From Variovorax flavidus (GTDB taxonomy: Bacteria; Pseudomonadota; Gammaproteobacteria; Burkholderiales; Burkholderiaceae_C), in contig NZ_JASZYE010000008.1 in NCBI RefSeq assembly GCF_030317145.1, positions 62,001 through 126,000 on the forward strand: a DNA stretch of 64,000 nt, in the 5' to 3' direction. Below are positions 1 through 64,000 of this stretch, in pieces. The position numbers and the translations under genes were made by a program. Below the pieces are notes generated by a model. That model was not told the DNA's origin. It worked only from the letters and a program-made list of their open reading frames with translations, and did no database searches. The stretch's first letter is position 1. Each line of letters starts with the position of its first letter.

Positions 1-156
1 GGGGAACTGGGCGGGATCGGAATCGAGATAGGTGCGGCCGACCTCGCCGGGGAAGTGGAAGTCGGGGCGGGGAAGTATTTCAGGGGTGCTGTTCGCGGGG
101 ACGGCCTCTGCGGAGGCTTGCTTGCGCGACACGGGACTGCTGGGCTTCTTTGCCAT
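1..156 (-). CDS. arylsulfatase, N-terminal 52 residues (runs off the left edge)
   Basis: Only the first 52 codons are inside the window. The reverse-strand ATG at 156 is preceded by a good ribosome binding site (CCAGGAG, 6 bases before the ATG). The peptide has a Ser/Ala-rich leader, then LPRPDFHFPGEVGRTYLDSD, which I recognise as the conserved N-terminal segment of large bacterial arylsulfatases that precedes the metal-binding LLDDVG region. The catalytic domain with the formylglycine cysteine lies outside the window, so activity cannot be judged. Family members hydrolyse sulfate esters and need a formylglycine-generating enzyme. A 16-bp near-palindrome lies 108 bases upstream, and a similar one precedes the sulfatase at 24583-26094. 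Confidence 0.7.
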   Translation of the reverse strand, partial: MAKKPSSPVSRKQASAEAVPANSTPEILPRPDFHFPGEVGRTYLDSDPAQFP

Positions 157-263
157 CGCTTCGCTCCTGGAGTGGCTTCGCGAACCGGGTCCAGGGGCAA
201 GGCGCCGCCTTCTTGCCGTCGCGAGCAGGGCGCAAGCGTGACCCGCGTCGGCGTCGCGCGCAA

Positions 264-279
264 TTGCACATTGGTGCAA
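264..279. promoter_or_regulatory. 16-bp operator-like inverted repeat upstream of the arylsulfatase
   Basis: TTGCACATTGGTGCAA is a perfect 6-bp inverted repeat (TTGCAC / GTGCAA) around a 4-base centre, in the gap between the arylsulfatase start (156) and the SET-protein stop (296). It resembles TTGCACCTTAGGGCAA at 26172-26187, upstream of the second sulfatase, with 13 of 16 positions identical. Binding by a shared repressor or activator is inference; no regulator for it is identifiable here. Confidence 0.4.
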
Positions 280-295
280 GCGCCCGGCGCGCGAC

Positions 296-778
296 TCACG
301 AAGCTGAGTCGACCTCGGCGGGCGCGAGCATCGTGCCGCGACAGTTCGCGGAGCCGCAATGGCAGGGGTATTTCGAGGCGGGCGATCCGTCGTCCGCCGT
401 CAGGCAGTAGTCGATGAACAATTCGTCCCCTGCCTCCACGGGCACGATCGTCTGGAACTTCAGCACCAGGCGGCCTGCGTCGTCATACTCCTCGACCGCT
501 TCGCAGTTGGGGTCGCAGGCGTGATTCAGGTGGCGCGTGCCATTGCCGCCCTTGGCGCCGTCGATGGTCTCGTGGTTCGACAACGTGAACAGGTAGGTCA
601 GCTGGTCATCCCACGCCTTCGCCGCGATTTCCTCCTTGGAGTAGCGGCGGCCTTCATAGAGGCCCAGCAATGCGAAAGCGGGCAGGTCCCGCGTCGCGAA
701 GGCGCCGAGCCCGTGGACCCCGCTGGGCGCCACCCTGATGTACGGGGTGGAGGATGTGTGTTTGCGATGCTTTGCCAT
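296..778 (-). CDS. SET-domain protein (putative protein-lysine methyltransferase)
   Basis: About 160 residues. A SET fold is indicated by an N-terminal GVHGLGAFA segment (residues 21-29), the RHLNHACDPNC motif near residues 82-92 that forms the pseudoknot and binds S-adenosylmethionine, ELFIDY near 119-124 with the catalytic tyrosine, and a post-SET zinc motif CHCGSANCRG near 139-148. Such small bacterial SET proteins are presumed to methylate lysines; the substrate is unknown. An in-frame GTG at 823 could add 15 residues, but the ATG at 778 gives the usual MAKHRKH-type start. No Shine-Dalgarno precedes the ATG; a TACAAT hexamer ends 10 bases before it, so the mRNA may be leaderless. It lies 51 bases downstream of the dehydratase gene on the same strand. 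Confidence 0.8.
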   Translation of the reverse strand: MAKHRKHTSSTPYIRVAPSGVHGLGAFATRDLPAFALLGLYEGRRYSKEEIAAKAWDDQLTYLFTLSNHETIDGAKGGNGTRHLNHACDPNCEAVEEYDDAGRLVLKFQTIVPVEAGDELFIDYCLTADDGSPASKYPCHCGSANCRGTMLAPAEVDSAS

Positions 779-829
779 GGGGGTGGAAATTGTAGGTGGC
801 GCTCGCGGCGCCCCGCTACCCACGCATGG

Positions 830-2548
830 CTACTCGGGCACTTTCCCGTTCATCCCGGCCGCCCGCAGGAAGTCGAAGTCCACACCCTGGTCGGCCTGCG
901 TGACAGATTGAAGGAACAGCTTGAGGTAGCCGCGTTCGGCAGTCGGCGCCGTCACGGGCGACTCCTTCGCCCGCCGCGCCAGTTCCTCATCGGTCACGAG
1001 CAGCGCAATCTCGCGGTCCCGCACGCTCAAGCGAATCCGGTCGCCATTGCGCACGTAAGCCAGCGGACCGCCGACAGCCGACTCGGGCGTGACGTGAAGC
1101 ACGATGGTCCCGAATGCCGTCCCGCTCATGCGTCCATCGGAGATGCGAACGATGTCCTTCACGCCCGCGCGTGCCAGCTTGCGCGGGATGGGGATGTAGC
1201 CCGCCTCGGGCATGCCGGGCGCGCCCTTGGGGCCGATGTTCTTCAACACCAGCACGTCCTGCGCAGTGACGTCCAGGTCATCGCTGTCGATCCGCGTGAG
1301 CAGGTCCTCGGTGTTCTCGAACACGACCGCGCGGCCTTCGTGCTCCATCAGCTGCGGGTCGGCGGCCGACTGCTTGATGATGGCGCCGCCCGGCGCCAGG
1401 TTGCCGCGCAGCACGGCGATGCCGCCTTGCGGATAGATGGGGTTGGCGATGGGCCGCACGACATCCTGCTTGAAGCCCGCGCCGTGGCGCTCTATCTCTT
1501 CGCCCAGCGTGCGGCCGGTGACTGTCATCGCGTCGAGCCGCAGCAGCGGCTTGAGCTCGCGCAGCAGGGTCGCCATGCCGCCCGCATGATGAAAGTCTTC
1601 CATGTAGTGCTGCCCGGACGGCTTCAGGTCCAGCAGCACGGGTGTGTCGCGGCCCATGCGGTCGAGTGCGGCCAAGTCGATCTCCAGGCCCATGCGCCCC
1701 GCAATGGCGGTCAGGTGCACGATGCCGTTGGTCGAGCCGCCGATCGCCAGCAGCACGCGCATCGCGTTCTCGAAGGCGGCGGGGGTCAGCACCTTGTCGA
1801 TGGTCAATCGATCGCGCGCCATCTGCACGGCCTGCGTCCCGGTCTGCTCGGCGATGCGGATGCGGTCGGCGGTGACGGCCGGTGGCGATGCGCCGCCCGG
1901 CATCGTCATGCCCAGCGCCTCGGCGATGCAGGCCATGGTGCTGGCCGTGCCCATCACCGAGCAGGTGCCGACGCTGGCGACGAGCTGGTTGTTCACGTCG
2001 GCGACTTCGTCTTCATCGATCTCGCTTGCGCGGAACTTGCCCCAGTAGCGGCGGCAGTCGGTGCAGGCGCCGACGCGCTCGCTGCGGTGGCTGCCGGTCA
2101 ACATCGATCCAGTGATGAGCTGGATGGTGGGGATGCCGGCCGACGCCGCGCCCATGAGCTGCGCGGGCACGGTCTTGTCGCAGCCGCCGATGAGCACGAC
2201 GGCATCCATCGGCTGGGCGCGCACCATTTCCTCGGTGTCCATCGACATGAGGTTGCGCAGGTACATGCTGGTCGGCGCGGCAAAGCTCTCATGGATGGAG
2301 ATGGTCGGAAACTCCATCGGCAGGCCGCCGGCCAGCATCACGCCGCGCTTGACCGCCTCGATGAGTTGCGGCGCGTTGCCGTGGCAGGGGTTGTAGGCGC
2401 TGCCGGTGTTGGCAATGCCGACCACGGGCCGGTCGAGCGCGGAGTCGGTGTAGCCCGCACCCTTGATGAAGGCCTTGCGAAGGAACAGGGAGAAGCCCTG
2501 GTCGCCGTAGCTGGTGAGCCCCTTCCTGAGGCCGGTTGGCTTGTCCAT
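830..2548 (-). CDS. IlvD/Edd-family dehydratase (dihydroxy-acid or sugar-acid dehydratase)
   Basis: 572 residues, full length for the family. These iron-sulfur and Mg2+-dependent enzymes remove water from 2,3-dihydroxy acids or aldonates to give 2-keto acids. Visible hallmarks are NPCHG (about residue 55), GGCDKTVPAQLMG (about 122-134) and GTCSVMGTASTM (about 193-204), which carry the three conserved cysteines, and the C-terminal DGRMSGTAFG segment. FRASEID, ACTDCRRYWGKF and the companion genes point to the L-arabinonate/pentonate dehydratase side of the family rather than housekeeping IlvD, but sequence alone does not fix the substrate. It is the third gene of a close same-strand group: NTF2-like protein, molybdopterin-type protein (17 bases upstream), this enzyme, SET protein. 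Confidence 0.85.
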   Translation of the reverse strand: MDKPTGLRKGLTSYGDQGFSLFLRKAFIKGAGYTDSALDRPVVGIANTGSAYNPCHGNAPQLIEAVKRGVMLAGGLPMEFPTISIHESFAAPTSMYLRNLMSMDTEEMVRAQPMDAVVLIGGCDKTVPAQLMGAASAGIPTIQLITGSMLTGSHRSERVGACTDCRRYWGKFRASEIDEDEVADVNNQLVASVGTCSVMGTASTMACIAEALGMTMPGGASPPAVTADRIRIAEQTGTQAVQMARDRLTIDKVLTPAAFENAMRVLLAIGGSTNGIVHLTAIAGRMGLEIDLAALDRMGRDTPVLLDLKPSGQHYMEDFHHAGGMATLLRELKPLLRLDAMTVTGRTLGEEIERHGAGFKQDVVRPIANPIYPQGGIAVLRGNLAPGGAIIKQSAADPQLMEHEGRAVVFENTEDLLTRIDSDDLDVTAQDVLVLKNIGPKGAPGMPEAGYIPIPRKLARAGVKDIVRISDGRMSGTAFGTIVLHVTPESAVGGPLAYVRNGDRIRLSVRDREIALLVTDEELARRAKESPVTAPTAERGYLKLFLQSVTQADQGVDFDFLRAAGMNGKVPE

Positions 2549-2565
2549 GGTTCAGCGTGCAGCGA

Positions 2566-3150
2566 TCAACCGCGCGTGACTTCGATGCTGTAGAGCCCCC
2601 ACGGGCACAGCGCGAAGCGTTCCTTGAGCGGCTTGTCCTTGAACGCGGCGAGCGTGTCCGCCTCATAGATCGCCCACTGCGGGCCGAGCCCACCGAGCGC
2701 GAGCGGCGTGCCGTCGATCTCGGTGGCCACGATCATGCGGTAGGCACGTGCGTTCGCCATGCTCAGCGGCACGACGTAGCCATCCACCGCGCGAAGGGCG
2801 ATCGTCACTTCACTGGTCGTCGGAACGCCCGCCGCTTCCAGCACGCTCGTCAGCAGCGGGCCTGCCAGCGCGTGCATCTTGGCGTCGTATTCGAGCGTGG
2901 CCTTGATGCGGGTGACGGGCAGACGGCGCAAGGCGTCGGAGTCGAACACGAAGGCCTTGTCGAACTTGACGCCGTGCTTGACCAGCAGCTGGTCGAGCGC
3001 CGGGTCGACCGCGCCCCGGTTCGACTTGCCGATCGCGCCGCTGACGGTGAGGAGACCCGGGCCCTTGCGCTCCGGGTCGGCCGCTAGTGCATCGACTGCG
3101 GGCCACAGTCCGGCGAGTGCTGCCGTGCCCAGGAAGTGACGTTTGTTCAT
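2566..3150 (-). CDS. exported protein of the small molybdopterin-binding (SUOX-like) type
   Basis: 194 residues from the ATG at 3150; a longer reading frame exists upstream but lacks the signal peptide at its start. MNKRHFLGTAALAGLWPAVDALAAD is a short secretion signal. The remainder (VTRIKATLEYDAKMHALAGPLL, VTIALRAVDGYVVPLS, RAYRMIVATEIDGTPL, GPQWAIYEAD) resembles the short SUOX-fold proteins annotated as oxidoreductase molybdopterin-binding domain. I see no obvious cofactor cysteine, so it may bind no cofactor. It probably acts in the periplasm. It sits 11 bases after the NTF2-like gene and 17 bases before the dehydratase gene, suggesting co-transcription. Confidence 0.55.
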   Translation of the reverse strand: MNKRHFLGTAALAGLWPAVDALAADPERKGPGLLTVSGAIGKSNRGAVDPALDQLLVKHGVKFDKAFVFDSDALRRLPVTRIKATLEYDAKMHALAGPLLTSVLEAAGVPTTSEVTIALRAVDGYVVPLSMANARAYRMIVATEIDGTPLALGGLGPQWAIYEADTLAAFKDKPLKERFALCPWGLYSIEVTRG

Positions 3151-3161
3151 CCAGCCATTGT

Positions 3162-3560
3162 CTACTTCGCGTGGAGTCTGGAGGCGGTGTCGCCTGTCCC
3201 GACCCAGCGGCTGATCTTGGTGCCTTCCTTCCACGTGAACACCTGGATCCATTCGGATTCGTGCACCTTGCCGTCCGGCAACGCGCGGCCCTTGACGCGG
3301 CCGAGGACCGTCACGTGATTGGGGCCTTCGAGGAACTCGCGCGGCTCGAACTCCAGGATCTCATCGGCCTGGGCCAGCTTGCCGAACCACTCGGCCACCT
3401 GCTGCTTGCCCTTGCAGGTGCCGCCGTAGGGCGTGCCGGTGTCGGGGGTGGCGAGGAATTTCCATTCCACGTCATCCGCGAGCAGATCCAGCAGCGCCGG
3501 AATGTCGCGCTTGCCGAACGCTGCATAACCTTGCTTGGCGATCTCGGTGGGGGTGCCCAT
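3162..3560 (-). CDS. NTF2-like / SnoaL-like small protein
   Basis: 132 residues with the pattern of the ketosteroid-isomerase-like cone fold: an N-terminal helix (EIAKQGYAAFGKRDIPALLDLLADDVEWKF), then strands containing TYGGT-like PYGGTCKGKQQVAEWF and the C-terminal IQVFTWKEGTKISRWVGTGDT. Members are small hydrolases, isomerases or binding proteins; the function cannot be assigned. The ATG at 3560 follows AAGGAGAAGCGCC, a clear ribosome binding site. It is probably the first gene of the dehydratase group. Confidence 0.7.
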   Translation of the reverse strand: MGTPTEIAKQGYAAFGKRDIPALLDLLADDVEWKFLATPDTGTPYGGTCKGKQQVAEWFGKLAQADEILEFEPREFLEGPNHVTVLGRVKGRALPDGKVHESEWIQVFTWKEGTKISRWVGTGDTASRLHAK

Positions 3561-3656
3561 GGCGCTTCTCCTTGGAATGAGGGGCCATGAGTTTGCGCGC
3601 CTGAAGGCCCGTCCGGAGGGCCTCCAGGCGCGTTCAAATGTAAGTGTTTTGTATTC

Positions 3657-4718
3657 TTATTGGGCTGGCGCCGCGTCCAGCCATTGCTTCATCTGCGTCT
3701 TCCAGAACTTCGCGTTGGCGGTGGTGCCATGGCCGCGTGTGTCTTCGCTGGCCGGAATGAGAAGGAACTTCGCGTTCTTCAGCCGCTTGAGCTCGCGCTC
3801 CATGATGCCCAGCTCGGGCGGATTGCGTTCGTCGTCCGCCGAGTTGATGGCGAGGAGGGGCGCACGAATGCGCTCCAGCTGCGGCGCGGCGTTGTAGTCG
3901 CGCGAGGAATCCCACTGGTAGAGGAAGTCGTTGGCGTCGGCCGTGAAAGGCGCTGCCAGTCGCGCATCCAGCAGCTTGTCCGCTGCCGCGCGGGTCGGCG
4001 CCATCTTCTGGTACGCCAGCGAACCGCCGTTGGAGACGATGCCGAAATAGGCGTTGGCCGCGCGCACGGCCTGGGGCTGCGTCGTGTAGTTGCCGTTGTT
4101 CCAGGCCGGGTCGTTGCGGATCGAGTCGATGACGATCCGCCGCATCATCCAGTTGCGGCTCGACATCTCGGTGGGCTGCGAAGCCATCGGCACCAGTGCA
4201 TCCATGAACTCGGGGTGCTGCGCGCCCCAGATCCACGTCTGCATGCCACCCATCGAATTGCCGATGACGAGGCGCAGGTGCTTCACGCCGAGCCCCTCGG
4301 TGAGCAGCCGGAACTGGCCCTGCACCATGTCGTCGTAGTTGTAGAGCGGGAACTTCGTCCGCAGGCCGTCCGACGGCTTGGACGACTTGCCATGGCCCAG
4401 GGCATCCGGAAGGATGACGAAGTACTTGCTGGCGTCGAGAGGCTGCCCCGGCCCGAAGAGTTCGTCGCCGAAGGCCGGCGACAGCATGCCGGTCCCGGAG
4501 CCGGACGTGCCGTGCAACACCAGCACGGCCGGATTCGACGGCGAACCCAGCGTGGTGTAGTGCAGTCGCACTTCAGGCAGGACTTCGCCGGTGTGGAAGC
4601 GGAAGTCCTTGGCGATCCAGTCGCCTTCCTTGGCGGGGGGCGTGTCGGCCGCCCAGGCGGTGACTGCGGCGCAGCACAGAAGCAGCCATGTAGTGAACGT
4701 CTGACGCAGAATCCTCAT
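3657..4718 (-). CDS. exported alpha/beta hydrolase, homoserine O-acetyltransferase-like
   Basis: 353 residues. The ATG at 4718 has AAGGAGACATTC in front and begins a clean signal peptide (MRILRQTFTTWLLLCCAAVTAWAAD), so export to the periplasm is likely; upstream in-frame codons do not look coding. The alpha/beta-hydrolase core shows VLVLHGTSGSGTGM (oxyanion region), the nucleophile elbow GNSMGG near residues 156-161, an acid region INSADDERNP and a histidine in DTRGHGTT. The architecture is that of MetX-like proteins, but the signal peptide argues against methionine synthesis and for an esterase-type role. It is divergent from the DUF899 gene, with 63 bases between starts. Confidence 0.8.
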   Translation of the reverse strand: MRILRQTFTTWLLLCCAAVTAWAADTPPAKEGDWIAKDFRFHTGEVLPEVRLHYTTLGSPSNPAVLVLHGTSGSGTGMLSPAFGDELFGPGQPLDASKYFVILPDALGHGKSSKPSDGLRTKFPLYNYDDMVQGQFRLLTEGLGVKHLRLVIGNSMGGMQTWIWGAQHPEFMDALVPMASQPTEMSSRNWMMRRIVIDSIRNDPAWNNGNYTTQPQAVRAANAYFGIVSNGGSLAYQKMAPTRAAADKLLDARLAAPFTADANDFLYQWDSSRDYNAAPQLERIRAPLLAINSADDERNPPELGIMERELKRLKNAKFLLIPASEDTRGHGTTANAKFWKTQMKQWLDAAPAQ

Positions 4719-4781
4719 GAATGTCTCCTTGGAAAACCGTCGTTGTTTTCCATACTCTAGGCGCAAACAAGGAGCAAAGGC

Positions 4782-5483
4782 ATGCCGCAAACGCTGACCC
4801 CCGCCGCAGAGCTGGCGAAGAAGGCGAAGACGCCGTTCCCTGGCGCATCGGCCGAATACGCCGCCGCCCGACAGGCTCTGCTGGCCGAAGAGATCGAGTT
4901 TCGCCGCCACATGACGCGCCTGGTCGAGCAGCGCCAGGACCTGCCGGCCGGCCCGGTGATCGAGAAGAACTACCGCTTCAAGGACGAACAGGCCTTCGAG
5001 GTGGGGCTGCTCGACCTGTTCGGCGACAAGGACACGCTCGTCACCTATTTCTGGATGTACGGGCCGCAGCGCGAACGGCCGTGCCCGATGTGCACCAACC
5101 TGTTGGGTGCGCTGAACGGCAATGCCGCGGACATCAAGCAGCGTGTAGCGCTCAGGGTGCTGGGGCGCTCGCCGGTGGAGCGGCAGTACGCCTTTGCGCA
5201 GGAGCGCGGCTGGCGCGACCTGAACTTCGTGCAGACCATCGGCGACGACTATGCGAAGGACATCGGCGTGCTGCAGCCCGACGGGAGCGAGTACCCGGCG
5301 CTGATCGTGTTCAAGCGCGACGGCGACAAGGTCCGCCTGTTCTGGGCCGGCGAGATGACGGGCGAGATGGCCGACCCCGGCCAGGACCCGCGCGGCGCGC
5401 CCGACATCGCCTCGCTCTGGTCCATCCTCGACCTGACGCCGGGCGGGCGCGGCGCCGACTGGTATCCGAAGCTCCAGTACTAA
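4782..5483 (+). CDS. DUF899 thioredoxin-like protein
   Basis: 233 residues. The N-terminal helix-rich part (AELAKKAKTPFPGASAEYAAARQALLAEEIEFRRHM) and the core FGDKDTLVTYFWMYGPQRERPCPMCT followed by LNFVQTIGDDYAKDIG are typical of DUF899, a thioredoxin-fold family of unknown function. CPMC near residue 104 is a CxxC pair that could be redox active. AAGGAGCAAAGGC precedes the ATG. It is transcribed away from the exported hydrolase gene and ends 4 bases before the convergent antiporter gene. Confidence 0.8.
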   Translation: MPQTLTPAAELAKKAKTPFPGASAEYAAARQALLAEEIEFRRHMTRLVEQRQDLPAGPVIEKNYRFKDEQAFEVGLLDLFGDKDTLVTYFWMYGPQRERPCPMCTNLLGALNGNAADIKQRVALRVLGRSPVERQYAFAQERGWRDLNFVQTIGDDYAKDIGVLQPDGSEYPALIVFKRDGDKVRLFWAGEMTGEMADPGQDPRGAPDIASLWSILDLTPGGRGADWYPKLQY

Positions 5484-5487
5484 GGCG

Positions 5488-7053
5488 TCAATCCGGCCTG
5501 CCGCCGCCGGCGCTGAGTTCCGCCCAGTCGAGTTCCTGCACCAGCACCCGGTAGGCGTCGTCGCCGATCACGTCATCGCGGCGAAGCTCGAATGCGCGCT
5601 GCCGCGCCACGGTGATCGCATGGCGGCGAAGCGGTCCGCCGGGCACTTCATCGACGCGCGTGTCAGCCGTCTGGCTGGTATTCAGTTCGACCACCGCGCC
5701 GTATTCCTTGCGCAGCAGCTTTGCCGAAAGCGTGTCGTCGTCCTTGATCGCGTCGAGCAGCGCGCCGTACGCATGCGTGCGGCCGAGCCGGATCTCGCGG
5801 CCGACCGGGTCGTCGTCGGTCAGGCCCATGGCGCGGATTAGCGGCGCCATCGTCAGGCCCTGCAGCACCAGCGTGCCGAGCACGACCGCGAAGGCGCACA
5901 GCAGGATCAGGTCGCGGAACGGAAAGGGCGTGCCGTCGGGCAGCGTCTCGGGAATGGCGAAGGCCGCCGCCAGTGTGACGATGCCGCGCATGCCCGCCCA
6001 CGAGAGCACGATGCCGCTGCCGAGCGTGGGTTTTGGATGCGGCGGCTCGCCGGGCTTCGCGCTGCGCCGACGCTTGAGCGCCTGGTAGACCATCACCCAC
6101 GCGAAGCGCGCCAGGATCGTCACGCCCAGCACCACCGCAGCGGTGATGAGCGCATCGGCCTGCCCGCCGCTGGCTTCGAGCCGCGTCCAGATCGGCCGCA
6201 ACTGCATGCCGATCAGCACGAAGGCGAACGCGTTCAGCACGAAGACCACCGTCTCCCATACCGCGAAGATCGGCACGCGCATGCGCGCCGGCATCTGCTG
6301 CCCGCCACGCCGCGCGATGGTCATCGCATAGGCGACCAGCGTCAGGATGCCGGAGAGCCCGATCGCCTCGGCTGCGATCCACACGCCGAAGGTCAGCGCA
6401 AACATCACGATCAGCGCGATCGGCACCTCGCGCAGGCTGATCGTCAGTGGCCCCAGCACGCGGGCGCAGGCGATGCCTGCGGCGATGCTGCCGAAGACGG
6501 TCAGCAGGAACACCGGCGCGAAACTGCCGAAGCCGAGGTGTCCGGCCATCATGGTCATGATGGCGAGCCGGTAGACCAGCAGTGCGCTCGCGTCGTTGAG
6601 GAGGCTTTCGCCTTCGAGGATCTTCAGCAGCTTGTGCGGCAGCTTCACCTGGCGCATCACCGCAGTCGCTGCCGCCGCATCGGGCGGCGCGACGATGGCA
6701 CCGAGCGCGATCGCGACCGGCCACGGCATGCCGGGCACCAGCCAGCGCGCCGTGAACGCGACCGCCAGCACGGTCGTGCCGACCGCCGCGATGACGAGCC
6801 CGGCCACTGGCCGCCAGTTGGCCCGCAGGTCGCGCAGGGAGGTGTCGTAGGCCGCGTCGACCAGCACCGGCGCGACGAAGAGCGTCAGCGCGAGGTGCGG
6901 GTCCAGTGTCCAGTTCGGGCTCTCGGGCACGAAGGCGAGCAGCGTGCCGCCGAGCGCGAGGAAGGTCGGGTAGGGTGCGCCGAGCTTGCGCGCCAGCGCC
7001 GCCAGCAGTGCCGCGCCGAGCAGCAGCACGATGATCCATTCGAACGTCGCCAT
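5488..7053 (-). CDS. Na+/H+ antiporter, CPA1 family
   Basis: 521 residues with about 12 hydrophobic segments over residues 5-405 and a hydrophilic C-terminal tail. The family core is visible: ALGAIVAPPDAAAATAVMRQVKLPHKLLKILEGESLLNDASALLVYRLA, including the acidic APPDA and ND positions used for ion exchange, and the later GSGIVLSWAGMRGIVTLAAAFAIPE segment. It should exchange Na+ or another cation for protons at the inner membrane. It stands alone, convergent with the DUF899 gene. The 117 bases to the aldo/keto reductase gene contain no recognisable gene. Confidence 0.9.
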   Translation of the reverse strand: MATFEWIIVLLLGAALLAALARKLGAPYPTFLALGGTLLAFVPESPNWTLDPHLALTLFVAPVLVDAAYDTSLRDLRANWRPVAGLVIAAVGTTVLAVAFTARWLVPGMPWPVAIALGAIVAPPDAAAATAVMRQVKLPHKLLKILEGESLLNDASALLVYRLAIMTMMAGHLGFGSFAPVFLLTVFGSIAAGIACARVLGPLTISLREVPIALIVMFALTFGVWIAAEAIGLSGILTLVAYAMTIARRGGQQMPARMRVPIFAVWETVVFVLNAFAFVLIGMQLRPIWTRLEASGGQADALITAAVVLGVTILARFAWVMVYQALKRRRSAKPGEPPHPKPTLGSGIVLSWAGMRGIVTLAAAFAIPETLPDGTPFPFRDLILLCAFAVVLGTLVLQGLTMAPLIRAMGLTDDDPVGREIRLGRTHAYGALLDAIKDDDTLSAKLLRKEYGAVVELNTSQTADTRVDEVPGGPLRRHAITVARQRAFELRRDDVIGDDAYRVLVQELDWAELSAGGGRPD

Positions 7054-7170
7054 GGTCGAGAGGTGTCCTTCTCCGGAAGGACGCCATTGTGTGCCGGCGC
7101 TTTGCTCGGGCCGCGCTCACGCGAATGGCGCGGGGTCGATCCGGCCCCGATGACGGTGGCACTGTTCAGC

Positions 7171-8181
<1,011 letters not shown>

Positions 8182-10377
8182 TCAGGCGCCCGGCGTTGGC
8201 ATGCGTCCGATCAGCTTGTCCAGCGTGACCGGGTAGTCGCGCACGCGCACGCCGGTCGCGTTGTAGATGGCGTTGGCGACCGCTGCACCGACGCCGCAGA
8301 TGCCGAGTTCGCCGACGCCCTTGGCTTTCATGGGCGAGGAGATGGGGTCCGTCTCGTCCAGGAAGATCACTTCCTGGTGCGGGATGTCCGCGTGCACGGG
8401 CACTTCGTAGCCGGCGAGGTCGTGGTTGACGAAGAAGCCCAGGCGCTTGTCCACCGCGAGTTCTTCCATCAGCGCGGCGCCGACGCCCATCGTCATGCCG
8501 CCGATGACCTGGCTGCGTGCGGATTTGGGGTTGAGGATGCGGCCCGACGCGCACACGGCGAGCATCCGGCGCACGCGGACCTCGGCGGTGTAGGCATCCA
8601 CGGCCACTTCGACGAAGTGCGCGCCGAAGGTGGATTGCTGGTAGCGCTTGCTCAGCTCGGCGAACTCGATCGTGTCCTCCGCCACGATGCCGCTGTCGCC
8701 GGCCACCTCGGAGAGCGATGCGCTGCGGCCGCCCGCGCGCACCATGCCGTCCGCGAAGCTCGCGCCTTCCGCCGGCAGGCCCGCGCGCTGCGCCACGGCG
8801 TCGCGCAGCTTCACGCAGGCTGCGTACACGCCGGCGGTCGAGCAGTTGCCGCCCCATTGCCCGCCGGAACCGGAGGAAACGGGGAAGGACGAGTCGCCGA
8901 GGCGCACGACCACGCGTTCGAGCGGCACGCCCATCATCTCCGCGGCGGTCTGCGCAATGATGGTGTAGCTGCCCGTGCCGATGTCGGTCATGTCGGTTTC
9001 CACCGTCACCACACCGCGTCCGTCGAGCCGCACGCGGGCGCCCGATTTGGTGACCTGGTTGTTGCGGAAGGCCGCGGCCATGCCGGTGCCGATCCACCAG
9101 CGGCCTTCGCGCCGCTGCGCGGGCTTGACGCTGCGCTGCGCCCATCCGAAGCGATCCGCGCCGGTGCGCATGCATTCGATCAGGCGACGCTCGGAGAAGC
9201 GCCGGCTCGGGTTCGCCGGGTCGACCTGGGTGTCGTTGAGCACGCGGAACTCGACCGGGTCCATGCCGAGACGCTCGGCCATCTCGTCAACCGCGATTTC
9301 CAGCGCCATCAACCCTGGGGCTTCACCCGGCGCGCGCATCGCATTGCCTTCGGGCAGGTCGAGCATCGCCAGCCGGGTGCCGGTCAGGCGGTTCTCGCCG
9401 GCGTAGAGCCACAGCGTCTGCTGCACCGCGTTCTCGGGCTTGCCGCCGACCAGATTGCCGGACCAGCTCTCATGCCCGATGGCCGTGAGCTTTCCCTGCC
9501 GGGTGGCACCCAGGCGGATGCGCTGGATGGTTGCGGGCCGGTGGACGGTGTTGTTCGCCATGATCGGGCGCTGCAGGGCCACCTTGACCGGGCGGCGAAC
9601 CATGCGGGCACCGATGGCCGCGAGCACCGTGTCGGCGCGCAGGAACAGCTTCGCGCCGAAGCCGCCACCGATGTACGGCGACATGAGGTGGATCTTTTCC
9701 CTGGGCATGCCCAGCGTTGTCGCCAGGTCTGTCCGGGTCCAGTCGATCATCTGGTTCGACGTCCAGATGTTGAGTTGGTCGCCGCGCCATGCGGCGGTCG
9801 TGGCATGCGGCTCCATCATGGCGTGCGAGTGATCCGGCGTGGTGTAGGTCTCGTCCAGCGTCACTTCGGCCTTGGCGAAGGCCCCGGCGAAGTCGCCGAT
9901 CGTGCTGTTGCGGTCGGCGGTCCGGCGTTCGGAGGTCTTCGCGGCCTCGAGGTCGAAGACGCCTTCGGCGGTGGCGTAGCTCACCTTCAGCAATTGCGCG
10001 GCCGCCCGCGCCTGCTCGAAGGTCTCGGCGACCACCAGCGCGATGGCCTGGTGGTAATGCTCCACGGCGGGTCCGCCCAGCAGCCTCGCGGTGTTGAAGT
10101 TGCCCTTGCCGAGTTCGCCCGCGTTTTCGGCCGTGACGATGGCGATCACGCCGGGCGCCGACTTGGCGCGGCCCTGGTCGATGGCGGTGATGCGGCCCTT
10201 GGCGATGCCGGCGCCGACGATGTAGCCGTAGGCCGCGTTGGGCGCGACGTCATGGCGCTCGTAGGCGTAGGGGGCGGTGCCCGTGGTCTTGAGCGGTCCA
10301 TCGATGCGGTCCGTGGGCCGGCCGACGACCTTGAGCTGGTCGATGGGGTTCGTGGTGGCGGGTTGGTCGAATCGCAT
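8182..10377 (-). CDS. paoC: aldehyde oxidoreductase, molybdopterin cofactor-binding subunit (PaoC-like)
   Basis: 731 residues, the normal length of the large subunit of PaoABC/YagTSR-type enzymes of the xanthine oxidase family, which oxidise aldehydes to acids in the periplasm using a molybdenum cytosine dinucleotide cofactor. Segments supporting this are RIDGPLKTTGTAPYAYE (ald_xan_dh_C start), YIGGGFGAKLF, MRAPGEAPGLMALE, GTGSYTIIAQTAAEMMGVP, and a C-terminal KGVGELGICGVGAAVANAI that carries the catalytic glutamate. It follows paoB by 3 bases. No PaoD-like maturation chaperone is nearby. Confidence 0.92.
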   Translation of the reverse strand: MRFDQPATTNPIDQLKVVGRPTDRIDGPLKTTGTAPYAYERHDVAPNAAYGYIVGAGIAKGRITAIDQGRAKSAPGVIAIVTAENAGELGKGNFNTARLLGGPAVEHYHQAIALVVAETFEQARAAAQLLKVSYATAEGVFDLEAAKTSERRTADRNSTIGDFAGAFAKAEVTLDETYTTPDHSHAMMEPHATTAAWRGDQLNIWTSNQMIDWTRTDLATTLGMPREKIHLMSPYIGGGFGAKLFLRADTVLAAIGARMVRRPVKVALQRPIMANNTVHRPATIQRIRLGATRQGKLTAIGHESWSGNLVGGKPENAVQQTLWLYAGENRLTGTRLAMLDLPEGNAMRAPGEAPGLMALEIAVDEMAERLGMDPVEFRVLNDTQVDPANPSRRFSERRLIECMRTGADRFGWAQRSVKPAQRREGRWWIGTGMAAAFRNNQVTKSGARVRLDGRGVVTVETDMTDIGTGSYTIIAQTAAEMMGVPLERVVVRLGDSSFPVSSGSGGQWGGNCSTAGVYAACVKLRDAVAQRAGLPAEGASFADGMVRAGGRSASLSEVAGDSGIVAEDTIEFAELSKRYQQSTFGAHFVEVAVDAYTAEVRVRRMLAVCASGRILNPKSARSQVIGGMTMGVGAALMEELAVDKRLGFFVNHDLAGYEVPVHADIPHQEVIFLDETDPISSPMKAKGVGELGICGVGAAVANAIYNATGVRVRDYPVTLDKLIGRMPTPGA

Positions 10378-10380
10378 GGC

Positions 10381-11331
10381 TCAGCTCCTCGCTTCCGTCA
10401 ACACCGCGTCGAGCGTGCGCTCGACCAGCGTCACCTTGAAGGCGTTGTGTTCGGTCGGCTTCGCGCCAGCGAGCAAGGCCGAGGTCACGGCGCTGGCGCC
10501 ACGGGGCAATTGCGCTTCTGCGGAGGAGATTCGCCACGGCTTGGGCGCGACGCCGCCCAGTGCCACGCGGCCCGTGCCGTCGCGCTGCACGATCGCTGCG
10601 ACCGAGACCAGCGCGAACGCGTAGGAGGCCCGGTCACGCACTTTCTGATAGACATGCTTGCCGCCGACGGGCGCCGGGAGCCTGACCGACGCGATCAGCT
10701 CGCCGGGCTGCAGCGCCGTCTCGATGTGCGGCGTGGCGCCAGGCAGTCGGTGAAAGTCCTCGATCGGGATCGTGCGGCGCTGGCCGCCGGGCCGGAGGGT
10801 CTCGACCGTCGCATCGAGCGCGCGCAGGGCGACGGCCATGTCGCTCGGATGCGTCGCGATGCAGGCTTCGCTCGTGCCCACCACGGCCAACTGCCGGCTG
10901 ACTCCGCCGATCGCCGAGCAGCCGCTGCCCGGCTGGCGCTTGTTGCACGCCTGGTTCGTGTCGTAGAAGTAGGGGCAGCGCGTTCGCTGCAGCAGATTGC
11001 CTGCGGTGGTCGCCTTGTTGCGAAGCTGCGCCGAAGCGCCGGCGAGCAGGGCGCGCGACAGCACGCCATAGTCGCGCCGCACGCGCGCATCCGCGGCGAG
11101 GTCGGTGTTGCGCACCAGTGCGCCGATGCGCAGGCCGCCGTCCGGCGTGGCTTCGATCTTGTCGAAGCCGAGGCCGTTGACGTCGATCAGGTGCGCCGGC
11201 GTCTCGATCTCCAGCTTCATCAGGTCCAGCAGGTTGGTGCCGCCGGCAATGAAGCGCGCGTTGGGTTGGCGCGCCGCCGCAGCCACCGCCTGCTCGGGCG
11301 AGGTGGCCTGCTCGTAGCTGAAGGCTTTCAT
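10381..11331 (-). CDS. paoB: aldehyde oxidoreductase, FAD-binding subunit (PaoB-like)
   Basis: 316 residues. [45 protein letters not shown] is the standard FAD-binding start with the [11 protein letters not shown] pyrophosphate loop. The middle segment [33 protein letters not shown] has the cysteines that carry the extra 4Fe-4S cluster of PaoB, distinguishing it from ordinary CoxM-type subunits. The ATG at 11331 overlaps the paoA stop by 4 bases (ATGA), implying translational coupling; a longer upstream frame is only antisense-type read-through of paoA. The subunit passes electrons from the Mo centre to FAD and the iron-sulfur clusters. Confidence 0.92.
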
Positions 11332-11969
11332 GCTTTCACCCCCGCCACTTCGCTGATCGCATCCACGATGTTGCTGTAGGCGCCGCAGCGACAGATGTTG
11401 CCGCTCATGCGCTCGCGGAACTCGACGGGCGTGAGCTGCGGCCTGGCGGCCAGGTCGGCGCTGACGTGGCTCGGAATGCCTTCGGCGATCTCGCCCAGCA
11501 TGCCGACGGCAGAGCAGATCTGGCCCGGTGTGCAGTAGCCGCACTGGTAGCCGTCATGCTTGACGAAGGCCGCCTGCATCGGGTGCAGATTGCCGGGCGT
11601 GCCGAGGCCCTCGATGGTGGTCACCTTGGCGCCTTCGTGCATCACGGCCAGCGTCAGGCACGAGTTGATGCGGCGGCCATCCACGATGACCGTGCAGGCG
11701 CCGCACTGGCCGTGGTCGCAGCCCTTCTTGGTGCCGGTCAGGTGCAGGTGCTCGCGCAAGGTGTCGAGCAATGTGGTGCGGGTGTCCAGCACGAGGCGGT
11801 GCGTCTTGCCGTTGACGTTGAGCGTGACCGTGGAGGGGCCCGGTCCGCTGGTGGCGCGCGCCGGGGCGGGTGCCGCGGACGCGGCGGCCATGGCAGGCAC
11901 GGATGCGGTCGCCGCACCGGCCTTCAACAGGCCGCGTCGGGAAATGCTGAACTCGTCGAGCGTGGTCAT
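11328..11969 (-). CDS. paoA: aldehyde oxidoreductase, 2Fe-2S subunit with Tat signal (PaoA-like)
   Basis: 213 residues. The N-terminus contains a twin-arginine motif (SRRGLLKAG) and an Ala-rich export region, so the folded complex is exported by Tat. Two 2Fe-2S motifs follow: [21 protein letters not shown] (plant-ferredoxin type) and CGYCTPGQI...CRCGAY. It is the first gene of the paoABC-AKR group. The 180 bases upstream separate it from a divergent LysR gene that is its likely regulator (inference from position). Confidence 0.93.
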
Positions 11970-12099
11970 GTCGCGTTCCGCTCCTTCATCGTTGGCGCGC
12001 GCTGCGGGGGCGGCGCACGCACAGGTGGGTAGCCGGCTCGAACGGCCGACCTGGGGAGACTTTAGGCTTGGACCTACGCGCCGAATAGCCCGCGGAACC

Positions 12100-12129
12100 T
12101 TGAAGGACTGACAAGTTGCTGTTGATAAT
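12100..12129 (+). promoter_or_regulatory. candidate sigma-70 promoter for the LysR gene
   Basis: TTGAAG (12100-12105) and GATAAT (12124-12129) are separated by 18 bases. They lie 20 bases before the LysR ATG, which itself follows AAGGGGGC. Spacing and hexamers are plausible for a vegetative promoter; no transcript evidence. Confidence 0.4.
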
Positions 12130-12149
12130 CGTCAGCCAAAGGGGGCTTC

Positions 12150-13208
12150 ATGCCGATCAACGAATTGCGTTCCATCGGAACGTTTGCCAAGGCCGCCGAA
12201 CTCGGCAGCCTGCGCCAGGCCGCCGTTGCGCAGGGCATGACGCCCCAGGCTGCGAGCCAGGCCCTGGCGCAGCTCGAGCAGCATCTCGGCGTGCGGCTGT
12301 TTCACCGCACGACGCGCAGCCTGTCACTCACCGACGAGGGCCGGCAGTTCCTCGAAGCCGCGCAGCCGGCACTGGTCGGCCTGCAGCGCGCCCTGCACAT
12401 GGCACGGCAAGCCAAGGACGAGATCGCCGGGCCGCTGCGCATCGTCGGCCCGCGGTCCACCTTCGCGCCCGTGCTCTGGCCGGTGCTCGACGAGTACTGC
12501 CGCCTGTACCCCGAAGTGCAGCCCGATGTGCAGTTGGACGACCGCATCGGCAACTGGGTGGAAGACCGCGTGGACGTGGGTTTTCGCGTCGGGCCTTCGC
12601 CGGCCGAGGGTGTCATCGCGCGCAAGCTGTTCCCGCTGCAGCTCATCATCTGTGCGGCGCCGGCGTACCTGGAGCGCCACGGCGCGCCGGACAGCCTCCA
12701 TGCGCTCGCCGCACACCGCTGCAGCGCCTTTCGCCACACGAGCACCGGCCGGGTCATGCCCTGGCACGTCAAGGTGCACGATGGCATGGTCGACTACCCC
12801 GTGGTGCCGGCGCTGTGCGTCAACGACGAGCCGCTGGAGACCGAAGCCGTGCTGGCGGGGCACGTCATCGGACTCCTGACGGGCGTCACGGCCGCGCCGC
12901 ACATCCGCGCGGGCCGGCTGGTGCCGGTACTGACGAAGCACGTGGCCGACTACTCCAGCACCTTCGTCTACTACGGAAGCCGCACTGCCCAGCCGGCGCG
13001 CGTGCGGGCCTTCATCGACCTCGCCGTCAAGCGGATGGTGAACAACCCGGCTTATGTGTTGACTGCGAAGGAACTGCAGGTGGCGGAGGCGAAGGGAAGG
13101 AAGGCGTATCGCCAGGGCCTTGCGTCTGCAGCACGGGCTCCCAGCGTCGAACCTTCTCCGGAACTTCCGCGAAGTCGAAACGAAGAAAGGACGCGGGCGC
13201 GACCGTGA
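12150..13208 (+). CDS. LysR-family transcriptional regulator next to paoABC
   Basis: 352 residues, about 50 longer than usual. Winged helix-turn-helix at residues 4-62 (ELRSIGTFAKAAELGSLRQAAVAQGMTPQAASQALAQLEQHLGVRLFHRTTRSLSLTDEG), then a substrate-binding domain of the LysR type ending near residue 300 (VRAFIDLAVKRMV). The last 50 residues are a charged, low-complexity tail (SAARAPSVEPSPELPRSRNE) lying opposite the 3' end of the thioesterase gene. Divergent from paoABC, so control of the aldehyde oxidase is the simplest guess; the effector is unknown. Confidence 0.85.
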   Translation: MPINELRSIGTFAKAAELGSLRQAAVAQGMTPQAASQALAQLEQHLGVRLFHRTTRSLSLTDEGRQFLEAAQPALVGLQRALHMARQAKDEIAGPLRIVGPRSTFAPVLWPVLDEYCRLYPEVQPDVQLDDRIGNWVEDRVDVGFRVGPSPAEGVIARKLFPLQLIICAAPAYLERHGAPDSLHALAAHRCSAFRHTSTGRVMPWHVKVHDGMVDYPVVPALCVNDEPLETEAVLAGHVIGLLTGVTAAPHIRAGRLVPVLTKHVADYSSTFVYYGSRTAQPARVRAFIDLAVKRMVNNPAYVLTAKELQVAEAKGRKAYRQGLASAARAPSVEPSPELPRSRNEERTRARP

Positions 13209-13614
13209 TGCCGCCCTTCTTGAACTTCATCTTGACCAGCACCTCGGCAGCCTGGCCGCCTCTCGCATGCACGGCATGCAGGAAGTACGCGCATTTCTCG
13301 TCCGCGTAGAGAAGCCGCGTCTCGACCCGCACCCGGCTGAAGACGGGAACGGGCCGCGAGAACCTCACCTGCTGCGCCACATTGACGAAGCTGGCCCCGC
13401 TTCGAAGAATGGCGAAGAACCGGCCCACCTGGAGCAGGTAGTCCACCTGCGCGGTCTCGGCAAACTGCAGGTACTTGTCGCTCTTGAGCACCTTGATGCC
13501 CGAGTCGAAGGGCGTGACCCAGAAGTTCGTGACCACCACGTCCTGCGGGGCCCTGCTCCCGTAGCCGAACAACCCGACGAAGAAGGCGAGGATGTTCCTG
13601 AGAAGCCCGGACAT
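13027..13614 (-). CDS. hot-dog fold thioesterase (THEM6/4HBT_2-like)
   Basis: 195 residues. After a hydrophobic N-terminus (LLRNILAFFVGLFGYGS) come the hot-dog segments VVTNFWVTPFDSGIKVLKSDKYLQFAETAQVDYLLQVG, the central strand region RFSRPVPVFSRVRVETRLLYADEKCAYFLH and AAEVLVKMKFKKGGITV. This matches acyl-CoA-thioesterase-like proteins of the THEM6 type; the substrate is unknown. The last 30 residues are Pro/Ser-rich and overlap the end of the convergent LysR gene by 182 bases. It follows the SDR gene by 11 bases, so the two are probably co-transcribed. Confidence 0.75.
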   Translation of the reverse strand: MSGLLRNILAFFVGLFGYGSRAPQDVVVTNFWVTPFDSGIKVLKSDKYLQFAETAQVDYLLQVGRFFAILRSGASFVNVAQQVRFSRPVPVFSRVRVETRLLYADEKCAYFLHAVHARGGQAAEVLVKMKFKKGGITVAPASFLRFDFAEVPEKVRRWEPVLQTQGPGDTPSFPSPPPPAVPSQSTHKPGCSPSA

Positions 13615-13625
13615 CCTCGCGCCCC

Positions 13626-14396
13626 TCAGCGCGCGTGCGTGACGCCGCCGTCCACGATGAGCGTCGAGCCCATCACGTAGTCGCCAGCGCGAGAGGCGAG
13701 ATAGATCGCGGCGCCCGCCATGTCCTCGGGCTCGCCGATGCGCCCCGCGGGAATGCCGCCCTTGATCTCGTCACCATGGTCGCGGGCGACGCGGTTCATG
13801 TCGGACGCGAAGGCGCCCGGCGCGATCGCGCTGACGGCGATGCGATCCTGCGCGAGCCGCAGTGCCATGCGGCGCGTGAGCTGGATCAGGCCCGCCTTGC
13901 TCGCCGCATACGAATAGGTTTCCTGGGGGTTGACCGAGATGCCGTCGATCGACGCGATGTTGATGACCTTCGCCAGATGGTCCGTGGCGGCCTTCCTGAG
14001 CATCGGCGTCAGCGCCTGGGTCAGGAAGAAGGGCGTCTTCAGGTTGAGGTCGACCACCTTGTCCCAACCGCTCTCGGGGAACTCGTCGTAGGGCGCGCCC
14101 CAGGCGGCGCCGGCGTTGTTGACCAGGATGTCGAGCGAGCCTTCATGCTTGGCATACGCGGCGACGAGGGCATGCGCACCCTCGACCGTCGACACGTCCG
14201 CCGGCAGCGAGACGCAATGGCCGAAGGCCGCGAGTTCCTTGGCGGTCTGGTCGCAGGCGGCTGCCTTGCGCGCCGAGATGTAGACGCGGGCGCCCTGCGC
14301 GAGGAAGCCTTCGGCAATCATGCGGCCGATGCCGCGCGAGCCGCCGGTGATGAGCGCGGTGCGGCCCTTGAGCGAGAAGAGTTGGGTGGTGTCCAT
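13626..14396 (-). CDS. short-chain dehydrogenase/reductase (RhlG-like)
   Basis: 256 residues, classical SDR. Cofactor loop TGGSRGIG at residues 17-24, NNAG at 93-96, catalytic Ser149, and Tyr163-x3-Lys167 in YSYAASK. C-terminal VMGSTLIVDGGVTH is usual for the family. ISARKAAACDQTAKELAAFG after the Rossmann start suggests NADP(H) preference (Arg after strand 2). Likely a 3-ketoacyl or alcohol-type reductase; pairing with the downstream thioesterase hints at acyl-chain metabolism (inference). Confidence 0.87.
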   Translation of the reverse strand: MDTTQLFSLKGRTALITGGSRGIGRMIAEGFLAQGARVYISARKAAACDQTAKELAAFGHCVSLPADVSTVEGAHALVAAYAKHEGSLDILVNNAGAAWGAPYDEFPESGWDKVVDLNLKTPFFLTQALTPMLRKAATDHLAKVINIASIDGISVNPQETYSYAASKAGLIQLTRRMALRLAQDRIAVSAIAPGAFASDMNRVARDHGDEIKGGIPAGRIGEPEDMAGAAIYLASRAGDYVMGSTLIVDGGVTHAR

Positions 14397-14473
14397 GTGG
14401 CTTGTCTCCTGGAAGTGTTCGGCGCGAGCTTAGTGCGCCTTGCCGCCGGCTTGCGTCACATGGGTGCCAGCAG

Positions 14474-14491
14474 GGGCCGCAAAAGCGGCCC
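14474..14491 (-). terminator. hairpin downstream of the pseudouridine synthase gene
   Basis: GGGCCGC-AAAA-GCGGCCC is a perfect 7-bp stem with a 4-base loop, 13 bases beyond the stop codon of the reverse-strand rluA-like gene. On the transcribed strand the loop is UUUU but no U-run follows, so it may be a weak or Rho-assisted terminator or an mRNA 3'-end stabiliser. Confidence 0.4.
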
Positions 14492-14504
14492 GGCCGACGA
14501 CGGC

Positions 14505-15404
14505 TCAGGCTGGCAGCGAGAGCGACCTGGGGCTCGTGAAGCGCCGTTCGCTGCCGTTCACTGGATCCCGGAACGCGATCTCCCTGGCCAGCAATTGCAG
14601 CGGCCGCTCGAAGTCGTCGCTGCCTTCGGGACGAAGCACGGGGTAGATGGCGTCGTTCAGGATCGGCATGCCGAGCGCGGCGCAGTGCACGCGCAATTGA
14701 TGCCTGCGGCCGGTGACGGGCGACAGGTCCAGGCGGGCCCATCCGTTGCGTTCGGCGAGCAGCCTGAAGTGCGTCTCCGAATTGGGTTCGCCGGGAACTT
14801 CCCGCATGCGCATGAAGTGAGTGTCGGCATCGAGCCGGCTGCGATGAATGGCGGGCAGCGTCCGGTCGCCGGACCACTGGACGATCGCTTCGTAGTGCTT
14901 GCTGATCTCGCGATCCGCGAACAGCGCGCTGTAGGCGGCGCGCGTGGCGGGCCGTACCGAGAACAGCACGATCCCGGCGGTTTCGCGGTCGATGCGGTGC
15001 ACGGGCGCGAGATCCTGCAGGCCCAGCTTGCGCTTGAGGCGCACGAGCAGGCTTTCCTGCACGTACTTGCCCACGGGCGTGACCGGCAGGAAGTGAGGCT
15101 TGTCCACGGCCAGCAGGTGCTCGTCCTGATGCAGGATGACTTCCTCGAAAGGAATGCGGGGCTCGGTTTCGAGCGCGCGGTAGTAGTAGACGCGCAGCCT
15201 TGGCTCGAAGGGCCGGACCTGCGTGACGGGCACTCCATGCTCGTCGACCACGTCGCCGGCCTCGATGCGGGCTTGCCATGTCGAGCGCGGGATGGCGGCG
15301 AAGCGCTGCACCAGGAATTCGAGGATCGTGGGCCAGTCGCCCGTCGGCAGGGCGACGCAGCTCGGGCCGACGCCATCACGCAAGGGCAGCGGCAGGGGGC
15401 GCAT
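14505..15404 (-). CDS. RluA-family RNA pseudouridine synthase
   Basis: 299 residues from the ATG at 15404. The catalytic motif HRIDRETAG with Asp139 is present, as are DEHLLAVDKPHFLPVTPVG (residues 94-112) and the C-terminal GRRHQLRVHCAALGMPILND, all conserved in the RluA/RsuA superfamily. The enzyme isomerises uridine in rRNA or tRNA; the target base is not predictable here. It starts 5 bases after the LRR-kinase stop, making it the last gene of the MBL/LRR-kinase/pseudouridine synthase group. Upstream in-frame sequence belongs to the kinase gene in another frame. Confidence 0.9.
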   Translation of the reverse strand: MRPLPLPLRDGVGPSCVALPTGDWPTILEFLVQRFAAIPRSTWQARIEAGDVVDEHGVPVTQVRPFEPRLRVYYYRALETEPRIPFEEVILHQDEHLLAVDKPHFLPVTPVGKYVQESLLVRLKRKLGLQDLAPVHRIDRETAGIVLFSVRPATRAAYSALFADREISKHYEAIVQWSGDRTLPAIHRSRLDADTHFMRMREVPGEPNSETHFRLLAERNGWARLDLSPVTGRRHQLRVHCAALGMPILNDAIYPVLRPEGSDDFERPLQLLAREIAFRDPVNGSERRFTSPRSLSLPA

Positions 15405-15409
15405 GGTGG

Positions 15410-16729
15410 TCAGGCGACCAGGAGCGAGGCGATTTCCGCGAACGCGGGGCGTGCCGACGTGTCCGGGTCCGTGCACCGCAGTTGCAAGGTCGCCAGCAGT
15501 TTCCGCTTCGCCTCGTCGGCTTCGACGACCGGGTGGCAATGGGCCAGCAGTTCTTCGAGAAGGCAACCGAATGCGCGCGCCTCGACGCGCTGCAATGCCT
15601 GCGACGTGGCGGCGTCCGTCGGCAGGAACGACGCTGCGCCGAAGTCGCCCAGCAAGCAGTCGCCCTGGCCGTTCCACAGGATGTTGTGCGCATAGAGGTC
15701 GCCGTGCAAAACGCCGCGCGCATGCAACTGGGCGGTGGCGGAGGCGATGCCGTGCGCCATGCGCGAGACGGTCTCCAGGGACCCGAGCGCTTCAGGGCCA
15801 TAGACGTCCCGCGTGCAGGACTGCAGGCTCGGCGGCCCCGCGAGGTTGCGAAAGCTCGCATCCACCAGTTCCAGCACCAGGCCCGGCGTGTCCTCGGGAT
15901 GGTTCTTGACCCGGCCGAGCACGGCGATCAGGTTCGGATGCGGGCCGGCCGCGATGCAGGCCGCCATCTCGCTGTGCGGCCAGCCGTCGCTGGTGACCGC
16001 GCCCTTGAACAGCTTGACCGCCACCGGACGGATGGTGCCGTCGGCCTGCTGCCAATCCGCGTGATGGATCACGCCGGAGGCACCTTCGCCCAGCTTGTGC
16101 TTCAGCGACAGGCCGCTCCAGTCGATGGCTGCTGCAGGCTGCGCCGCAAGGGCCGCTTGTTCCGGCGTCTCGTCGAAGGGATTGCCCGCGAAAGCCAGCC
16201 ATGCAAGCCGGGGCAGCGACAGAAGCCAATCGGGCAGCGCGTCGAATTCGTTGGCGGAGACGCGAAGCAGCTCCAGCGCGCGACAGGCGGCCATCTCTTC
16301 CGGCAGCGCACGCAGACGGTTGCCGGCGAGCATCAGCTTCTGCATCCGGGCGCATTGGCCGATCGTGGAGGGCAGGGCCTCGACGAGGTTGTCCGTGAGG
16401 ATCAGCCAGCGCAAGGCTGGCGGCAGCGACTCCGCCGGAACGCTGCGGATGCGATTGGCCTTGAAGCCGACCATGTCGAGCTGCCGGCATTGGCCCACCA
16501 CTTCTGGCAACTCGGTGAACTGGTTGTCCGAACAGAACAGCACGCGCAGCCGGTGCAGCCGGTGCAGGTCGTCGGGCAGGGCGCTCAGCGCATTGCCCGA
16601 GAGATTGAGCACCTCCAGCGTGTCCGCCAGATCGAAGATCTCGCGCGGAAACTCCGTGAGGCCGCAGGACAGGTCGAGCCGTTGCGACCCGGCCAACTGG
16701 CCTGCGCGCAACTGGCTCAATACGGTCAT
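15410..16729 (-). CDS. leucine-rich repeat protein kinase (soluble, eukaryote-like)
   Basis: 439 residues. Residues about 15-185 form seven to eight leucine-rich repeats of 22-23 residues with the LxxLxLSxNxLxxLPxxL pattern. A protein kinase domain follows: glycine loop GEGASG (214-219), VAVK with Lys239, catalytic loop HGDLYAHNI (342-350) with Asp344 and Asn349, and GDFG (361-364). The usual Lys of HRDLK is replaced by Tyr, but other key residues remain, so catalysis is plausible. There is no transmembrane segment or signal peptide, so it should be cytosolic. The ATG at 16729 overlaps the MBL gene stop (ATGA), indicating translational coupling. The substrate and ligand are unknown. Confidence 0.85.
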   Translation of the reverse strand: MTVLSQLRAGQLAGSQRLDLSCGLTEFPREIFDLADTLEVLNLSGNALSALPDDLHRLHRLRVLFCSDNQFTELPEVVGQCRQLDMVGFKANRIRSVPAESLPPALRWLILTDNLVEALPSTIGQCARMQKLMLAGNRLRALPEEMAACRALELLRVSANEFDALPDWLLSLPRLAWLAFAGNPFDETPEQAALAAQPAAAIDWSGLSLKHKLGEGASGVIHHADWQQADGTIRPVAVKLFKGAVTSDGWPHSEMAACIAAGPHPNLIAVLGRVKNHPEDTPGLVLELVDASFRNLAGPPSLQSCTRDVYGPEALGSLETVSRMAHGIASATAQLHARGVLHGDLYAHNILWNGQGDCLLGDFGAASFLPTDAATSQALQRVEARAFGCLLEELLAHCHPVVEADEAKRKLLATLQLRCTDPDTSARPAFAEIASLLVA

Positions 16730-17787
16730 GCGAAGGCGCCGAAGCGGTAGACGCCGTCCTCGCCCAGGCGGCGCTGCAACTGGCCCGAGAACCACAGCAG
16801 GTGCAGGTGGGCCACGGTCTCGCCCATGGCGAAGGTCATCTGGTGCAGGTCGAGCTGGCGCTTGAACAGGATCGGCAGGCCTTCTGCCGCGCTGTGCGGC
16901 TTGGCGATGCAGGCCTCCAGCAGCTCGGCCAGGCGGTCGCGGTGATGCTCCTGCAGTTGTTCGACGCGGCGGTGGATGCCGGTGAACGGCTTGCCGTGCG
17001 AGGGCAGGCCCAGCGTGTCGGCCGGCAGCGAATTGAAGCGCTCGATGCTGTCGAGGAAGAGCCGCAGCGAGTTGGCTTCCGGCTCCCCGGCATGCACGCT
17101 CACGTTGGTCGAGATGCGCGGCAGCATCATGTCGCCACCGAGCAGGGCATTGAGCTCTTCGCAGTAGAGCGCGATGTGTTCGGGCGCGTGGCCGTAGCCG
17201 CTGATGCAGCGCCACTCGCGGCCGCCGATGGCGATCCGGTCGCCGTCGAGCATGCGCACGAAGTTGGCCGGCACGGCGGGCACCATGCTGACGTAGTAGT
17301 TGGTCCGTCCGCGGATCTTCGCGACCGCTTCGGGGTCGGTCAGGCCGTGCGAGGCGAAGAAGTCCGCCGCCGCGTCGCCGCCGGCCAGCGTGTCGCCGGC
17401 GGAGGTGAGCACGCGGGCGACGTGGTAGTCGGTGGCACTGATCCACAGCGGCGCATTCCAGCGCCGGCACAGCCAGTCGGCCAGGCCGATGTGGTCAGGG
17501 TGCATGTGCGTGACGATCACCCGCAGGATCGGCAGGCCCTGCAACTGGGTTTCGAAGATCTGTTCCCACTGCGCGCGCGAGGCGTCGTGCGAGATGCAGC
17601 AGTCGACCACCGTCCAGCCTTCGACGCCGTCGATCGTGTCGCGCAGCAGCCAGAGGTTGATGTGGTCCAGCGCAAAGGGGAGCGCCATGCGGATCCACCG
17701 CACGCCGGGCGCCACTTCGAGCGCCTCGCCGGGAGCCGGCAAGGTGTCGCCGAGGGGATAGTGGAGTTCGCGTTCGAGGAGGTTCAT
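16726..17787 (-). CDS. metallo-beta-lactamase-fold hydrolase
   Basis: 353 residues. The zinc motif THMHPDH (His94, His96, Asp98, His99) is intact, with further ligands likely in GYGHAPEH and GGDMMLP, and SHGKPF near the C-terminus of the core. The C-terminal 90 residues add a helical, winged-helix-like domain (RVEQLQEHHRDRLAELLEACIAKPHSAAEGL), as in hydroxyacylglutathione hydrolase-like or acyl-thioester hydrolases. It is the first gene of a three-gene group with the LRR kinase and the pseudouridine synthase. An operator-like palindrome lies 7 bases upstream of its start codon, shared with the divergent MerR gene. Confidence 0.87.
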   Translation of the reverse strand: MNLLERELHYPLGDTLPAPGEALEVAPGVRWIRMALPFALDHINLWLLRDTIDGVEGWTVVDCCISHDASRAQWEQIFETQLQGLPILRVIVTHMHPDHIGLADWLCRRWNAPLWISATDYHVARVLTSAGDTLAGGDAAADFFASHGLTDPEAVAKIRGRTNYYVSMVPAVPANFVRMLDGDRIAIGGREWRCISGYGHAPEHIALYCEELNALLGGDMMLPRISTNVSVHAGEPEANSLRLFLDSIERFNSLPADTLGLPSHGKPFTGIHRRVEQLQEHHRDRLAELLEACIAKPHSAAEGLPILFKRQLDLHQMTFAMGETVAHLHLLWFSGQLQRRLGEDGVYRFGAFA

Positions 17788-17793
17788 GTACGA

Positions 17794-17815
17794 TTGACGT
17801 TTACGTTAACGTCAT
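17794..17815. promoter_or_regulatory. MerR-type operator between the MBL and MerR genes
   Basis: TTGACGTTTACGTTAACGTC contains the perfect 10-base palindrome ACGTTAACGT (17803-17812) with flanking TTT/CA. The divergent starts are at 17787 and 17882. The sequence resembles the TTTACGT-ACGTAAA type of site reported for LiuR, the MerR regulator of branched-chain acyl-CoA genes in proteobacteria; that resemblance is from memory. Autoregulation plus control of the MBL operon is inferred. Confidence 0.55.
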
Positions 17816-17881
17816 GGCAAGAAGCCATGATTGTAGGCAGTGCGGTCGAAACGCGCTGTCGCCCCCGCAACCCACCGCTCC

Positions 17882-18277
17882 ATGCCGTCGCAGACCTTCA
17901 CCATCGGCGAACTCGCCAAGGAGTTCGATCTCACCACCCGGGCGATCCGCTTCTATGAGGACGTGGGCCTGCTCACGCCGCAGCGCGCGGGCCTGCAGCG
18001 CATCTACACCTCGCGCGATCGTACGCGCCTCACGCTGACGCTGCGTGCCAAGCGGCTCGGGCTGAAGCTCACGGAGGTGAAGGAGATACTCGACATGTAC
18101 GACAGCCCGAGGGACACCGCAGTGCAGCTGCAGCGCTTCCTCGGGGTGCTCGGCAGTCACCGCGAGCAGCTCGAAGCCCAGATGGCCGAGCTGGAAGCCA
18201 ACATCGCGGAAGTCCGCGAACAGGAAAAGCAGGCACGCGCCGCGCTCGCGCGTGCCACCAAGCCCAAGGCACGCTGA
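17882..18277 (+). CDS. MerR-family regulator (LiuR-like)
   Basis: 131 residues from the ATG at 17882; a GTG at 17840 would add 14 residues without a better ribosome site. Residues 5-75 are a MerR winged helix (FTIGELAKEFDLTTRAIRFYEDVGLLTPQRAGLQRIYTSRDRTRL), followed by a long coiled coil (REQLEAQMAELEANIAEVREQEKQARAALAR) for dimerisation. There are no metal-binding cysteines, so it is not a metal sensor. The organisation and the nearby palindrome fit LiuR/IvdR-type regulators that respond to branched-chain acyl-CoA intermediates. No copy of the palindrome was found before the liu operon at 56842, so a link to it is unproven. Confidence 0.82.
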   Translation: MPSQTFTIGELAKEFDLTTRAIRFYEDVGLLTPQRAGLQRIYTSRDRTRLTLTLRAKRLGLKLTEVKEILDMYDSPRDTAVQLQRFLGVLGSHREQLEAQMAELEANIAEVREQEKQARAALARATKPKAR

Positions 18278-18318
18278 GCGTCTGACCTGGCCCATCCAAC
18301 CTACACACCTTATCGACA

Positions 18319-19038
18319 ATGGAAAACATGCCTGAATCCCTCGACGATCTGTTTGCCCACAACAGGGCGTGGTCCGCCCGGATGGAGCGCGACCGGCCCG
18401 GCTTCTTCACCAGCCTGGTGAAGCAGCAGACCCCGCGCTACATGTGGATCGGCTGCTCCGACAGCCGCGTGCCCGCCAACCAGATCACCGGTCTGGAGCC
18501 CGGCGAAGTGTTCGTGCACCGCAATGTGGCGAACATCGTGGTGCACTCCGACCTCAATGCACTGTCCGCGATCCAGTTCGCGGTCGAGCGCCTCAAGGTG
18601 CAGCACATCATGGTGGTCGGCCACTACGGCTGCTCGGGCGTGCAGGCCGCGCTCGAAGGCGCGCGCATCGGCATCGCCGACAACTGGATCCGCCACATCC
18701 AGGACGTGCGCGACCGGCACCGCGTGATGCTCAAGTCCCTGCCCGAGCACGTGCGCGCAGATGCCCTGTGCGAGCTGAACGTGGCGGAGCAGGTGGTCAA
18801 CGTGGCGGTCAGCACCGTCATGTGCGATGCATGGAGCCGCGACCAGAAGGTCACGATCCACGGCTGGGCCTTCGGCGTGCATGACGGGCTGCTGCAGGAC
18901 CTGGGCATGACCGTCGACGGCTCCAGGCCGCTCGACGCGCTGTACCGCGCTGCCGTGCAACGCATCCGCTACAAGTGGAGCAAGCCGTCCGAAGAAGGGG
19001 CGCAGCCCAGTTCCGAAGCCGTCAAGGAAACCGACTGA
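18319..19038 (+). CDS. beta-class carbonic anhydrase
   Basis: 239 residues. Interconverts CO2 and bicarbonate in the cytosol. Zinc ligands are Cys46 (in GCSDSR), His102 and Cys105 (in GHYGC); Asp48 and Arg50 form the catalytic dyad. An alternative ATG lies nine bases downstream (MPESLDD). The C-terminus carries a short charged extension ([10 protein letters not shown]). It lies 42 bases after the MerR gene and 14 bases before aceK; bicarbonate supply would suit the biotin-dependent carboxylase of the liu pathway elsewhere in the window (inference). Confidence 0.93.
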
Positions 19039-19052
19039 GGCTTTCTGAAGCC

Positions 19053-20864
19053 ATGTTCCCCCAGCGCCTCGATTCGCCGCTTGCCTACGACATCGCCAAG
19101 GCGATGCGGGACGGCTTCGATCGGCACTACCGGCTGTTCCGGGCCGAGTCGTCGCGCGCCAAGCACCGTTTCGAGACCGCCGACTGGCACGGCCAGCAAC
19201 GCGCGCAGCGCGAACGCATCGAGTTCTACGACCTGCGGGTGGGGGAGGCCGTCGCCCGGCTGGAGAAGGAGTTCAAGGCCGGCGAGCAGCCGATGGACGT
19301 GTGGCACCAGGTCAAGCTGCACTTCATCGGCTTGCTGGTCAACCATCACCAGCCCGAGCTTGCCGAGACCTTCTTCAACTCGGTCACCACCAAGATCCTG
19401 CACCGCGCGTACTTCCAGAACGACTTCATCTTCGTGCGCCCGGCCATCAGCACCGAGTACATCGAGCAGCGCGACAAGCCGACCTACCGCGCCTACTACC
19501 CCGAGAGCGCCACGCTGGCCGACACCGTCGAGCGCATGCTGCAGGACTACGCGCTCCAGGGCATCCATGCCGACATGCGCCGGGATGCCGAGCGCGTGGC
19601 GGCGGCGATCCTGGGGCGCTTCCACCAGGTCAAGCTGCGCGCCAACTTCCAGCTGCAGGTGCTCTCCGGGCTGTTCTACCGGAACAAGGGCGCCTACGTG
19701 GTCGGCAAGATCATCAACGGCTTCGTCGAGCTGGCCTTCTCGCTGCCGATCCTGCATGACGCCAAGGGCCGCTTCTACGTCGACGCAGTGCTGTTCGGCG
19801 AAGAGGACCTGCAGATGCTCTTCAGCTTTGCGCGCGCCTATTTCATGGTCGACATGGAGGTGCCCTCGGCCTACGTGCAGTTCCTGCGCTCCCTGATGCC
19901 GAAGAAGCCGCGCGCGGAAATCTACAACGCGCTGGGGCTGGCCAAGCAGGGCAAGACGCTGTTCTATCGCGACTTCCTTGCGCACCTGGACTATTCGACC
20001 GACAGGTTCCGCAGTGCGCCCGGCATCAAGGGCATGGTGATGCTGGTGTTCGACCTGCCGTCTTTTCCGTACGTGTTCAAGGTCATCAAGGACTTCTATC
20101 CACCGCAGAAGGAGACCACTCGGGAGCAGATCAAGGGCAAGTACATGCTGGTGAAGCAGCACGATCGCGTCGGCCGCATGGCCGACACGCTGGAATACAG
20201 CGACGTGGGTTTCCCGATGGACCGCTTCGAGCCCGAGCTGATCGAGGAGATCAAGCAGTTCGCGCCCAGCCAGCTGGAGATCGGCGACCGCGACGGCAAC
20301 GGGGAGATGGAGCTGGTGCTCAAGCACGTCTACATCGAGCGCCGCATGATCCCGCTCAACATCTATCTGCAGGAGGCGTTCGACCTGCTCGAGCAGCCCG
20401 AGCACGCCAAGCGCGCGAGCAAGCAACTGGAGCATGCGGTGGTCGAGTACGGCAATGCAATCAAGGACATGGTGGCGGCCAACATCTTCCCCGGCGACAT
20501 GCTGTTCAAGAACTTCGGCGTCACGCGCGGCGGCAAGGTCGTGTTCTACGACTACGACGAGATCGAATACCTCACCGACTGCAATTTCCGCAAGGTGCCC
20601 GCACCGCGCAACGAAGAGGACGAGATGAGCGGCGAAGTCTGGTACACGGTCGGGCCGAAGGATGTGTTCCCCGAGACCTTCGAACCCTTTCTGCTCGGCA
20701 ACCCGGCGGTGCGCGAGGCCTTCATGGCCCACCACGCGGACCTGCTCGATGCGGCCTTCTGGCAGAGCCACAAGCAACGCATCCAGGCGGGCCAGATGCT
20801 GGACGTTTTTCCCTACGACGAGGCGCAGCGCTTTCGCCACGATGGCCACGCGCCGTATTTCTGA
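19053..20864 (+). CDS. aceK: isocitrate dehydrogenase kinase/phosphatase
   Basis: 603 residues, full length for AceK, which phosphorylates and dephosphorylates isocitrate dehydrogenase to divert isocitrate into the glyoxylate bypass on acetate or fatty acids. The ATG at 19053 starts [30 protein letters not shown]; the upstream frame overlaps the carbonic anhydrase gene and is not used. Recognisable blocks are the regulatory N-terminal domain up to about residue 310, [17 protein letters not shown] with the ATP-binding lysine, [28 protein letters not shown] (catalytic loop) and [11 protein letters not shown] (metal-binding Asp). No aceA or aceB is present in the window. Confidence 0.96.
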
Positions 20865-20888
20865 CAAACCACTGAAGGAGCAATTTCC

Positions 20889-22073
20889 ATGAGCGAATCA
20901 ATCGTGATCGTCGGCGCGGCCCGTACCCCGATGGGCGGCTTCCAGGGCGACTTCTCTTCTCTCGCGGCACACGACCTCGGCGGCGTGGCCATCAAGGCGG
21001 CCGTCGAACGCGCGGGCATCACGGCCGACAGCGTGGGCGAGGTGCTGTTCGGCAACTGCCTGATGGCGGGCCAGGGCCAGGCACCTGCGCGACAGGCGGC
21101 CTACAAGGGCGGCCTGCCGGACAGCGCGGGCGCCGTCACGCTCAGCAAGATGTGCGGCTCCGCGATGAAGGCGGCGATGCTCGCGCACGACATGCTGCTT
21201 GCGGGCACGCACGAGGTGATGGTCGCCGGCGGCATGGAGAGCATGACCAACGCGCCCTACCTGATGCTCAAGGGCCGCGGCGGCTACCGCATGGGCCATG
21301 ACCGCATCTTCGACCACATGATGCTCGACGGCCTGGAGGACGCCTACCAGCCGGGCCGCTCGATGGGCACCTTCGGCGAGGATTGCGCCGCCAAGTACAA
21401 GTTCACGCGCGAGCAGCAGGACGCCTTTGCCATCGCCAGCGTCGAGCGCGCCAAGGCCGCGACGAGCTCCGGCGCCTTCAAGGCCGAGATCGCCGCGGTG
21501 ACGGTCAAGGGCCGCGGCGGCGAGACGGTCATCGACATCGACGAAGGCCCCGGCAAGGTCAAGCTCGACAAGATCCCGACGCTCAAGCCGGCATTCAAGA
21601 AGGATGGCGGCACCATCACCGCGGCGTCGAGCTCGTCCATCAACGACGGCGCTGCCGCGCTGGTCATGATGACCGAGAGCACCGCGAAGAAATACGGCGC
21701 GAAGCCGATCGCGCGCCTGGTCGCCCATGCGACGCATGCGCAGCAGCCCGAGTGGTTCTCGACCGCACCGGTCGGCGCGGTTGCCAAGCTCTTCAAGAAG
21801 ACGGGCTGGGGCGTGAAGGACGTCGACCTGTGGGAAGTGAACGAAGCCTTCGCCGTGGTGCCGATGGCGCTGATGCACGAGCTGTCGGTGTCGCACGACA
21901 TCGTCAACGTGCATGGCGGCGCGTGCGCGCTGGGCCATCCGATCGGCGCCAGCGGTGCGCGCATCATGGTCACGCTGATCCATGCGCTGCAGCAACGCGG
22001 CAAGAAGCGCGGCGTCGCGACGCTGTGCATCGGCGGCGGCGAAGGCACGGCGGTGGCGATCGAACTGATCTGA
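20889..22073 (+). CDS. acetyl-CoA C-acetyltransferase (thiolase)
   Basis: 394 residues. Condenses or cleaves acetoacetyl-CoA. The nucleophilic cysteine is Cys89 (LSKMCGSAMKA); NEAFAVVPMAL, the GGACALGHPIGASGAR histidine block and the CIGGGEG general-base cysteine complete the thiolase active site. The start follows AAGGAGCAATTTCC. It follows aceK by 24 bases. With the acyl-CoA dehydrogenase nearby and the liu genes at 57-64 kb, it fits the end of leucine/isovalerate breakdown or beta-oxidation. Confidence 0.93.
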   Translation: MSESIVIVGAARTPMGGFQGDFSSLAAHDLGGVAIKAAVERAGITADSVGEVLFGNCLMAGQGQAPARQAAYKGGLPDSAGAVTLSKMCGSAMKAAMLAHDMLLAGTHEVMVAGGMESMTNAPYLMLKGRGGYRMGHDRIFDHMMLDGLEDAYQPGRSMGTFGEDCAAKYKFTREQQDAFAIASVERAKAATSSGAFKAEIAAVTVKGRGGETVIDIDEGPGKVKLDKIPTLKPAFKKDGGTITAASSSSINDGAAALVMMTESTAKKYGAKPIARLVAHATHAQQPEWFSTAPVGAVAKLFKKTGWGVKDVDLWEVNEAFAVVPMALMHELSVSHDIVNVHGGACALGHPIGASGARIMVTLIHALQQRGKKRGVATLCIGGGEGTAVAIELI

Positions 22074-22158
22074 TCCGCGCTCTTTGATCCGTGCCTGATT
22101 CGAGCGAGAACCGCTCCCTAGAATCGAAGGCTCTTCCAATTCTTGAGGTCCTGTTCAC

Positions 22159-23406
22159 ATGCATCCGGTCTTTCATCGCAGCGCGCTGGCCGCGCTGCTC
22201 GCCACCGCCTTTGTTGCACCCGCCGCCTGGAGCCAGACGCGCGACCAGGCCCTGTTCGCAGCCGCCACGGCGGAGAAGCCCGCCGTCATCAAGACGCTGG
22301 AGAACCTCGTCAACATCGAGACCGGCACCGGCGATGCCGAGGGCATGGCTTCGGCCGGCAAGTACCTGGAAGATGAACTGAAGTCGCTGGGCTTCACCGT
22401 CACGCGCAGCAAGTCGGCCGGCATCGTGGTGGGCGACAACATCGTCGGCAAGCTCCAGGGCAAGGGCGGCAAGAACCTGCTGCTGATCTCGCACATGGAC
22501 ACGGTGTACCTCAAGGGCATCCTCGCGAAGGCGCCGTTCCGCGTCGAAGGCGACAAGGCCTACGGCCCCGGCATCGCGGACGACAAGGGCGGCAACGCGG
22601 TCATCGTGCACACGCTCAAGTTGCTCAAGGCGCGTGGCTTCCAGGACTTCGGCAGCATCACGGTGCTGTTCAACACCGACGAGGAAAAGGGCTCCTTCGG
22701 CTCGCGCGACCTGATCCAGGAAGAAGCCGCCAAGGCCGACTACGTGCTCTCCTTCGAGCCCACGGGCGCGGGCAAGGAAGACCTTTCGCTCGGCACCTCG
22801 GGCATCGCGTACGTGCAGGTCAACATCACCGGCAAGGCTTCGCATGCGGGCGCAGCGCCCGAACTGGGCGTGAACGCGCTGGTCGAGGCTTCGGACCTGG
22901 TGCTGCGCACGATGGGCATCGACGACAAGGCCAAGGGCCTGCGCTTCAACTGGACCATGGCCAAGGCCGGCAATGTCTCCAACATCATCCCGGCCGGCGC
23001 CACGCTCAACGCGGACGTTCGCTACGCGAAGAACGAAGACTTCGACGCCGCGATGAAGACGCTCGAAACCAAGGCGCAGCAGAAGAAGCTGCCCGAGGCC
23101 GACGTCAAGGTGCTGATCACGCGCGGCCGTCCGGCCTTCAATGCGGGCGAGGGCGGCCGCAAGCTGGTCGACAAGGCCGTGGCGTACTACAAGGAAGCCG
23201 GCGGCGAACTCGACATCGTCGAACGCACCGGCGGCGGCACCGATGCGGCCTACGCCGCACTGGCGGGCAAGCCGGTCATCGAAAGCCTGGGCCTGCCGGG
23301 CTTCGGCTACCACAGCGACAAGGCCGAGTACGTGGACACCAGCGCGATCCCGCGCCGTCTCTACATGGCCAGCAAGCTGATCATGGACCTCGGTCAAGGC
23401 AAGTAA
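22159..23406 (+). CDS. M20 metallopeptidase, glutamate carboxypeptidase-like (exported)
   Basis: 415 residues with a signal peptide (MHPVFHRSALAALLATAFVAPAAWSQ). Di-zinc residues fall in LISHMDTVY, GPGIADDKGG and NTDEEKGSFGS (Asp, Asp, Glu pattern), then FEPTG and the C-terminal FGYHSDKAEYVD histidine. The lid domain runs from about residue 215 to 325 (ITGKASHAGAAPELGVNAL). This matches carboxypeptidase G2-type enzymes that remove C-terminal glutamate from folate-like or peptide substrates in the periplasm; exact substrate unknown. A TAGAAT -10-like hexamer lies about 35 bases upstream of the start. Confidence 0.87.
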   Translation: MHPVFHRSALAALLATAFVAPAAWSQTRDQALFAAATAEKPAVIKTLENLVNIETGTGDAEGMASAGKYLEDELKSLGFTVTRSKSAGIVVGDNIVGKLQGKGGKNLLLISHMDTVYLKGILAKAPFRVEGDKAYGPGIADDKGGNAVIVHTLKLLKARGFQDFGSITVLFNTDEEKGSFGSRDLIQEEAAKADYVLSFEPTGAGKEDLSLGTSGIAYVQVNITGKASHAGAAPELGVNALVEASDLVLRTMGIDDKAKGLRFNWTMAKAGNVSNIIPAGATLNADVRYAKNEDFDAAMKTLETKAQQKKLPEADVKVLITRGRPAFNAGEGGRKLVDKAVAYYKEAGGELDIVERTGGGTDAAYAALAGKPVIESLGLPGFGYHSDKAEYVDTSAIPRRLYMASKLIMDLGQGK

Positions 23407-23420
23407 ACAAGGACGCCGTC

Positions 23421-24548
23421 ATGCTGCTCAGCTCCGACCAGGAAGCGATTCGTGATGCCGTGCGCGCGTTTGCGCAAGCGGAACTCTGGCCCCACGCCCC
23501 GCGCTGGGACCGCGAGCACAGCTTTCCGAAGGAGGCGCATGCTGGGCTGGCGGCGCTCGGCGCCTATGGCATCTGCGTGCCCGAGGAAGATGGCGGCGCC
23601 GGGCTCGACTACCTGACGCTCGCGGTGGTGCTGGAAGAGATCGCTGCCGGCGACGGCGGCACCAGCACCGCGATCAGCGTGACCAACTGCCCGGTCAACG
23701 CGATCCTCATGCGCTACGGCAACGCGCAGCAGAAGAAGCAGTGGCTGCAGCCGCTGGCGCAAGGACAGATGCTTGGCGCCTTCTGCCTGACGGAGCCGCA
23801 GGCCGGCAGCGATGCATCGTCGCTGCGCACCACTGCGCGCAGGGACGGCGACGGCTGGTTGATCGACGGCGTCAAGCAGTTCATCACCAGCGGCAAGAAC
23901 GGACAGGTCGCGATCGTGATCGCGGTCACCGACAAGGGCGCAGGCAAGCGCGGCATGAGCGCCTTCATCGTGCCGACCGATGCGCCGGGCTACGCGGTCG
24001 CGCGGCTGGAAGACAAGCTGGGCCAGCATTCGAGCGACACGGCACAGATCAACTTCGATGCCTGCCGCATCCCTGCCGGGAACCTGATCGGGCAGGAAGG
24101 CGAAGGCTACAAGATCGCCCTGGGCGCCCTGGAGGGCGGGCGCATCGGCATCGCGGCCCAGAGCGTGGGCATGGCGCGCAGCGCGTTCGAAGTGGCACTG
24201 GCCTATGCGAAGGAGCGCCAGGCTTTCGGCGGCTCGATCTTCGATCAGCAGGCAGTGGGCTTTCGGCTGGCCGAATGCGCAACGCAGCTCGAAGCGGCGC
24301 GACAACTGATCTGGCACGCAGCCAGCCTGCGCGATGCCGGCCAGCCCTGCCTGAAGGAAGCGGCCATGGCCAAGCTCTTCGCCAGCGAAATGGCCGAGCG
24401 CGTGTGCAGCGCGGCCATCCAGACGCTGGGCGGCTATGGCTACGTCAATGACTTTCCGCTGGAGCGCATCTACCGCGACGTGCGGGTGTGCCAGATCTAC
24501 GAAGGCACGTCGGACATTCAGAAGCTGCTCATTCAGCGGGCTCTTTAA
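23421..24548 (+). CDS. acyl-CoA dehydrogenase
   Basis: 375 residues. FAD-dependent alpha,beta-dehydrogenation of an acyl-CoA. Features: FCLTEPQAGSDASSLRTTA (FAD/substrate region), FITSGKNGQV, AYAKERQAFGGSIFDQQAVGFRLAE, IQTLGGYGYVNDFPLERIYRDVRVCQIYEGTSDIQ, where Glu of YEGTSDIQ is the catalytic base of the short/branched-chain group. It begins 14 bases after the carboxypeptidase gene. Short or branched acyl-CoA is the likely substrate; it differs from the isovaleryl-CoA dehydrogenase at 56842, whose base lies elsewhere. Confidence 0.92.
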   Translation: MLLSSDQEAIRDAVRAFAQAELWPHAPRWDREHSFPKEAHAGLAALGAYGICVPEEDGGAGLDYLTLAVVLEEIAAGDGGTSTAISVTNCPVNAILMRYGNAQQKKQWLQPLAQGQMLGAFCLTEPQAGSDASSLRTTARRDGDGWLIDGVKQFITSGKNGQVAIVIAVTDKGAGKRGMSAFIVPTDAPGYAVARLEDKLGQHSSDTAQINFDACRIPAGNLIGQEGEGYKIALGALEGGRIGIAAQSVGMARSAFEVALAYAKERQAFGGSIFDQQAVGFRLAECATQLEAARQLIWHAASLRDAGQPCLKEAAMAKLFASEMAERVCSAAIQTLGGYGYVNDFPLERIYRDVRVCQIYEGTSDIQKLLIQRAL

Positions 24549-24582
24549 GCAACTGAGCGAAGGCCGCGAGCGCTGAAGGTGC

Positions 24583-26094
24583 TCAGGTCCTGGGCATCAA
24601 CTTCTCGACGACCTGGTCGACGCTGAAACTCGCGGCGCGGGCTCGTGGTGGAAACTCCTTGAAGCTGTCCAGCCACTTCGCGAGCAGCGGGGGCGCGCCA
24701 TACATCAAGAAGTTCTGCTCAACGAACCAATCGTTGTACTTGAAGCTTTCTTCGCCACGCTCAAACGGGTCCGAGCGCAGGTCGAAGAACTTGGGGATGC
24801 GCATCTGGGACAAAGGCTCGCGCCAAACCTCTAGTCCCTTGCTTCGCTGTTCGGCGAAGACAATCTTGTACTTTCCCATCCGCATGGCCATCATGTCGCC
24901 GTCATCGCTCCAATAGAGGAAGCCTTCGCGTGGGCACTTCTCCTCTTCGCTCGACAGGAACGGCAAGAGGTTATAGCCGTCCAGGTGGACCTTGAAGGTC
25001 TTCTCGCCAATCTTGTAGCCTTTCTTGACCTTCTCGACCAGTTCCGTTTCGCCGTTCGCTGCCGCGAAGGTCGGAATGAAATCCTGGAGCGAGCAGATGT
25101 CGTTGATGACCCGGCCGGGCTCGATGACCCCCGGCCAGCGCATGACGCAGGGGATACGCCAACCGCCTTCCCAGTTCGTGTCCTTCTCTCCACGAAATGG
25201 TGTCGCACCGCCGTCCGGCCACGACAACACCTCCGCGCCGTTGTCGGTCGTGAAGACAACGACGGTGTCGTCGGCAACGCCGAGGTCCTCCAGCTTCTTC
25301 AGCAACTGGCCCACATAGCCATCGAGCTCCACCATGCCGTCGGGATAGAGACCGAAGCCGCTCTTGCCTCTGGACGACTCCTTGAGGTGCGTGAAGACGT
25401 GCATGCGGGTCGGGTTGAAGTAGCAGAACCAGGGGCCACCCTCTTTCGTTTTCCGCTCCATGAAGTCCATTGCTGCGTCGAGGAACTCCTCGTCCACAGT
25501 CTCCATGCGCTTTCGCGTCAGCGGACCTGTGTTTTCGATGGTCTGCTTGCCGACCTTGCCGAACTGCGCGTCCACAGTCGCGTCGTCCTTGTCGGTGGCC
25601 TTGCATTTCAAGACGCCGCGCGGCCCGAACCGCTTGCGGAATGCCGGATCCTTCGGGTAGTTCTCATACTCCGGCTCCTCCTCGGCATTGAGGTGGTAGA
25701 GGTTTCCGAAGAACTCGTCGAAGCCATGGACAGTGGGCAGGTGCTCGTTGCGGTCCCCCAGGTGGTTCTTGCCGAACTGGCCGGTGGCATAGCCGAACCC
25801 CTTCAGGAAGTCGGCCACCGAAGGGTCTTCCGCGCTGAGGCCCAAGGTAGCGCCCGGCATGCCGACCTTCGTCAGGCCGGTGCGGATGGGCGCCTGACCG
25901 GTGATAAATGCCGCGCGGCCTGCCGTGCAGCTTTGCTGGCCGTAGAAGTCGGTGAACATCGCACCCTGTCGGGCAATCCGGTCGATGTTCGGGGTGCGGT
26001 AGCCCATGACGCCGAGGTTGTAGGCGCTGACATTGAACCAGCCGATGTCGTCGGCCATGATGAACAGGATGTTCGGCTTCTTCGAGGTCGCCAT
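24583..26094 (-). CDS. sulfatase (arylsulfatase-type, type I)
   Basis: 503 residues from the ATG at 26094, which follows AAGGAGTAGAG; a TTG 15 bases upstream is less likely. Metal-binding Asp15/Asp16 are in LFIMADDIG; the active-site box is CTAGRAAFITGQ with Cys56, matching C-x-A-x-R and thus requiring conversion to formylglycine. TTDNGAEVLSWPDGGATPFRGEKD carries the second metal and sulfate ligands. There is no signal peptide, so it may be cytosolic. Third-codon positions are less strictly G/C than in neighbours, which together with the AT-richer upstream region suggests a different history. It sits downstream of a small membrane protein gene; a 16-bp near-palindrome lies 78-93 bases upstream. 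Confidence 0.9.
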   Translation of the reverse strand: MATSKKPNILFIMADDIGWFNVSAYNLGVMGYRTPNIDRIARQGAMFTDFYGQQSCTAGRAAFITGQAPIRTGLTKVGMPGATLGLSAEDPSVADFLKGFGYATGQFGKNHLGDRNEHLPTVHGFDEFFGNLYHLNAEEEPEYENYPKDPAFRKRFGPRGVLKCKATDKDDATVDAQFGKVGKQTIENTGPLTRKRMETVDEEFLDAAMDFMERKTKEGGPWFCYFNPTRMHVFTHLKESSRGKSGFGLYPDGMVELDGYVGQLLKKLEDLGVADDTVVVFTTDNGAEVLSWPDGGATPFRGEKDTNWEGGWRIPCVMRWPGVIEPGRVINDICSLQDFIPTFAAANGETELVEKVKKGYKIGEKTFKVHLDGYNLLPFLSSEEEKCPREGFLYWSDDGDMMAMRMGKYKIVFAEQRSKGLEVWREPLSQMRIPKFFDLRSDPFERGEESFKYNDWFVEQNFLMYGAPPLLAKWLDSFKEFPPRARAASFSVDQVVEKLMPRT

Positions 26095-26171
26095 CTCTAC
26101 TCCTTTCAAGCCATGAAAGTTTGGCTGCGCGAAATCTCGATCATCATCCGCCTTGTACGCCGGCTGAGGAA

Positions 26172-26187
26172 TTGCACCTTAGGGCAA
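26172..26187. promoter_or_regulatory. 16-bp near-palindrome upstream of the second sulfatase
   Basis: TTGCACCTTAGGGCAA, with TTGC/GCAA ends, lies 78-93 bases before the sulfatase ATG. It matches TTGCACATTGGTGCAA at 264-279 (upstream of the other sulfatase) at 13 of 16 positions. I infer a possible common operator; a chance match cannot be excluded. Confidence 0.35.
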
Positions 26188-26276
26188 CCAAGTCGCTCCG
26201 GTAGCCGCAAATTGGATGGATTTGTTGACGGTCTGCTCGTGGCCGCGTTCGGATATCGGCCGACCATTCTTTGCCA

Positions 26277-26513
26277 TCACGGGAAGGTCAGGTCCAAACC
26301 GAGCATCCTGCTGAGGCCGAAGGTGAGGAGCGAGAGGCCCAGGAGCGACAGCACGAAGACTGCGGCCACCTTGCTGCCCGCGCGTGGCGCCGCGCTCTGC
26401 TTCTCGTTCCCTTTCTTCCCTCGCTCGTAGTGCCACTTGATGGCGAAGAACATGCCCGTGCCGAACACGAGAACCTTGAACGTAACGAAGACTATTGGGA
26501 CCCAATCCATCAT
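26277..26513 (-). CDS. small two-helix membrane protein
   Basis: 78 residues from tandem ATG codons at 26513 and 26510 (MMDWVPIVFVTFKVLVF). Two hydrophobic helices, residues about 5-24 and 48-70, flank a basic linker (HYERGKKGNEKQSAAPRAGSK), so a small inner-membrane protein is expected. I do not recognise a family. It lies between the LysE-type exporter gene (23 bases upstream) and the sulfatase gene on the same strand, so it may belong to either unit. No strong ribosome site is visible. Confidence 0.55.
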   Translation of the reverse strand: MMDWVPIVFVTFKVLVFGTGMFFAIKWHYERGKKGNEKQSAAPRAGSKVAAVFVLSLLGLSLLTFGLSRMLGLDLTFP

Positions 26514-26536
26514 TTTGAGTATTTCTAAGCTAGACC

Positions 26537-27196
26537 CTAGTTGGCGCTTCGACGGTAAAACGCCAGCGAGCCAGCCAGGGCCAACAACGCGGCGCCGCAC
26601 GAGCGGTCCAGCCAAAGGACTGCTCGCTGTCGCAGCAGCCTTACGGCGCGCGCTCCGACAACGGCATAGCCAAGCATGACAGCGAAGTCCAGACCAGCAA
26701 ACACCAGGCCAATCACGACGTACTGGGGCCATTGTGGTGCTGCTGCATCGATGAACTGCGGCAACAGCGCCGAACAGAAAAGGTATCCCTTCGGGTTGGT
26801 GACTGCGACCAGAAAGGATTTCGCGAAGACGCGTCGCGCTGCGGCATCGCCGATTTCCGCTCCCGATGGCGAGAGGTCCAGAGCTCCGTTTGAGCGCAAC
26901 AGCCTGAGGCCGATCCACGCGAGGTAGGCCGCGCCGAACCATTTCACGACGGAGAACCAGAACTCCGATGCAGCAAGCAAGGCGCCGAGACCCAGCGCGA
27001 CGGCGCCGACCAGCACGAAGTCAGACATGACTGCGCCGAACATTCCGGGAAGGGACCGGCGCACGCCATAGCGAGACCCATTGGCCAGCGCCAGCAACAC
27101 GGTCGGCCCTGGCGTTGCGATGGCCACCAAGGCGACCAACGCAAAGACCGAGAGGGTCGTGAGGTTCATTGCGTGTGCGAGCAGTGGAGCTTCCAT
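26537..27196 (-). CDS. LysE-family amino-acid/metabolite exporter
   Basis: 219 residues with six hydrophobic segments. The family core is VALVAIATPGPTVLLALANGSRYGVRRSLPGMFGAVMSD near the N-terminus, then WFGAAYLAWIGLRLLRS and FLVAVTNPKGYLFCSALLPQF. The start at 27196 has GGTGATGT before it; MNLTTL nine codons later is an alternative. Exports amino acids or analogues at the inner membrane; substrate unknown. The 156 bases to the MFS gene hold no recognisable gene. Confidence 0.85.
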   Translation of the reverse strand: MEAPLLAHAMNLTTLSVFALVALVAIATPGPTVLLALANGSRYGVRRSLPGMFGAVMSDFVLVGAVALGLGALLAASEFWFSVVKWFGAAYLAWIGLRLLRSNGALDLSPSGAEIGDAAARRVFAKSFLVAVTNPKGYLFCSALLPQFIDAAAPQWPQYVVIGLVFAGLDFAVMLGYAVVGARAVRLLRQRAVLWLDRSCGAALLALAGSLAFYRRSAN

Positions 27197-27352
27197 ACAT
27201 CACCAGATAGTTCTTCGACCGATAGCACCGTCAGCGCTCGCGGTTCGGGGCCCGGGACAGTCCCGTGGCACGCACGATAGCTGAATGAGGCGTCGTCGGG
27301 AAAGGCCGATTCTGGAAATCGACGGATCCGGCCGGGCTCTCGCTACATGCGT

Positions 27353-28621
27353 TCAAGCCGCGTCCTTGCTGCTTGGCGTGGTGCGTGCGTCCGTTGTCCG
27401 GTGCGGCACGGCCCAGGCGATGCCCGCCGCCAGCAGGTTCGCGGCGATGCTCGCGAGGATCGGCACCATGTAGCTGCGACTGTGGTCGAAGATGAATCCC
27501 GCCACGCTGGGTCCGATCAAAGTGCCGAACGCCACGCTCGTGTAGAGGGCGCCGATGATGCCGCTCACGTGACGGCCGCCGAAACGATCCATCACGACCG
27601 CCGGCAACACTGCGACCCAGCCTCCGTAGAAAAGGCCGAAGACCAGCGCGAAGAAGGCCAGCGACCACAGCTGGGTCGACAAGGCCCAGATGCCCAGTGC
27701 AAACGCCATGCCGAGAAAGGTTGCGCACAGAGCGCGATCGCGCCCCATCCTGTCCATCAGTCCGCCCAGGAGGAAGCGGCCGGCCGTGCTGCCGATGCCG
27801 ACAGCGCCCAGCAGCAGCACGGCCGACGAGGCTTTCACCCCATGGTCCATGGCAAAGGGCACCAGATGCACGAAAGGCACGAAGACGCCACACGAACAGG
27901 CCAGACAGGCCGCGTACAGCGCGGCGAACTGGCGCGACCGCATGGCCTCGCGCACGGACATGCCCGCGGCGCGCGCCAGCGGCGCCCCGCCGTCCGCGGC
28001 ATCGCCATCAGGAAGCAGGCCGCGACCGGCCGGGTCGTTCTCGATGAGCAGCGCCATGCCGCATCCCACGATGATCGCCACGCCACCGAGCACGGCATAC
28101 GCGCCGCGCCAGCCCAGCCACGCGATCAGACCCGCGGCCAGCACGGGCATGACCAGCGTGCCGACACCGATCCCGCTCACGGCCAGGCCCGACGCCAGCC
28201 CTCGCCGGCGGGCGAACCACCGCTGCACCGCCCCCACCACCGGCACATAGGAACAGCCGACGCCCAGACCCATCCCGAGCCCGTAGGCGACGTAGACCTG
28301 GGTCAGGCTTTGCGCCAGGCTCGCGGTCATCAGTCCGCCACCCAGCAGCAGCATTCCGACCAGGGCGAGTCGCCGCGAGCCCCAACGATCGGCGAGCCGG
28401 CCGCTGACGATGCCGAAGCCAAAGTAGAGAAAGCCCGCCAGCGAGAACACCACCGACGTGGAGCCGCGCGATGCATCGAATTCACTCTGCAGCGAGTCCG
28501 CGAACGCGCTGAACGTGTAGGCGCTGCCAAAGCCGATGAAGGTGATCGCGAATGCGGCAGCGACCACGAACCAGCCGTAGAACACCGTCGGGCGCTCGCC
28601 CGTATTGAAGTGAGATGACAT
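27353..28621 (-). CDS. MFS transporter (oxalate/formate antiporter-like)
   Basis: 422 residues from the ATG at 28621, preceded by GAGGTAGCC inside the end of the amidase gene. About 12 transmembrane segments; GRLADRWGSRRLALVG is the MFS loop 2-3 motif and GGLMDRMGRDRALCATF its repeat in the second half. FYGWFVVAAAFAITFIGFGSAYTFSAF is typical of the OFA/monocarboxylate branch. Only 2 bases separate it from the amidase stop, so the pair is coupled: the transporter may import the amide or export the acid product (inference). Confidence 0.88.
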   Translation of the reverse strand: MSSHFNTGERPTVFYGWFVVAAAFAITFIGFGSAYTFSAFADSLQSEFDASRGSTSVVFSLAGFLYFGFGIVSGRLADRWGSRRLALVGMLLLGGGLMTASLAQSLTQVYVAYGLGMGLGVGCSYVPVVGAVQRWFARRRGLASGLAVSGIGVGTLVMPVLAAGLIAWLGWRGAYAVLGGVAIIVGCGMALLIENDPAGRGLLPDGDAADGGAPLARAAGMSVREAMRSRQFAALYAACLACSCGVFVPFVHLVPFAMDHGVKASSAVLLLGAVGIGSTAGRFLLGGLMDRMGRDRALCATFLGMAFALGIWALSTQLWSLAFFALVFGLFYGGWVAVLPAVVMDRFGGRHVSGIIGALYTSVAFGTLIGPSVAGFIFDHSRSYMVPILASIAANLLAAGIAWAVPHRTTDARTTPSSKDAA

Positions 28622-28623
28622 GG

Positions 28624-30060
28624 CTACCTCGATCTTGCCTGCAGACCGTCGATCCATGCCTCGGGATGGCGCCGATGCCACGGCGTGATGCCCTGGTAGG
28701 CCGTGCCGGCGCGCAGCAGCGTCGGTTCGCCCATGTGCCGCCCCACCAGTTGGAACGCGATGGGCATTCCGCCGTCGCCGACGCCGCCGGGCAACGTCAA
28801 CGCAGGATGGCCGGTCAGATTGAAGGGGCAGGTATACCGTTGCAGCTTTGCCACCAGTTCAGGTCGCTCGCCGAGCGTTTGCATCCCCGCCAGTGTCGGC
28901 GGCGGCAAGGGATGGACCGGAGTCAGCAGAACATCGATGTGAGCCCACAGCGCATCAACGCGGCCACGCAGCGCGAGTCGGCGCATCAGCAGTTTGTGGT
29001 GGTCGACAGCGGTCAGCGTGCGTCCGCGCGCCACCACTGAGGCCAGCACCGGCCCGTACGCATGCGCCTGTGCCGGATAGGTGGCTTCGTGCGCGACGGC
29101 GGCTTCCACCGCGCAAAGTGGCGCCCAGTCCGCGACAGCCTGGTCCATCGCGGGCATGCGAACCGGCACGATCCGGGCGCCCAGTTCGCACAGGGCCGCG
29201 ATCGCTTCCGCGACGACGCGCAGGACGCCGGGATCGACGTCGTCGCCATTCCACGCCGGGTCGATGCCGAGGCGCAGACCTCGCAAGTCCTGAGTCGCTG
29301 ATGTCGGCGTGTCGGGCACCCGGCACTGCGCCGCGGAGGGATCGGCCGTGTCCGCCCCGGCAATCGCCCAAAGCAGTGCGCCGGCATCCGCGGCGCTGCG
29401 CGCCATCGTGCCGACATGGTCCAGCGTGGGCGCCAGCGCGAACATTCCGTGGCGGCTCACCCGGCCCCAGGTCGGCTTGAGCCCCGTCACGCCGTTGGCC
29501 GCCGAAGGCCAGCGAATCGACCCACCCGTGTCGGAGGCGATCGCACCGTAGCAAAGGCCCGCTGCCGTCGCGACGCCGGCGCCGCTGGATGAGATGCCGG
29601 GCCAGTACGCGGCGTCCCACGGATTCTTCGGTGCGATCACGCTGGCATGGTGCTCGGAGTAGGCGCCCTCGGTGAGTTGCAACTTGCCGAGCAACACCGC
29701 GCCGGCTTCGCGCAACCGGCGAACGACGGTGGCGTCTTCCGCTGGAACGAAATCCCTGTGGACCGCCATGCCGGCCGAGGTCGGCACGCCCGCGGTCCAG
29801 AAGAGATCCTTCACGGCGATCGGTATTCCATGCAATGGGCCTCGGTAGCGGCCAGCCGCCAGTTCAGCCTCCGCCGTACTGGCCTGCGCGATAGCCGAAT
29901 CCGCCATGACCCTCGCGTAGCTGGACAGGTCGCGGTCGAGCGCGGCAATGCGTTCGAGTTGGGCGTGCGTTAGCGCCACGGGCGACATCGCGCGTCTCCG
30001 GATGCGCGTCGCCAGTTCCATGATCGTCAGGTGGTGCCACTCGTCGGTTGGGTCGTTCAT
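28624..30060 (-). CDS. amidase signature family enzyme
   Basis: 478 residues. The Ser-cisSer-Lys triad can be placed: Lys in PIAVKDLFWTAGVPTSAGM, cis-Ser in SSSGAGVATAAGL and nucleophile Ser in SDTGGSIRWPSAANGVTGLKPTWGRVS. The family hydrolyses amides or related C-N bonds to acid plus ammonia; substrate unknown, cytosolic (no signal). It is the first gene of an amidase-MFS unit, divergent from a LysR gene with 127 bases between starts that contain a T-N11-A box. Confidence 0.9.
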   Translation of the reverse strand: MNDPTDEWHHLTIMELATRIRRRAMSPVALTHAQLERIAALDRDLSSYARVMADSAIAQASTAEAELAAGRYRGPLHGIPIAVKDLFWTAGVPTSAGMAVHRDFVPAEDATVVRRLREAGAVLLGKLQLTEGAYSEHHASVIAPKNPWDAAYWPGISSSGAGVATAAGLCYGAIASDTGGSIRWPSAANGVTGLKPTWGRVSRHGMFALAPTLDHVGTMARSAADAGALLWAIAGADTADPSAAQCRVPDTPTSATQDLRGLRLGIDPAWNGDDVDPGVLRVVAEAIAALCELGARIVPVRMPAMDQAVADWAPLCAVEAAVAHEATYPAQAHAYGPVLASVVARGRTLTAVDHHKLLMRRLALRGRVDALWAHIDVLLTPVHPLPPPTLAGMQTLGERPELVAKLQRYTCPFNLTGHPALTLPGGVGDGGMPIAFQLVGRHMGEPTLLRAGTAYQGITPWHRRHPEAWIDGLQARSR

Positions 30061-30084
30061 GCGTGAATGCGTTCCAATATTGCG

Positions 30085-30097
30085 TTAGTCTGGCTAA
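30085..30097. promoter_or_regulatory. LysR-type T-N11-A box between amidase and LysR genes
   Basis: TTAGTCTGGCTAA is an interrupted inverted repeat (TTAG-N5-CTAA) that fits the T-N11-A consensus. It lies 25 bases upstream of the amidase start. A second near-palindrome TTAAGCTGAGCTAA (30174-30187) abuts the LysR start codon. Binding by the adjacent LysR protein is inferred. Confidence 0.45.
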
Positions 30098-30187
30098 GAT
30101 GAAAATTGCTGTACCGGTGCCAGTCTGCCTCTCCAGATGAGACAGATCAAAGCAGCATTTCTGAGCCATTCGATTAAGCTGAGCTAA

Positions 30188-31084
30188 ATGAACTTCAGAA
30201 GCTTTCCGCCGCTGGGCGCCTTGCGTGCGTTTGAGGCGGCTGCGCGCCACCAGTCCGTGAAGAAGGCCGCCGAGGAGCTATGCGTCACGCCGGGCGCCGT
30301 CAGCCAGATGCTCAAACTGCTCGAGTCGCATCTCGACGTCACGCTGTTCCATCGCGTCAACCGGGGCATCCGGCTCACCACCGCGGGTCACAGCTACCTG
30401 CCTCCGATCCACAACGCGTTCAGGCAAATCGCCGAAGCGTCGGGCCGGATCGGAGGCGGCGCCGATACCGGTCGCCTCACCGTCAGCGTGACGCCCTTCT
30501 TCGCCTCGGCGTGGCTCGTCCCGCGACTGCGGTCTTTTCAGGAGGCCTATCCGCAGATCGATCTTCAGATCGTCGCGAGCACCGCACTGGTGAACTGGGA
30601 GCGCGACGGCGTCGACGTTGCCGTGCGCCATGGGCTCGGTCGCTACGCCGGCCTGCTCAGCGATCGGGTCGTGAGTGTCGAGGTCGTGCCAGTCGCCGCG
30701 CCGGCGCTGGTCAACGCGCGGGGATTGCCGCCGAACCCCGCAGCGCTCGCGTCGTGGCCGAAGGTGCACGATGCGGAGCGCAGGGGTTGGCACCTGTGGT
30801 TCCAGACCCTCGGCGTCGACGACATCGGGCCCGCTCGCGGCGTCGCCTTTGACGATGCCGGATTGCTCTTGAAGGCTGTCCTGGCCGGTCAGGGTGCAGG
30901 CCTTCTGCCCGCCGCGATGATCGCGCCAGATGTCACCGAGGGGCGCCTTGTCAGGCTTGCCAAGGACACCCTTCTCGACGACTTCGCCTATTACCTGGTC
31001 TATCCAAAAGACAGCCAGGCACGACCGAAGGTGGCTGCATTTCGCGAATGGATCCTCGCGGCGTCAAATGACGATTTCAACTAG
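30188..31084 (+). CDS. LysR-family regulator (GcvA-like) of the amidase/MFS genes
   Basis: 298 residues. FPPLGALRAFEAAARHQSVKKAAEELCVTPGAVSQMLKLLESHLDVTLFHRVNRGIRLTTAG is the helix-turn-helix of the GcvA subgroup; GRLTVSVTPFFASAWLVPRL opens the effector domain and GQGAGLLPAAMIAPDVTEGRLVRL near the C-terminus is also typical. Divergent from the amidase gene, therefore its probable regulator. The ATG directly follows a near-palindrome, suggesting autoregulation. Confidence 0.87.
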   Translation: MNFRSFPPLGALRAFEAAARHQSVKKAAEELCVTPGAVSQMLKLLESHLDVTLFHRVNRGIRLTTAGHSYLPPIHNAFRQIAEASGRIGGGADTGRLTVSVTPFFASAWLVPRLRSFQEAYPQIDLQIVASTALVNWERDGVDVAVRHGLGRYAGLLSDRVVSVEVVPVAAPALVNARGLPPNPAALASWPKVHDAERRGWHLWFQTLGVDDIGPARGVAFDDAGLLLKAVLAGQGAGLLPAAMIAPDVTEGRLVRLAKDTLLDDFAYYLVYPKDSQARPKVAAFREWILAASNDDFN

Positions 31085-31188
31085 CTGTTCCACGATCTGG
31101 CTGTGCATCTCGACTGCATGGCGACACTCGGTTCCAATCGAGGCGATTTCTCGCAGAGACGACACCGACCCATCTGGATAATTCAACG

Positions 31189-32391
31189 ATGCGCTGGTTG
31201 CCGCCCGCCCTACTTCATGTGCTCGCCATGGGCGCATCAGCGGGCGTCGGCGCCCAGCCTTTGTCCGAACCGTTGCGTAGCGAGGGCGCGGCGCCTGCAG
31301 AGGCGATGAAGGAGCCCGCGCCGCGCGGCCGCGAACGGCTCTTCGACCGTCAGGATGGACCGCTCGACTTGAGCAGCCTCCTCGAGAATCCCCGCGGTTT
31401 CCTGCCGATCCCGATCGTCGTGACAGAGCCGGCCGTCGGCTACGGCGGCGGCGCCGCTGGCATGTTCCTGCGGCCACGCAAGGAAGCAGGTGACGAAGGA
31501 TGGGCGCGCCCTGACATCTCGGGCATCGGGGCATTCGCCACCGAGAACGGGACGATGGGTGCGTTCGCGGGCGATGCCAGCCGCTGGATGGACGGGCGCT
31601 TGCGCACCTTGGTCGGTGCCGCGGCCGGAGAGGTCAATCTGGATTTCTACGGCCTGGGCTCCGGACTGCCATCGTTGGACCAGAAGGTGCGCTACTCGCT
31701 GCAGTTCGCAGGCGCCGTCGCGCAGGTCAACTGGCAACTCGCACCGAAGTCACCGTGGGCGATCGGCATGCGCTACGTCTTCGCCGACGTCGACCCGAAG
31801 CTGCGGGACGAGCCTCAGCCTTCGGGTCTCGCCGACAGCGCCCGCGTGAAGATCTCCGCACCGACTGCCATCCTCGAATACGACACGCGGGACAACGTCT
31901 TCACGCCGACGCGCGGCGTCTACGCCGAAACGTCATGGCTGGCATCACGCGAGGCCTTGGGTTCGACCGATGATTTCGAACGTTTCCAGCAGATCGTGAT
32001 GGGCTGGCAGCCGCTGGCGCATGGCGTCACGCTGGCCGCGCGTGGAAGCTATGCATGGTCCTCCGACGGCACCCCTTTTTTCCTGCGGCCGTTCGTCCAG
32101 CTGCGTGGCGTCCCCGCAATGCGATACCAGGGCGACCAGGTTGCCTCCGTCGAAGTGGAAGCACGCTGGCGATTCTCCGGCCCATGGAGCGGCGTCGTCT
32201 TCGCCGGGGGCGGGACAACACGTGTCACCGGCGACAACTTTTCCGCCACGCAGAACGTGGGCAGCGGCGGCTTCGGCTTTCGCTACGAACTGGCACGCAA
32301 GTTCGGACTCGATGTGGGCATCGATGTGGCCCACAGCCCGGGGACGACGGCCGTGTACCTGGTGGTGGGCAACGGGTGGTTCCGGCCCTGA
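31189..32391 (+). CDS. BamA/TamA-like outer-membrane beta-barrel protein without POTRA
   Basis: 400 residues with a signal peptide (MRWLPPALLHVLAMGASAGVGAQ). Residues about 60-400 show alternating amphipathic strands and the surface-antigen (D15/bacterial surface antigen) pattern, e.g. PIPIVVTEPAVGYGGGAAGMFL, LEYDTRDNVFTPTRGVYAETSW (the conserved DTRDN-P-G-Y block), FVQLRGVPAMRYQGDQVASVEVEARWRF and a C-terminal aromatic residue near the end. It lacks POTRA repeats, so it is probably not an assembly factor but a stand-alone barrel. No partner gene is evident. Confidence 0.82.
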   Translation: MRWLPPALLHVLAMGASAGVGAQPLSEPLRSEGAAPAEAMKEPAPRGRERLFDRQDGPLDLSSLLENPRGFLPIPIVVTEPAVGYGGGAAGMFLRPRKEAGDEGWARPDISGIGAFATENGTMGAFAGDASRWMDGRLRTLVGAAAGEVNLDFYGLGSGLPSLDQKVRYSLQFAGAVAQVNWQLAPKSPWAIGMRYVFADVDPKLRDEPQPSGLADSARVKISAPTAILEYDTRDNVFTPTRGVYAETSWLASREALGSTDDFERFQQIVMGWQPLAHGVTLAARGSYAWSSDGTPFFLRPFVQLRGVPAMRYQGDQVASVEVEARWRFSGPWSGVVFAGGGTTRVTGDNFSATQNVGSGGFGFRYELARKFGLDVGIDVAHSPGTTAVYLVVGNGWFRP

Positions 32392-32424
32392 GCCGGGCAT
32401 CGGGGCCGAACTGTCCGGGCTCGT

Positions 32425-33234
32425 TCAGTGTCGTTGTCCGGCGCTGGCCTTGCGGGCATAGAACTCCGCGACTTCGGCAATCTCCTGCTCCGACATCGGT
32501 CGAGCCATGTTGCGCATCTGGCCTTGGGAGTCGTTGCGTCGCGCTCCTGTCTTGAAGGCCTTCAGCTGCTCGACCAGATAGTCTTTGGGCATTCCCTCGA
32601 TCCACGGTGCGCCGAGCTTCTGGTCGACGCCGCCATGGCATGAGATGCACGGCGCGATGTTGCGCAGCGGGTCGCCCACGCGCACCAGTGCGGGCAAGGA
32701 TTCGTCGTAGGTGGTGGGTGCCGTCCGGGCCTTTGGAAGGTAGGCGTAGTAGGCCGCGAGATCCTCGATGTCGCGCTGGGACATGTTGCGTGCCAGCGTC
32801 TCCATCAGGGTGTGCGAGCGCCGGCCTGCCTTGTAGTCGAGCAACTGCTTGATGACGACTTCAGGGTACTGGCCCGAGAGATTGGGCGCGTCGGAGGTGC
32901 TCATGCCCTGCGCCCCGTGGCACATCGTGCAGTTCAGTGCAAGCGTCGCGCCCCGGCCCACCGCAGCGGTGTCGGTCATGCGGACCATGCGGCGCTCGAG
33001 AACGACGTCCGTGGACGCGGGCCCGGTCTTCACATCCGATCCGCTGGACCAGTGGGCCGGAACGCCCGCAGCCCTGCAGATCGCGTCCCACAGGTTCTGC
33101 GCGGTGAAGTCCTTGTGCACGGACGGCAGCCAGACGAATCCCACCAGCACGCACAGCACCGTGAACACGACCAGCGACACCACCGACCAGCGGAACCAGC
33201 CGTTGCGCCAGGAGTAGACGGCCCGGTCACGCAT
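32425..33234 (-). CDS. membrane-anchored diheme cytochrome c (c4-like) of the oxidase operon
   Basis: 269 residues. An N-terminal anchor (residues 14-36, WSVVSLVVFTVLCVLVGFVWL) is followed by two class I cytochrome c domains with heme motifs CTMCH (102-106) and CISCH (196-200) and distal Met candidates. The start at 33234 overlaps the oxidase subunit I stop by one base (TGATG), so it is coupled. It is likely an electron donor to the oxidase in the periplasm. A longer start at 33267 lies inside the subunit I gene and is less likely. Confidence 0.87.
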   Translation of the reverse strand: MRDRAVYSWRNGWFRWSVVSLVVFTVLCVLVGFVWLPSVHKDFTAQNLWDAICRAAGVPAHWSSGSDVKTGPASTDVVLERRMVRMTDTAAVGRGATLALNCTMCHGAQGMSTSDAPNLSGQYPEVVIKQLLDYKAGRRSHTLMETLARNMSQRDIEDLAAYYAYLPKARTAPTTYDESLPALVRVGDPLRNIAPCISCHGGVDQKLGAPWIEGMPKDYLVEQLKAFKTGARRNDSQGQMRNMARPMSEQEIAEVAEFYARKASAGQRH

Positions 33235-34856
33235 CACCGGCTCCCGATCGGAATGATGGGCACCCAAGCCTCCTTCAGCACCGCCAGCTGAAAGATCGGA
33301 TACCCATAGTTGACGAGAGTCAGGCCGATCATCATGGCCACCCAGAGCCCGAAGCGGTTCAGCAGTGCCGGGGTATGCGTCGTCGGGTGCGTCGTGCGGC
33401 TGAAGCCATAGGGTTGGACCACGCCAGCCCTGCGCTTGTGCGCGGTGGCGAGGATGTAGACCAGCAGGATGCCGGAGGCCAGCAGCACGAACCCGCCGAG
33501 GGCCGACACGGTCACGGTCCAGGCCTGCGGCTGGATGTCAGGGTGGGTGTAGTCGTAGTACGCCATGCGCCTGGGCATGCCGAGCAGGCCCACCAGGTGC
33601 CAGGGCATCGACAGCACCATCATCCCGACGAACCAGGTCCACACCTGCCATTTGATGAGCGTGGCAGACAGCGGCGCGCATCCCGTGAGCTGAGGCCAGA
33701 GATCGTAGGCCACCATGAAGTACATCAGCACGATGGCGCCGGCAAATATCAGGTGGAAGTGGCCCGTGACCCATTGGGTGTTGTGCACCGTTTCGTTGAG
33801 CTGGTAGCTCATGTTGATGATGCCGCCGGCGCCTCCGAAGCCCAGCATCACGAAGGAGAAGGTGACGGCCAGCATCCAGGGGTTGTCCCAGGGCAACGCC
33901 TTCACCCAGCCGAACAGTCCCTGGCCCCCGCGCAGGCGTCCGGCGATCTCCACCGATGCGACGATCGTGAAGACGGTCAGCAGCGTCGGAACGGACACCA
34001 TCGCGGTCATCGCCGCGTGAACGAACTTGAAGCCTGATCCCACCTGCGGATCGGCAAACAGGTGATGGATGCCGATGGGCATCGAGAACACCAGGAAGAG
34101 CACGAACGCGACGCGTCCCATGGTGTCGCTGTACAGGCGCCCACCGATGGCGCGAGGCACGATCGTGTAGAAGGCGATGTAGGCGGGCATCAGCCAGAAG
34201 TAGACGATGGCGTGAAGCGTCCAGGAGAAGAAGACGCGCGCAAGTCCGGCGTTGATGGTGTCCGTCAGGCCGAGCGACGCCGGGAGGATGAGGACCAGCA
34301 CTTCGAGCGCAGCCCCCAGTGACGTCCAGGCCCAGAGGTAGGCGCCGGTGACGTTGCCGAACATCGCGAGCGGCACCGTCTCGCCGGGATGCTCCTTGCG
34401 CCAGGCATGCAGGTTGACGGCCATGAGCGCGACCCAGACCCACGAGCCCACGACGACAAGCACCACGCCGAAGTAGTAGAAGGGGCTGCCGATCATCGGC
34501 GGATAGAAGGTGTAGAGCACCGACGCCTTGCCGAGTGCCATCGTCACTGCCGCCAACACGGTGCCGGCGATGACCAGCCAGAAGCCGGCCCAGGCCCATC
34601 GAACTCCGATGAGGGGCCGTTTGAGCGCAAGCTCCGAGATGGCGTAGCCGAAGCCCATCGCCACGAGCGTCGGCAATACATAGGCCATCACCGTGCCGTG
34701 GGCAGTGACGGAGCGGTAGTAGTGCTCCGGGTTGTTGACCCAGGTGGCAAGGGGGCTGCGGATGTACATCTGCCACGCACCCAGCGCGAGTGCACCCAGG
34801 AACGCGATGAACGCGACCCCGAAGTGGGCGAGAACGAGTTTCCTAGCGTGAAACAC
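33234..34856 (-). CDS. B-type (ba3-like) heme-copper oxidase subunit I
   Basis: 540 residues from a GTG at 34856 with GAGAAAGG in front; 12 or more transmembrane helices. Ligands match the ba3/SoxB type: low-spin heme His in TAHGTVMAY, CuB His and cross-linked Tyr in SWTLHAIVYFW, the two CuB His in IHHLFADPQ, and heme a3/b His in TQWVTGHFHLIFAG. The segment reads like Thermus CbaA rather than A-type CtaD, which would have different helix VI spacing. It reduces O2 to water and pumps protons at the inner membrane. The start overlaps the subunit II gene by 14 bases. Confidence 0.92.
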   Translation of the reverse strand: MFHARKLVLAHFGVAFIAFLGALALGAWQMYIRSPLATWVNNPEHYYRSVTAHGTVMAYVLPTLVAMGFGYAISELALKRPLIGVRWAWAGFWLVIAGTVLAAVTMALGKASVLYTFYPPMIGSPFYYFGVVLVVVGSWVWVALMAVNLHAWRKEHPGETVPLAMFGNVTGAYLWAWTSLGAALEVLVLILPASLGLTDTINAGLARVFFSWTLHAIVYFWLMPAYIAFYTIVPRAIGGRLYSDTMGRVAFVLFLVFSMPIGIHHLFADPQVGSGFKFVHAAMTAMVSVPTLLTVFTIVASVEIAGRLRGGQGLFGWVKALPWDNPWMLAVTFSFVMLGFGGAGGIINMSYQLNETVHNTQWVTGHFHLIFAGAIVLMYFMVAYDLWPQLTGCAPLSATLIKWQVWTWFVGMMVLSMPWHLVGLLGMPRRMAYYDYTHPDIQPQAWTVTVSALGGFVLLASGILLVYILATAHKRRAGVVQPYGFSRTTHPTTHTPALLNRFGLWVAMMIGLTLVNYGYPIFQLAVLKEAWVPIIPIGSR

Positions 34857-35415
34857 AGTCCAGCCTTTCTCCCGCTTGCGCCTTGGCCAGGAACTCCTGG
34901 GGTGGCAGCACCTGCACGCGCGCCCACATCGCCTCGTGGCCGGTGCCGCAGTATTCATGGCAGGGCATCAACCACTCGCCGGTCCTGGAGAAGCGCGTCG
35001 TGAACGTGGCGATGAAGCCTGGAATGAGCATCGTGTTGGCATTCGTCCGGCCGACGATGAATCCGTGGATGGCGTCCGTGGCTGTCCCTCGGAAGGTCAC
35101 CGGCATGTCCGCGGGAACGACGATGCACTGCGGAACGAAGGAGTATTGCTGCGCAACGAGGCGCACGGTGACCTTGCCGTCCGGTCCCAGCGCGGTGCCG
35201 AGATTGCTCTCGACGAACTCGCCCTTCAGGTGAACCGTATTCACGTCGATGGTCTCCACGCGCGACGGAGGCATCGCCGCCCAGTGCAGCCCCGTGACGA
35301 TCATCATCGCCAGGAGGATCACGATGATGCCTGCGACAACGTAGGCCCAGCGCTTCTCCGCCGCGAGCGCAATGGCTTCGGATGTGCCGTCTTCGGAGGA
35401 CATCGCTGCCGTCAC
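34843..35415 (-). CDS. ba3-like oxidase subunit II (CuA protein)
   Basis: 190 residues. One transmembrane helix (about residues 25-46, VVAGIIVILLAMMIVTGLHW) then a cupredoxin domain. CuA ligands are His in DAIHGFIV and the CHEYCGTGHEAM block (Cys, Glu carbonyl, Cys, His, Met), like the CNQYCGLGHQNM of ba3 oxidase. The GTG start at 35415 overlaps the stop of the 59-residue gene (GTGA) and has GAGGAG in front; an ATG 12 bases later is an alternative. Receives electrons from cytochrome c in the periplasm. Confidence 0.93.
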   Translation of the reverse strand: MTAAMSSEDGTSEAIALAAEKRWAYVVAGIIVILLAMMIVTGLHWAAMPPSRVETIDVNTVHLKGEFVESNLGTALGPDGKVTVRLVAQQYSFVPQCIVVPADMPVTFRGTATDAIHGFIVGRTNANTMLIPGFIATFTTRFSRTGEWLMPCHEYCGTGHEAMWARVQVLPPQEFLAKAQAGERLDCVSR

Positions 35416-35591
35416 TGCACTGCTCCTCGCGGCAGGTAGGCGAAGATGTAGAAGATGAAATAGATGGCGACCACGATGGCGGTCGCCACGCCGGCGACAG
35501 CGAAGGTACCGGAAGGTCCTCGTCTCACGATCTCGTCGACGCGACGGTCTTCGTCGTCGAGTCGCTCTTCCTGCCTGGCCGCTGATGTCAT
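35412..35591 (-). CDS. 59-residue single-helix protein, oxidase subunit IIa-like
   Basis: A short reading frame between the triheme cytochrome and subunit II genes: ATG at 35591 preceded by AGGAGGCGGAG, stop overlapping the next start (GTGA). The first 28 residues are charged (RQEERLDDEDRRVDEIVRR) and face the cytosol; residues about 30-53 form one hydrophobic helix (FAVAGVATAIVVAIYFIFYI) ending in AYLPRG. Size, topology and position directly before subunit II mirror CbaD (subunit IIa) in the cbaDBA order of Thermus ba3 oxidase. That equivalence is inferred from layout, not from sequence similarity. Confidence 0.75.
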   Translation of the reverse strand: MTSAARQEERLDDEDRRVDEIVRRGPSGTFAVAGVATAIVVAIYFIFYIFAYLPRGAVQ

Positions 35592-35603
35592 CTCCGCCTC
35601 CTC

Positions 35604-36896
35604 CTATTCGGGTATGAGCTTGCGCAGGTCATTGACCTGGGCGGGTGACACCGGGGTGCCGCTGTTTTCCCAGGCGACGCGGATGTAGGTCACGACGGCG
35701 GCCGCCTCGTCATCGTTAAGGATGTGATTGAAGGGAGGCATCCCGTACGGCCTCGGGTTCTTCCGGGTCCCGGGCGCGTAGCCGCCGTTGAGCACCATGC
35801 GGATCGAGTTGACGGGCGACGCCATGGTGATCGACTGGTTGCCGGCAAGCGGAGGCAGGCCGGGCGGATGGCCCTTGCCCTCTTCGCCGTGACACATCGC
35901 GCACTGCTGGGCGTAGACCTTCCGGCCCAGCTCCATGACGTTCGGCGCCACCAGGCGCGCCTGGCTCGTGGGCGGCGGCTCGGAGTCGCGCTGCGGCAGC
36001 GCCTTCAGGTAGACCGCCATCGCCTCCACGTCCTCGTCGCTCAGGTACTGAAGGCTGTTGTAGGTGACCTCGGCCATCGGCCCGTAGACGGTCCCGCGGT
36101 GCGAGACGCCGACCTGGAGCAGATCCTTGATGTCCTGAAGGCTCCAGTTGCCCAGCCCGGCTTCCCGGTTCGAGGTCAGCGATGGCGCGTACCAGTTCTG
36201 GTTCGGGATCATCCCGCCCTCGAACGCCTTGGATTCGCTCGAACCGCCCAGGGGATTCACGGCCGTGTGGCACATGGCGCAATGGCCCAGGCCCAGTACG
36301 AGGTAGGCGCCGCGGTTCCACTGGGCGGATTGCTTCGGGTCGGGTTGGTACTCGCCCTCGCTGAAATACAAGGCGCGCCAACCGACCAGCAGCTCCCGCT
36401 TGTTGTAGGGGAAGCGCAGCTCGTGCGGCCGGTTCGGCTGCTTCACCGGCGGCACCGACATCAGGTAGGCAAAGATGGCGTCCGAGTCCTCGCGCGTCAC
36501 CTTGGTGTAGGAGGCGAAGGGCATCGCGGGGTACAGCAACGTACCGTCGCGGGACACGCCCTTGTGCATCATGCGATAGAACTCTTCGGGGGACCACGCG
36601 CCGATGCCAGTTTCCTCGTCCGGCGTGATGTTCGGAACATAGAGGTTGCCGAACGGTGTCGGCATGGCGCGGCCGCCGGCGAACTCCTGGCCGCCCGGGT
36701 GGGTATGGCACGCAACGCAGTCACCGGCCCGCGCGAGGTACTCGCCCTTGTTGATGACTTGCGTCGTGGCGTTGGGCGTCGTTGCCACCCCCTGGGTAGG
36801 GCGAAGCTCGCCAGGAAGCAGGTAGTACATCGCCGCAACGCCGATCACCCCGACCACCACGACCGCGCCAAGCAAGGTGATCCAGGGACGACGCAT
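35604..36896 (-). CDS. triheme cytochrome c (AdhB-like)
   Basis: 430 residues. N-terminal helix (residues 5-27) as anchor or uncleaved signal; three CxxCH motifs at Cys60 (CVACH), Cys206 (CAMCH) and Cys332 (CAMCH). NLYVPNITPDEETGIGAWSPEEFYRMMHKGVSRDG between the first two is the hallmark of AdhB-type cytochrome subunits of membrane alcohol, aldehyde and gluconate dehydrogenases. No quinoprotein subunit is adjacent, so here it probably passes electrons to the oxidase. The ATG at 36896 lies 5 bases after the stop of the upstream diheme gene; 12 bases separate it from the IIa-like gene. Confidence 0.88.
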   Translation of the reverse strand: MRRPWITLLGAVVVVGVIGVAAMYYLLPGELRPTQGVATTPNATTQVINKGEYLARAGDCVACHTHPGGQEFAGGRAMPTPFGNLYVPNITPDEETGIGAWSPEEFYRMMHKGVSRDGTLLYPAMPFASYTKVTREDSDAIFAYLMSVPPVKQPNRPHELRFPYNKRELLVGWRALYFSEGEYQPDPKQSAQWNRGAYLVLGLGHCAMCHTAVNPLGGSSESKAFEGGMIPNQNWYAPSLTSNREAGLGNWSLQDIKDLLQVGVSHRGTVYGPMAEVTYNSLQYLSDEDVEAMAVYLKALPQRDSEPPPTSQARLVAPNVMELGRKVYAQQCAMCHGEEGKGHPPGLPPLAGNQSITMASPVNSIRMVLNGGYAPGTRKNPRPYGMPPFNHILNDDEAAAVVTYIRVAWENSGTPVSPAQVNDLRKLIPE

Positions 36897-36901
36897 GGCG
36901 A

Positions 36902-37624
36902 CTACCGTTGGCTGCCACATGCCAGCGGCATGCGGACGAGGTTCGAGGACTCGGGTGAAGGGTCCCTGGGAGGATCTTGCTGCCCTAGCCAGGCGCCCAC
37001 CGCGTTCACATCGATCTCCGAGAGGCGCACCGCAATCCTCTTCATGCAGTCGGGGTCGGCCGCATGCCGGTCGCCGACCCGCCAGCGGGTGAGCTGCGCC
37101 GCGATGTAGCTTGGCCGAAGCCCCACCAGCCCGGGAATGCCCGGGTTCATGCCAGTCAGGCCCTCGCCATGACAGGCAATGCACGCGGGGATGCCCTTTT
37201 GCGGGTCCCCTGCCGTTACCAGCGCCTTCCCTCGCGCCAGCGTGGCTGCGTCGGCACCGGCGTCTTCACGCGCGGCGAATGGTGGGCGCTGCCTGGCGAA
37301 ATGGTCTGCGATCTCCTTGAGATAGGCATCCGGCAGATAGGCGACGAGATAGTTCATCGGCGGATACCGCCGGGTGCCGTCGCGGAACGCCACGAGCTGG
37401 TTGTAGAGGTAGCCGGCCGGCTTTCCTGCAATTCGCGGGAAGTAGCCGTTGCTGGTCCCTTGTCCGCTCTGCCCATGACAGGTCACGCAGCCTTGAACTC
37501 TCGCTTCCATCGAGTCGAGTTCCTTGAATGCGGGCAGCGCGTCCTGCTGACCGAATCCAAGGCTCGGCAACGCTACCGCCACGGCGGCGAGGCATGCCTG
37601 CGCAAATCGACGTGAGTTGGTCAC
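36902..37624 (-). CDS. exported diheme cytochrome c4-like protein
   Basis: 240 residues from a GTG at 37624 that opens a signal peptide (TNSRRFAQACLAAVAVALPSLGFGQ); an ATG at 37696 would add 24 Arg-rich residues and is less likely. Two heme motifs, CVTCH and CIACH, each followed by a c4-like domain (QLVAFRDGTRRYPPMNYL; QLTRWRVGDRHAADPDCMKRIAVRLSEIDVNAVGAWL). It is the first gene of the six-gene respiratory operon. The 178 bases to the divergent SYLF gene must hold the promoters; I see no clear hexamers. Confidence 0.82.
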   Translation of the reverse strand: MTNSRRFAQACLAAVAVALPSLGFGQQDALPAFKELDSMEARVQGCVTCHGQSGQGTSNGYFPRIAGKPAGYLYNQLVAFRDGTRRYPPMNYLVAYLPDAYLKEIADHFARQRPPFAAREDAGADAATLARGKALVTAGDPQKGIPACIACHGEGLTGMNPGIPGLVGLRPSYIAAQLTRWRVGDRHAADPDCMKRIAVRLSEIDVNAVGAWLGQQDPPRDPSPESSNLVRMPLACGSQR

Positions 37625-37802
37625 TTTTGGGGTCGCCTGCGATCGTTCGTGGGGCAATCGCGCGCAAGCATGCCGCACTCGGGCGCGCGCGTCCATCGAA
37701 TTGTTTCGGCATGGCGGCGATGGCCTCCCAACGTCGCTTGGCGCACAATGACACGAACTCATTGGTGCCTGCCTTGCCCCAATCGCCTTTCAGGAATTCA
37801 AC

Positions 37803-38408
37803 ATGAAGCATCGTTGTTGGATGTTGTTGTTGCTGCCTGTGCTGCTATCGGCCTGCGCCACAGGATCCAAGCATGACGAAAGCTCCGTGCAGCCCGCGCT
37901 GTTGCCTGCCGATGTTCCCAGAGTCAAGGCGGAGATCCTCTCCATGCGCGACAAGACGCTCGACGAGCTTTTTGCGCAGAAGCCCGAGACCCGCGATGAA
38001 GTGAAGAAGGCGATCGGCTACGCAGTGTTCGATTCCTCGCAGATCAACGTCCTGCTCTTCGTCGGGGCGCGCGGCACAGGGGTGCTGGTCGACAACGCCA
38101 CGCAGGCGAACACCTTCATGCTTGCAACGCGCGCCGGCACCGGCCCGGGCATTGGATACAAGGATTTCCGCCAGGTGATGGTTTTCAAGAACAAGGAAGT
38201 GTTCGACCAATTTCGCAGACTCGGCGCTGACGTCGCTGCGTCCGCCGACGCAACCATGAAGCTGCGCTCCGCGGGATCATCGGCGGACATGTCCATGTCC
38301 TTCAATCCCTACGTGTCCACCTACCAGTTCACCGACAAGGGCGTCTTGCTGCAGGCCAATTGGGGTGGCGCCGCGTTCGTGCCCTACGCTCAGTTGAATC
38401 AGCCCTAG
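37803..38408 (+). CDS. SYLF-domain (YSC84-like) lipoprotein
   Basis: 201 residues. Signal peptide with lipobox LLSAC (Cys18), so it should be lipid-anchored. The SYLF domain is recognised by AIGYAVFDSSQINVLLFVGARGTGVLVD, GPGIGYKDFRQVMVFKNKEVFDQFRRLG, and ASADATMKL...STYQFTDKGVLLQANWGG. In eukaryotes the domain binds phosphoinositides; in bacteria it is a surface or periplasmic protein of unclear role. Divergent from the oxidase operon; convergent with the TfoX-like gene 13 bases away. Confidence 0.85.
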   Translation: MKHRCWMLLLLPVLLSACATGSKHDESSVQPALLPADVPRVKAEILSMRDKTLDELFAQKPETRDEVKKAIGYAVFDSSQINVLLFVGARGTGVLVDNATQANTFMLATRAGTGPGIGYKDFRQVMVFKNKEVFDQFRRLGADVAASADATMKLRSAGSSADMSMSFNPYVSTYQFTDKGVLLQANWGGAAFVPYAQLNQP

Positions 38409-38421
38409 CGGCCTTCGCCAC

Positions 38422-38802
38422 TTACGCCTTCTTCGCCTTCTTTGCAGCCATCTTCCTGGCAGCCGGCTTTCGTCGCGCGGCCGCGCCGGCCTTCCGCAGG
38501 ACGGCCTCCCAGGCGAGGCGGGCCCAGCGCGCCGCTTCCTCGCGGTCTTCGTAGATTTCGGGCGGCGCTTCGACGTACGAGGTCGGTGTCAGCTTGCCCG
38601 AGCGCATGTATTCGAAGGGCGCGAGCCCTTTCGCCTCGAACTGAGCCCGGCTCTCCTCGTCGGTCTTGAGGTACAGGCGCTCGCCGCTCACCAGGCCGAA
38701 CATGCGCCCCTCGTGGAAGATGCCGTGGCCTCCGAACATGCGACGGGCCGACACGCGGCCGAAGCGTTCGAACACTTCGGGAAGTTCTTCGGCCAGCCTC
38801 AT
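38422..38802 (-). CDS. TfoX/Sxy N-terminal domain protein with basic tail
   Basis: 126 residues from the ATG at 38802. Residues 1-100 match the TfoX N-terminal domain (FGRVSARRMFGGHGIFHEGRMFGLVSGERLYLKTDEESRAQFEAKGLAPFEY). The C-terminal 24 residues are nearly all Lys, Arg and Ala (RKAGAAARRKPAARKMAAKK), like histone H1-type or AlgP-type DNA-binding tails. TfoX domains are linked to competence regulation, but a stand-alone copy with this tail may instead bind nucleic acid; function unproven. There is no TfoX C-terminal domain. Confidence 0.8.
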   Translation of the reverse strand: MRLAEELPEVFERFGRVSARRMFGGHGIFHEGRMFGLVSGERLYLKTDEESRAQFEAKGLAPFEYMRSGKLTPTSYVEAPPEIYEDREEAARWARLAWEAVLRKAGAAARRKPAARKMAAKKAKKA

Positions 38803-38927
38803 GAAAGTCCTTGTCAACTTGAGATGGAGCGAGAGTCTGTCACATCCGCGCTGCATCGCGACCCGCCGCCCTTGGCTGATCGGAGATACGGCGCGGGTGT
38901 CGATCGCGCTCTCGCGGTGCCCGGCGC

Positions 38928-39857
38928 TCAATGAGCGAGCATGTCCTCGATCTTCAGCGACCCCATTCGCTCGAAGATCAGATCGTGCAAGGTTTGTGCC
39001 GCGACGGAGAGACTTCCTTCTCTTCGTTGGACGAGATGAATCGTGCGGTTCAGGCCTCGCGCCGACAGGGGGCGTGTCATGAGCGTTTCGCGTTGGAAGT
39101 GAAAGAGGGTGAGCGTCGGCACGACGCTGATTCCGACACCCGCTTCGACCAATCCTGTCACGGTCGCCAAGTGCTCCACTTCGAAGACGGTATTGAGCTT
39201 CAATGGATGCAGCGCAGCATCCAGCGCCTGGCGCACGCTGCTGTTGCGCGTCATCTGGATGAATGGATAAGCCGCGAGTTGTTTTGGTGAGAGCCTGTCG
39301 ATCCTGGCCAAGGGGTGGTCGGTGCGGCAGACCAGGTGAAAACGGTCGCTGCACAGCTTTGTGCTGCGCAAGTCCACCCCTGCGGTCGACCTTGCCTCGC
39401 TCGCGGAGAGTGCGAAGTCGGCTTCGTGATTGCGTACCCGCGCGATGCACGCATCCGAGAGCGCGTCGTGAAGCTCGACCGCGATCCCTGGCCAGGTCCG
39501 CATGAACTCTGCAAGGATCTGTGGGAGCCAGCCGGCCGCGAGCGAAGGCAGCGCCGCAACGCTCACGCGTCCCTTTCGCCGCTCAACGCGGTCGGCAAGG
39601 TCACCGATCAATTCCTGCATGTCGTCAAGCAGGCGCCTCGCCGAACTCTCGAACTGGCGCCCTTCGGGCGTCAGTTGCACGCTACGGGTGTCGCGATCGA
39701 ATAGCCGTGCGCCCACCGTCTCCTCCAGCGTGCGGATCAACGTGCTGAAAGCCGGCTGCGACAGATGACAGCGCTGCGCCGCGCGTGTGAAGTTGCGCTC
39801 GTCGGCTAGCGCTGCGAACGCACGGAGCTGTCGTGTCGATAGATCGGTGGTTGGCAT
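38928..39857 (-). CDS. LysR-family regulator of the AtuA/Bug module
   Basis: 309 residues from the ATG at 39857. Helix-turn-helix in LSTRQLRAFAALADERNFTRAAQRCHLSQPAFSTLIRTLEETVGARLFDRDTRSVQLTPEG, then a CbbR/CysB-like effector domain. Divergent from the AtuA gene with 110 bases between the starts, so it most likely controls atuA-like, partner and Bug genes. Upstream in-frame codons are not convincing. Effector unknown; a tricarboxylate or terpenoid acid is possible. Confidence 0.86.
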   Translation of the reverse strand: MPTTDLSTRQLRAFAALADERNFTRAAQRCHLSQPAFSTLIRTLEETVGARLFDRDTRSVQLTPEGRQFESSARRLLDDMQELIGDLADRVERRKGRVSVAALPSLAAGWLPQILAEFMRTWPGIAVELHDALSDACIARVRNHEADFALSASEARSTAGVDLRSTKLCSDRFHLVCRTDHPLARIDRLSPKQLAAYPFIQMTRNSSVRQALDAALHPLKLNTVFEVEHLATVTGLVEAGVGISVVPTLTLFHFQRETLMTRPLSARGLNRTIHLVQRREGSLSVAAQTLHDLIFERMGSLKIEDMLAH

Positions 39858-39967
39858 GGCTATCTGAAAAGTGGATGAGTTGATTCGAACTTTCAATTTT
39901 ACCGATAACACTTCCCGCCCATACATTCCGCTACGAGAGACAAACCCTGAATGAATCCATCCCCTGA

Positions 39968-41341
39968 ATGAATCCATCAATCGCTCCATTGCTGGTGGGC
40001 TGCGCAGCCGGCTTCTCCGGCGACCGCACCGATGCGGCTGGCCCGGTCGTCGACACGCTGGTCGCCTCGCTCGCTGCGGGCCCGGCGGGCCAACGCGCCT
40101 TCCTCATCTTCGAGACCTTGGCCGAGCGCACGCTGGCACTCGCGCAGTTGCGGCGCCGCGCTGATCCCGAGTCGGGATACGAACCCTTGCTGGACGAGAT
40201 GCTGCGTCCGGTGCTGGCGCGCTGCCTTGAAAACGGAATCCGTATCGTCAGCAACTTCGGCGCAGCCAACCCGCGCGCAGCTGCCCGACATATCGCCCGC
40301 ATCGCATTGGAAGTGGGGGCGCCTGCGCCGCGCATTGCCGTGATCGAGGGCGACGATCTATCCACACCGGCGCAACGCGAATTGCTGCGCGAGCAACTGG
40401 GCGAGCGCCTCGACAGCCTGCGCGTCGTGAGCGCCAACGCATACATCGGTGCCGAGCCGATCGCCGCTGCCCTTGATGCAGGCGCCCAGATCGTGGTTTG
40501 CGGCCGAGTCGCCGATCCATCGCTGACAGTCGGCCCTGCGATGTCCCACTTCGGATGGCGCGCGGACGACTGGCAGAAGCTCGGCCGCGCGACCATGGCG
40601 GGCCACTTGCTCGAATGTGGAGCGCAGGTTTGCGGGGGCTACTTCGCCGACCCTGGTTTCAAGGAGGTGCCGAGCCTGGACAAGGTGGGATTTCCCATTG
40701 CGCAAATCGAAGCCGATGGTGCCTGCACCATCGTGAAGTCCGATGGAACCGGCGGCCTGGTGACTGAAGCCACGGTCAAGGAGCAGTTGCTCTACGAGGT
40801 GCACGACCCGGCTGGCTACCTCACGCCGGATGTCATCGCCGACATCACGGAGGCACAGGTGAGTGCATTGGGCGTCAATCGCGTCGCGCTGAACGGCGTT
40901 CGCGGCCATGCACGCCCGACGCACTACAAGGTGAACGTGTGCCACGAAGGTGGCTGGCTCGCCGAGGGCGAAATTTCATACGCGGGTCCGCGTGCCGAGT
41001 CGCGAGCGCGCCTCGCCGCCGACGTGTTGCGCAGCCGCCTGAAAGGCCTTGCCCTGCGCGTCGACCTGATCGGGGCGGTCAGCATCCTCGGCGACGACGC
41101 CGGGCACACCCTCGCGGCAACGGCCGACAGCGGTGCGCGCGACGTGCGCCTGCGGATTGCCGCCACACATGACGATCGTGCCGAAGCCGAACGTCTGGGG
41201 CGCGAAGTGATGGCGCTCTACACCTGCGGCCCTGCCGGCGGCGGCGGTGTTCGCAGCACGCTCACGCCACGGCTCAACACGATCTCGTGCCTGTTGCCAC
41301 GGGAAGCAGTACCGGTGCGCTTCGAGATGGTGTCGCCATGA
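39968..41341 (+). CDS. AtuA-family (DUF1446) protein
   Basis: 457 residues. PLLVGCAAGFSGDRTDAAGPVVDTL, IVSNFGAANPRAAARHIARIA, NAYIGAEPIAAALDAGAQIVVCGRVADPSLTVGPAMSHFGW and GHLLECGAQVCGGYFADPGFKEVPSLDKVGFPIAQI are the conserved blocks of the acyclic terpene utilisation protein A family. In Pseudomonas AtuA belongs to the citronellol/geraniol pathway, but its reaction is not established and many homologues occur beside Bug transporters without terpene genes. The stop overlaps the next gene by 4 bases. Confidence 0.85.
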   Translation: MNPSIAPLLVGCAAGFSGDRTDAAGPVVDTLVASLAAGPAGQRAFLIFETLAERTLALAQLRRRADPESGYEPLLDEMLRPVLARCLENGIRIVSNFGAANPRAAARHIARIALEVGAPAPRIAVIEGDDLSTPAQRELLREQLGERLDSLRVVSANAYIGAEPIAAALDAGAQIVVCGRVADPSLTVGPAMSHFGWRADDWQKLGRATMAGHLLECGAQVCGGYFADPGFKEVPSLDKVGFPIAQIEADGACTIVKSDGTGGLVTEATVKEQLLYEVHDPAGYLTPDVIADITEAQVSALGVNRVALNGVRGHARPTHYKVNVCHEGGWLAEGEISYAGPRAESRARLAADVLRSRLKGLALRVDLIGAVSILGDDAGHTLAATADSGARDVRLRIAATHDDRAEAERLGREVMALYTCGPAGGGGVRSTLTPRLNTISCLLPREAVPVRFEMVSP

Positions 41342-41700
41342 GTTCCGCCACTGTTCCCCTCTATCGCGCGGCGCACGGTCGAACTGGCGACAAGGGCGAT
41401 CGCTCGAACATCAGCGTGATTGCCTGGCATCCGGACCTGTTCCCGCTGCTGCTCGAGCAGATCACGCCTGATGCCGTGGCCTCGCAGTTTCGCTACCGGG
41501 CACCGAGCCGCGTGCAGCGCTTTGTCCTGCCCAGACTGCATGCGATGAACTTCGTGCTCGACGCGGTCCTCGATGGTGGCGTCAACGACGCCCTGAACCT
41601 CGACACGCACGGCAAGTCTCTCTCGTTCCTCTTGCTCGACATGCCGATCGAAGTGCCTGACGCACTTCAGCATCTGCTCGTCGGCCCGCCTGAATCCTGA
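41338..41700 (+). CDS. AtuA partner protein (C-terminal domain as a separate gene)
   Basis: 120 residues from the ATG at 41338 (ATGA overlap with the AtuA gene). VPLYRAAHGRTGDKGDRSNISVIAWHPDLFPLL is the conserved start of the small domain found fused to the C-terminus in long AtuA/DUF1446 proteins; FVLPRLHAMNFVLDAVLDGGVNDALNLDTHGKSLSFLLLDMPIEVP completes it. Translational coupling suggests a 1:1 complex with the preceding protein. Biochemical role unknown. Confidence 0.8.
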   Translation: MSSATVPLYRAAHGRTGDKGDRSNISVIAWHPDLFPLLLEQITPDAVASQFRYRAPSRVQRFVLPRLHAMNFVLDAVLDGGVNDALNLDTHGKSLSFLLLDMPIEVPDALQHLLVGPPES

Positions 41701-41738
41701 TCCCTTTCATATCCAACCACTATCCGGAGACAAGACAA

Positions 41739-42710
41739 ATGAACCGCATCCACTCCATCGCGTTCGCGGCGGCCGCTGCCTTCGCAATGGTGCCCCTGCT
41801 GGCACATGCCGAGGGATTCCCCGACAAACCCATCACCTTCGTCGTGCCCTTCGCCGCCGGAACTGCCACGGATCAGATCGCACGGGCCATTGGCAACGGC
41901 GTCACCGCCGAGACGAAGCAGGCCGTGGTCATCGACAACAAGGCCGGCGCCAGCGGCTTCATCGCCTCTCAGCAAGTGGCCAAGGCCGCGCCGGACGGGT
42001 ACACGGTCCTCATCACCACCAACACCACGCACGCGGCCAACGAGCACCTCTTCAAGAAGCTGCCCTACGACCCGGTGAAGGACTACGCACCCGTGGCAGC
42101 ACTGGGCAAGGGCGGTCAGATCATGGTGGTCAACCCGTCCTTCCCGGCCAAGACCGTCGCAGAGTTCGTCGAGATGGCGAAGAAGGAGCCGGGCAAGTAC
42201 AGCTTCGGCAGCGGCAGTTCGTCGAGCCGGATGGCGGGCGAGTTGCTCCAGCAGATGGCCGACATCAAGCTGCTGCACGTGCCCTACAAGAGCAACACGC
42301 TCGCGGTGACGGACCTGCTCGGCGGCCAGATCAACATGATGATCACCGACACCGCGACGGGCCTTCCGCAGGTGAAATCCGGCAAGCTGCGCGCGCTCGG
42401 CATGTCGAGCAGCACTCGCTCGCCGCTCGCGCCAGACGTGCCGACCATCGCCGAGGCCGGCGTCAAGGGCTACGAGATGGGCTACTGGTTCGCCGCCTAT
42501 GCGCCCGCCAAGACGCCGCCTGCAGTCGTCAAGCGACTGAACGAGTTGCTGGTCAAGGCGGCAAAGAGCGATGCGGCCAAGGCCGCGTTCTATGAGCCGA
42601 CCGGCACCGAGGTGTTCACGACCTCGCCGGACGAACTCGCGAAGTTCCAGGCGGGCGAATCCCAGAAATGGGGACGCATCGTGAAGGCCGCCGGCATCGA
42701 GGCGGAGTAG
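41739..42710 (+). CDS. Bug-family periplasmic substrate-binding protein
   Basis: 323 residues with a Sec signal (MNRIHSIAFAAAAAFAMVPLLAHA) and the Bug/TctC pattern FPDKPITFVVPFAAGTATDQIARAIG, VIDNKAGASGFIASQQVAKAAPDGYTVL and YKSNTLAVTDLLGGQINMMITD. These bind carboxylates or aromatics for tripartite tricarboxylate transporters or for signalling; no TctA/B membrane genes are adjacent. It is third in the AtuA group, 38 bases after the partner gene, so it probably senses or binds the substrate of that pathway. Confidence 0.9.
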   Translation: MNRIHSIAFAAAAAFAMVPLLAHAEGFPDKPITFVVPFAAGTATDQIARAIGNGVTAETKQAVVIDNKAGASGFIASQQVAKAAPDGYTVLITTNTTHAANEHLFKKLPYDPVKDYAPVAALGKGGQIMVVNPSFPAKTVAEFVEMAKKEPGKYSFGSGSSSSRMAGELLQQMADIKLLHVPYKSNTLAVTDLLGGQINMMITDTATGLPQVKSGKLRALGMSSSTRSPLAPDVPTIAEAGVKGYEMGYWFAAYAPAKTPPAVVKRLNELLVKAAKSDAAKAAFYEPTGTEVFTTSPDELAKFQAGESQKWGRIVKAAGIEAE

Positions 42711-42737
42711 TACGTGCGCCGTAGGCCGACTGGAGGC

Positions 42738-43295
42738 TCACATCATGTTCGCCACATGTTCGAGGACGAACGCCACGCGCGCCTGCACGGACACCTTTGG
42801 AATGACGCAGGTTGAATACCCGGCCTCGACATGCGCCGCCACGGTTGGCGCATAGGAGCGAGCCGCCCGCTCGAAGCTTGCCTGGCGCTCGGCATCGCGA
42901 ACGTACACCTCGGGCCAGGGCTCTGCCACAAATACGGTTGGGGCATATCGGTACTGAGCGGGCGCGGCCAAATGATGAGGCTCCAACGCCAAGCCCGACA
43001 GTTGCAACCAGGCCAGGCATTCCGGAATGCCGCGGTCAAAGAAAACTGGCGCCCTCAGCGACCGAGCAGCTTGATGGTTGCGGATGTTGCGCTCGAGGAC
43101 CGCTTCCATGAACGCCGGGCGATTCACCCAAGGAAGAATGTTGCCACCGCACTCCTGTTGCTCGCGGACGATGGTGAGGGCGGCTTCCGGGACCGTGGCA
43201 TATCCAAGGTCGCTCAACGCCGCTATGAGGGTGGACTTTCCGGCTCCCGAAGCACCAGTAATCAGGTAGTAGCCTTCGGCGAAATGTTTGGACAT
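42738..43295 (-). CDS. AAA-type P-loop ATPase (AAA_28-like)
   Basis: 185 residues. Walker A GASGAGKST near residues 14-22, FFDRGIPECLAW near the Walker B region, and DAERQASFERAARSYAPTVAAHVEAGYSTCVIPKVSVQARVAFVLEHV at the end. This resembles single-domain AAA_28 NTPases, some of which phosphorylate small molecules or nucleotides; the activity is not known. It is convergent with the Bug gene and 28 bases upstream of a small membrane protein gene. Confidence 0.72.
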   Translation of the reverse strand: MSKHFAEGYYLITGASGAGKSTLIAALSDLGYATVPEAALTIVREQQECGGNILPWVNRPAFMEAVLERNIRNHQAARSLRAPVFFDRGIPECLAWLQLSGLALEPHHLAAPAQYRYAPTVFVAEPWPEVYVRDAERQASFERAARSYAPTVAAHVEAGYSTCVIPKVSVQARVAFVLEHVANMM

Positions 43296-43323
43296 CAGGG
43301 ATGGGCGCGATCCGCGCGCCTGC

Positions 43324-43569
43324 TCAGACGAGGGCGAAAAAGGCGATGACGCCAACGAAAGCAACGGTAGGAATCCAGACCAGGCCCGCGAGCGCAAAAC
43401 GAGGTATCTCGCCGGCGATTTGACGAAGGCGGTCTGCCGCGGGATGGCCGCGTGGGAGCAGCGCCGCGCCAATGAGGAGGCCCACTACGAGCGATATCGC
43501 GAGCCCGGTCAGTGCAGCGATGGCAACGAAGAGCACGAAATTGAACGAAAGGGGCGCTGGGCTGGACAT
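43324..43569 (-). CDS. small membrane protein, two helices
   Basis: 81 residues from the ATG at 43569 (MSSPAPLSFNFVLFVAIAALTG); an ATG at 43587 or a GTG at 43605 would extend it by 6 or 12 residues, and no ribosome site decides between them. Two hydrophobic helices (about residues 8-35 and 56-80) joined by RGHPAADRLRQIAGEIPRF. No family recognised. It lies upstream of the AAA ATPase gene on the same strand with 28 bases between, and 146 bases from the LysR gene. Confidence 0.5.
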   Translation of the reverse strand: MSSPAPLSFNFVLFVAIAALTGLAISLVVGLLIGAALLPRGHPAADRLRQIAGEIPRFALAGLVWIPTVAFVGVIAFFALV

Positions 43570-43715
43570 TCGGCTGATTGTTCTCATATGCCTGTTTGTG
43601 TGCACGCGCTTCGGGCTACGCGTTTCCCCCTGGGGGCAGGACTGTTGTGCACGCGCCGCGAATGTCTGCCAACTGGTGATTTCTGCGGCACGACCGACGG
43701 TCCGCAGTTGGCTGA

Positions 43716-44603
43716 CTACGGCTGTCCGGATGTTCCTGCCTCGATCAGTATGTCGCGCATTCCTTGCCGGTCCCTGCGCGTAGCGAGCCCGATACCGACT
43801 GCTAGCTCTTCGCCCTCGACCAGAGACCTGTAGACGACGCCCGCCCGTCTCAGTCCGGTGAACGACTTGGGCAGCAGGGCCACACCACGTCCACTGGCCA
43901 CGTCACCCAATAGAACGTGATGGTCGGTCGGTTCCTTCAGCTTTGGTGGAGCGAAGTCATGGCGAGAGAAGACCTTCTGGCAGTGGTCGTAAAACGCGGG
44001 CTGTCGCGCGCGCTCGAACCAGAAGACCGATTCGCGCGCCAGGTCTGCAAGACTGACCGTCCTGCGCTTCGCCAGCTGATGGGAAGACTGCATCGCGACC
44101 ACCATCGGCAGGCGGTCGAGTTCCAGGACATCCAACCCATGCGTATCCGTAGGAAGTGCAACGAAGGCCGCATCCAGTTTGCCGGCGCGAAGCTGGCGTA
44201 CAAGCCGCGGAGAGGTATCGGACAGGGTTGACACGGACGTTTCGGGATGAGCTGCCTGCACTCGTTGTGCCAGCCCGCGGAACCACGTCGGCTCCACTGC
44301 GCTGGTCAGGCCAAGCCGGAGGGTGGTCGGCAATCCCTGGGTCGCGAGTTCCGCTTCGGCCTCGCGAAGCAACTTTCCGACGCTGCGCGCATAGGGCAGC
44401 AGCCGCTGCCCAGCGTCGGTGAGGTTCACGCCCTTCGTGTTGCGGTCGAACAGCCGCGTCCCCAATCGCTCCTCGAGCTCCCGAATCGCCCGGCTCAGCG
44501 GCGGCTGAGACAGGTGCAGTGTCTCGGCCGCCTGGCGAAAGCTCAGCGCATCCGCGACGGCAAGGAAGAGCGCGAGTGACCGGGAGTCCAGCAGATTAGA
44601 CAT
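43716..44603 (-). CDS. LysR-family regulator (BenM/CatM-like length)
   Basis: 295 residues. N-terminal helix-turn-helix: DSRSLALFLAVADALSFRQAAETLHLSQPPLSRAIRELEERLGTRLFDRNTKGVNLTDAG, then an effector domain (TLRLGLTSAVEPTWFRGLAQRVQAAHPE...GKLDAAFVALPTD) typical of regulators of aromatic or carboxylate catabolism. Divergent from the carboxymuconolactone-decarboxylase-like gene, its likely target. The inverted repeat ATATC-AAAAA-GGTAT (44602-44616) covers its start codon. Confidence 0.87.
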   Translation of the reverse strand: MSNLLDSRSLALFLAVADALSFRQAAETLHLSQPPLSRAIRELEERLGTRLFDRNTKGVNLTDAGQRLLPYARSVGKLLREAEAELATQGLPTTLRLGLTSAVEPTWFRGLAQRVQAAHPETSVSTLSDTSPRLVRQLRAGKLDAAFVALPTDTHGLDVLELDRLPMVVAMQSSHQLAKRRTVSLADLARESVFWFERARQPAFYDHCQKVFSRHDFAPPKLKEPTDHHVLLGDVASGRGVALLPKSFTGLRRAGVVYRSLVEGEELAVGIGLATRRDRQGMRDILIEAGTSGQP

Positions 44604-44687
44604 ATCAAAAAGGTATCACGAACTTGGTCATTCCGCTTGCTGGAGGCCAGTTCTACAGTGACTTTCATCAAATGTTTGGAGAACTTC

Positions 44688-44756
44688 ATGACCCTTTTTC
44701 ACCATGCTTCAGTAACCGCGGCCGCTCGTCGGCATCACATGGGAGGTGCCCGATGA
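44688..44756 (+). CDS. possible 22-codon leader peptide upstream of the CMD-like gene
   Basis: ATG at 44688 follows TTTGGAGAACTTC, a strong ribosome site, and the 22-residue frame ends with a TGA that overlaps the ATG of the next gene (ATGA at 44753-44756). The peptide MTLFHHASVTAARRHHMGGA has no recognised family. The layout suggests translational coupling; the peptide may be irrelevant apart from that, or the remnant of a longer gene. Confidence 0.35.
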   Translation: MTLFHHASVTAAARRHHMGGAR

Positions 44757-45145
44757 GCGCCGAGCGTTACGAGCGCGGCTCGCGCATGTTGGCTGCCGTG
44801 GACGGCCCGGCAGGCCTGGCAGTGGTCGAGGGGCTTGCGAAGTCCTTTCCGGACTTCGCGCGCTATGTGCTGGAATTCCCGTTCGGCGACATCTACGCAA
44901 GAGAAGGGCTGGGCTTGCGCGAACGTGAACTCGCGACGGTCGCTGCATTGTGCGTACTTGGCCATGCGCTGCCTCAGCTGCGGGTGCATGTGCATGCTGC
45001 ATTGCACGTCGGCTGCAAACCAGCGGAGGTGGTAGAAGTTGTGATGCAGACGGCGGTTTACGCGGGATTTCCGGCAGCGCTGAACGGGCTGTCCGTCGTA
45101 CGCGATGTCTTCGCAGAGTCAGGAATTCAGCTCCCGTTGGCCTGA
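44753..45145 (+). CDS. carboxymuconolactone decarboxylase-like protein
   Basis: 130 residues from the ATG at 44753 (GGGAGGTGCCCG in front). The all-helical AhpD-like fold is indicated by GDIYAREGLGLRERELATVAALCVLGHALPQLRVHVHAALHVGCKPAEVVEVVMQTAVYAGFPAALNGL. The AhpD redox motif ExxCxxH is absent, so it is closer to gamma-carboxymuconolactone decarboxylase than to a peroxidase. Intracellular; substrate unknown. It lies between a divergent LysR gene and an NhaC transporter. Confidence 0.85.
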   Translation: MSAERYERGSRMLAAVDGPAGLAVVEGLAKSFPDFARYVLEFPFGDIYAREGLGLRERELATVAALCVLGHALPQLRVHVHAALHVGCKPAEVVEVVMQTAVYAGFPAALNGLSVVRDVFAESGIQLPLA

Positions 45146-45147
45146 GA

Positions 45148-45270
45148 TCACACCGCCAATGAATGACCCGCATGTTCGTGGACGCGCGGCGTCCATTCAT
45201 GGCGCACGCGTACCAGGCGGCCGCTCTCGATCAGCGCCTCTCGACGTAGCAGCGCCAGCGGCAAATCACT
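45148..45270 (-). pseudogene. possible remnant of a LysR effector domain
   Basis: Reverse-strand translation just beyond the CMD-like gene reads LPLALLRREALIESGRLVRV, similar to the GVALVRRELVADELASGRLV segment near the C-terminus of GcvA-type LysR proteins, and then a stop. No helix-turn-helix or remaining domain is present in the 261-base gap, so if real it is a decayed fragment. The rest of this gap (45271-45406) shows nothing recognisable. Confidence 0.2.
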
Positions 45271-45406
45271 TTGTCCGCGTTGCGCTTGTTGCCAAGCGGA
45301 TGTGTAATGCCGGCGACCGCGGACCTTGGCGGAACCGCCCGGTGCATGGCTCTTCCGTACGACCGCAACACCCACACCAACACGCTGCCGCGCAAGCAGG
45401 GAGAGT

Positions 45407-46864
45407 ATGGACACGGAGCAAGCGACAAAGCCTCCGCTTTCGTTGATCGAGGCCGTCATTCCCGTCGCCAGCCTGATTTTTCTGGTCGGGCTTTCCTACT
45501 TCCTGTTCGGCGATGCCGGTGCGGGAGGGCCGAACCAAGTGGCACTGATGGTGGCGACGATGGTGGCCGCCGTCATTGGCTTGCGTCACGGCCTCACTCT
45601 GGATGAAATGCGCGAGGCGGCCATTGCGAGCGTGAGTTCAGGTCTTGGCGCCATCTTCATCCTGCTGGCGGTCGGCGCGCTGATTGGCACCTGGGCGCTG
45701 AGCGGCACCATCGCCGCAATGGTGTACTACGGCCTGCAGTTGCTCAGCCCCAATTACTTCTACGCGACCGCCCTGATGATCTGCGGATTCATTTCCTTCA
45801 GCATCGGGAGTTCCTGGACGACCGTGGGCACGATCGGCATCGGCCTGATGGGCATTTCGCAGAACATGGACATGAACCCCGCCATCACGGCTGGTGCGGT
45901 GATTTCTGGCGCGTACTTCGGCGACAAGTCCTCACCGCTTTCGGACTCGGCCAACCTTGCCGCCGCCGCGGCGGGCGTCAATTTGTACAAGCACATCCGT
46001 GAGACGCTGTTGACTTCGCTGATTGCGCTTGTCATTTCATTGCTGGTCTTCTACCAGCTCGGCCGTCCCGGTGAATTCGACGCGAGCCAGAAACTGGCTC
46101 TGCTCAAGAGCACCTTCAACATCTCGCTGATTCTCTTCATACCGCTCGCAACCGTGATCCTGCTTGCGCTGTTCAAGATTCCCGCCTTCACGTCGATCTT
46201 TGTCGGCGCGCTCGTCGCCGCCGTCCTGGCAGTCTTTGTTGCGCCTGAGCGCGTCATCGCCTTCGCACAGCCGCGAGAAGGCGTTCCGACCTTGCTCGCG
46301 ATGCTCAAGGGCATGTGGCTGGCGCTGGCGAGCGGCTACAAATCCTCGACCGGCGTTCCGACCATCGACCTGCTGGTCACACGGGGCGGAATGGAAAGCA
46401 TGATGAGCACGATCTGGCTCATCATCACCGCGCTCGCCTTCGGCGGCGTCGTCGAAAGGTGCGGAGTGCTGGAGCGACTGACGACTCCGATCCTCGCGCG
46501 GGCGAAGAGCAACGGGGCATTGGTCGCCGCGCTCGCGGCCGCCATCATCGGTACCGCCATCGCGACTGCCGATCAGTACATGGCCGTGATGTTGCCGGGG
46601 CGGTCCTTCAAGAGTGCCTTCGAAACACGCGGCCTCGCGCCGGTCGTACTGTCGCGCACCATCGGCGACGTGGCAACGCCCACGTCTGCGCTGATCCCAT
46701 GGAACAGCTGCGGCGCCTACATGGCAGCCACCCTTGGCGTTGCCACGTTCAGCTACGCGCCCTATGCGATCTTCTGCATCGCGAGCCCGATCATCGCCAT
46801 CGTCATGGCCTACTGCGGCATCCGCATGCCACGTGTTTCCGCGCAACAGGCGCCATCGGACTAA
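45407..46864 (+). CDS. NhaC-family Na+/H+ antiporter-like transporter
   Basis: 485 residues from the ATG at 45407 (CAGGGAGAGT in front), about 12 helices. ISFSIGSSWTTVGTIGIGLMGI, ISGAYFGDKSSPLSDSANLAAAAAGVN and TIGDVATPTSALIPWNSCGAYMA are diagnostic for the NhaC/ArsB-IT fold of ion or amino-acid exchangers. It may exchange Na+ and H+, or carry an organic acid as some members do. Between the CMD-like gene and an exported amidase gene, so a catabolic role is possible. Confidence 0.88.
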   Translation: MDTEQATKPPLSLIEAVIPVASLIFLVGLSYFLFGDAGAGGPNQVALMVATMVAAVIGLRHGLTLDEMREAAIASVSSGLGAIFILLAVGALIGTWALSGTIAAMVYYGLQLLSPNYFYATALMICGFISFSIGSSWTTVGTIGIGLMGISQNMDMNPAITAGAVISGAYFGDKSSPLSDSANLAAAAAGVNLYKHIRETLLTSLIALVISLLVFYQLGRPGEFDASQKLALLKSTFNISLILFIPLATVILLALFKIPAFTSIFVGALVAAVLAVFVAPERVIAFAQPREGVPTLLAMLKGMWLALASGYKSSTGVPTIDLLVTRGGMESMMSTIWLIITALAFGGVVERCGVLERLTTPILARAKSNGALVAALAAAIIGTAIATADQYMAVMLPGRSFKSAFETRGLAPVVLSRTIGDVATPTSALIPWNSCGAYMAATLGVATFSYAPYAIFCIASPIIAIVMAYCGIRMPRVSAQQAPSD

Positions 46865-46955
46865 CGCAGGTCCGGCGAATAGGTGCCGAACGCTCCGGCA
46901 GACAAGGCGCACATATCGGTGCAGCATTGGTGGTCTCTTCGTTGGAGATCGCACC

Positions 46956-48476
46956 ATGCTCTTCCCGCCGAATCCTCCGCGCGCGCTTCGAGCGGCGGCC
47001 CTTCTGTGCATGACCGCCCTCGGGTTGCCCGCGGCGGCACAGCCCGTGACACCGGATATCGCCACCCTGACGGCCAGCGAGGCCGCGCGGCTGATCTGCG
47101 CAGGCACGCTCGGCAGCGAGCAAGTGGTGTCGGCCTACCTCGCGCAGGCCAGGGCGAAGATGCAGCTCAACGCTTTCATCACGCTCGATGAGGCTGGCGC
47201 CTTGCGCGCCGCTCGTGCGGCAGATGCGGAGCGCAAGCAGGGAGGCGCCTGCAAGCCGCTCGCCGGCGTGCCGGTGGCGGTGAAGGACAACATCCAGGTC
47301 AAGGGGCTGCCAGCCACCGCCGGAACGCCCGCCCTCAAGACCTTCGTGCCGCAGGCCGACGCGCCTGTCGTCGCCAAGCTGCGCGCGGCGGGCGCCATCG
47401 TGCTGGGCAAGACCCACATGCACGAGCTGGCCTTCGGCGTGACGGGCTACAACCCCGCCTTCCAGACCGGCCCCGAAGTGGGCGTGCGCAACGCCTATGA
47501 CAGCACGCGTGTCGCGGGTGGTTCGTCGTCCGGCAACGGCGCGGCGCTTGGCGCACGCATGGTGCCGGCGGCACTCGGCACCGACACGGGCGGCTCGGTG
47601 CGCATTCCCTGCGCGTTCAACGGCTGCGCCTCATTGCGGCCGACTGTCGGCCGCTATTCGCAGGAGGGCATCACGCCGATCTCGCACACGCGCGACACGG
47701 CCGGGCCAATGGCGCTGTCGGTCGCGGACGTGGCGCTGATCGATCGTGTGATCGTGGGCGGTACGCCGGTCAAGCCCGCCAACCTGAAGCGCGTGCGGCT
47801 CGGCGTGGTGCCGGCTTTCTACGCCAATCTCGATGCCGACACGCGCGCGGCCACGGATGCAGCGCTGGCCAAGCTGCGTGCGGCGGGGGTGACTCTGGTG
47901 GACGTGGAAATGCCGAAGCTGATGGAGCTCAACGGCGCGGTCGGCTTTCCGGTCGCGCTCTACGAGGCGCATGACGACATCGCGGCCTACCTCGCCAGGT
48001 ACCGCACCGGCGTGGGCATCGCGCAACTCGCCGCGGCGGTCGCCAGCCCCGATGTGAAGGGCACTTTCGACGGGCTGATCATCCCGCGCAAGCTGCCGGC
48101 CGCCAAAGGCGTGGTCGACGCCAAGCCGGCGTACGACAACGCGATGCGGGTGGCCCGCCCGGCGCTGCAGAGGCTCTACCGTGACACCTTCACGAGGAAC
48201 CGGCTCGATGCGCTGGTGTTCCCGACGGTCCCGCGCGTGGCGCTGGCCGCGACGCCCGATGCCAGCAGCCCGGAGAACTTCGTCGTGCTGATCCAGAACA
48301 CCGACCCCGGCAGCAATGCCGGCATACCGGGCCTGCAACTACCCTCGGGGCTGGGTGCCACGAGCCACCTGCCGGTCGGCCTCGAGTTCGACGGGCCGGC
48401 GGGCAGCGACCGCCAGTTGCTGGCCCTGGGCCTGGCGGTCGAAAGCCTCCTGGGCCGTCTGCCTGCCCCCAAATGA
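46956..48476 (+). CDS. exported amidase signature enzyme
   Basis: 506 residues from the ATG at 46956 (GGAGATCGCACC in front). Cleavable signal MLFPPNPPRALRAAALLCMTALGLPAAAQ. Triad: Lys in PVAVKDNIQVKG, cis-Ser in GGSSSGNGAALGAR and nucleophile Ser in GTDTGGSVRIPCAFNGC. The C-terminal part matches mandelamide hydrolase/indoleacetamide-like amidases. Periplasmic location distinguishes it from the cytosolic amidase at 28624. It follows the NhaC gene by 91 bases; a functional link is possible but unproven. Confidence 0.9.
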   Translation: MLFPPNPPRALRAAALLCMTALGLPAAAQPVTPDIATLTASEAARLICAGTLGSEQVVSAYLAQARAKMQLNAFITLDEAGALRAARAADAERKQGGACKPLAGVPVAVKDNIQVKGLPATAGTPALKTFVPQADAPVVAKLRAAGAIVLGKTHMHELAFGVTGYNPAFQTGPEVGVRNAYDSTRVAGGSSSGNGAALGARMVPAALGTDTGGSVRIPCAFNGCASLRPTVGRYSQEGITPISHTRDTAGPMALSVADVALIDRVIVGGTPVKPANLKRVRLGVVPAFYANLDADTRAATDAALAKLRAAGVTLVDVEMPKLMELNGAVGFPVALYEAHDDIAAYLARYRTGVGIAQLAAAVASPDVKGTFDGLIIPRKLPAAKGVVDAKPAYDNAMRVARPALQRLYRDTFTRNRLDALVFPTVPRVALAATPDASSPENFVVLIQNTDPGSNAGIPGLQLPSGLGATSHLPVGLEFDGPAGSDRQLLALGLAVESLLGRLPAPK

Positions 48477-48558
48477 GGGGAGGGGCGGCGCTGCCGGAGG
48501 CAGGGTTTGTGCGAGGGTCTGCACAATACGTGCTGCATTCCCCGCCAAAACCTTCCCA

Positions 48559-48996
48559 ATGTCCGCATCCTCTCCCAGTTCCGCCCGTGTCCCTTGCCCC
48601 TGCGGGCGCCGTGATCGCCGGGAACTCCCGCTGGCCTACGCCCAATGCTGCGGCCGCTATGTGGACGACTTCGAGAACACCCCGGCAACGGACGCCGAAT
48701 CGCTCATGCGCTCGCGCTACACCGCCTTCGTGCGCGAACGAGCCGACTACCTGCTCGCGACCTGGCATGCATCGACCCGCCCAGCCGAAGTGAGCTTCGA
48801 TCCCGGCGTGAAGTGGCTCGGGCTGGACGTCCGCTCGCGATCGGTGCTCGACGCCGACCACGCGGAGGTCGAGTTCGTGGCCCGCCAACGCAGCAGCGCC
48901 GGCGTGGCGTCGCGCCTGCACGAGCGCAGCCGTTTCGTGCGCGAGGTCGATGGCCTCCACAATCGGTGGTACTACGTCGACGGCGATCTGCACTGA
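48559..48996 (+). CDS. YchJ-family (UPF0225) protein
   Basis: 145 residues from the ATG at 48559. Cysteine pairs at the N-terminus (CPCGRRDRRELPLAYAQCCGRYVDD) are the SEC-C-like zinc motif; the body (AESLMRSRYTAFVRERADYLLATWHAST...VEFVARQRSSAGVASRLHERSRFVREVDG-WYYVDGD) is the NTF2-like YchJ middle domain. The C-terminal SEC-C motif of longer members is missing. Function unknown. No Shine-Dalgarno is evident before the start. Confidence 0.85.
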   Translation: MSASSPSSARVPCPCGRRDRRELPLAYAQCCGRYVDDFENTPATDAESLMRSRYTAFVRERADYLLATWHASTRPAEVSFDPGVKWLGLDVRSRSVLDADHAEVEFVARQRSSAGVASRLHERSRFVREVDGLHNRWYYVDGDLH

Positions 48997-49050
48997 GCCC
49001 GTCGAGGGCGGCCGAATAGCCTCTGCGAGGCCGCCAAACAAGGATTTCTT

Positions 49051-49213
49051 GCTATCGATTCGATAGCTGTCTGCCGGACATTGTGTCCGGGATTGAGACA
49101 GACAGATTCCTTTTGGCGTATTTATCTTGGGCCCTTTCGCCCCCACACTCGCATGGTGCGCTGAGCGCCGAAGGCGCTCAGCAGAGGTTTCACCAACCCA
49201 GGGCGAAGGGGCC
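49051..49213 (+). repeat. three consecutive hairpins, the last burying the DUF3047 ribosome site
   Basis: (1) GCTATCG-ATT-CGATAGC, 49051-49067. (2) CCGGACA-TTG-TGTCCGG, 49074-49090, wrapped by CTGTCTG (49067-49073) and CAGACAG (49099-49105). (3) a 13-bp stem between 49130-49142 and 49201-49213 with one G-U pair, enclosing a perfect 10-bp stem (49160-49169 / 49173-49182, loop GAA). Arm 49201-49213 contains the GGGCGAAGGGG Shine-Dalgarno region 4 bases before the ATG at 49217. The stems are computed by eye; their role is inferred. Confidence 0.65.
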
Positions 49214-49216
49214 GAC

Positions 49217-50050
49217 ATGGAGAGCACGACGACGGATCAGTTTGCGCGCTGGCAGCGGCGAGTTGCCGCGGCCCTGCCGCTCGCTTCGATGCTCCTGCTG
49301 GCATCGACTCCCGCTGCCCACGCAGACGAGCCCGCAACGCTCACGCCCTTCTCGAGCGCACAGGGCGCGCAGGCGCCGCAGCCCTGGCGCTTCACCACCC
49401 TGCCCAACAAGGCCCCCACGCGGTTCGAGGTGGTGCAGCAGGACGGCAAGCGCGTGCTGAGGGTCGAGGCCGACCAGTCCTACGGCAACCTTGTGCATCC
49501 GACGCAGGTGCCGCTCAACGGAGGCACTACGCTCGCATGGCGCTGGCGCGTCGACGAGTTCGTCCAGGACGCCGACCTGCGCACCCGCGCCGGTGACGAT
49601 GGCGCGGCCAAGGTGTGCGTGTTCTTCGACTTCCCGGTCGACAGGCTGTCCGTCGGCGAGCGCACCCGTCTGGCGCTCGCCCGCCGTACGACCGGCGAAG
49701 ACGTGCCCAGCGAAGCGCTGTGCTACGTGTGGGACAACAAGGAGGCGAAGGGAAGCGAGTTCATGAACGCCTTCACCCGCCGCGTGCGCATGATCGTGCT
49801 CGAGTCCGGCGCCGCCGCGAAGCCGGGCACATGGGTGGCCGAACGACGCAACCTGCTCGCGGACTATCGCCGCGCGTTCGGCGACGAGGCCGGCAGCACC
49901 ATGCCTGACGTGGTCGCGGTCGCCATCTCGGCCGATGCGGACAACACGCGTGGCCACGGCATCGCCTATTTCTCCGATCTGGATCTTCGCGGCGGACCTT
50001 CCGCGCAGGCCACGGCGAACCCGACGGAACGACCCACCCAAGGGGAATAG
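49217..50050 (+). CDS. DUF3047 exported protein
   Basis: 277 residues from the ATG at 49217. A signal peptide follows a short N-region (RRVAAALPLASMLLLASTPAAHAD). The DUF3047 pattern is TFSSAQGAQAPQPWRFTTLP-like start, RVLRVEADQSYGNLVHPTQV, TLAWRWRVDEF, ALCYVWDNKEAKGSEFMNAFTRRVRMIVLESG, and VVAVAISADADNTRGHGIAYFSDLDLR. It is probably a periplasmic beta-sandwich protein of unknown function. Its ribosome site is inside a long RNA stem. The DedA-rhodanese gene begins 45 bases after it. Confidence 0.8.
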   Translation: MESTTTDQFARWQRRVAAALPLASMLLLASTPAAHADEPATLTPFSSAQGAQAPQPWRFTTLPNKAPTRFEVVQQDGKRVLRVEADQSYGNLVHPTQVPLNGGTTLAWRWRVDEFVQDADLRTRAGDDGAAKVCVFFDFPVDRLSVGERTRLALARRTTGEDVPSEALCYVWDNKEAKGSEFMNAFTRRVRMIVLESGAAAKPGTWVAERRNLLADYRRAFGDEAGSTMPDVVAVAISADADNTRGHGIAYFSDLDLRGGPSAQATANPTERPTQGE

Positions 50051-50095
50051 CCGTCTTCCGATTCCTGCAGAAAAGAACACCGGTCCCGTGAAATC

Positions 50096-51073
50096 ATGAA
50101 TGACTTCGTCACACTACTCGCCAGCCAGGGTTCGGCCCTGGTGTTCGTTGCCACGCTGGCGACGCGCCTGGGCGCACCCGTGCCGGCGGTGCCTTTCCTG
50201 ATCGTCGCGGGCGGGCTCACGGTCGGAGGGCAGGTGTCTTTTCTGGCGGTGACCTTGGCCGCGGTGCTGGGCAACATCCTCGGCGACGGCGTGTGGTTCC
50301 TCGCGGGGCGGCGCTGGGGCTACCGGGTCATGCGGCTGCTGTGCCGCATTTCGCTGTCGGCGGACTCCTGCGTGCGGCGCAGTGAATCGATCCTGGGCCG
50401 CTGGGGCGGCCTGTCGCTGATCGCGGCGAAGTTCGTGCCGGGCGTGTCGGTGGTTGCGCCGCCGATGGCGGGTGCGCTGGGCATGTCGAACGTGCGCTTC
50501 CTGTCCTACGAGACGGTGGCTGCGCTGATCTGGACGCTGGGGTTCCTGATCCTCGGGCGCGTCTTCCATGCTGCCATCGAGGACGTGCTGGCGGTCCTGT
50601 CCGAGATCGGGCTTGCTGCCATGGGGGTGTTCGCGCTGCTGCTGGTCGGGTTCATCCTGTGGCGCTATCGGCAACGCCGCATGGCGCTGCGCGCCGACGA
50701 CATCGAGTTGATGGAAGTCCAGGTGCTGCGCGAAGCCTTGGCAGCCGGCGCCGGCCCTACCCTGATCGACGTGCGCTCCGACGAGGCACGTGCGCTGGAC
50801 GAACGCGCGATTCCCGGTGCCATCGGCATTGCGCTCTCGCACCTTCCGAAGCGTCTCGGCAGTTTCTCCGATGGCCGCGAACTCGTCGTGTTCTGCGATT
50901 GCCCCAACGATGAATCGGCCGTCGCGGCTGCGCGCGTGCTGATGGCTGCGGGCCTGCCCCGCGTGCGCGTGCTTGCCGGTGGCCTGGATGCCTGGGCCGC
51001 GGCCGAGGCGGCAGGGGCCGATGCCGAGGGCCCGTTGGCAGTCACGCCGATGGCCGCTGTGCGTCCGACTTGA
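50096..51073 (+). CDS. DedA-family membrane protein fused to a rhodanese domain
   Basis: 325 residues. Residues 1-200 are a DedA/SNARE-associated-type domain (FLIVAGGLTVGGQVSFLAVTLAAVLGNILGDGVWFLAGRRWGYRVMRL, then FVPGVSVVAPPMAGALGMSNVRFLSYE), with 4-5 helices. Residues about 205-310 are a rhodanese domain (TLIDVRSDEARALDERAIPGAIGIALSHLPKRLGSF) with catalytic cysteine in VVFCDCPNDESA. DedA proteins are polyprenyl-phosphate or lipid flippases; the rhodanese part should be cytosolic and handle sulfur. The stop lies inside the thiC promoter. Confidence 0.88.
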   Translation: MNDFVTLLASQGSALVFVATLATRLGAPVPAVPFLIVAGGLTVGGQVSFLAVTLAAVLGNILGDGVWFLAGRRWGYRVMRLLCRISLSADSCVRRSESILGRWGGLSLIAAKFVPGVSVVAPPMAGALGMSNVRFLSYETVAALIWTLGFLILGRVFHAAIEDVLAVLSEIGLAAMGVFALLLVGFILWRYRQRRMALRADDIELMEVQVLREALAAGAGPTLIDVRSDEARALDERAIPGAIGIALSHLPKRLGSFSDGRELVVFCDCPNDESAVAAARVLMAAGLPRVRVLAGGLDAWAAAEAAGADAEGPLAVTPMAAVRPT

Positions 51074-51099
51074 TCCCGCGCGCAGGCAAGGCCTAGAAT
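51070..51099 (+). promoter_or_regulatory. candidate thiC promoter
   Basis: TTGATC (51070-51075) and TAGAAT (51094-51099) are 18 bases apart; the -35 overlaps the DedA-rhodanese stop codon. A start of transcription near 51106 would place the TPP riboswitch at the very 5' end of the mRNA. Confidence 0.55.
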
Positions 51100-51105
51100 C
51101 GGCCC

Positions 51106-53171
<2,066 letters not shown>

Positions 53172-53172
<1 letters not shown>

Positions 53173-53262
53173 CCCCCAGCCTGGCCCACTTCGTGTGGCT
53201 CTGACACCCCCTTCCAGGGGGCAACCCCGGCGGACCGGCGGAGCCGGCTCCGCGGGGTTCCA
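53172..53262 (+). repeat. intergenic hairpin repeat, copy 1
   Basis: Begins at the thiC stop with ACCCCCAGCCTGGCCCACTT and includes the hairpin CCCCCT-TCC-AGGGGG (53207-53221) and a 16-base palindrome GCGGAGCCGGCTCCGC (53238-53253). A reverse-oriented copy lies at 62697-62787. Its position makes it a candidate thiC terminator or 3' stabiliser. Confidence 0.6.
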
Positions 53263-53307
53263 TCGGCTTCGATCATCCGATTTGCTTCGTTGATACGATG
53301 GCCCCCC

Positions 53308-54000
53308 ATGAATTCATTCCCTTTCGACGCCGTCCTCTTCGACTGCGACGGCGTCCTGGTCGACTCCGAACCCATCACCAACCGCGTACTGGCCGAGATG
53401 CTCGGCGAACTGGGCTGGAAGCTCAGCGTGGAAGAGTCCATGCGGCTCTTCGTGGGCAAGGCGGTGAAGGACGAGGTCGCGCTGATCGAGTCGAAGACCG
53501 GCTTCGCCATCACCGAGGACTGGCTCGACGGTTTCCGCATCCGCCGCAACGAGGCGCTGGAGCGCGACTTGCTCGCCATTCCCAACGCGGTGCAAGCCGT
53601 GCGGGCATTGCATGCGGCACTCGGCGGTCGCATTGCCTGCGCATCGGGCGCCGACCGGCTGAAGGTCGAACTGCAGCTCGACAAGATCGGCCTGCTCGAC
53701 TGCTTCGCGGGCCGCATCTTCAGCGGCCACGAAACCCCGCGCTCCAAGCCTGCGCCGGATGTCTACCTGGCGGCTGCCGCCGCGCTGGGCGTGGACCCGG
53801 CGCGCTGCGCGGTGGTCGAGGACACCGTCACCGGCGCCATGGCAGGCGTTGCAGCGGGCGCGACCGTCTTCGGCTACAGCCCCACCGACCTCGGCCACAG
53901 CGGGCCCGACGCGCTGCGCGCCGTCGGCGTGGTGCACGTGTTCACCGACATGGCGCAGCTGCCGGCACTGCTGGCCGACTGGCGCCCCGTGCTCGCCTGA
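53308..54000 (+). CDS. HAD-superfamily hydrolase (beta-phosphoglucomutase/GPH-like)
   Basis: 230 residues from the ATG at 53308. Motif I DCDGVLVDSE (residues 10-19), motif II Ser/Thr in ACASGADR, motif III Lys in RSKPAPDVYL, and motif IV VVEDTVTGAMAG are all present, with an inserted helical cap. Hydrolyses a phosphate monoester such as phosphoglycolate or a sugar phosphate; substrate not clear. No Shine-Dalgarno is present; TACGAT ends 8 bases before the ATG, so the mRNA could be leaderless. A TTG at 53290 would add 6 residues. Confidence 0.86.
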   Translation: MNSFPFDAVLFDCDGVLVDSEPITNRVLAEMLGELGWKLSVEESMRLFVGKAVKDEVALIESKTGFAITEDWLDGFRIRRNEALERDLLAIPNAVQAVRALHAALGGRIACASGADRLKVELQLDKIGLLDCFAGRIFSGHETPRSKPAPDVYLAAAAALGVDPARCAVVEDTVTGAMAGVAAGATVFGYSPTDLGHSGPDALRAVGVVHVFTDMAQLPALLADWRPVLA

Positions 54001-54010
54001 GACCACCCCG

Positions 54011-55384
54011 ATGCGAGGCCTCCGCTTTTTCTGTGGCCTCCTGATCGCGGCGTGCGCCGCCGGCTGCTCGTCGCTGCGGCCCTGGCTCAACGACCCGCTG
54101 CCCGAGAACCCCCCGCCGCGTCTCGCCGTGGCCGCCAGTTCGGGCCGCGACCCGACCATCCTGGTGGCCGTCACGCTGTCCGGCGGCGGTGCACGCGCTG
54201 CCGCCTTCGGCTACGGGGTGCTGGCAGAACTCCACCGCACCCAGTTCGAGTGGAATGGCCGCACCACCGACCTGCTCGACGCCACCGACGTCATCAGCGG
54301 CGTCTCGGGCGGCAGCATCCTCGCGGCCTACTACGCGGCTTTCGGCGCCGAGAAGCTGCCCGATTTCGAACGCGACTTCCTCCGCCAGAATTTCCAGAAC
54401 AGCCTCATCCTGCAGGCGCTGCGGCCCCGCAGCCTGTGGGACCTCAGCTCGCCCTGGTACGGCCGCTCCCATCTGCTGGCGCGCCGGCTCGACGAGATCT
54501 ACGAGGGCAAGACCTACGCCGACATCGAGAGTCATCCCCGGCATCCGCAGCTCGTGATCGCCGCGACGGACATGTCGCTGGGCACGCCCTTCGAGTTCAC
54601 GCAGGACCAGTTCGAGCTGATCTGTTCGGACCTGCAGACCGTGCCGCTCTCCTTCGCGGTCGCGGCATCGTCGGCGGTGCCCATCCTGTTGAGCCCGCTG
54701 ACCCTGAAGAACTACGCCCAGGAATGCCATGACCGCGGCATCGTGCCGCGGTTGGCCTTGCGCGGGCAGGGCAACTACCGCGCACGCATGTTCCGCATGC
54801 AGGCGAACAGCTACCTCGATGCGCAGGCCCGCCCCTTCATCCATCTCGTGGACGGGGGCGTCGCGGACAACCTGGCCGTGCGCAGGCTGCTCGACCGCGC
54901 ATTGCTCGGTGGGGGATTGCGCGAGAGCTTCGATGAGGTCGGCATTCCGCGCGGCAGCGTCCGCAAGCTGGTCCTGATCAGCGTCAACTCGGCGCGCGAC
55001 CCGTCGAACAACGTCGACACCAGCGACAGGCTGCCGCGCGCCCGGGCCGTGGCCGACACCCTGCTGTTCGGCGCCGGCGCGCGCGCGGTGCTGGAAACGC
55101 AGGAATTCCTGCTCGACACCGCGCGGCAGTGGCGGGAGGACCTGAAGTCGCGCAGCACGGATGGGTCCGATGCGTTCGCTCCCGACGCGGAGATCCACGT
55201 AGTGCAGGTCAACCTCCGCGACGCCGCGGACGGCGAATTGCGGCTCCGCCTGCTTCAGGTGCCGACGGCGTTCTCGATCACGGACGAGGAGGTCACGCGG
55301 CTCATCGCCGCTGGGCGCAGCGCGCTGCGGCGCTCGCCCGAGTTCCAGGCGCTGCGCGGCTCATTGAACGTCCAGGGGGACTGA
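54011..55384 (+). CDS. patatin-like phospholipase lipoprotein
   Basis: 457 residues from the ATG at 54011. Lipobox AAGC at Cys19 predicts a lipid-anchored protein. The patatin domain has the oxyanion loop SGGGARAAAFGYGVL (57-71), nucleophile Ser99 in GVSGG, and DGG in VDGGVADNL for the catalytic Asp. C-terminal 100 residues are charged and helical. It should hydrolyse acyl esters of lipids at the outer membrane or periplasmic face. It starts 10 bases after the HAD stop, so the pair is probably co-transcribed. Confidence 0.88.
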   Translation: MRGLRFFCGLLIAACAAGCSSLRPWLNDPLPENPPPRLAVAASSGRDPTILVAVTLSGGGARAAAFGYGVLAELHRTQFEWNGRTTDLLDATDVISGVSGGSILAAYYAAFGAEKLPDFERDFLRQNFQNSLILQALRPRSLWDLSSPWYGRSHLLARRLDEIYEGKTYADIESHPRHPQLVIAATDMSLGTPFEFTQDQFELICSDLQTVPLSFAVAASSAVPILLSPLTLKNYAQECHDRGIVPRLALRGQGNYRARMFRMQANSYLDAQARPFIHLVDGGVADNLAVRRLLDRALLGGGLRESFDEVGIPRGSVRKLVLISVNSARDPSNNVDTSDRLPRARAVADTLLFGAGARAVLETQEFLLDTARQWREDLKSRSTDGSDAFAPDAEIHVVQVNLRDAADGELRLRLLQVPTAFSITDEEVTRLIAAGRSALRRSPEFQALRGSLNVQGD

Positions 55385-55386
55385 AC

Positions 55387-55587
55387 TCAGTTGCTGGTGC
55401 GAACGGCCGCCTTGGCCATGGCGGCGATCGATTGGGTCATGGCCTTGGCGCGGCCGGACCACATGCGGGAGACCAGCTTGTCGGCGTTCTCGCTCACCGA
55501 CGGATGGCTGCGGACGCGTCCTGAGGTGGCGATGAAGTCCATCAGGGCGGCAAACTCGGAGCTGTCGGTGTCGGGAACTTGATGCAT
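55387..55587 (-). CDS. hypothetical 66-residue protein
   Basis: 66 residues from the ATG at 55587 with AGGATCGACGG in front. Helical, no signal or membrane segment: SSEFAALMDFIATSGRVRSHPSVSENADKLVSRMWSGRAKAMTQSIAAMAKAAVRTSN. No family recognised. It converges on the patatin gene with a 2-base gap. Coding is supported by the ribosome site and by amphipathic helices with no low-complexity stretch, not by known homology. Confidence 0.55.
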   Translation of the reverse strand: MHQVPDTDSSEFAALMDFIATSGRVRSHPSVSENADKLVSRMWSGRAKAMTQSIAAMAKAAVRTSN

Positions 55588-55662
55588 CCGTCGATCCTAG
55601 GCGGGCCAATGCACCATTCCGGGGTGCCGCGCTGCGCCGAACGCACGCTGGGCGTGCTTTTT

Positions 55663-56715
55663 TCACGGATCGGCGGCCGAGACTGTAACGGGCTGCGCGC
55701 CGCGCCGGAAGGCGCCCGGCGTCATGCCCGCCCAGCCGCGGAAGGCTCGGGAAAAGCTCTTCTCGTTGCGGAAGCCCACAGCCAGCGCCACCTGCTTGAT
55801 CGGCCGGTCGGTGCGGCGCAACTGCTCGGCGGCCAGTTCGTGCCGCACTTCATCCTTCAGCGCCTGCAGCGAGATGCCTTCTTCCAGCAGCTGGCGGTGC
55901 AAGGTGCGGGTGGAGAGGTTCAGCAGCTCGGCGAGCGCGTCGGCCGTGGCGGCTTCGCCGCCGCGCACCCGCAACAGCTCCCGCACGCGCTGCCCCAGCA
56001 GGCGGTCGCGGCGGTACTGGAGCACCGTGAGCGGCAGGGCGCGGCGCAGCATGGTCCGCAGCGCTCGCTCGTCCCGCTGGAGCGGCAAGGCCAGGTAGCG
56101 CTCGTCGAAGCTGTAGCCGGCCTGGGCCGCGCCGAAATGCAGTTCGCCGCCGAACATCAATGGATAGGCGTCGCGATGCGCCGGCGCCTCGAACGGGAAC
56201 GAGGCTGCGCTCAGCGAGACCCGCGAATCGATCGCCCAGCAGGCGTAGCCGTGCAGGAAGCGCAGGCTCGAGACCAGGCAGAACTCCCGGAAGTCGCCCA
56301 GCGCGCGGTGCTCGGTGATGGACACGGTGGCGACGCCGCCGGCCACCGCCAGGTCGAGCGTGATGTCGTCCGTCAGCAGCCGGTGGTGCCTGCACCATCG
56401 CTTGATCGCCACGCCCAGGTTCGGCGAGCCCAGCGAGGCGCGGCACAACATGCCGTAGGTCCCCCACGGGAGACGGCGGGCGAACCAGCCGAGCGCCTCG
56501 TCGTCGAGTTGCTGCATCGCAAAGCCCGACAGCGCCTCGAACTGCGCCGCGGTGACGCGGGCCTGCGGATTATCGAGATCATGCGGCGCGATCTGTGCCT
56601 CCGCCAGCGCCTGGGACGGGTCGACGCCGTAGCGCTCGTAGCCCCTGACAATGGCGCGCACAAAGGCGATCGGCGTGGCGGCGCGGCTGCTGTTCCGCAG
56701 CGGGGACGAAGACAT
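55663..56715 (-). CDS. AraC-family regulator divergent from the liu operon
   Basis: 350 residues from the ATG at 56715; longer upstream frames run through the promoter region. N-terminal AraC_arabinose_binding-type domain of the OruR/ArgR-like class (FVRAIVRGYERYGVDPSQALAEAQIAPHDLDNPQARVTAAQFEALSGFAM), C-terminal two-helix-turn-helix region with TLHRQLLEEGISLQALKDEVRHELAAEQL and IKQVALAVGFRNEKSFSRAFRGWAGMTPGAFR. It reads away from isovaleryl-CoA dehydrogenase and is the likely activator of the liu genes; direct repeats TTGCAAC lie between them. Ligand unknown. Confidence 0.88.
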   Translation of the reverse strand: MSSSPLRNSSRAATPIAFVRAIVRGYERYGVDPSQALAEAQIAPHDLDNPQARVTAAQFEALSGFAMQQLDDEALGWFARRLPWGTYGMLCRASLGSPNLGVAIKRWCRHHRLLTDDITLDLAVAGGVATVSITEHRALGDFREFCLVSSLRFLHGYACWAIDSRVSLSAASFPFEAPAHRDAYPLMFGGELHFGAAQAGYSFDERYLALPLQRDERALRTMLRRALPLTVLQYRRDRLLGQRVRELLRVRGGEAATADALAELLNLSTRTLHRQLLEEGISLQALKDEVRHELAAEQLRRTDRPIKQVALAVGFRNEKSFSRAFRGWAGMTPGAFRRGAQPVTVSAADP

Positions 56716-56740
56716 GGCGGGTCCGAGAGTGTGGCGTGAT

Positions 56741-56768
56741 TTGCAACCATTGTGGCGCCAATTGCAAC
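56741..56768. promoter_or_regulatory. TTGCAAC direct repeats, 21-base spacing, upstream of liuA
   Basis: TTGCAAC occurs at 56741-56747 and at 56762-56768, 21 bases start to start, i.e. two helical turns, as AraC-type activators prefer. It lies 74-101 bases before the liuA ATG and 26 bases from the AraC start. A role as AraC binding site is inferred. Confidence 0.5.
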
Positions 56769-56841
56769 GGCACACGGCGTAAGCTGCGGCTTTCCGCGCG
56801 CGAAATTCCGGCGCGGCCGAACCGATTGAGGAGACACCCCC

Positions 56842-58014
56842 ATGCACGATCCCGGCCTGAACTTCGACCTGGGCGACACCATCGACTCCCTGCGCGACGC
56901 GATCCAGACATTCGCCGCCGACGAGATTGCACCCCGCGCAGCCGAGATCGACCGCGACAACCTGTTCCCGGCCGACCTCTGGAAGAAGCTCGGCGACCTC
57001 GGCCTGCACGGCATGACGGTGAAAGAGGAATACGGCGGCACCGAGCTCGGCTACCTCGCGCACATCGTGGCGATGGAGGAGGTTTCGCGCGCGTCGGCCT
57101 CAGTCGGCCTTTCGTACGGCGCGCACTCCAACCTGTGCGTCAACCAGATCCACCGCAACGGCAGCGAGGCGCAGAAGAAGAAATACCTGCCCAAGCTGGT
57201 GAGCGGCGAGCACGTCGGCGCGCTGGCCATGAGCGAGCCGAATGCCGGCTCCGACGTCGTCAGCATGAAGCTGCGCGCCGAGAAGAAGGGCGACCGCTAC
57301 GTGCTCAACGGCGGCAAGATGTGGATCACCAACGGCGGCGACGCCGACACGCTCGTGATCTACGCCAAGACCGAGCCCGAGATGGGCGCTCGCGGCATGA
57401 CGGCCTTCATCGTCGAGAAGGGCTTCAAGGGCTTCTCGGCCGGCACCAAGCTCGACAAGCTCGGCATGCGCGGCTCCAACACCTTCCCGCTGTTCTTCGA
57501 CAACTGCGAAGTGCCCGAAGAGAACGTGCTGGGCGGCGAAGGCATGGGCGCCAAGGTGCTCATGAGCGGCCTCGACTTCGAGCGTGCCGTGCTCTCCGGC
57601 GGGCCGCTGGGCATCATGGCCGCCTGCATGGACGCGGTGCTGCCTTTCGTGCATGAACGCCAGCAGTTCGGCCAGAGCATCGGCGAGTTCCAGCTCATGC
57701 AGGGCAAGCTGGCCGACATGTATTCGACGTGGCAGGCGACGCGGGCCTACGTCTATGCGGTCGGCAAGGCCTGCGACCGCAGCGACCACGCGCGCACCTT
57801 CCGCAAGGACGCCGCTGGCGCAATCCTCTATTCGGCGGAGAAGGCGACGTGGATGGCCGGCGAGGCGATCCAGGCGCTCGGCGGCGTGGGCTACACCAAG
57901 GACTTCCCGGTCGAGCGGCTCTGGCGCGATGCCAAGCTCTACGAAATCGGCGCCGGGACCAGCGAGATAAGGCGCATGCTGATCGGCCGTGAGCTGTTCT
58001 CCGAGACAGCCTGA
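56842..58014 (+). CDS. liuA: isovaleryl-CoA dehydrogenase
   Basis: 390 residues. The catalytic base Glu247 lies in [16 protein letters not shown], as in isovaleryl-CoA dehydrogenases, while the usual C-terminal position is Gly in [32 protein letters not shown] and [17 protein letters not shown] are FAD-domain blocks. It oxidises isovaleryl-CoA to 3-methylcrotonyl-CoA and passes electrons to ETF. First gene of the liu operon; GAGGAGACACCCCC precedes the ATG. Controlled presumably by the divergent AraC regulator. Confidence 0.95.
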
Positions 58015-58042
58015 CCCGCAAGGCACCAGGAGCAAGAAAAAA

Positions 58043-59745
<1,703 letters not shown>

Positions 59746-59749
<4 letters not shown>

Positions 59750-61353
59750 AGCTGGAGACGAAACTCAACGCCCGCTCGGCCGAATTCCAGGCCAACGCGA
59801 CCGCCATGCGCGCACTGGTCGATGACCTGCACGCGCAGTTCGCCAAGGTCGAGGCCGGCGGCGGCGAGGCCGCGCGCAGCAAGCACACGGCGCGCGGCAA
59901 GCTCCTGCCACGCGATCGCGTCGCGCAACTGCTGGACCCGGGCACGCCCTTTCTCGAAGTGGCGCCGCTCGCAGCGCATGCGATGTACCACGGCGCCGCA
60001 CCTGGCGCGGGGCTGATCGCCGGCATCGGCCGGGTCAGCGGCGTGGACTGCATGATCGTCTGCAACGACGCGACGGTGAAGGGCGGCACCTACTACCCGA
60101 TGACCGTCAAGAAGCACCTGCGCGCGCAGGAGATTGCCGAGCAGAACCGCCTGCCCTGCATCTACCTCGTGGACTCGGGCGGCGCCAACCTGCCGAACCA
60201 GGACGAAGTGTTCCCCGACCGCGATCACTTCGGCCGCATCTTCTACAACCAGGCCAACATGAGCGCGCAGGGCATCGCACAGATCGCCGTGGTGATGGGC
60301 TCCTGCACGGCAGGCGGCGCCTACGTGCCGGCGATGAGCGACGAAAGCATCATCGTCAGGAACCAGGGCACCATCTTCCTGGGCGGCCCGCCGCTCGTGA
60401 AGGCCGCCACCGGCGAAGTCGTGACTGCCGAGGACCTGGGCGGCGGTGACGTGCACACGCGGCTGTCGGGCGTGGCCGACCACCTGGCGCAGAACGACCT
60501 GCATGCGCTGGCGCTGGCGCGATCGGCCGTCGCCAACCTCAACGCGCGGAACGGCAGCGGCGAGAAGCAGGCGACAGCCCCGCGCGCGCCCGGGTTCCCT
60601 GCCGACGAACTCTATGGCGTGATCCCTGTCGATACGCGCAAGCCTTTCGATGTGCGCGAGATCATTGCCCGCATCGTCGACGGCAGCGAGTTCCATGAGT
60701 TCAAGTCGCGCTTCGGCAGCACGCTGGTCTGCGGTTTCGCCGAGATCGAGGGGATGCCGGTGGGCATCGTCGCGAACAACGGCATCCTGTTCTCCGAATC
60801 GGCGCAGAAGGGCGCGCACTTCATCGAACTCTGCTGCCAGCGCAAGATCCCGCTGGTGTTCCTGCAGAACATCACCGGCTTCATGGTCGGGCGCAAGTAC
60901 GAGAACGAAGGCATCGCGCGCCACGGCGCGAAGATGGTGACGGCCGTGGCCACGGCCAATGTGCCCAAGTTCACCATCATCATCGGGGGCAGCTTCGGCG
61001 CGGGCAACTACGGCATGTGCGGCCGCGCCTATTCGCCGCGCTTCCTCTGGATGTGGCCCAACGCGCGCATCAGCGTGATGGGCGGCGAGCAGGCCGCGAG
61101 CGTGCTCGCCACCGTCAAGCGCGATGGCATCGAGGGCAAGGGCGGGCAATGGAGCGCGGAGGAGGAAGAAGCCTTCAAGTCGCCGATCCGCCAGCAATAT
61201 GAGGCACAGGGCCATCCCTACTACGCGACGGCGCGGCTGTGGGACGACGGCATCATCGACCCCGCCGACACGCGCCGCGTGCTCGCGCTGGGGCTGGCTG
61301 CGGCACGCAATGCGCCGATTCCCGAGCCGAAATTCGGCATCTTCCGCATGTGA
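59746..61353 (+). CDS. liuB: methylcrotonyl-CoA carboxylase, carboxyltransferase (beta) subunit
   Basis: 535 residues from the ATG at 59746. Carboxyltransferase signatures: [86 protein letters not shown], and [41 protein letters not shown]. With the biotin-carrying alpha subunit at 63457 it carboxylates 3-methylcrotonyl-CoA to 3-methylglutaconyl-CoA. The overlap with the acyl-CoA synthetase gene indicates coupling. Confidence 0.95.
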
Positions 61354-61364
61354 GGACCGGCACC

Positions 61365-61874
61365 ATGTCGCTCGCCAACTACTTCGCCAGCCTCGGGCGC
61401 TACCACGTGTGGGCGACCAACAGGCTCATCACGTCGAACCTCGCGGGCCTGTCCGACGAGGACTGGCACAAGGACTGCGGCCTGTACTTCCGCTCCGTGC
61501 ACCTGACGGTCAACCACCTGCTGGTGACCGACAACATCTGGTACGCACGCTTCGCCGAAGGCAAGTCGCTGCGGATGTCGCTCGACACCGAGCTGCACAC
61601 GGACCGCGCTGAAGTGTGCAGCGCGCTCGCCGCAGCCGTCACGCGCTGGAGCCCTTGGCTCGCGACCTTGCCGCCGGAGCGCTACGACGGCGACCTGGCC
61701 TACACGCGCAACAACGGCGAGCAGGTGCTGATCCCGTTCGCGCCGGCACTGGGCCACGTCTTCAATCACGCGACCCATCATCGCGGCCAGGTGGCTGCGG
61801 CGCTCACGGCCATGGCGCAACCGGGGCCGGAGCTGGACTGGGTTTATCTCCTTCAACAAGAAGCCAGGGAATGA
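61365..61874 (+). CDS. DinB-family protein
   Basis: 169 residues from the ATG at 61365, 11 bases after liuB. Four-helix DinB/YfiT fold: LANYFASLGRYHVWATNRLITSNL, then VHLTVNHLLVTDNIWYARFAEG and ALGHVFNHATHHRGQVAAALTAM, which supply the three conserved metal-binding His residues (NH...HATHH). DinB-like proteins are metal-dependent enzymes, some bacillithiol or mycothiol transferases; role here unknown. Its stop overlaps an ATG at 61871. Inside the liu operon, but no known step needs it. Confidence 0.85.
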   Translation: MSLANYFASLGRYHVWATNRLITSNLAGLSDEDWHKDCGLYFRSVHLTVNHLLVTDNIWYARFAEGKSLRMSLDTELHTDRAEVCSALAAAVTRWSPWLATLPPERYDGDLAYTRNNGEQVLIPFAPALGHVFNHATHHRGQVAAALTAMAQPGPELDWVYLLQQEARE

Positions 61875-61879
61875 CACCG

Positions 61880-62668
61880 ATGAGCGAATTCACCACCCTC
61901 GAACTCGCGGTCGAAGGCGCCGTTGCGCGCATCTGGCTCAACCGGCCCGAACTCCGCAATGCCTTCGACGACGTCGTCATCCGCGAACTCGGCGAGGCCT
62001 TTGCGCAGGCGAGTGCTGAAGCCGGGGTGCGGGTGATCGTGCTGGGCGCCAATGGCCCCGCGTTCTGCGCCGGCGCCAATCTGAACTGGATGCGCCGCGC
62101 AGCCGACTTCACGCATGAGCAGAACATCGCCGACGCAGGCGGCCTCGCCGCCATGCTGCGCACGATCCACGAAAGCCCCAAGCCGGTGATCGCCCGCGTG
62201 CAGGGCGACGTCTATGCGGGCGGCATGGGCCTGGTCGCCGCGTGCGATATCGCGGTGAGCGTGGACACGGCCTGGTACTGCCTGAGCGAAGTCAAGATCG
62301 GCCTGATCCCCGCCACCATCAGCCCCTACGTGTTGCGCGCCATGGGCACGCGCGCCGCGCAGCGCTGGTTCCTGACGGCCGAGCGTTTCACCGCGGCCGA
62401 GGCGCATCGCATCGGCTTCGTGCACGAGGTGGTCGCCGCCGATGCGCTGGACGCCAAGGTCGCCGAGATCGTGAAGGCTCTCACGAGCGCCAGCCCGGCG
62501 GCGGTGCGCGCCTGCAAGACGCTGATCGCGGACGTGGCGGGCCGCGAGATCGACGATGCGCTGGTCGCGAATACGGTGCAGGGCATCGCCGACATCCGCG
62601 CCAGCGAAGAAGGCCGCGAAGGCGTGCAGTCCTTCCTGCAGAAGCGCAAGCCGAGTTGGCTAGGTTGA
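61880..62668 (+). CDS. liuC: enoyl-CoA hydratase-type methylglutaconyl-CoA hydratase
   Basis: 262 residues from the ATG at 61880, which has AGGGA 9 bases upstream; an ATG at 61871 overlapping the DinB stop is possible. Crotonase fold: NRPELRNAFDDVVIRELGEAF, the oxyanion segment GPAFCAGANLNWM, and VQGDVYAGGMGLVAACDIAVS with LSEVKIGLIPATISPYVL. Hydrates 3-methylglutaconyl-CoA to HMG-CoA. The HMG-CoA lyase for the last step is not in the window and probably lies to the right. Confidence 0.92.
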   Translation: MSEFTTLELAVEGAVARIWLNRPELRNAFDDVVIRELGEAFAQASAEAGVRVIVLGANGPAFCAGANLNWMRRAADFTHEQNIADAGGLAAMLRTIHESPKPVIARVQGDVYAGGMGLVAACDIAVSVDTAWYCLSEVKIGLIPATISPYVLRAMGTRAAQRWFLTAERFTAAEAHRIGFVHEVVAADALDAKVAEIVKALTSASPAAVRACKTLIADVAGREIDDALVANTVQGIADIRASEEGREGVQSFLQKRKPSWLG

Positions 62669-62696
62669 CGAACGTGGCGAACACTCGGTCCGTACC

Positions 62697-62787
62697 GGAA
62701 ATCCCGTGGAACCGGCTTTGCCGGGCCACTGGGATTGCCCCCTGCAAGGGGGTGTCCGAGCCACACGCAGTGGGCGAGGCTGGGGGT
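62697..62787 (-). repeat. intergenic hairpin repeat, copy 2 (reverse orientation)
   Basis: Read on the reverse strand it starts ACCCCCAGCCTCGCCCACTG and has the hairpin CCCCCT-TGC-AGGGGG, matching copy 1 at 53172-53262 with the same stem and a one-base-different loop, then CAAAGCCGGTTCC. It fills the gap between liuC and the DUF4126 gene and could attenuate read-through inside the operon. Confidence 0.6.
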
Positions 62788-62792
62788 GAGCC

Positions 62793-63464
62793 ATGACCAG
62801 CCTTGACATGCCCCAACTGCTGGCGTTGGCTGCCGCTCTGGGCTGGGCCAGCGGCGTGCGGCTGTACCTCGTCGTGCTGTTGACCGGCCTGGCCGGCTAC
62901 ATGGGCTGGGTGCCGCTGCCGAACGGCCTGCACCTGCTGGCCCATCCGGTCGTGCTGGCGGCGAGCGGCTTCATGGTCTTCGTGGAGTTCTTCGCCGACA
63001 AGATCCCGGGGCTCGATTCGATCTGGGACATGGTCCATACGGCGATCCGCATCCCGGCCGGCGCCGCGCTGGCGGCGGGCGTGTTTGGCGCCGACCACGC
63101 GGCGATGGCGCTGGTCGCGGCCCTGCTCGGCGGCGGCTTCGCGGCGACCGCGCATGCGGCCAAGGCAACGACGCGCGCAGCGATCAACACCTCGCCGGAA
63201 CCCTTCAGCAACGTCGGCGCTTCGCTGGTCGAGGACGGCATGGTGCCGGCAGGGCTCTGGCTCGCTGTCGCGCACCCGCTGGTGTTCGGCGTGCTCTTCA
63301 TCGCCGTGCTGGTGCTCAGCGTGTGGCTGATCCGCAAGAGCTGGCGCTTCCTCAAATCTCTTTTCGGCCGCGTGGCCCGCATCTTCAGCGGCCGCCCCGA
63401 TCCTGGCGTGGCCCCCGCGTTCCAGCTCAAGAAGAACTCCCCCGGAGACTCATCGAATGTTTAA
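62793..63464 (+). CDS. DUF4126 membrane protein
   Basis: 223 residues. Several hydrophobic helices: [116 protein letters not shown], and [13 protein letters not shown]. The [11 protein letters not shown] and [14 protein letters not shown] blocks are typical of DUF4126. Function unknown. GGGGGTGAGCC precedes the ATG. Its stop overlaps the liuD start by 8 bases, so it is translationally linked to the carboxylase alpha subunit. Confidence 0.85.
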
Positions 63465-64000
63465 GAAGATCCTGATCGCGAACCGTGGCGAGATCGCCTG
63501 CCGGGTTGCGGCGACCGCACGCCGCATGGCGATCCGCACCGTGGCCGTGTATTCCGATGCCGATGCGCACGCCAACCATGTGCGCGCCTGCGACGAGTCG
63601 GTGTACCTCGGCGGCAGCGCGCCCAAGGACAGCTACCTGCGCTGGGAAAAGATCCTCGAAGCCGCCAAGGCGAAGGGCGCCGAAGCGGTGCATCCCGGCT
63701 ACGGCTTCCTCAGCGAGAACGAGGAGTTTGCGCAGGCCTGCGCCGATGCCGGCCTGGTCTTCATCGGCCCGCCGCCTTCGGCCATCAAGGCGATGGGCCT
63801 GAAAGCCGAGTCCAAGCAACTCATGGAGAAGGCCGGCGTGCCGCTGGTGCCCGGCTACCACGGCAGCGACCAGGACCCGGCTTTGCTGCAACGCGAGGCC
63901 GACCGCATCGGCTACCCCGTGCTCATCAAGGCCAGCGCAGGAGGCGGCGGCAAGGGCATGCGCGTGGTCGAGAAGGCCGGCGATTTTTCCGCAGCGCTGG
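63457..64000 (+). CDS. liuD: methylcrotonyl-CoA carboxylase alpha (biotin carboxylase) subunit, 5' part
   Basis: The first 181 codons are present; the gene runs off the right edge. [37 protein letters not shown] is the biotin carboxylase start, [18 protein letters not shown] the next conserved block, and [16 protein letters not shown] the ATP-grasp glycine loop. The biotin-carrier domain is outside the window. CCCGGAGACTCATCGA supplies the ribosome site. In the liu context this is methylcrotonyl-CoA carboxylase; an acetyl/propionyl-CoA carboxylase cannot be excluded from this part alone. Confidence 0.9.

Follow-up and report, generated by a model that had tools for sequence, protein, structure and literature searches.

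Variovorax flavidus carries a gene for a leucine-rich repeat (LRR) protein kinase behind a gene for an MBL-fold metallo-hydrolase and a divergent MerR-type regulator gene, which raises the question of whether the three form one signalling unit or are neighbours of separate origin. We analysed the surrounding 64,000 nucleotides, referred to here as the window (Table 1). On balance we favour a two-part locus. The first part would be a Comamonadaceae-type block made up of a LiuR-related MerR gene, a divergent MBL gene and a palindromic operator between them; the second would be a self-contained cytosolic LRR kinase gene from a widely spread family, its product probably active and switched by its LRRs. 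The two parts differ in their range and probably also in their age.

Table 1. Features of the MerR-MBL-kinase locus and its downstream genes (window positions)
Feature	Position	Strand	Basis
SDR-family oxidoreductase, further downstream of kinase	13626..14396	-	profile search
RluA-family pseudouridine synthase, downstream of kinase	14505..15404	-	profile search
Single-copy LRR kinase gene, 439 aa	15410..16729	-	ORF, profile search, model
Kinase domain, residues 201-439, nearest tyrosine/tyrosine-like kinases, short activation segment	15413..16129	-	
Catalytic loop HGDLYAHN, residues 342-349	15683..15706	-	alignment of 79 sequences
Eight-repeat LRR domain (residues 1-200) with strong conservation of its concave-face residues	16130..16729	-	profile, model, alignment
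ATGA, MBL stop and kinase start overlapping	16726..16729	-	sequence
MBL-fold metallo-hydrolase, 353 aa, C-terminal PF21221 domain	16726..17787	-	ORF, profile search
Palindromic operator (predicted), TGACGTT-N6-AACGTCA	17795..17814	.	sequence, genome scan
Divergent MerR-family regulator, LiuR-related, 131 aa	17882..18277	+	ORF, profile, synteny

The initial annotation proposed a cytosolic LRR protein kinase with about eight repeats, and the predicted model of the protein (mean pLDDT 96.0, pTM 0.93) agrees on both points. It has eight repeat beta-strands, starting at residues 17, 40, 63, 86, 108, 131, 154 and 177, and only about 10 residues lie between the LRR cap helix (184-196) and the kinase strand that begins at 207; as modelled, this leaves no room for a membrane span, and the protein would for that reason be cytosolic. 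Plant LRR receptor kinases likewise carry LRRs and a TK/TKL-like kinase on one chain, but the bacterial protein differs from them in this predicted lack of room for a membrane span. When positions are classed by the repeat pattern and the model strands, rather than by measured solvent exposure, conservation in the named set (the best 80 of at least 590 confirmed loci) is 0.892 at concave positions and 0.905 in the core, against 0.661 elsewhere. Judging from this anatomy, the LRR arc most likely uses its concave face to bind a single conserved ligand or protein that many bacteria have in common, and binding would switch the ATP-using core behind it. A type III effector reading was rejected: matches to XopAC, XopAE and SlrP were far below curated cutoffs, their best stretches being LRR only. 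PADLOC matches to the antiphage kinases MAD6 and PD-T4-6, which had suggested a defence-system reading, covered only stretches of the kinase domain.

The best-scoring matches of the kinase domain are protein kinases, both by sequence profile (PF07714, 58.7 bits, cutoff 23.1; PF00069, 44.2, cutoff 31.7) and by fold, a match that argues for a protein substrate. Its core fold is that of tyrosine and tyrosine-kinase-like domains (ACK1, JAK3, TYK2, FGFR, RAF), with JAK3 at Z 21.4 (3.7 Å over 214 residues) and ACK1 at Z 21.1 (3.2 Å over 216 residues). The glycine loop, beta3 Lys, alphaC Glu, catalytic Asp, Asn and DFG of the Hanks-type superfamily are all present. The intact Lys239/Asp344/DFG set described earlier is thus there, with DFG at 362-364 and Asn349 in addition, as is the tyrosine reported in place of the HRDLK lysine (Tyr346); the HRD arginine is likewise replaced, by Gly343, which the initial annotation had not recorded; kinases of the non-RD kind exist. 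Throughout the 79 sequences of the named set the catalytic loop reads HGDLY[AG]HN (position 347 is A in 60 and G in 19) and G214, G216, G219, K239, E254, D344, N349 and D362-G364 are invariant, a conservation inflated by being measured on the best 80 of at least 590 confirmed loci but one with which a second set of 27 sequences largely agrees. There K239, E254, D344, Y346, H348, N349, D362 and G364 are invariant and G343 nearly so, while L345 and F363 vary. (Alignment A1 holds the window protein and 26 other kinases of 58; A2 leaves out L082, whose frame is broken at 163 aa, and L085, of 650 aa; A3 holds 39 of the 79.) With dN/dS of 0.20-0.28 in five Variovorax pairs, the kinase is under purifying selection. 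Since the Gly loop, Lys239, Glu254, Asp344, Asn349 and DFG are kept, the core is probably an active phosphotransferase.

What such an enzyme might phosphorylate is less conventional. The label "eukaryote-like" suits the catalytic core, but not the region that would hold a peptide substrate, which is largely missing. The domain shows no complete activation segment, with its P+1 loop and APE motif; DFG and the helix-F motif are 23-24 residues apart in 64 of the 69 rows that have the motif (it went undetected in 10 of 79), and the model has one unbroken helix at 373-396. Unlike the tyrosine and tyrosine-kinase-like domains, the LRR kinase has HGD for HRD and an invariant Tyr346, and it is about 38 residues shorter over the stretch that runs from where the activation segment begins to the last helices. 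Against FGFR1 the shortfall lies at the peptide platform, where profile positions 184-204 stand opposite FGFR1 chain positions 199-257 (the ends of two local alignments). The DLYAHN loop aligns with DLAARN of FGFR1 and is tyrosine-kinase-like, but the gap from DFG to helix F is only 23 residues, so peptide substrates are unlikely to be held in the usual manner; a structured protein partner, the kinase itself or a small molecule would be a more likely substrate. In the last case the protein could be a kinase of sugar- or lipid-like small molecules that keeps a protein-kinase fold, like the Kdo kinases, with the LRR arc docking or regulating. An HGD that has neither the HRD arginine nor the lysine would suit such kinases, as would the lack of a peptide platform; residues 321-356 match the Pfam Kdo kinase family PF06293 (28.3 against a gathering threshold of 21.3), and the NCBIfam Kdo kinase model gives 29.1, far under its cutoff of 142. 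However, the PF06293 match spans only 36 residues and the domain as a whole most resembles tyrosine kinases, in sequence profile as in fold, and we therefore consider a small-molecule kinase unlikely. A catalytically silent scaffold, that is, a pseudokinase for which ATP binding is if anything a switch, is more doubtful still: the short activation segment and the replacement of both the HRD arginine and the loop lysine in 79/79 would suit it, but Lys239, Glu254, Asp344, Asn349 and DFG are invariant in the same sequences, pseudokinases usually lose some of the catalytic Lys/Glu/Asp/Asn/DFG, and tyrosine kinases also do without the loop lysine (DLaarN in FGFR1 as aligned).

In the first part of the favoured two-part locus, the palindrome that was said to lie seven bases from the MBL start and to be common to the divergent MerR gene is present as TGACGTT-TACGTT-AACGTCA. 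Its 15-base part, allowing up to 3 mismatches, matches the window at this place only (4 overlapping matches, 0.19 expected), and the 21-base form, with as many as 2 mismatches allowed, has a single site in the whole genome of 6.6 Mb. The distance of seven bases recurs in 34 of 36 rows. The MerR protein belongs to the MerR family of DNA-binding proteins by profile (PF13411, 53.8 bits; PF09278, 50.2), and 94 bases separate its ATG from the MBL start; an alternative upstream GTG at 17840 is possible. Its suggested likeness to LiuR regulators (background in PMC5343134 and PMC3223726) draws support from family membership, the palindrome and synteny, for in three relatives (L154, L165, L167) the palindrome occurs a second time after the same MerR gene, together with an isovaleryl-CoA-dehydrogenase-like frame. 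The gene differs from those regulators in that it is not beside ivd here. A scan of the ivd/liu-like cluster of this genome, at about 56.8-62.7 kb of the window, found no operator, the ivd-like gene at 56842-58014 included. Wiring to a metabolic regulator is therefore less firm than initially proposed, and in the V. flavidus genome the MerR regulator looks local.

The kinase gene lies directly downstream of MBL in Variovorax and in at least two other genera of the host family, so the two are probably transcribed together. Their overlap, claimed in the initial annotation, exists in V. flavidus as an ATGA common to both ORFs. Within the genus it is not conserved: the estimated spacing ranges from -4 to +118 bases, with starts taken from tblastn alignments and individually unverified. 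Given spacings of up to 118 bases in some species, translational coupling of MBL and kinase does not seem to be a conserved property. The gene order, which was to be compared across Burkholderiales, is genus-wide in Variovorax, but the loci compared do not support a conserved unit at the level of the order. MBL adjoins the kinase in all 30 fetched Variovorax loci, and MerR is present in 29, the remaining locus ending at a contig edge; an RluA-family pseudouridine synthase follows the kinase in 28 of the 30, and the SDR oxidoreductase further downstream is found in Variovorax and also where MBL and kinase are linked in two other genera. Elsewhere in the host family, MBL was beside the kinase in two of 27 fetched loci and absent from the 1.5-kb kinase flanks in the other 25. 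Among the 80 named loci, 76 had no MBL within up to 7 kb. Conversely, 27 of 30 fetched MBL loci had no kinase within 1.5 kb, and 26 of these 27 had MerR and a palindrome match (up to 3 mismatches). MBL occurs in 107 of 150 host-family genomes (101/141 genera) and the kinase in 47 of 250 (27/141 genera); of the 16 genomes that the two listings show with both genes, four carry them as direct neighbours, and two of the four are Variovorax. By these distributions the MBL-MerR-operator block is probably the older of the two parts. Outside Variovorax, the MBL-linked kinases belong to the genera g96 (L051, L054) and g40 (G205). Within 1.5 kb of the L055 kinase, sister to that of L054, there is no MBL; the linkage has therefore arisen or disappeared repeatedly, or it is older than it appears.

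These data also bear on whether the locus is a dedicated signalling unit, in which MerR would sense branched-chain acyl-CoA, MBL would act on a metabolite and the kinase would relay the signal. The order kept in Variovorax and found again in g96 and g40, the strict placing of the operator within Variovorax, and the LiuR relatedness of MerR are all in its favour. We nevertheless think such a unit improbable, as most fetched kinases of the family have no MBL nearby, most fetched MBL genes have no kinase, the liu-like cluster has no LiuR-type site, and evolution is faster in the kinase, with dN of 0.08-0.20, than in MBL, with 0.02-0.07.

The second part of the favoured two-part locus belongs to a family that is annotated but little described. 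Its records bear the product name "leucine-rich repeat-containing protein kinase family protein" (e.g. WP_089418300.1, BEI72309.1); two named copies resemble the Variovorax protein in product type and length, with 59.2% full-length identity in AP028202.1 (H9, 100% covered) and 51.0% in NZ_CP022424.1 (H12, 98% covered), but have other neighbours. One sentence of a 2005 census (PMC1262709) concerns an LRR-STYK of Pseudomonas aeruginosa (gi|9948555), a bacterial Ser/Thr/Tyr-kinase homologue with LRRs that, judged by this description, is likely of the same family. We found no functional study of the family in the open-licence literature.

At least 590 confirmed loci are spread patchily over Beta-, Gamma- and Alphaproteobacteria and Hymenobacter. 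Identity is 66-67% to the best Hymenobacter and Solirubrum (Bacteroidota) copies listed, and 47-66% to copies in other genera of the host's own family. In a midpoint-rooted tree of 95 rows (the window, 78 of the 80 named loci and 16 of 58 kinases fetched earlier), 13 Bacteroidota rows group together (97), beside a Pseudomonas bin and inside Pseudomonadota (82), a placing that with this rooting would fit transfer between phyla in either direction. One Variovorax kinase (L030) has a weakly supported place outside the main genus group. Searches for a phage or viral carrier found none, and of the 15 plasmid records matching the kinase, 13 exceed 1 Mb and 13 are typed as non-mobilizable, so there is no clear transfer vehicle among them.

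LRR kinases are textbook receptors of plants. The compact, soluble LRR kinase described here occurs at hundreds of loci in bacteria, Pseudomonas and Burkholderia among them, and is conserved across phyla. It might represent a stand-alone class of intracellular bacterial LRR receptor-kinases, in which the conserved concave face would read one cross-phylum ligand and a tyrosine-kinase-like core lacking a peptide platform would relay the signal through an atypical substrate, a proposal that we offer tentatively and as the less probable outcome. If it were true, one gene would be transferable between phyla and work without a partner gene. As the kinase seems to stand alone, a single heterologous gene may suffice for its study, and the locus illustrates how a signalling gene may settle in an existing regulated operon. 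Clustering of the 4437 ORFs around the kinase in the 80 named loci brought out no constant partner gene, and neither did a search within eight lineages, the ORFs being simple six-frame ones and not those of a gene caller, so that small genes could escape. Apart from the kinase's own overlapping frames, the largest neighbour clusters reached at most 13 of the 80 loci. All three clusters of 13 consist of successive frames next to the Pseudomonas kinase, one of them YebC-like by eye, and a cluster of 11 beside the kinase in Paraburkholderia, with one member in L061, is methylated-DNA methyltransferase-like by eye. Two clusters span more genera, and both are of large gene families: an SDR-type one, near the kinase in 11/80 loci at scattered distances of up to 4.7 kb on one side and 5.4 kb on the opposite one, and an ABC-ATPase-like one (by eye) in 8 loci.

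The initial annotation described the locus on the minus strand as an MBL-fold hydrolase gene running into a gene for a eukaryote-like LRR kinase, with a divergent MerR-type gene sharing the operator; this description was accurate at every point checked against the sequence. The kinase gene is present in one copy in the 6.6 Mb genome and has the same G+C content as the neighbouring Variovorax genes. Its 439-amino acid product contains eight LRRs and a kinase domain, while the MBL protein matches PF21221 with 82.4 bits.

Features of the kinase locus and of related regions of the same genome (window positions unless a contig is named)
Feature	Position	Strand	Remark
MBL-fold hydrolase	17787-16726	-	first of minus-strand gene run
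LRR kinase	16729-15410	-	after MBL
RluA-type pseudouridine synthase	15404-14505	-	after kinase
SDR oxidoreductase	14396-13626	-	after RluA
Thioesterase-like gene	13614-13027	-	after SDR oxidoreductase
Palindrome (predicted operator)	17795-17814		between MBL and MerR
MerR gene	17882-18277	+	divergent from MBL; then carbonic anhydrase, AceK
AraC-type regulator	55663-57063	-	beside liu-like cluster, opposite strand
ivd-like gene	56842-58014 (approx.; about 56.8-58.0 kb)		
liu-like cluster	56842-62668	+	acyl-CoA dehydrogenase, AMP-binding ligase, carboxyltransferase, enoyl-CoA hydratase
MerR paralogue (loci L194, L199)	C12:825100-825510		28% identity

The kinase was found in 36 of the 37 genomes of the genus, the one genome lacking it being only 62% complete; one copy is truncated by a contig end (G010) and another is in two frames (G029). 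The gene order extends well beyond this strain: in each of the 30 loci fetched from the genus, the MBL gene adjoins the kinase in the same orientation, with the MerR gene following in 29 (the remaining locus stops at a contig edge) and the RluA gene lying 3' of the kinase in 28. In the tree, named Variovorax kinases (L059, L062 and L109) branch among those of this genus, which is the basis for taking it to be Variovorax. The link is rarely seen in other genera, and a unit common to the Burkholderiales is not supported: it was present in two of the 27 loci fetched from the family's other genera, judged within 1.5 kb flanks and both from one genus (g96; loci L051 and L054), and in one genome of a second genus (G205 of g40), where it was spotted by coordinate comparison and the sequence then read. 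Sixteen genomes were listed with both genes, which are adjacent in four, two of these within the genus. Among the best 80 of 590 confirmed kinase loci, MBL, MerR and RluA genes all lie beside the kinase in four, three from Variovorax and one (L065) from a bin labelled Gammaproteobacteria yet carrying the Variovorax-type MerR-MBL-kinase-RluA block; this bin is probably mislabelled or mixed. The initial observation is confirmed, and the order is real and genus-wide, but its interpretation as one signalling unit holds only in part: the kinase is otherwise independent of the MBL and MerR genes, and this arrangement is a setting specific to the lineage.

The MBL half and the kinase half of the locus are independent. 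Strong MBL matches (E up to 1e-80) occur in 107 of 150 family genomes and 101 of 141 genera; for the kinase, 47 of 250 family genomes and 27 of 141 genera have a match (E up to 1e-20). The kinase adjoins MBL in three of 30 fetched MBL loci, and 26 of the other 27 have a MerR gene plus an intervening palindrome match (up to 3 mismatches). A second palindrome lies beyond MerR in 10 of the 30; in the eight loci read, the longest frame past it encodes an isovaleryl-CoA-dehydrogenase-like protein in three (L154, L165, L167) and a short thioesterase-like protein, named by eye, in five. This co-occurrence, together with the frames behind the second palindrome, identifies the MerR gene as LiuR-related and MBL as its usual neighbour in the family. 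LiuR is described as a MerR-family repressor controlling branched-chain amino-acid use (PMC3223726; PMC5343134). MBL adjoins a LiuR-related gene widely across the family, and may be part of the LiuR regulon.

In this genome, the 21-base palindrome site is found at one place at up to two mismatches. Its 16-base core has one further place, with two mismatches, just 5' of a MerR paralogue on contig C12, a weak site given that a reversed control pattern gave five matches per strand versus two. The single strong match to an ivd-like protein lies inside the window, within a liu-like cluster that has an AraC-type regulator gene next to it, and no LiuR-type palindrome was found near this gene or cluster. 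It is possible that the regulator of leucine catabolism has been exchanged in this lineage, and the simplest reading of the sequence is that the MerR protein would here serve MBL, its own gene and perhaps the kinase, not the liu-like genes. The palindrome is seven bases from the MBL start in 34 of 36 rows with both genes, counted after dropping a duplicate of the window's genome (L139) and with some overlap between rows still possible; in the two exceptions, L051 and L054, it lies farther away. Because the MBL-kinase stop-start overlap is limited to some species, with estimated spacing of -4 to +118, co-transcription appears likely and no more.

The predicted structure of the kinase (pLDDT 96.0, pTM 0.93; kinase domain alone 92.9 and 0.89) consists of eight LRR strands, a cap helix and the kinase, with no room in the model for a membrane span between LRRs and kinase. 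In an alignment of 79 sequences from the best 80 loci, K239, E254, H342, G343, D344, L345, Y346, H348, N349, D362, F363 and G364 are invariant. The second set comprises 27 sequences, namely the window kinase plus 26 genus or family members (lowest identity 56%); K239, E254, H342, D344, Y346, H348, N349, D362 and G364 are again invariant there and G343 is almost invariant, but L345 and F363 are variable. The tyrosine noted initially in place of the HRDLK lysine is thus invariant in the two sets, and absence of this lysine is also the state of the tyrosine kinase FGFR1, whose 'hrDLaarN' aligns with the catalytic loop. The Pfam Tyr/Ser-Thr kinase model outscores the general kinase model on this domain, and the closest folds are JAK3 (Z 21.4) and ACK1 (Z 21.1), which are tied.

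The P+1 loop and APE motif are part of the stretch between the start of the activation segment and helix F. This stretch is the unusual part of the kinase: DFG and the helix-F motif are 23 residues apart in the window protein. The motif was detected in 69 rows and undetected in 10 of 79, and 64 of those 69 have a spacing of 23-24. Read from the ends of two local alignments, FGFR1 chain positions 199 to 257 (58) face profile positions 184 to 204 (20), about 38 residues more in FGFR1, and on this sequence comparison the stretch holding the P+1 loop and APE motif is largely missing from the kinase. Two further blocks are near-invariant, FKGxxTSDGxP N-terminal to helix C and LAGPPSxxSCTRDVY N-terminal to helix E, and we know of no counterpart of either.

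In LRR proteins, repeat positions 3, 5 and 7 face the concave side. Across the 79 sequences their mean conservation is 0.892, versus 0.905 for the structural core and 0.661 for the remaining LRR positions 12-23 (Mann-Whitney p about 4e-5), and W108, T112, K131, R156 and W177 show no variation in either set. Conservation of the concave positions like that of the core, with five invariant residues, suggests either that a single conserved ligand or partner is bound or that this face contacts the kinase domain of the same protein. No common partner gene emerged from the neighbourhoods of the best 80 loci, where ORF clusters outside the kinase's own frames reach at most 13 loci. The largest are restricted to Pseudomonas, or nearly so to Paraburkholderia, and those crossing genera are large gene families at scattered positions, such as an SDR-type cluster in 11 loci; the neighbours of two annotated plasmid copies are unrelated. 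A short passage published in 2005 (PMC1262709) already mentions the bacterial LRR-kinase architecture, and annotated sequence records name this protein type. Literature searches of open-licence papers returned no functional study of the family, so that as far as seen it is a known but apparently unstudied kind of protein, whose atypical kinase core and conserved LRR face are the parts deserving a bench test.

The scan of named genomes gave at least 597 matching stretches, 590 of them confirmed, and the best 80 include Variovorax, Burkholderia, Paraburkholderia, Caballeronia, Pseudomonas, Gallionellaceae, Zoogloea/Dechloromonas/Azonexus, Duganella/Rugamonas/Janthinobacterium and, from the Bacteroidota, Hymenobacter/Solirubrum. 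Plasmid records add matches in Vibrio, Aeromonas, Roseomonas and Vitreoscilla. The distribution is patchy (17 of 200 sampled genomes of the order, 34 of 299 of the phylum), and the best Hymenobacter/Solirubrum copies are 66-67% identical to the window kinase versus 47-66% for other genera of its own family, suggesting transfer of the gene between lineages, with which the tree is compatible. Some copies are broken, one shortened in frame (L082) and others matching in two pieces (G029, G625, G626); either an accessory gene or draft assemblies would be expected to show this. In Variovorax, a dN/dS of 0.20-0.28 in five comparisons (MBL 0.10-0.15, RluA 0.14-0.28) indicates that the kinase is under purifying selection. 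Two kinase frames, L085 (650 amino acids in all) and L137 (489), have long C-terminal extensions.
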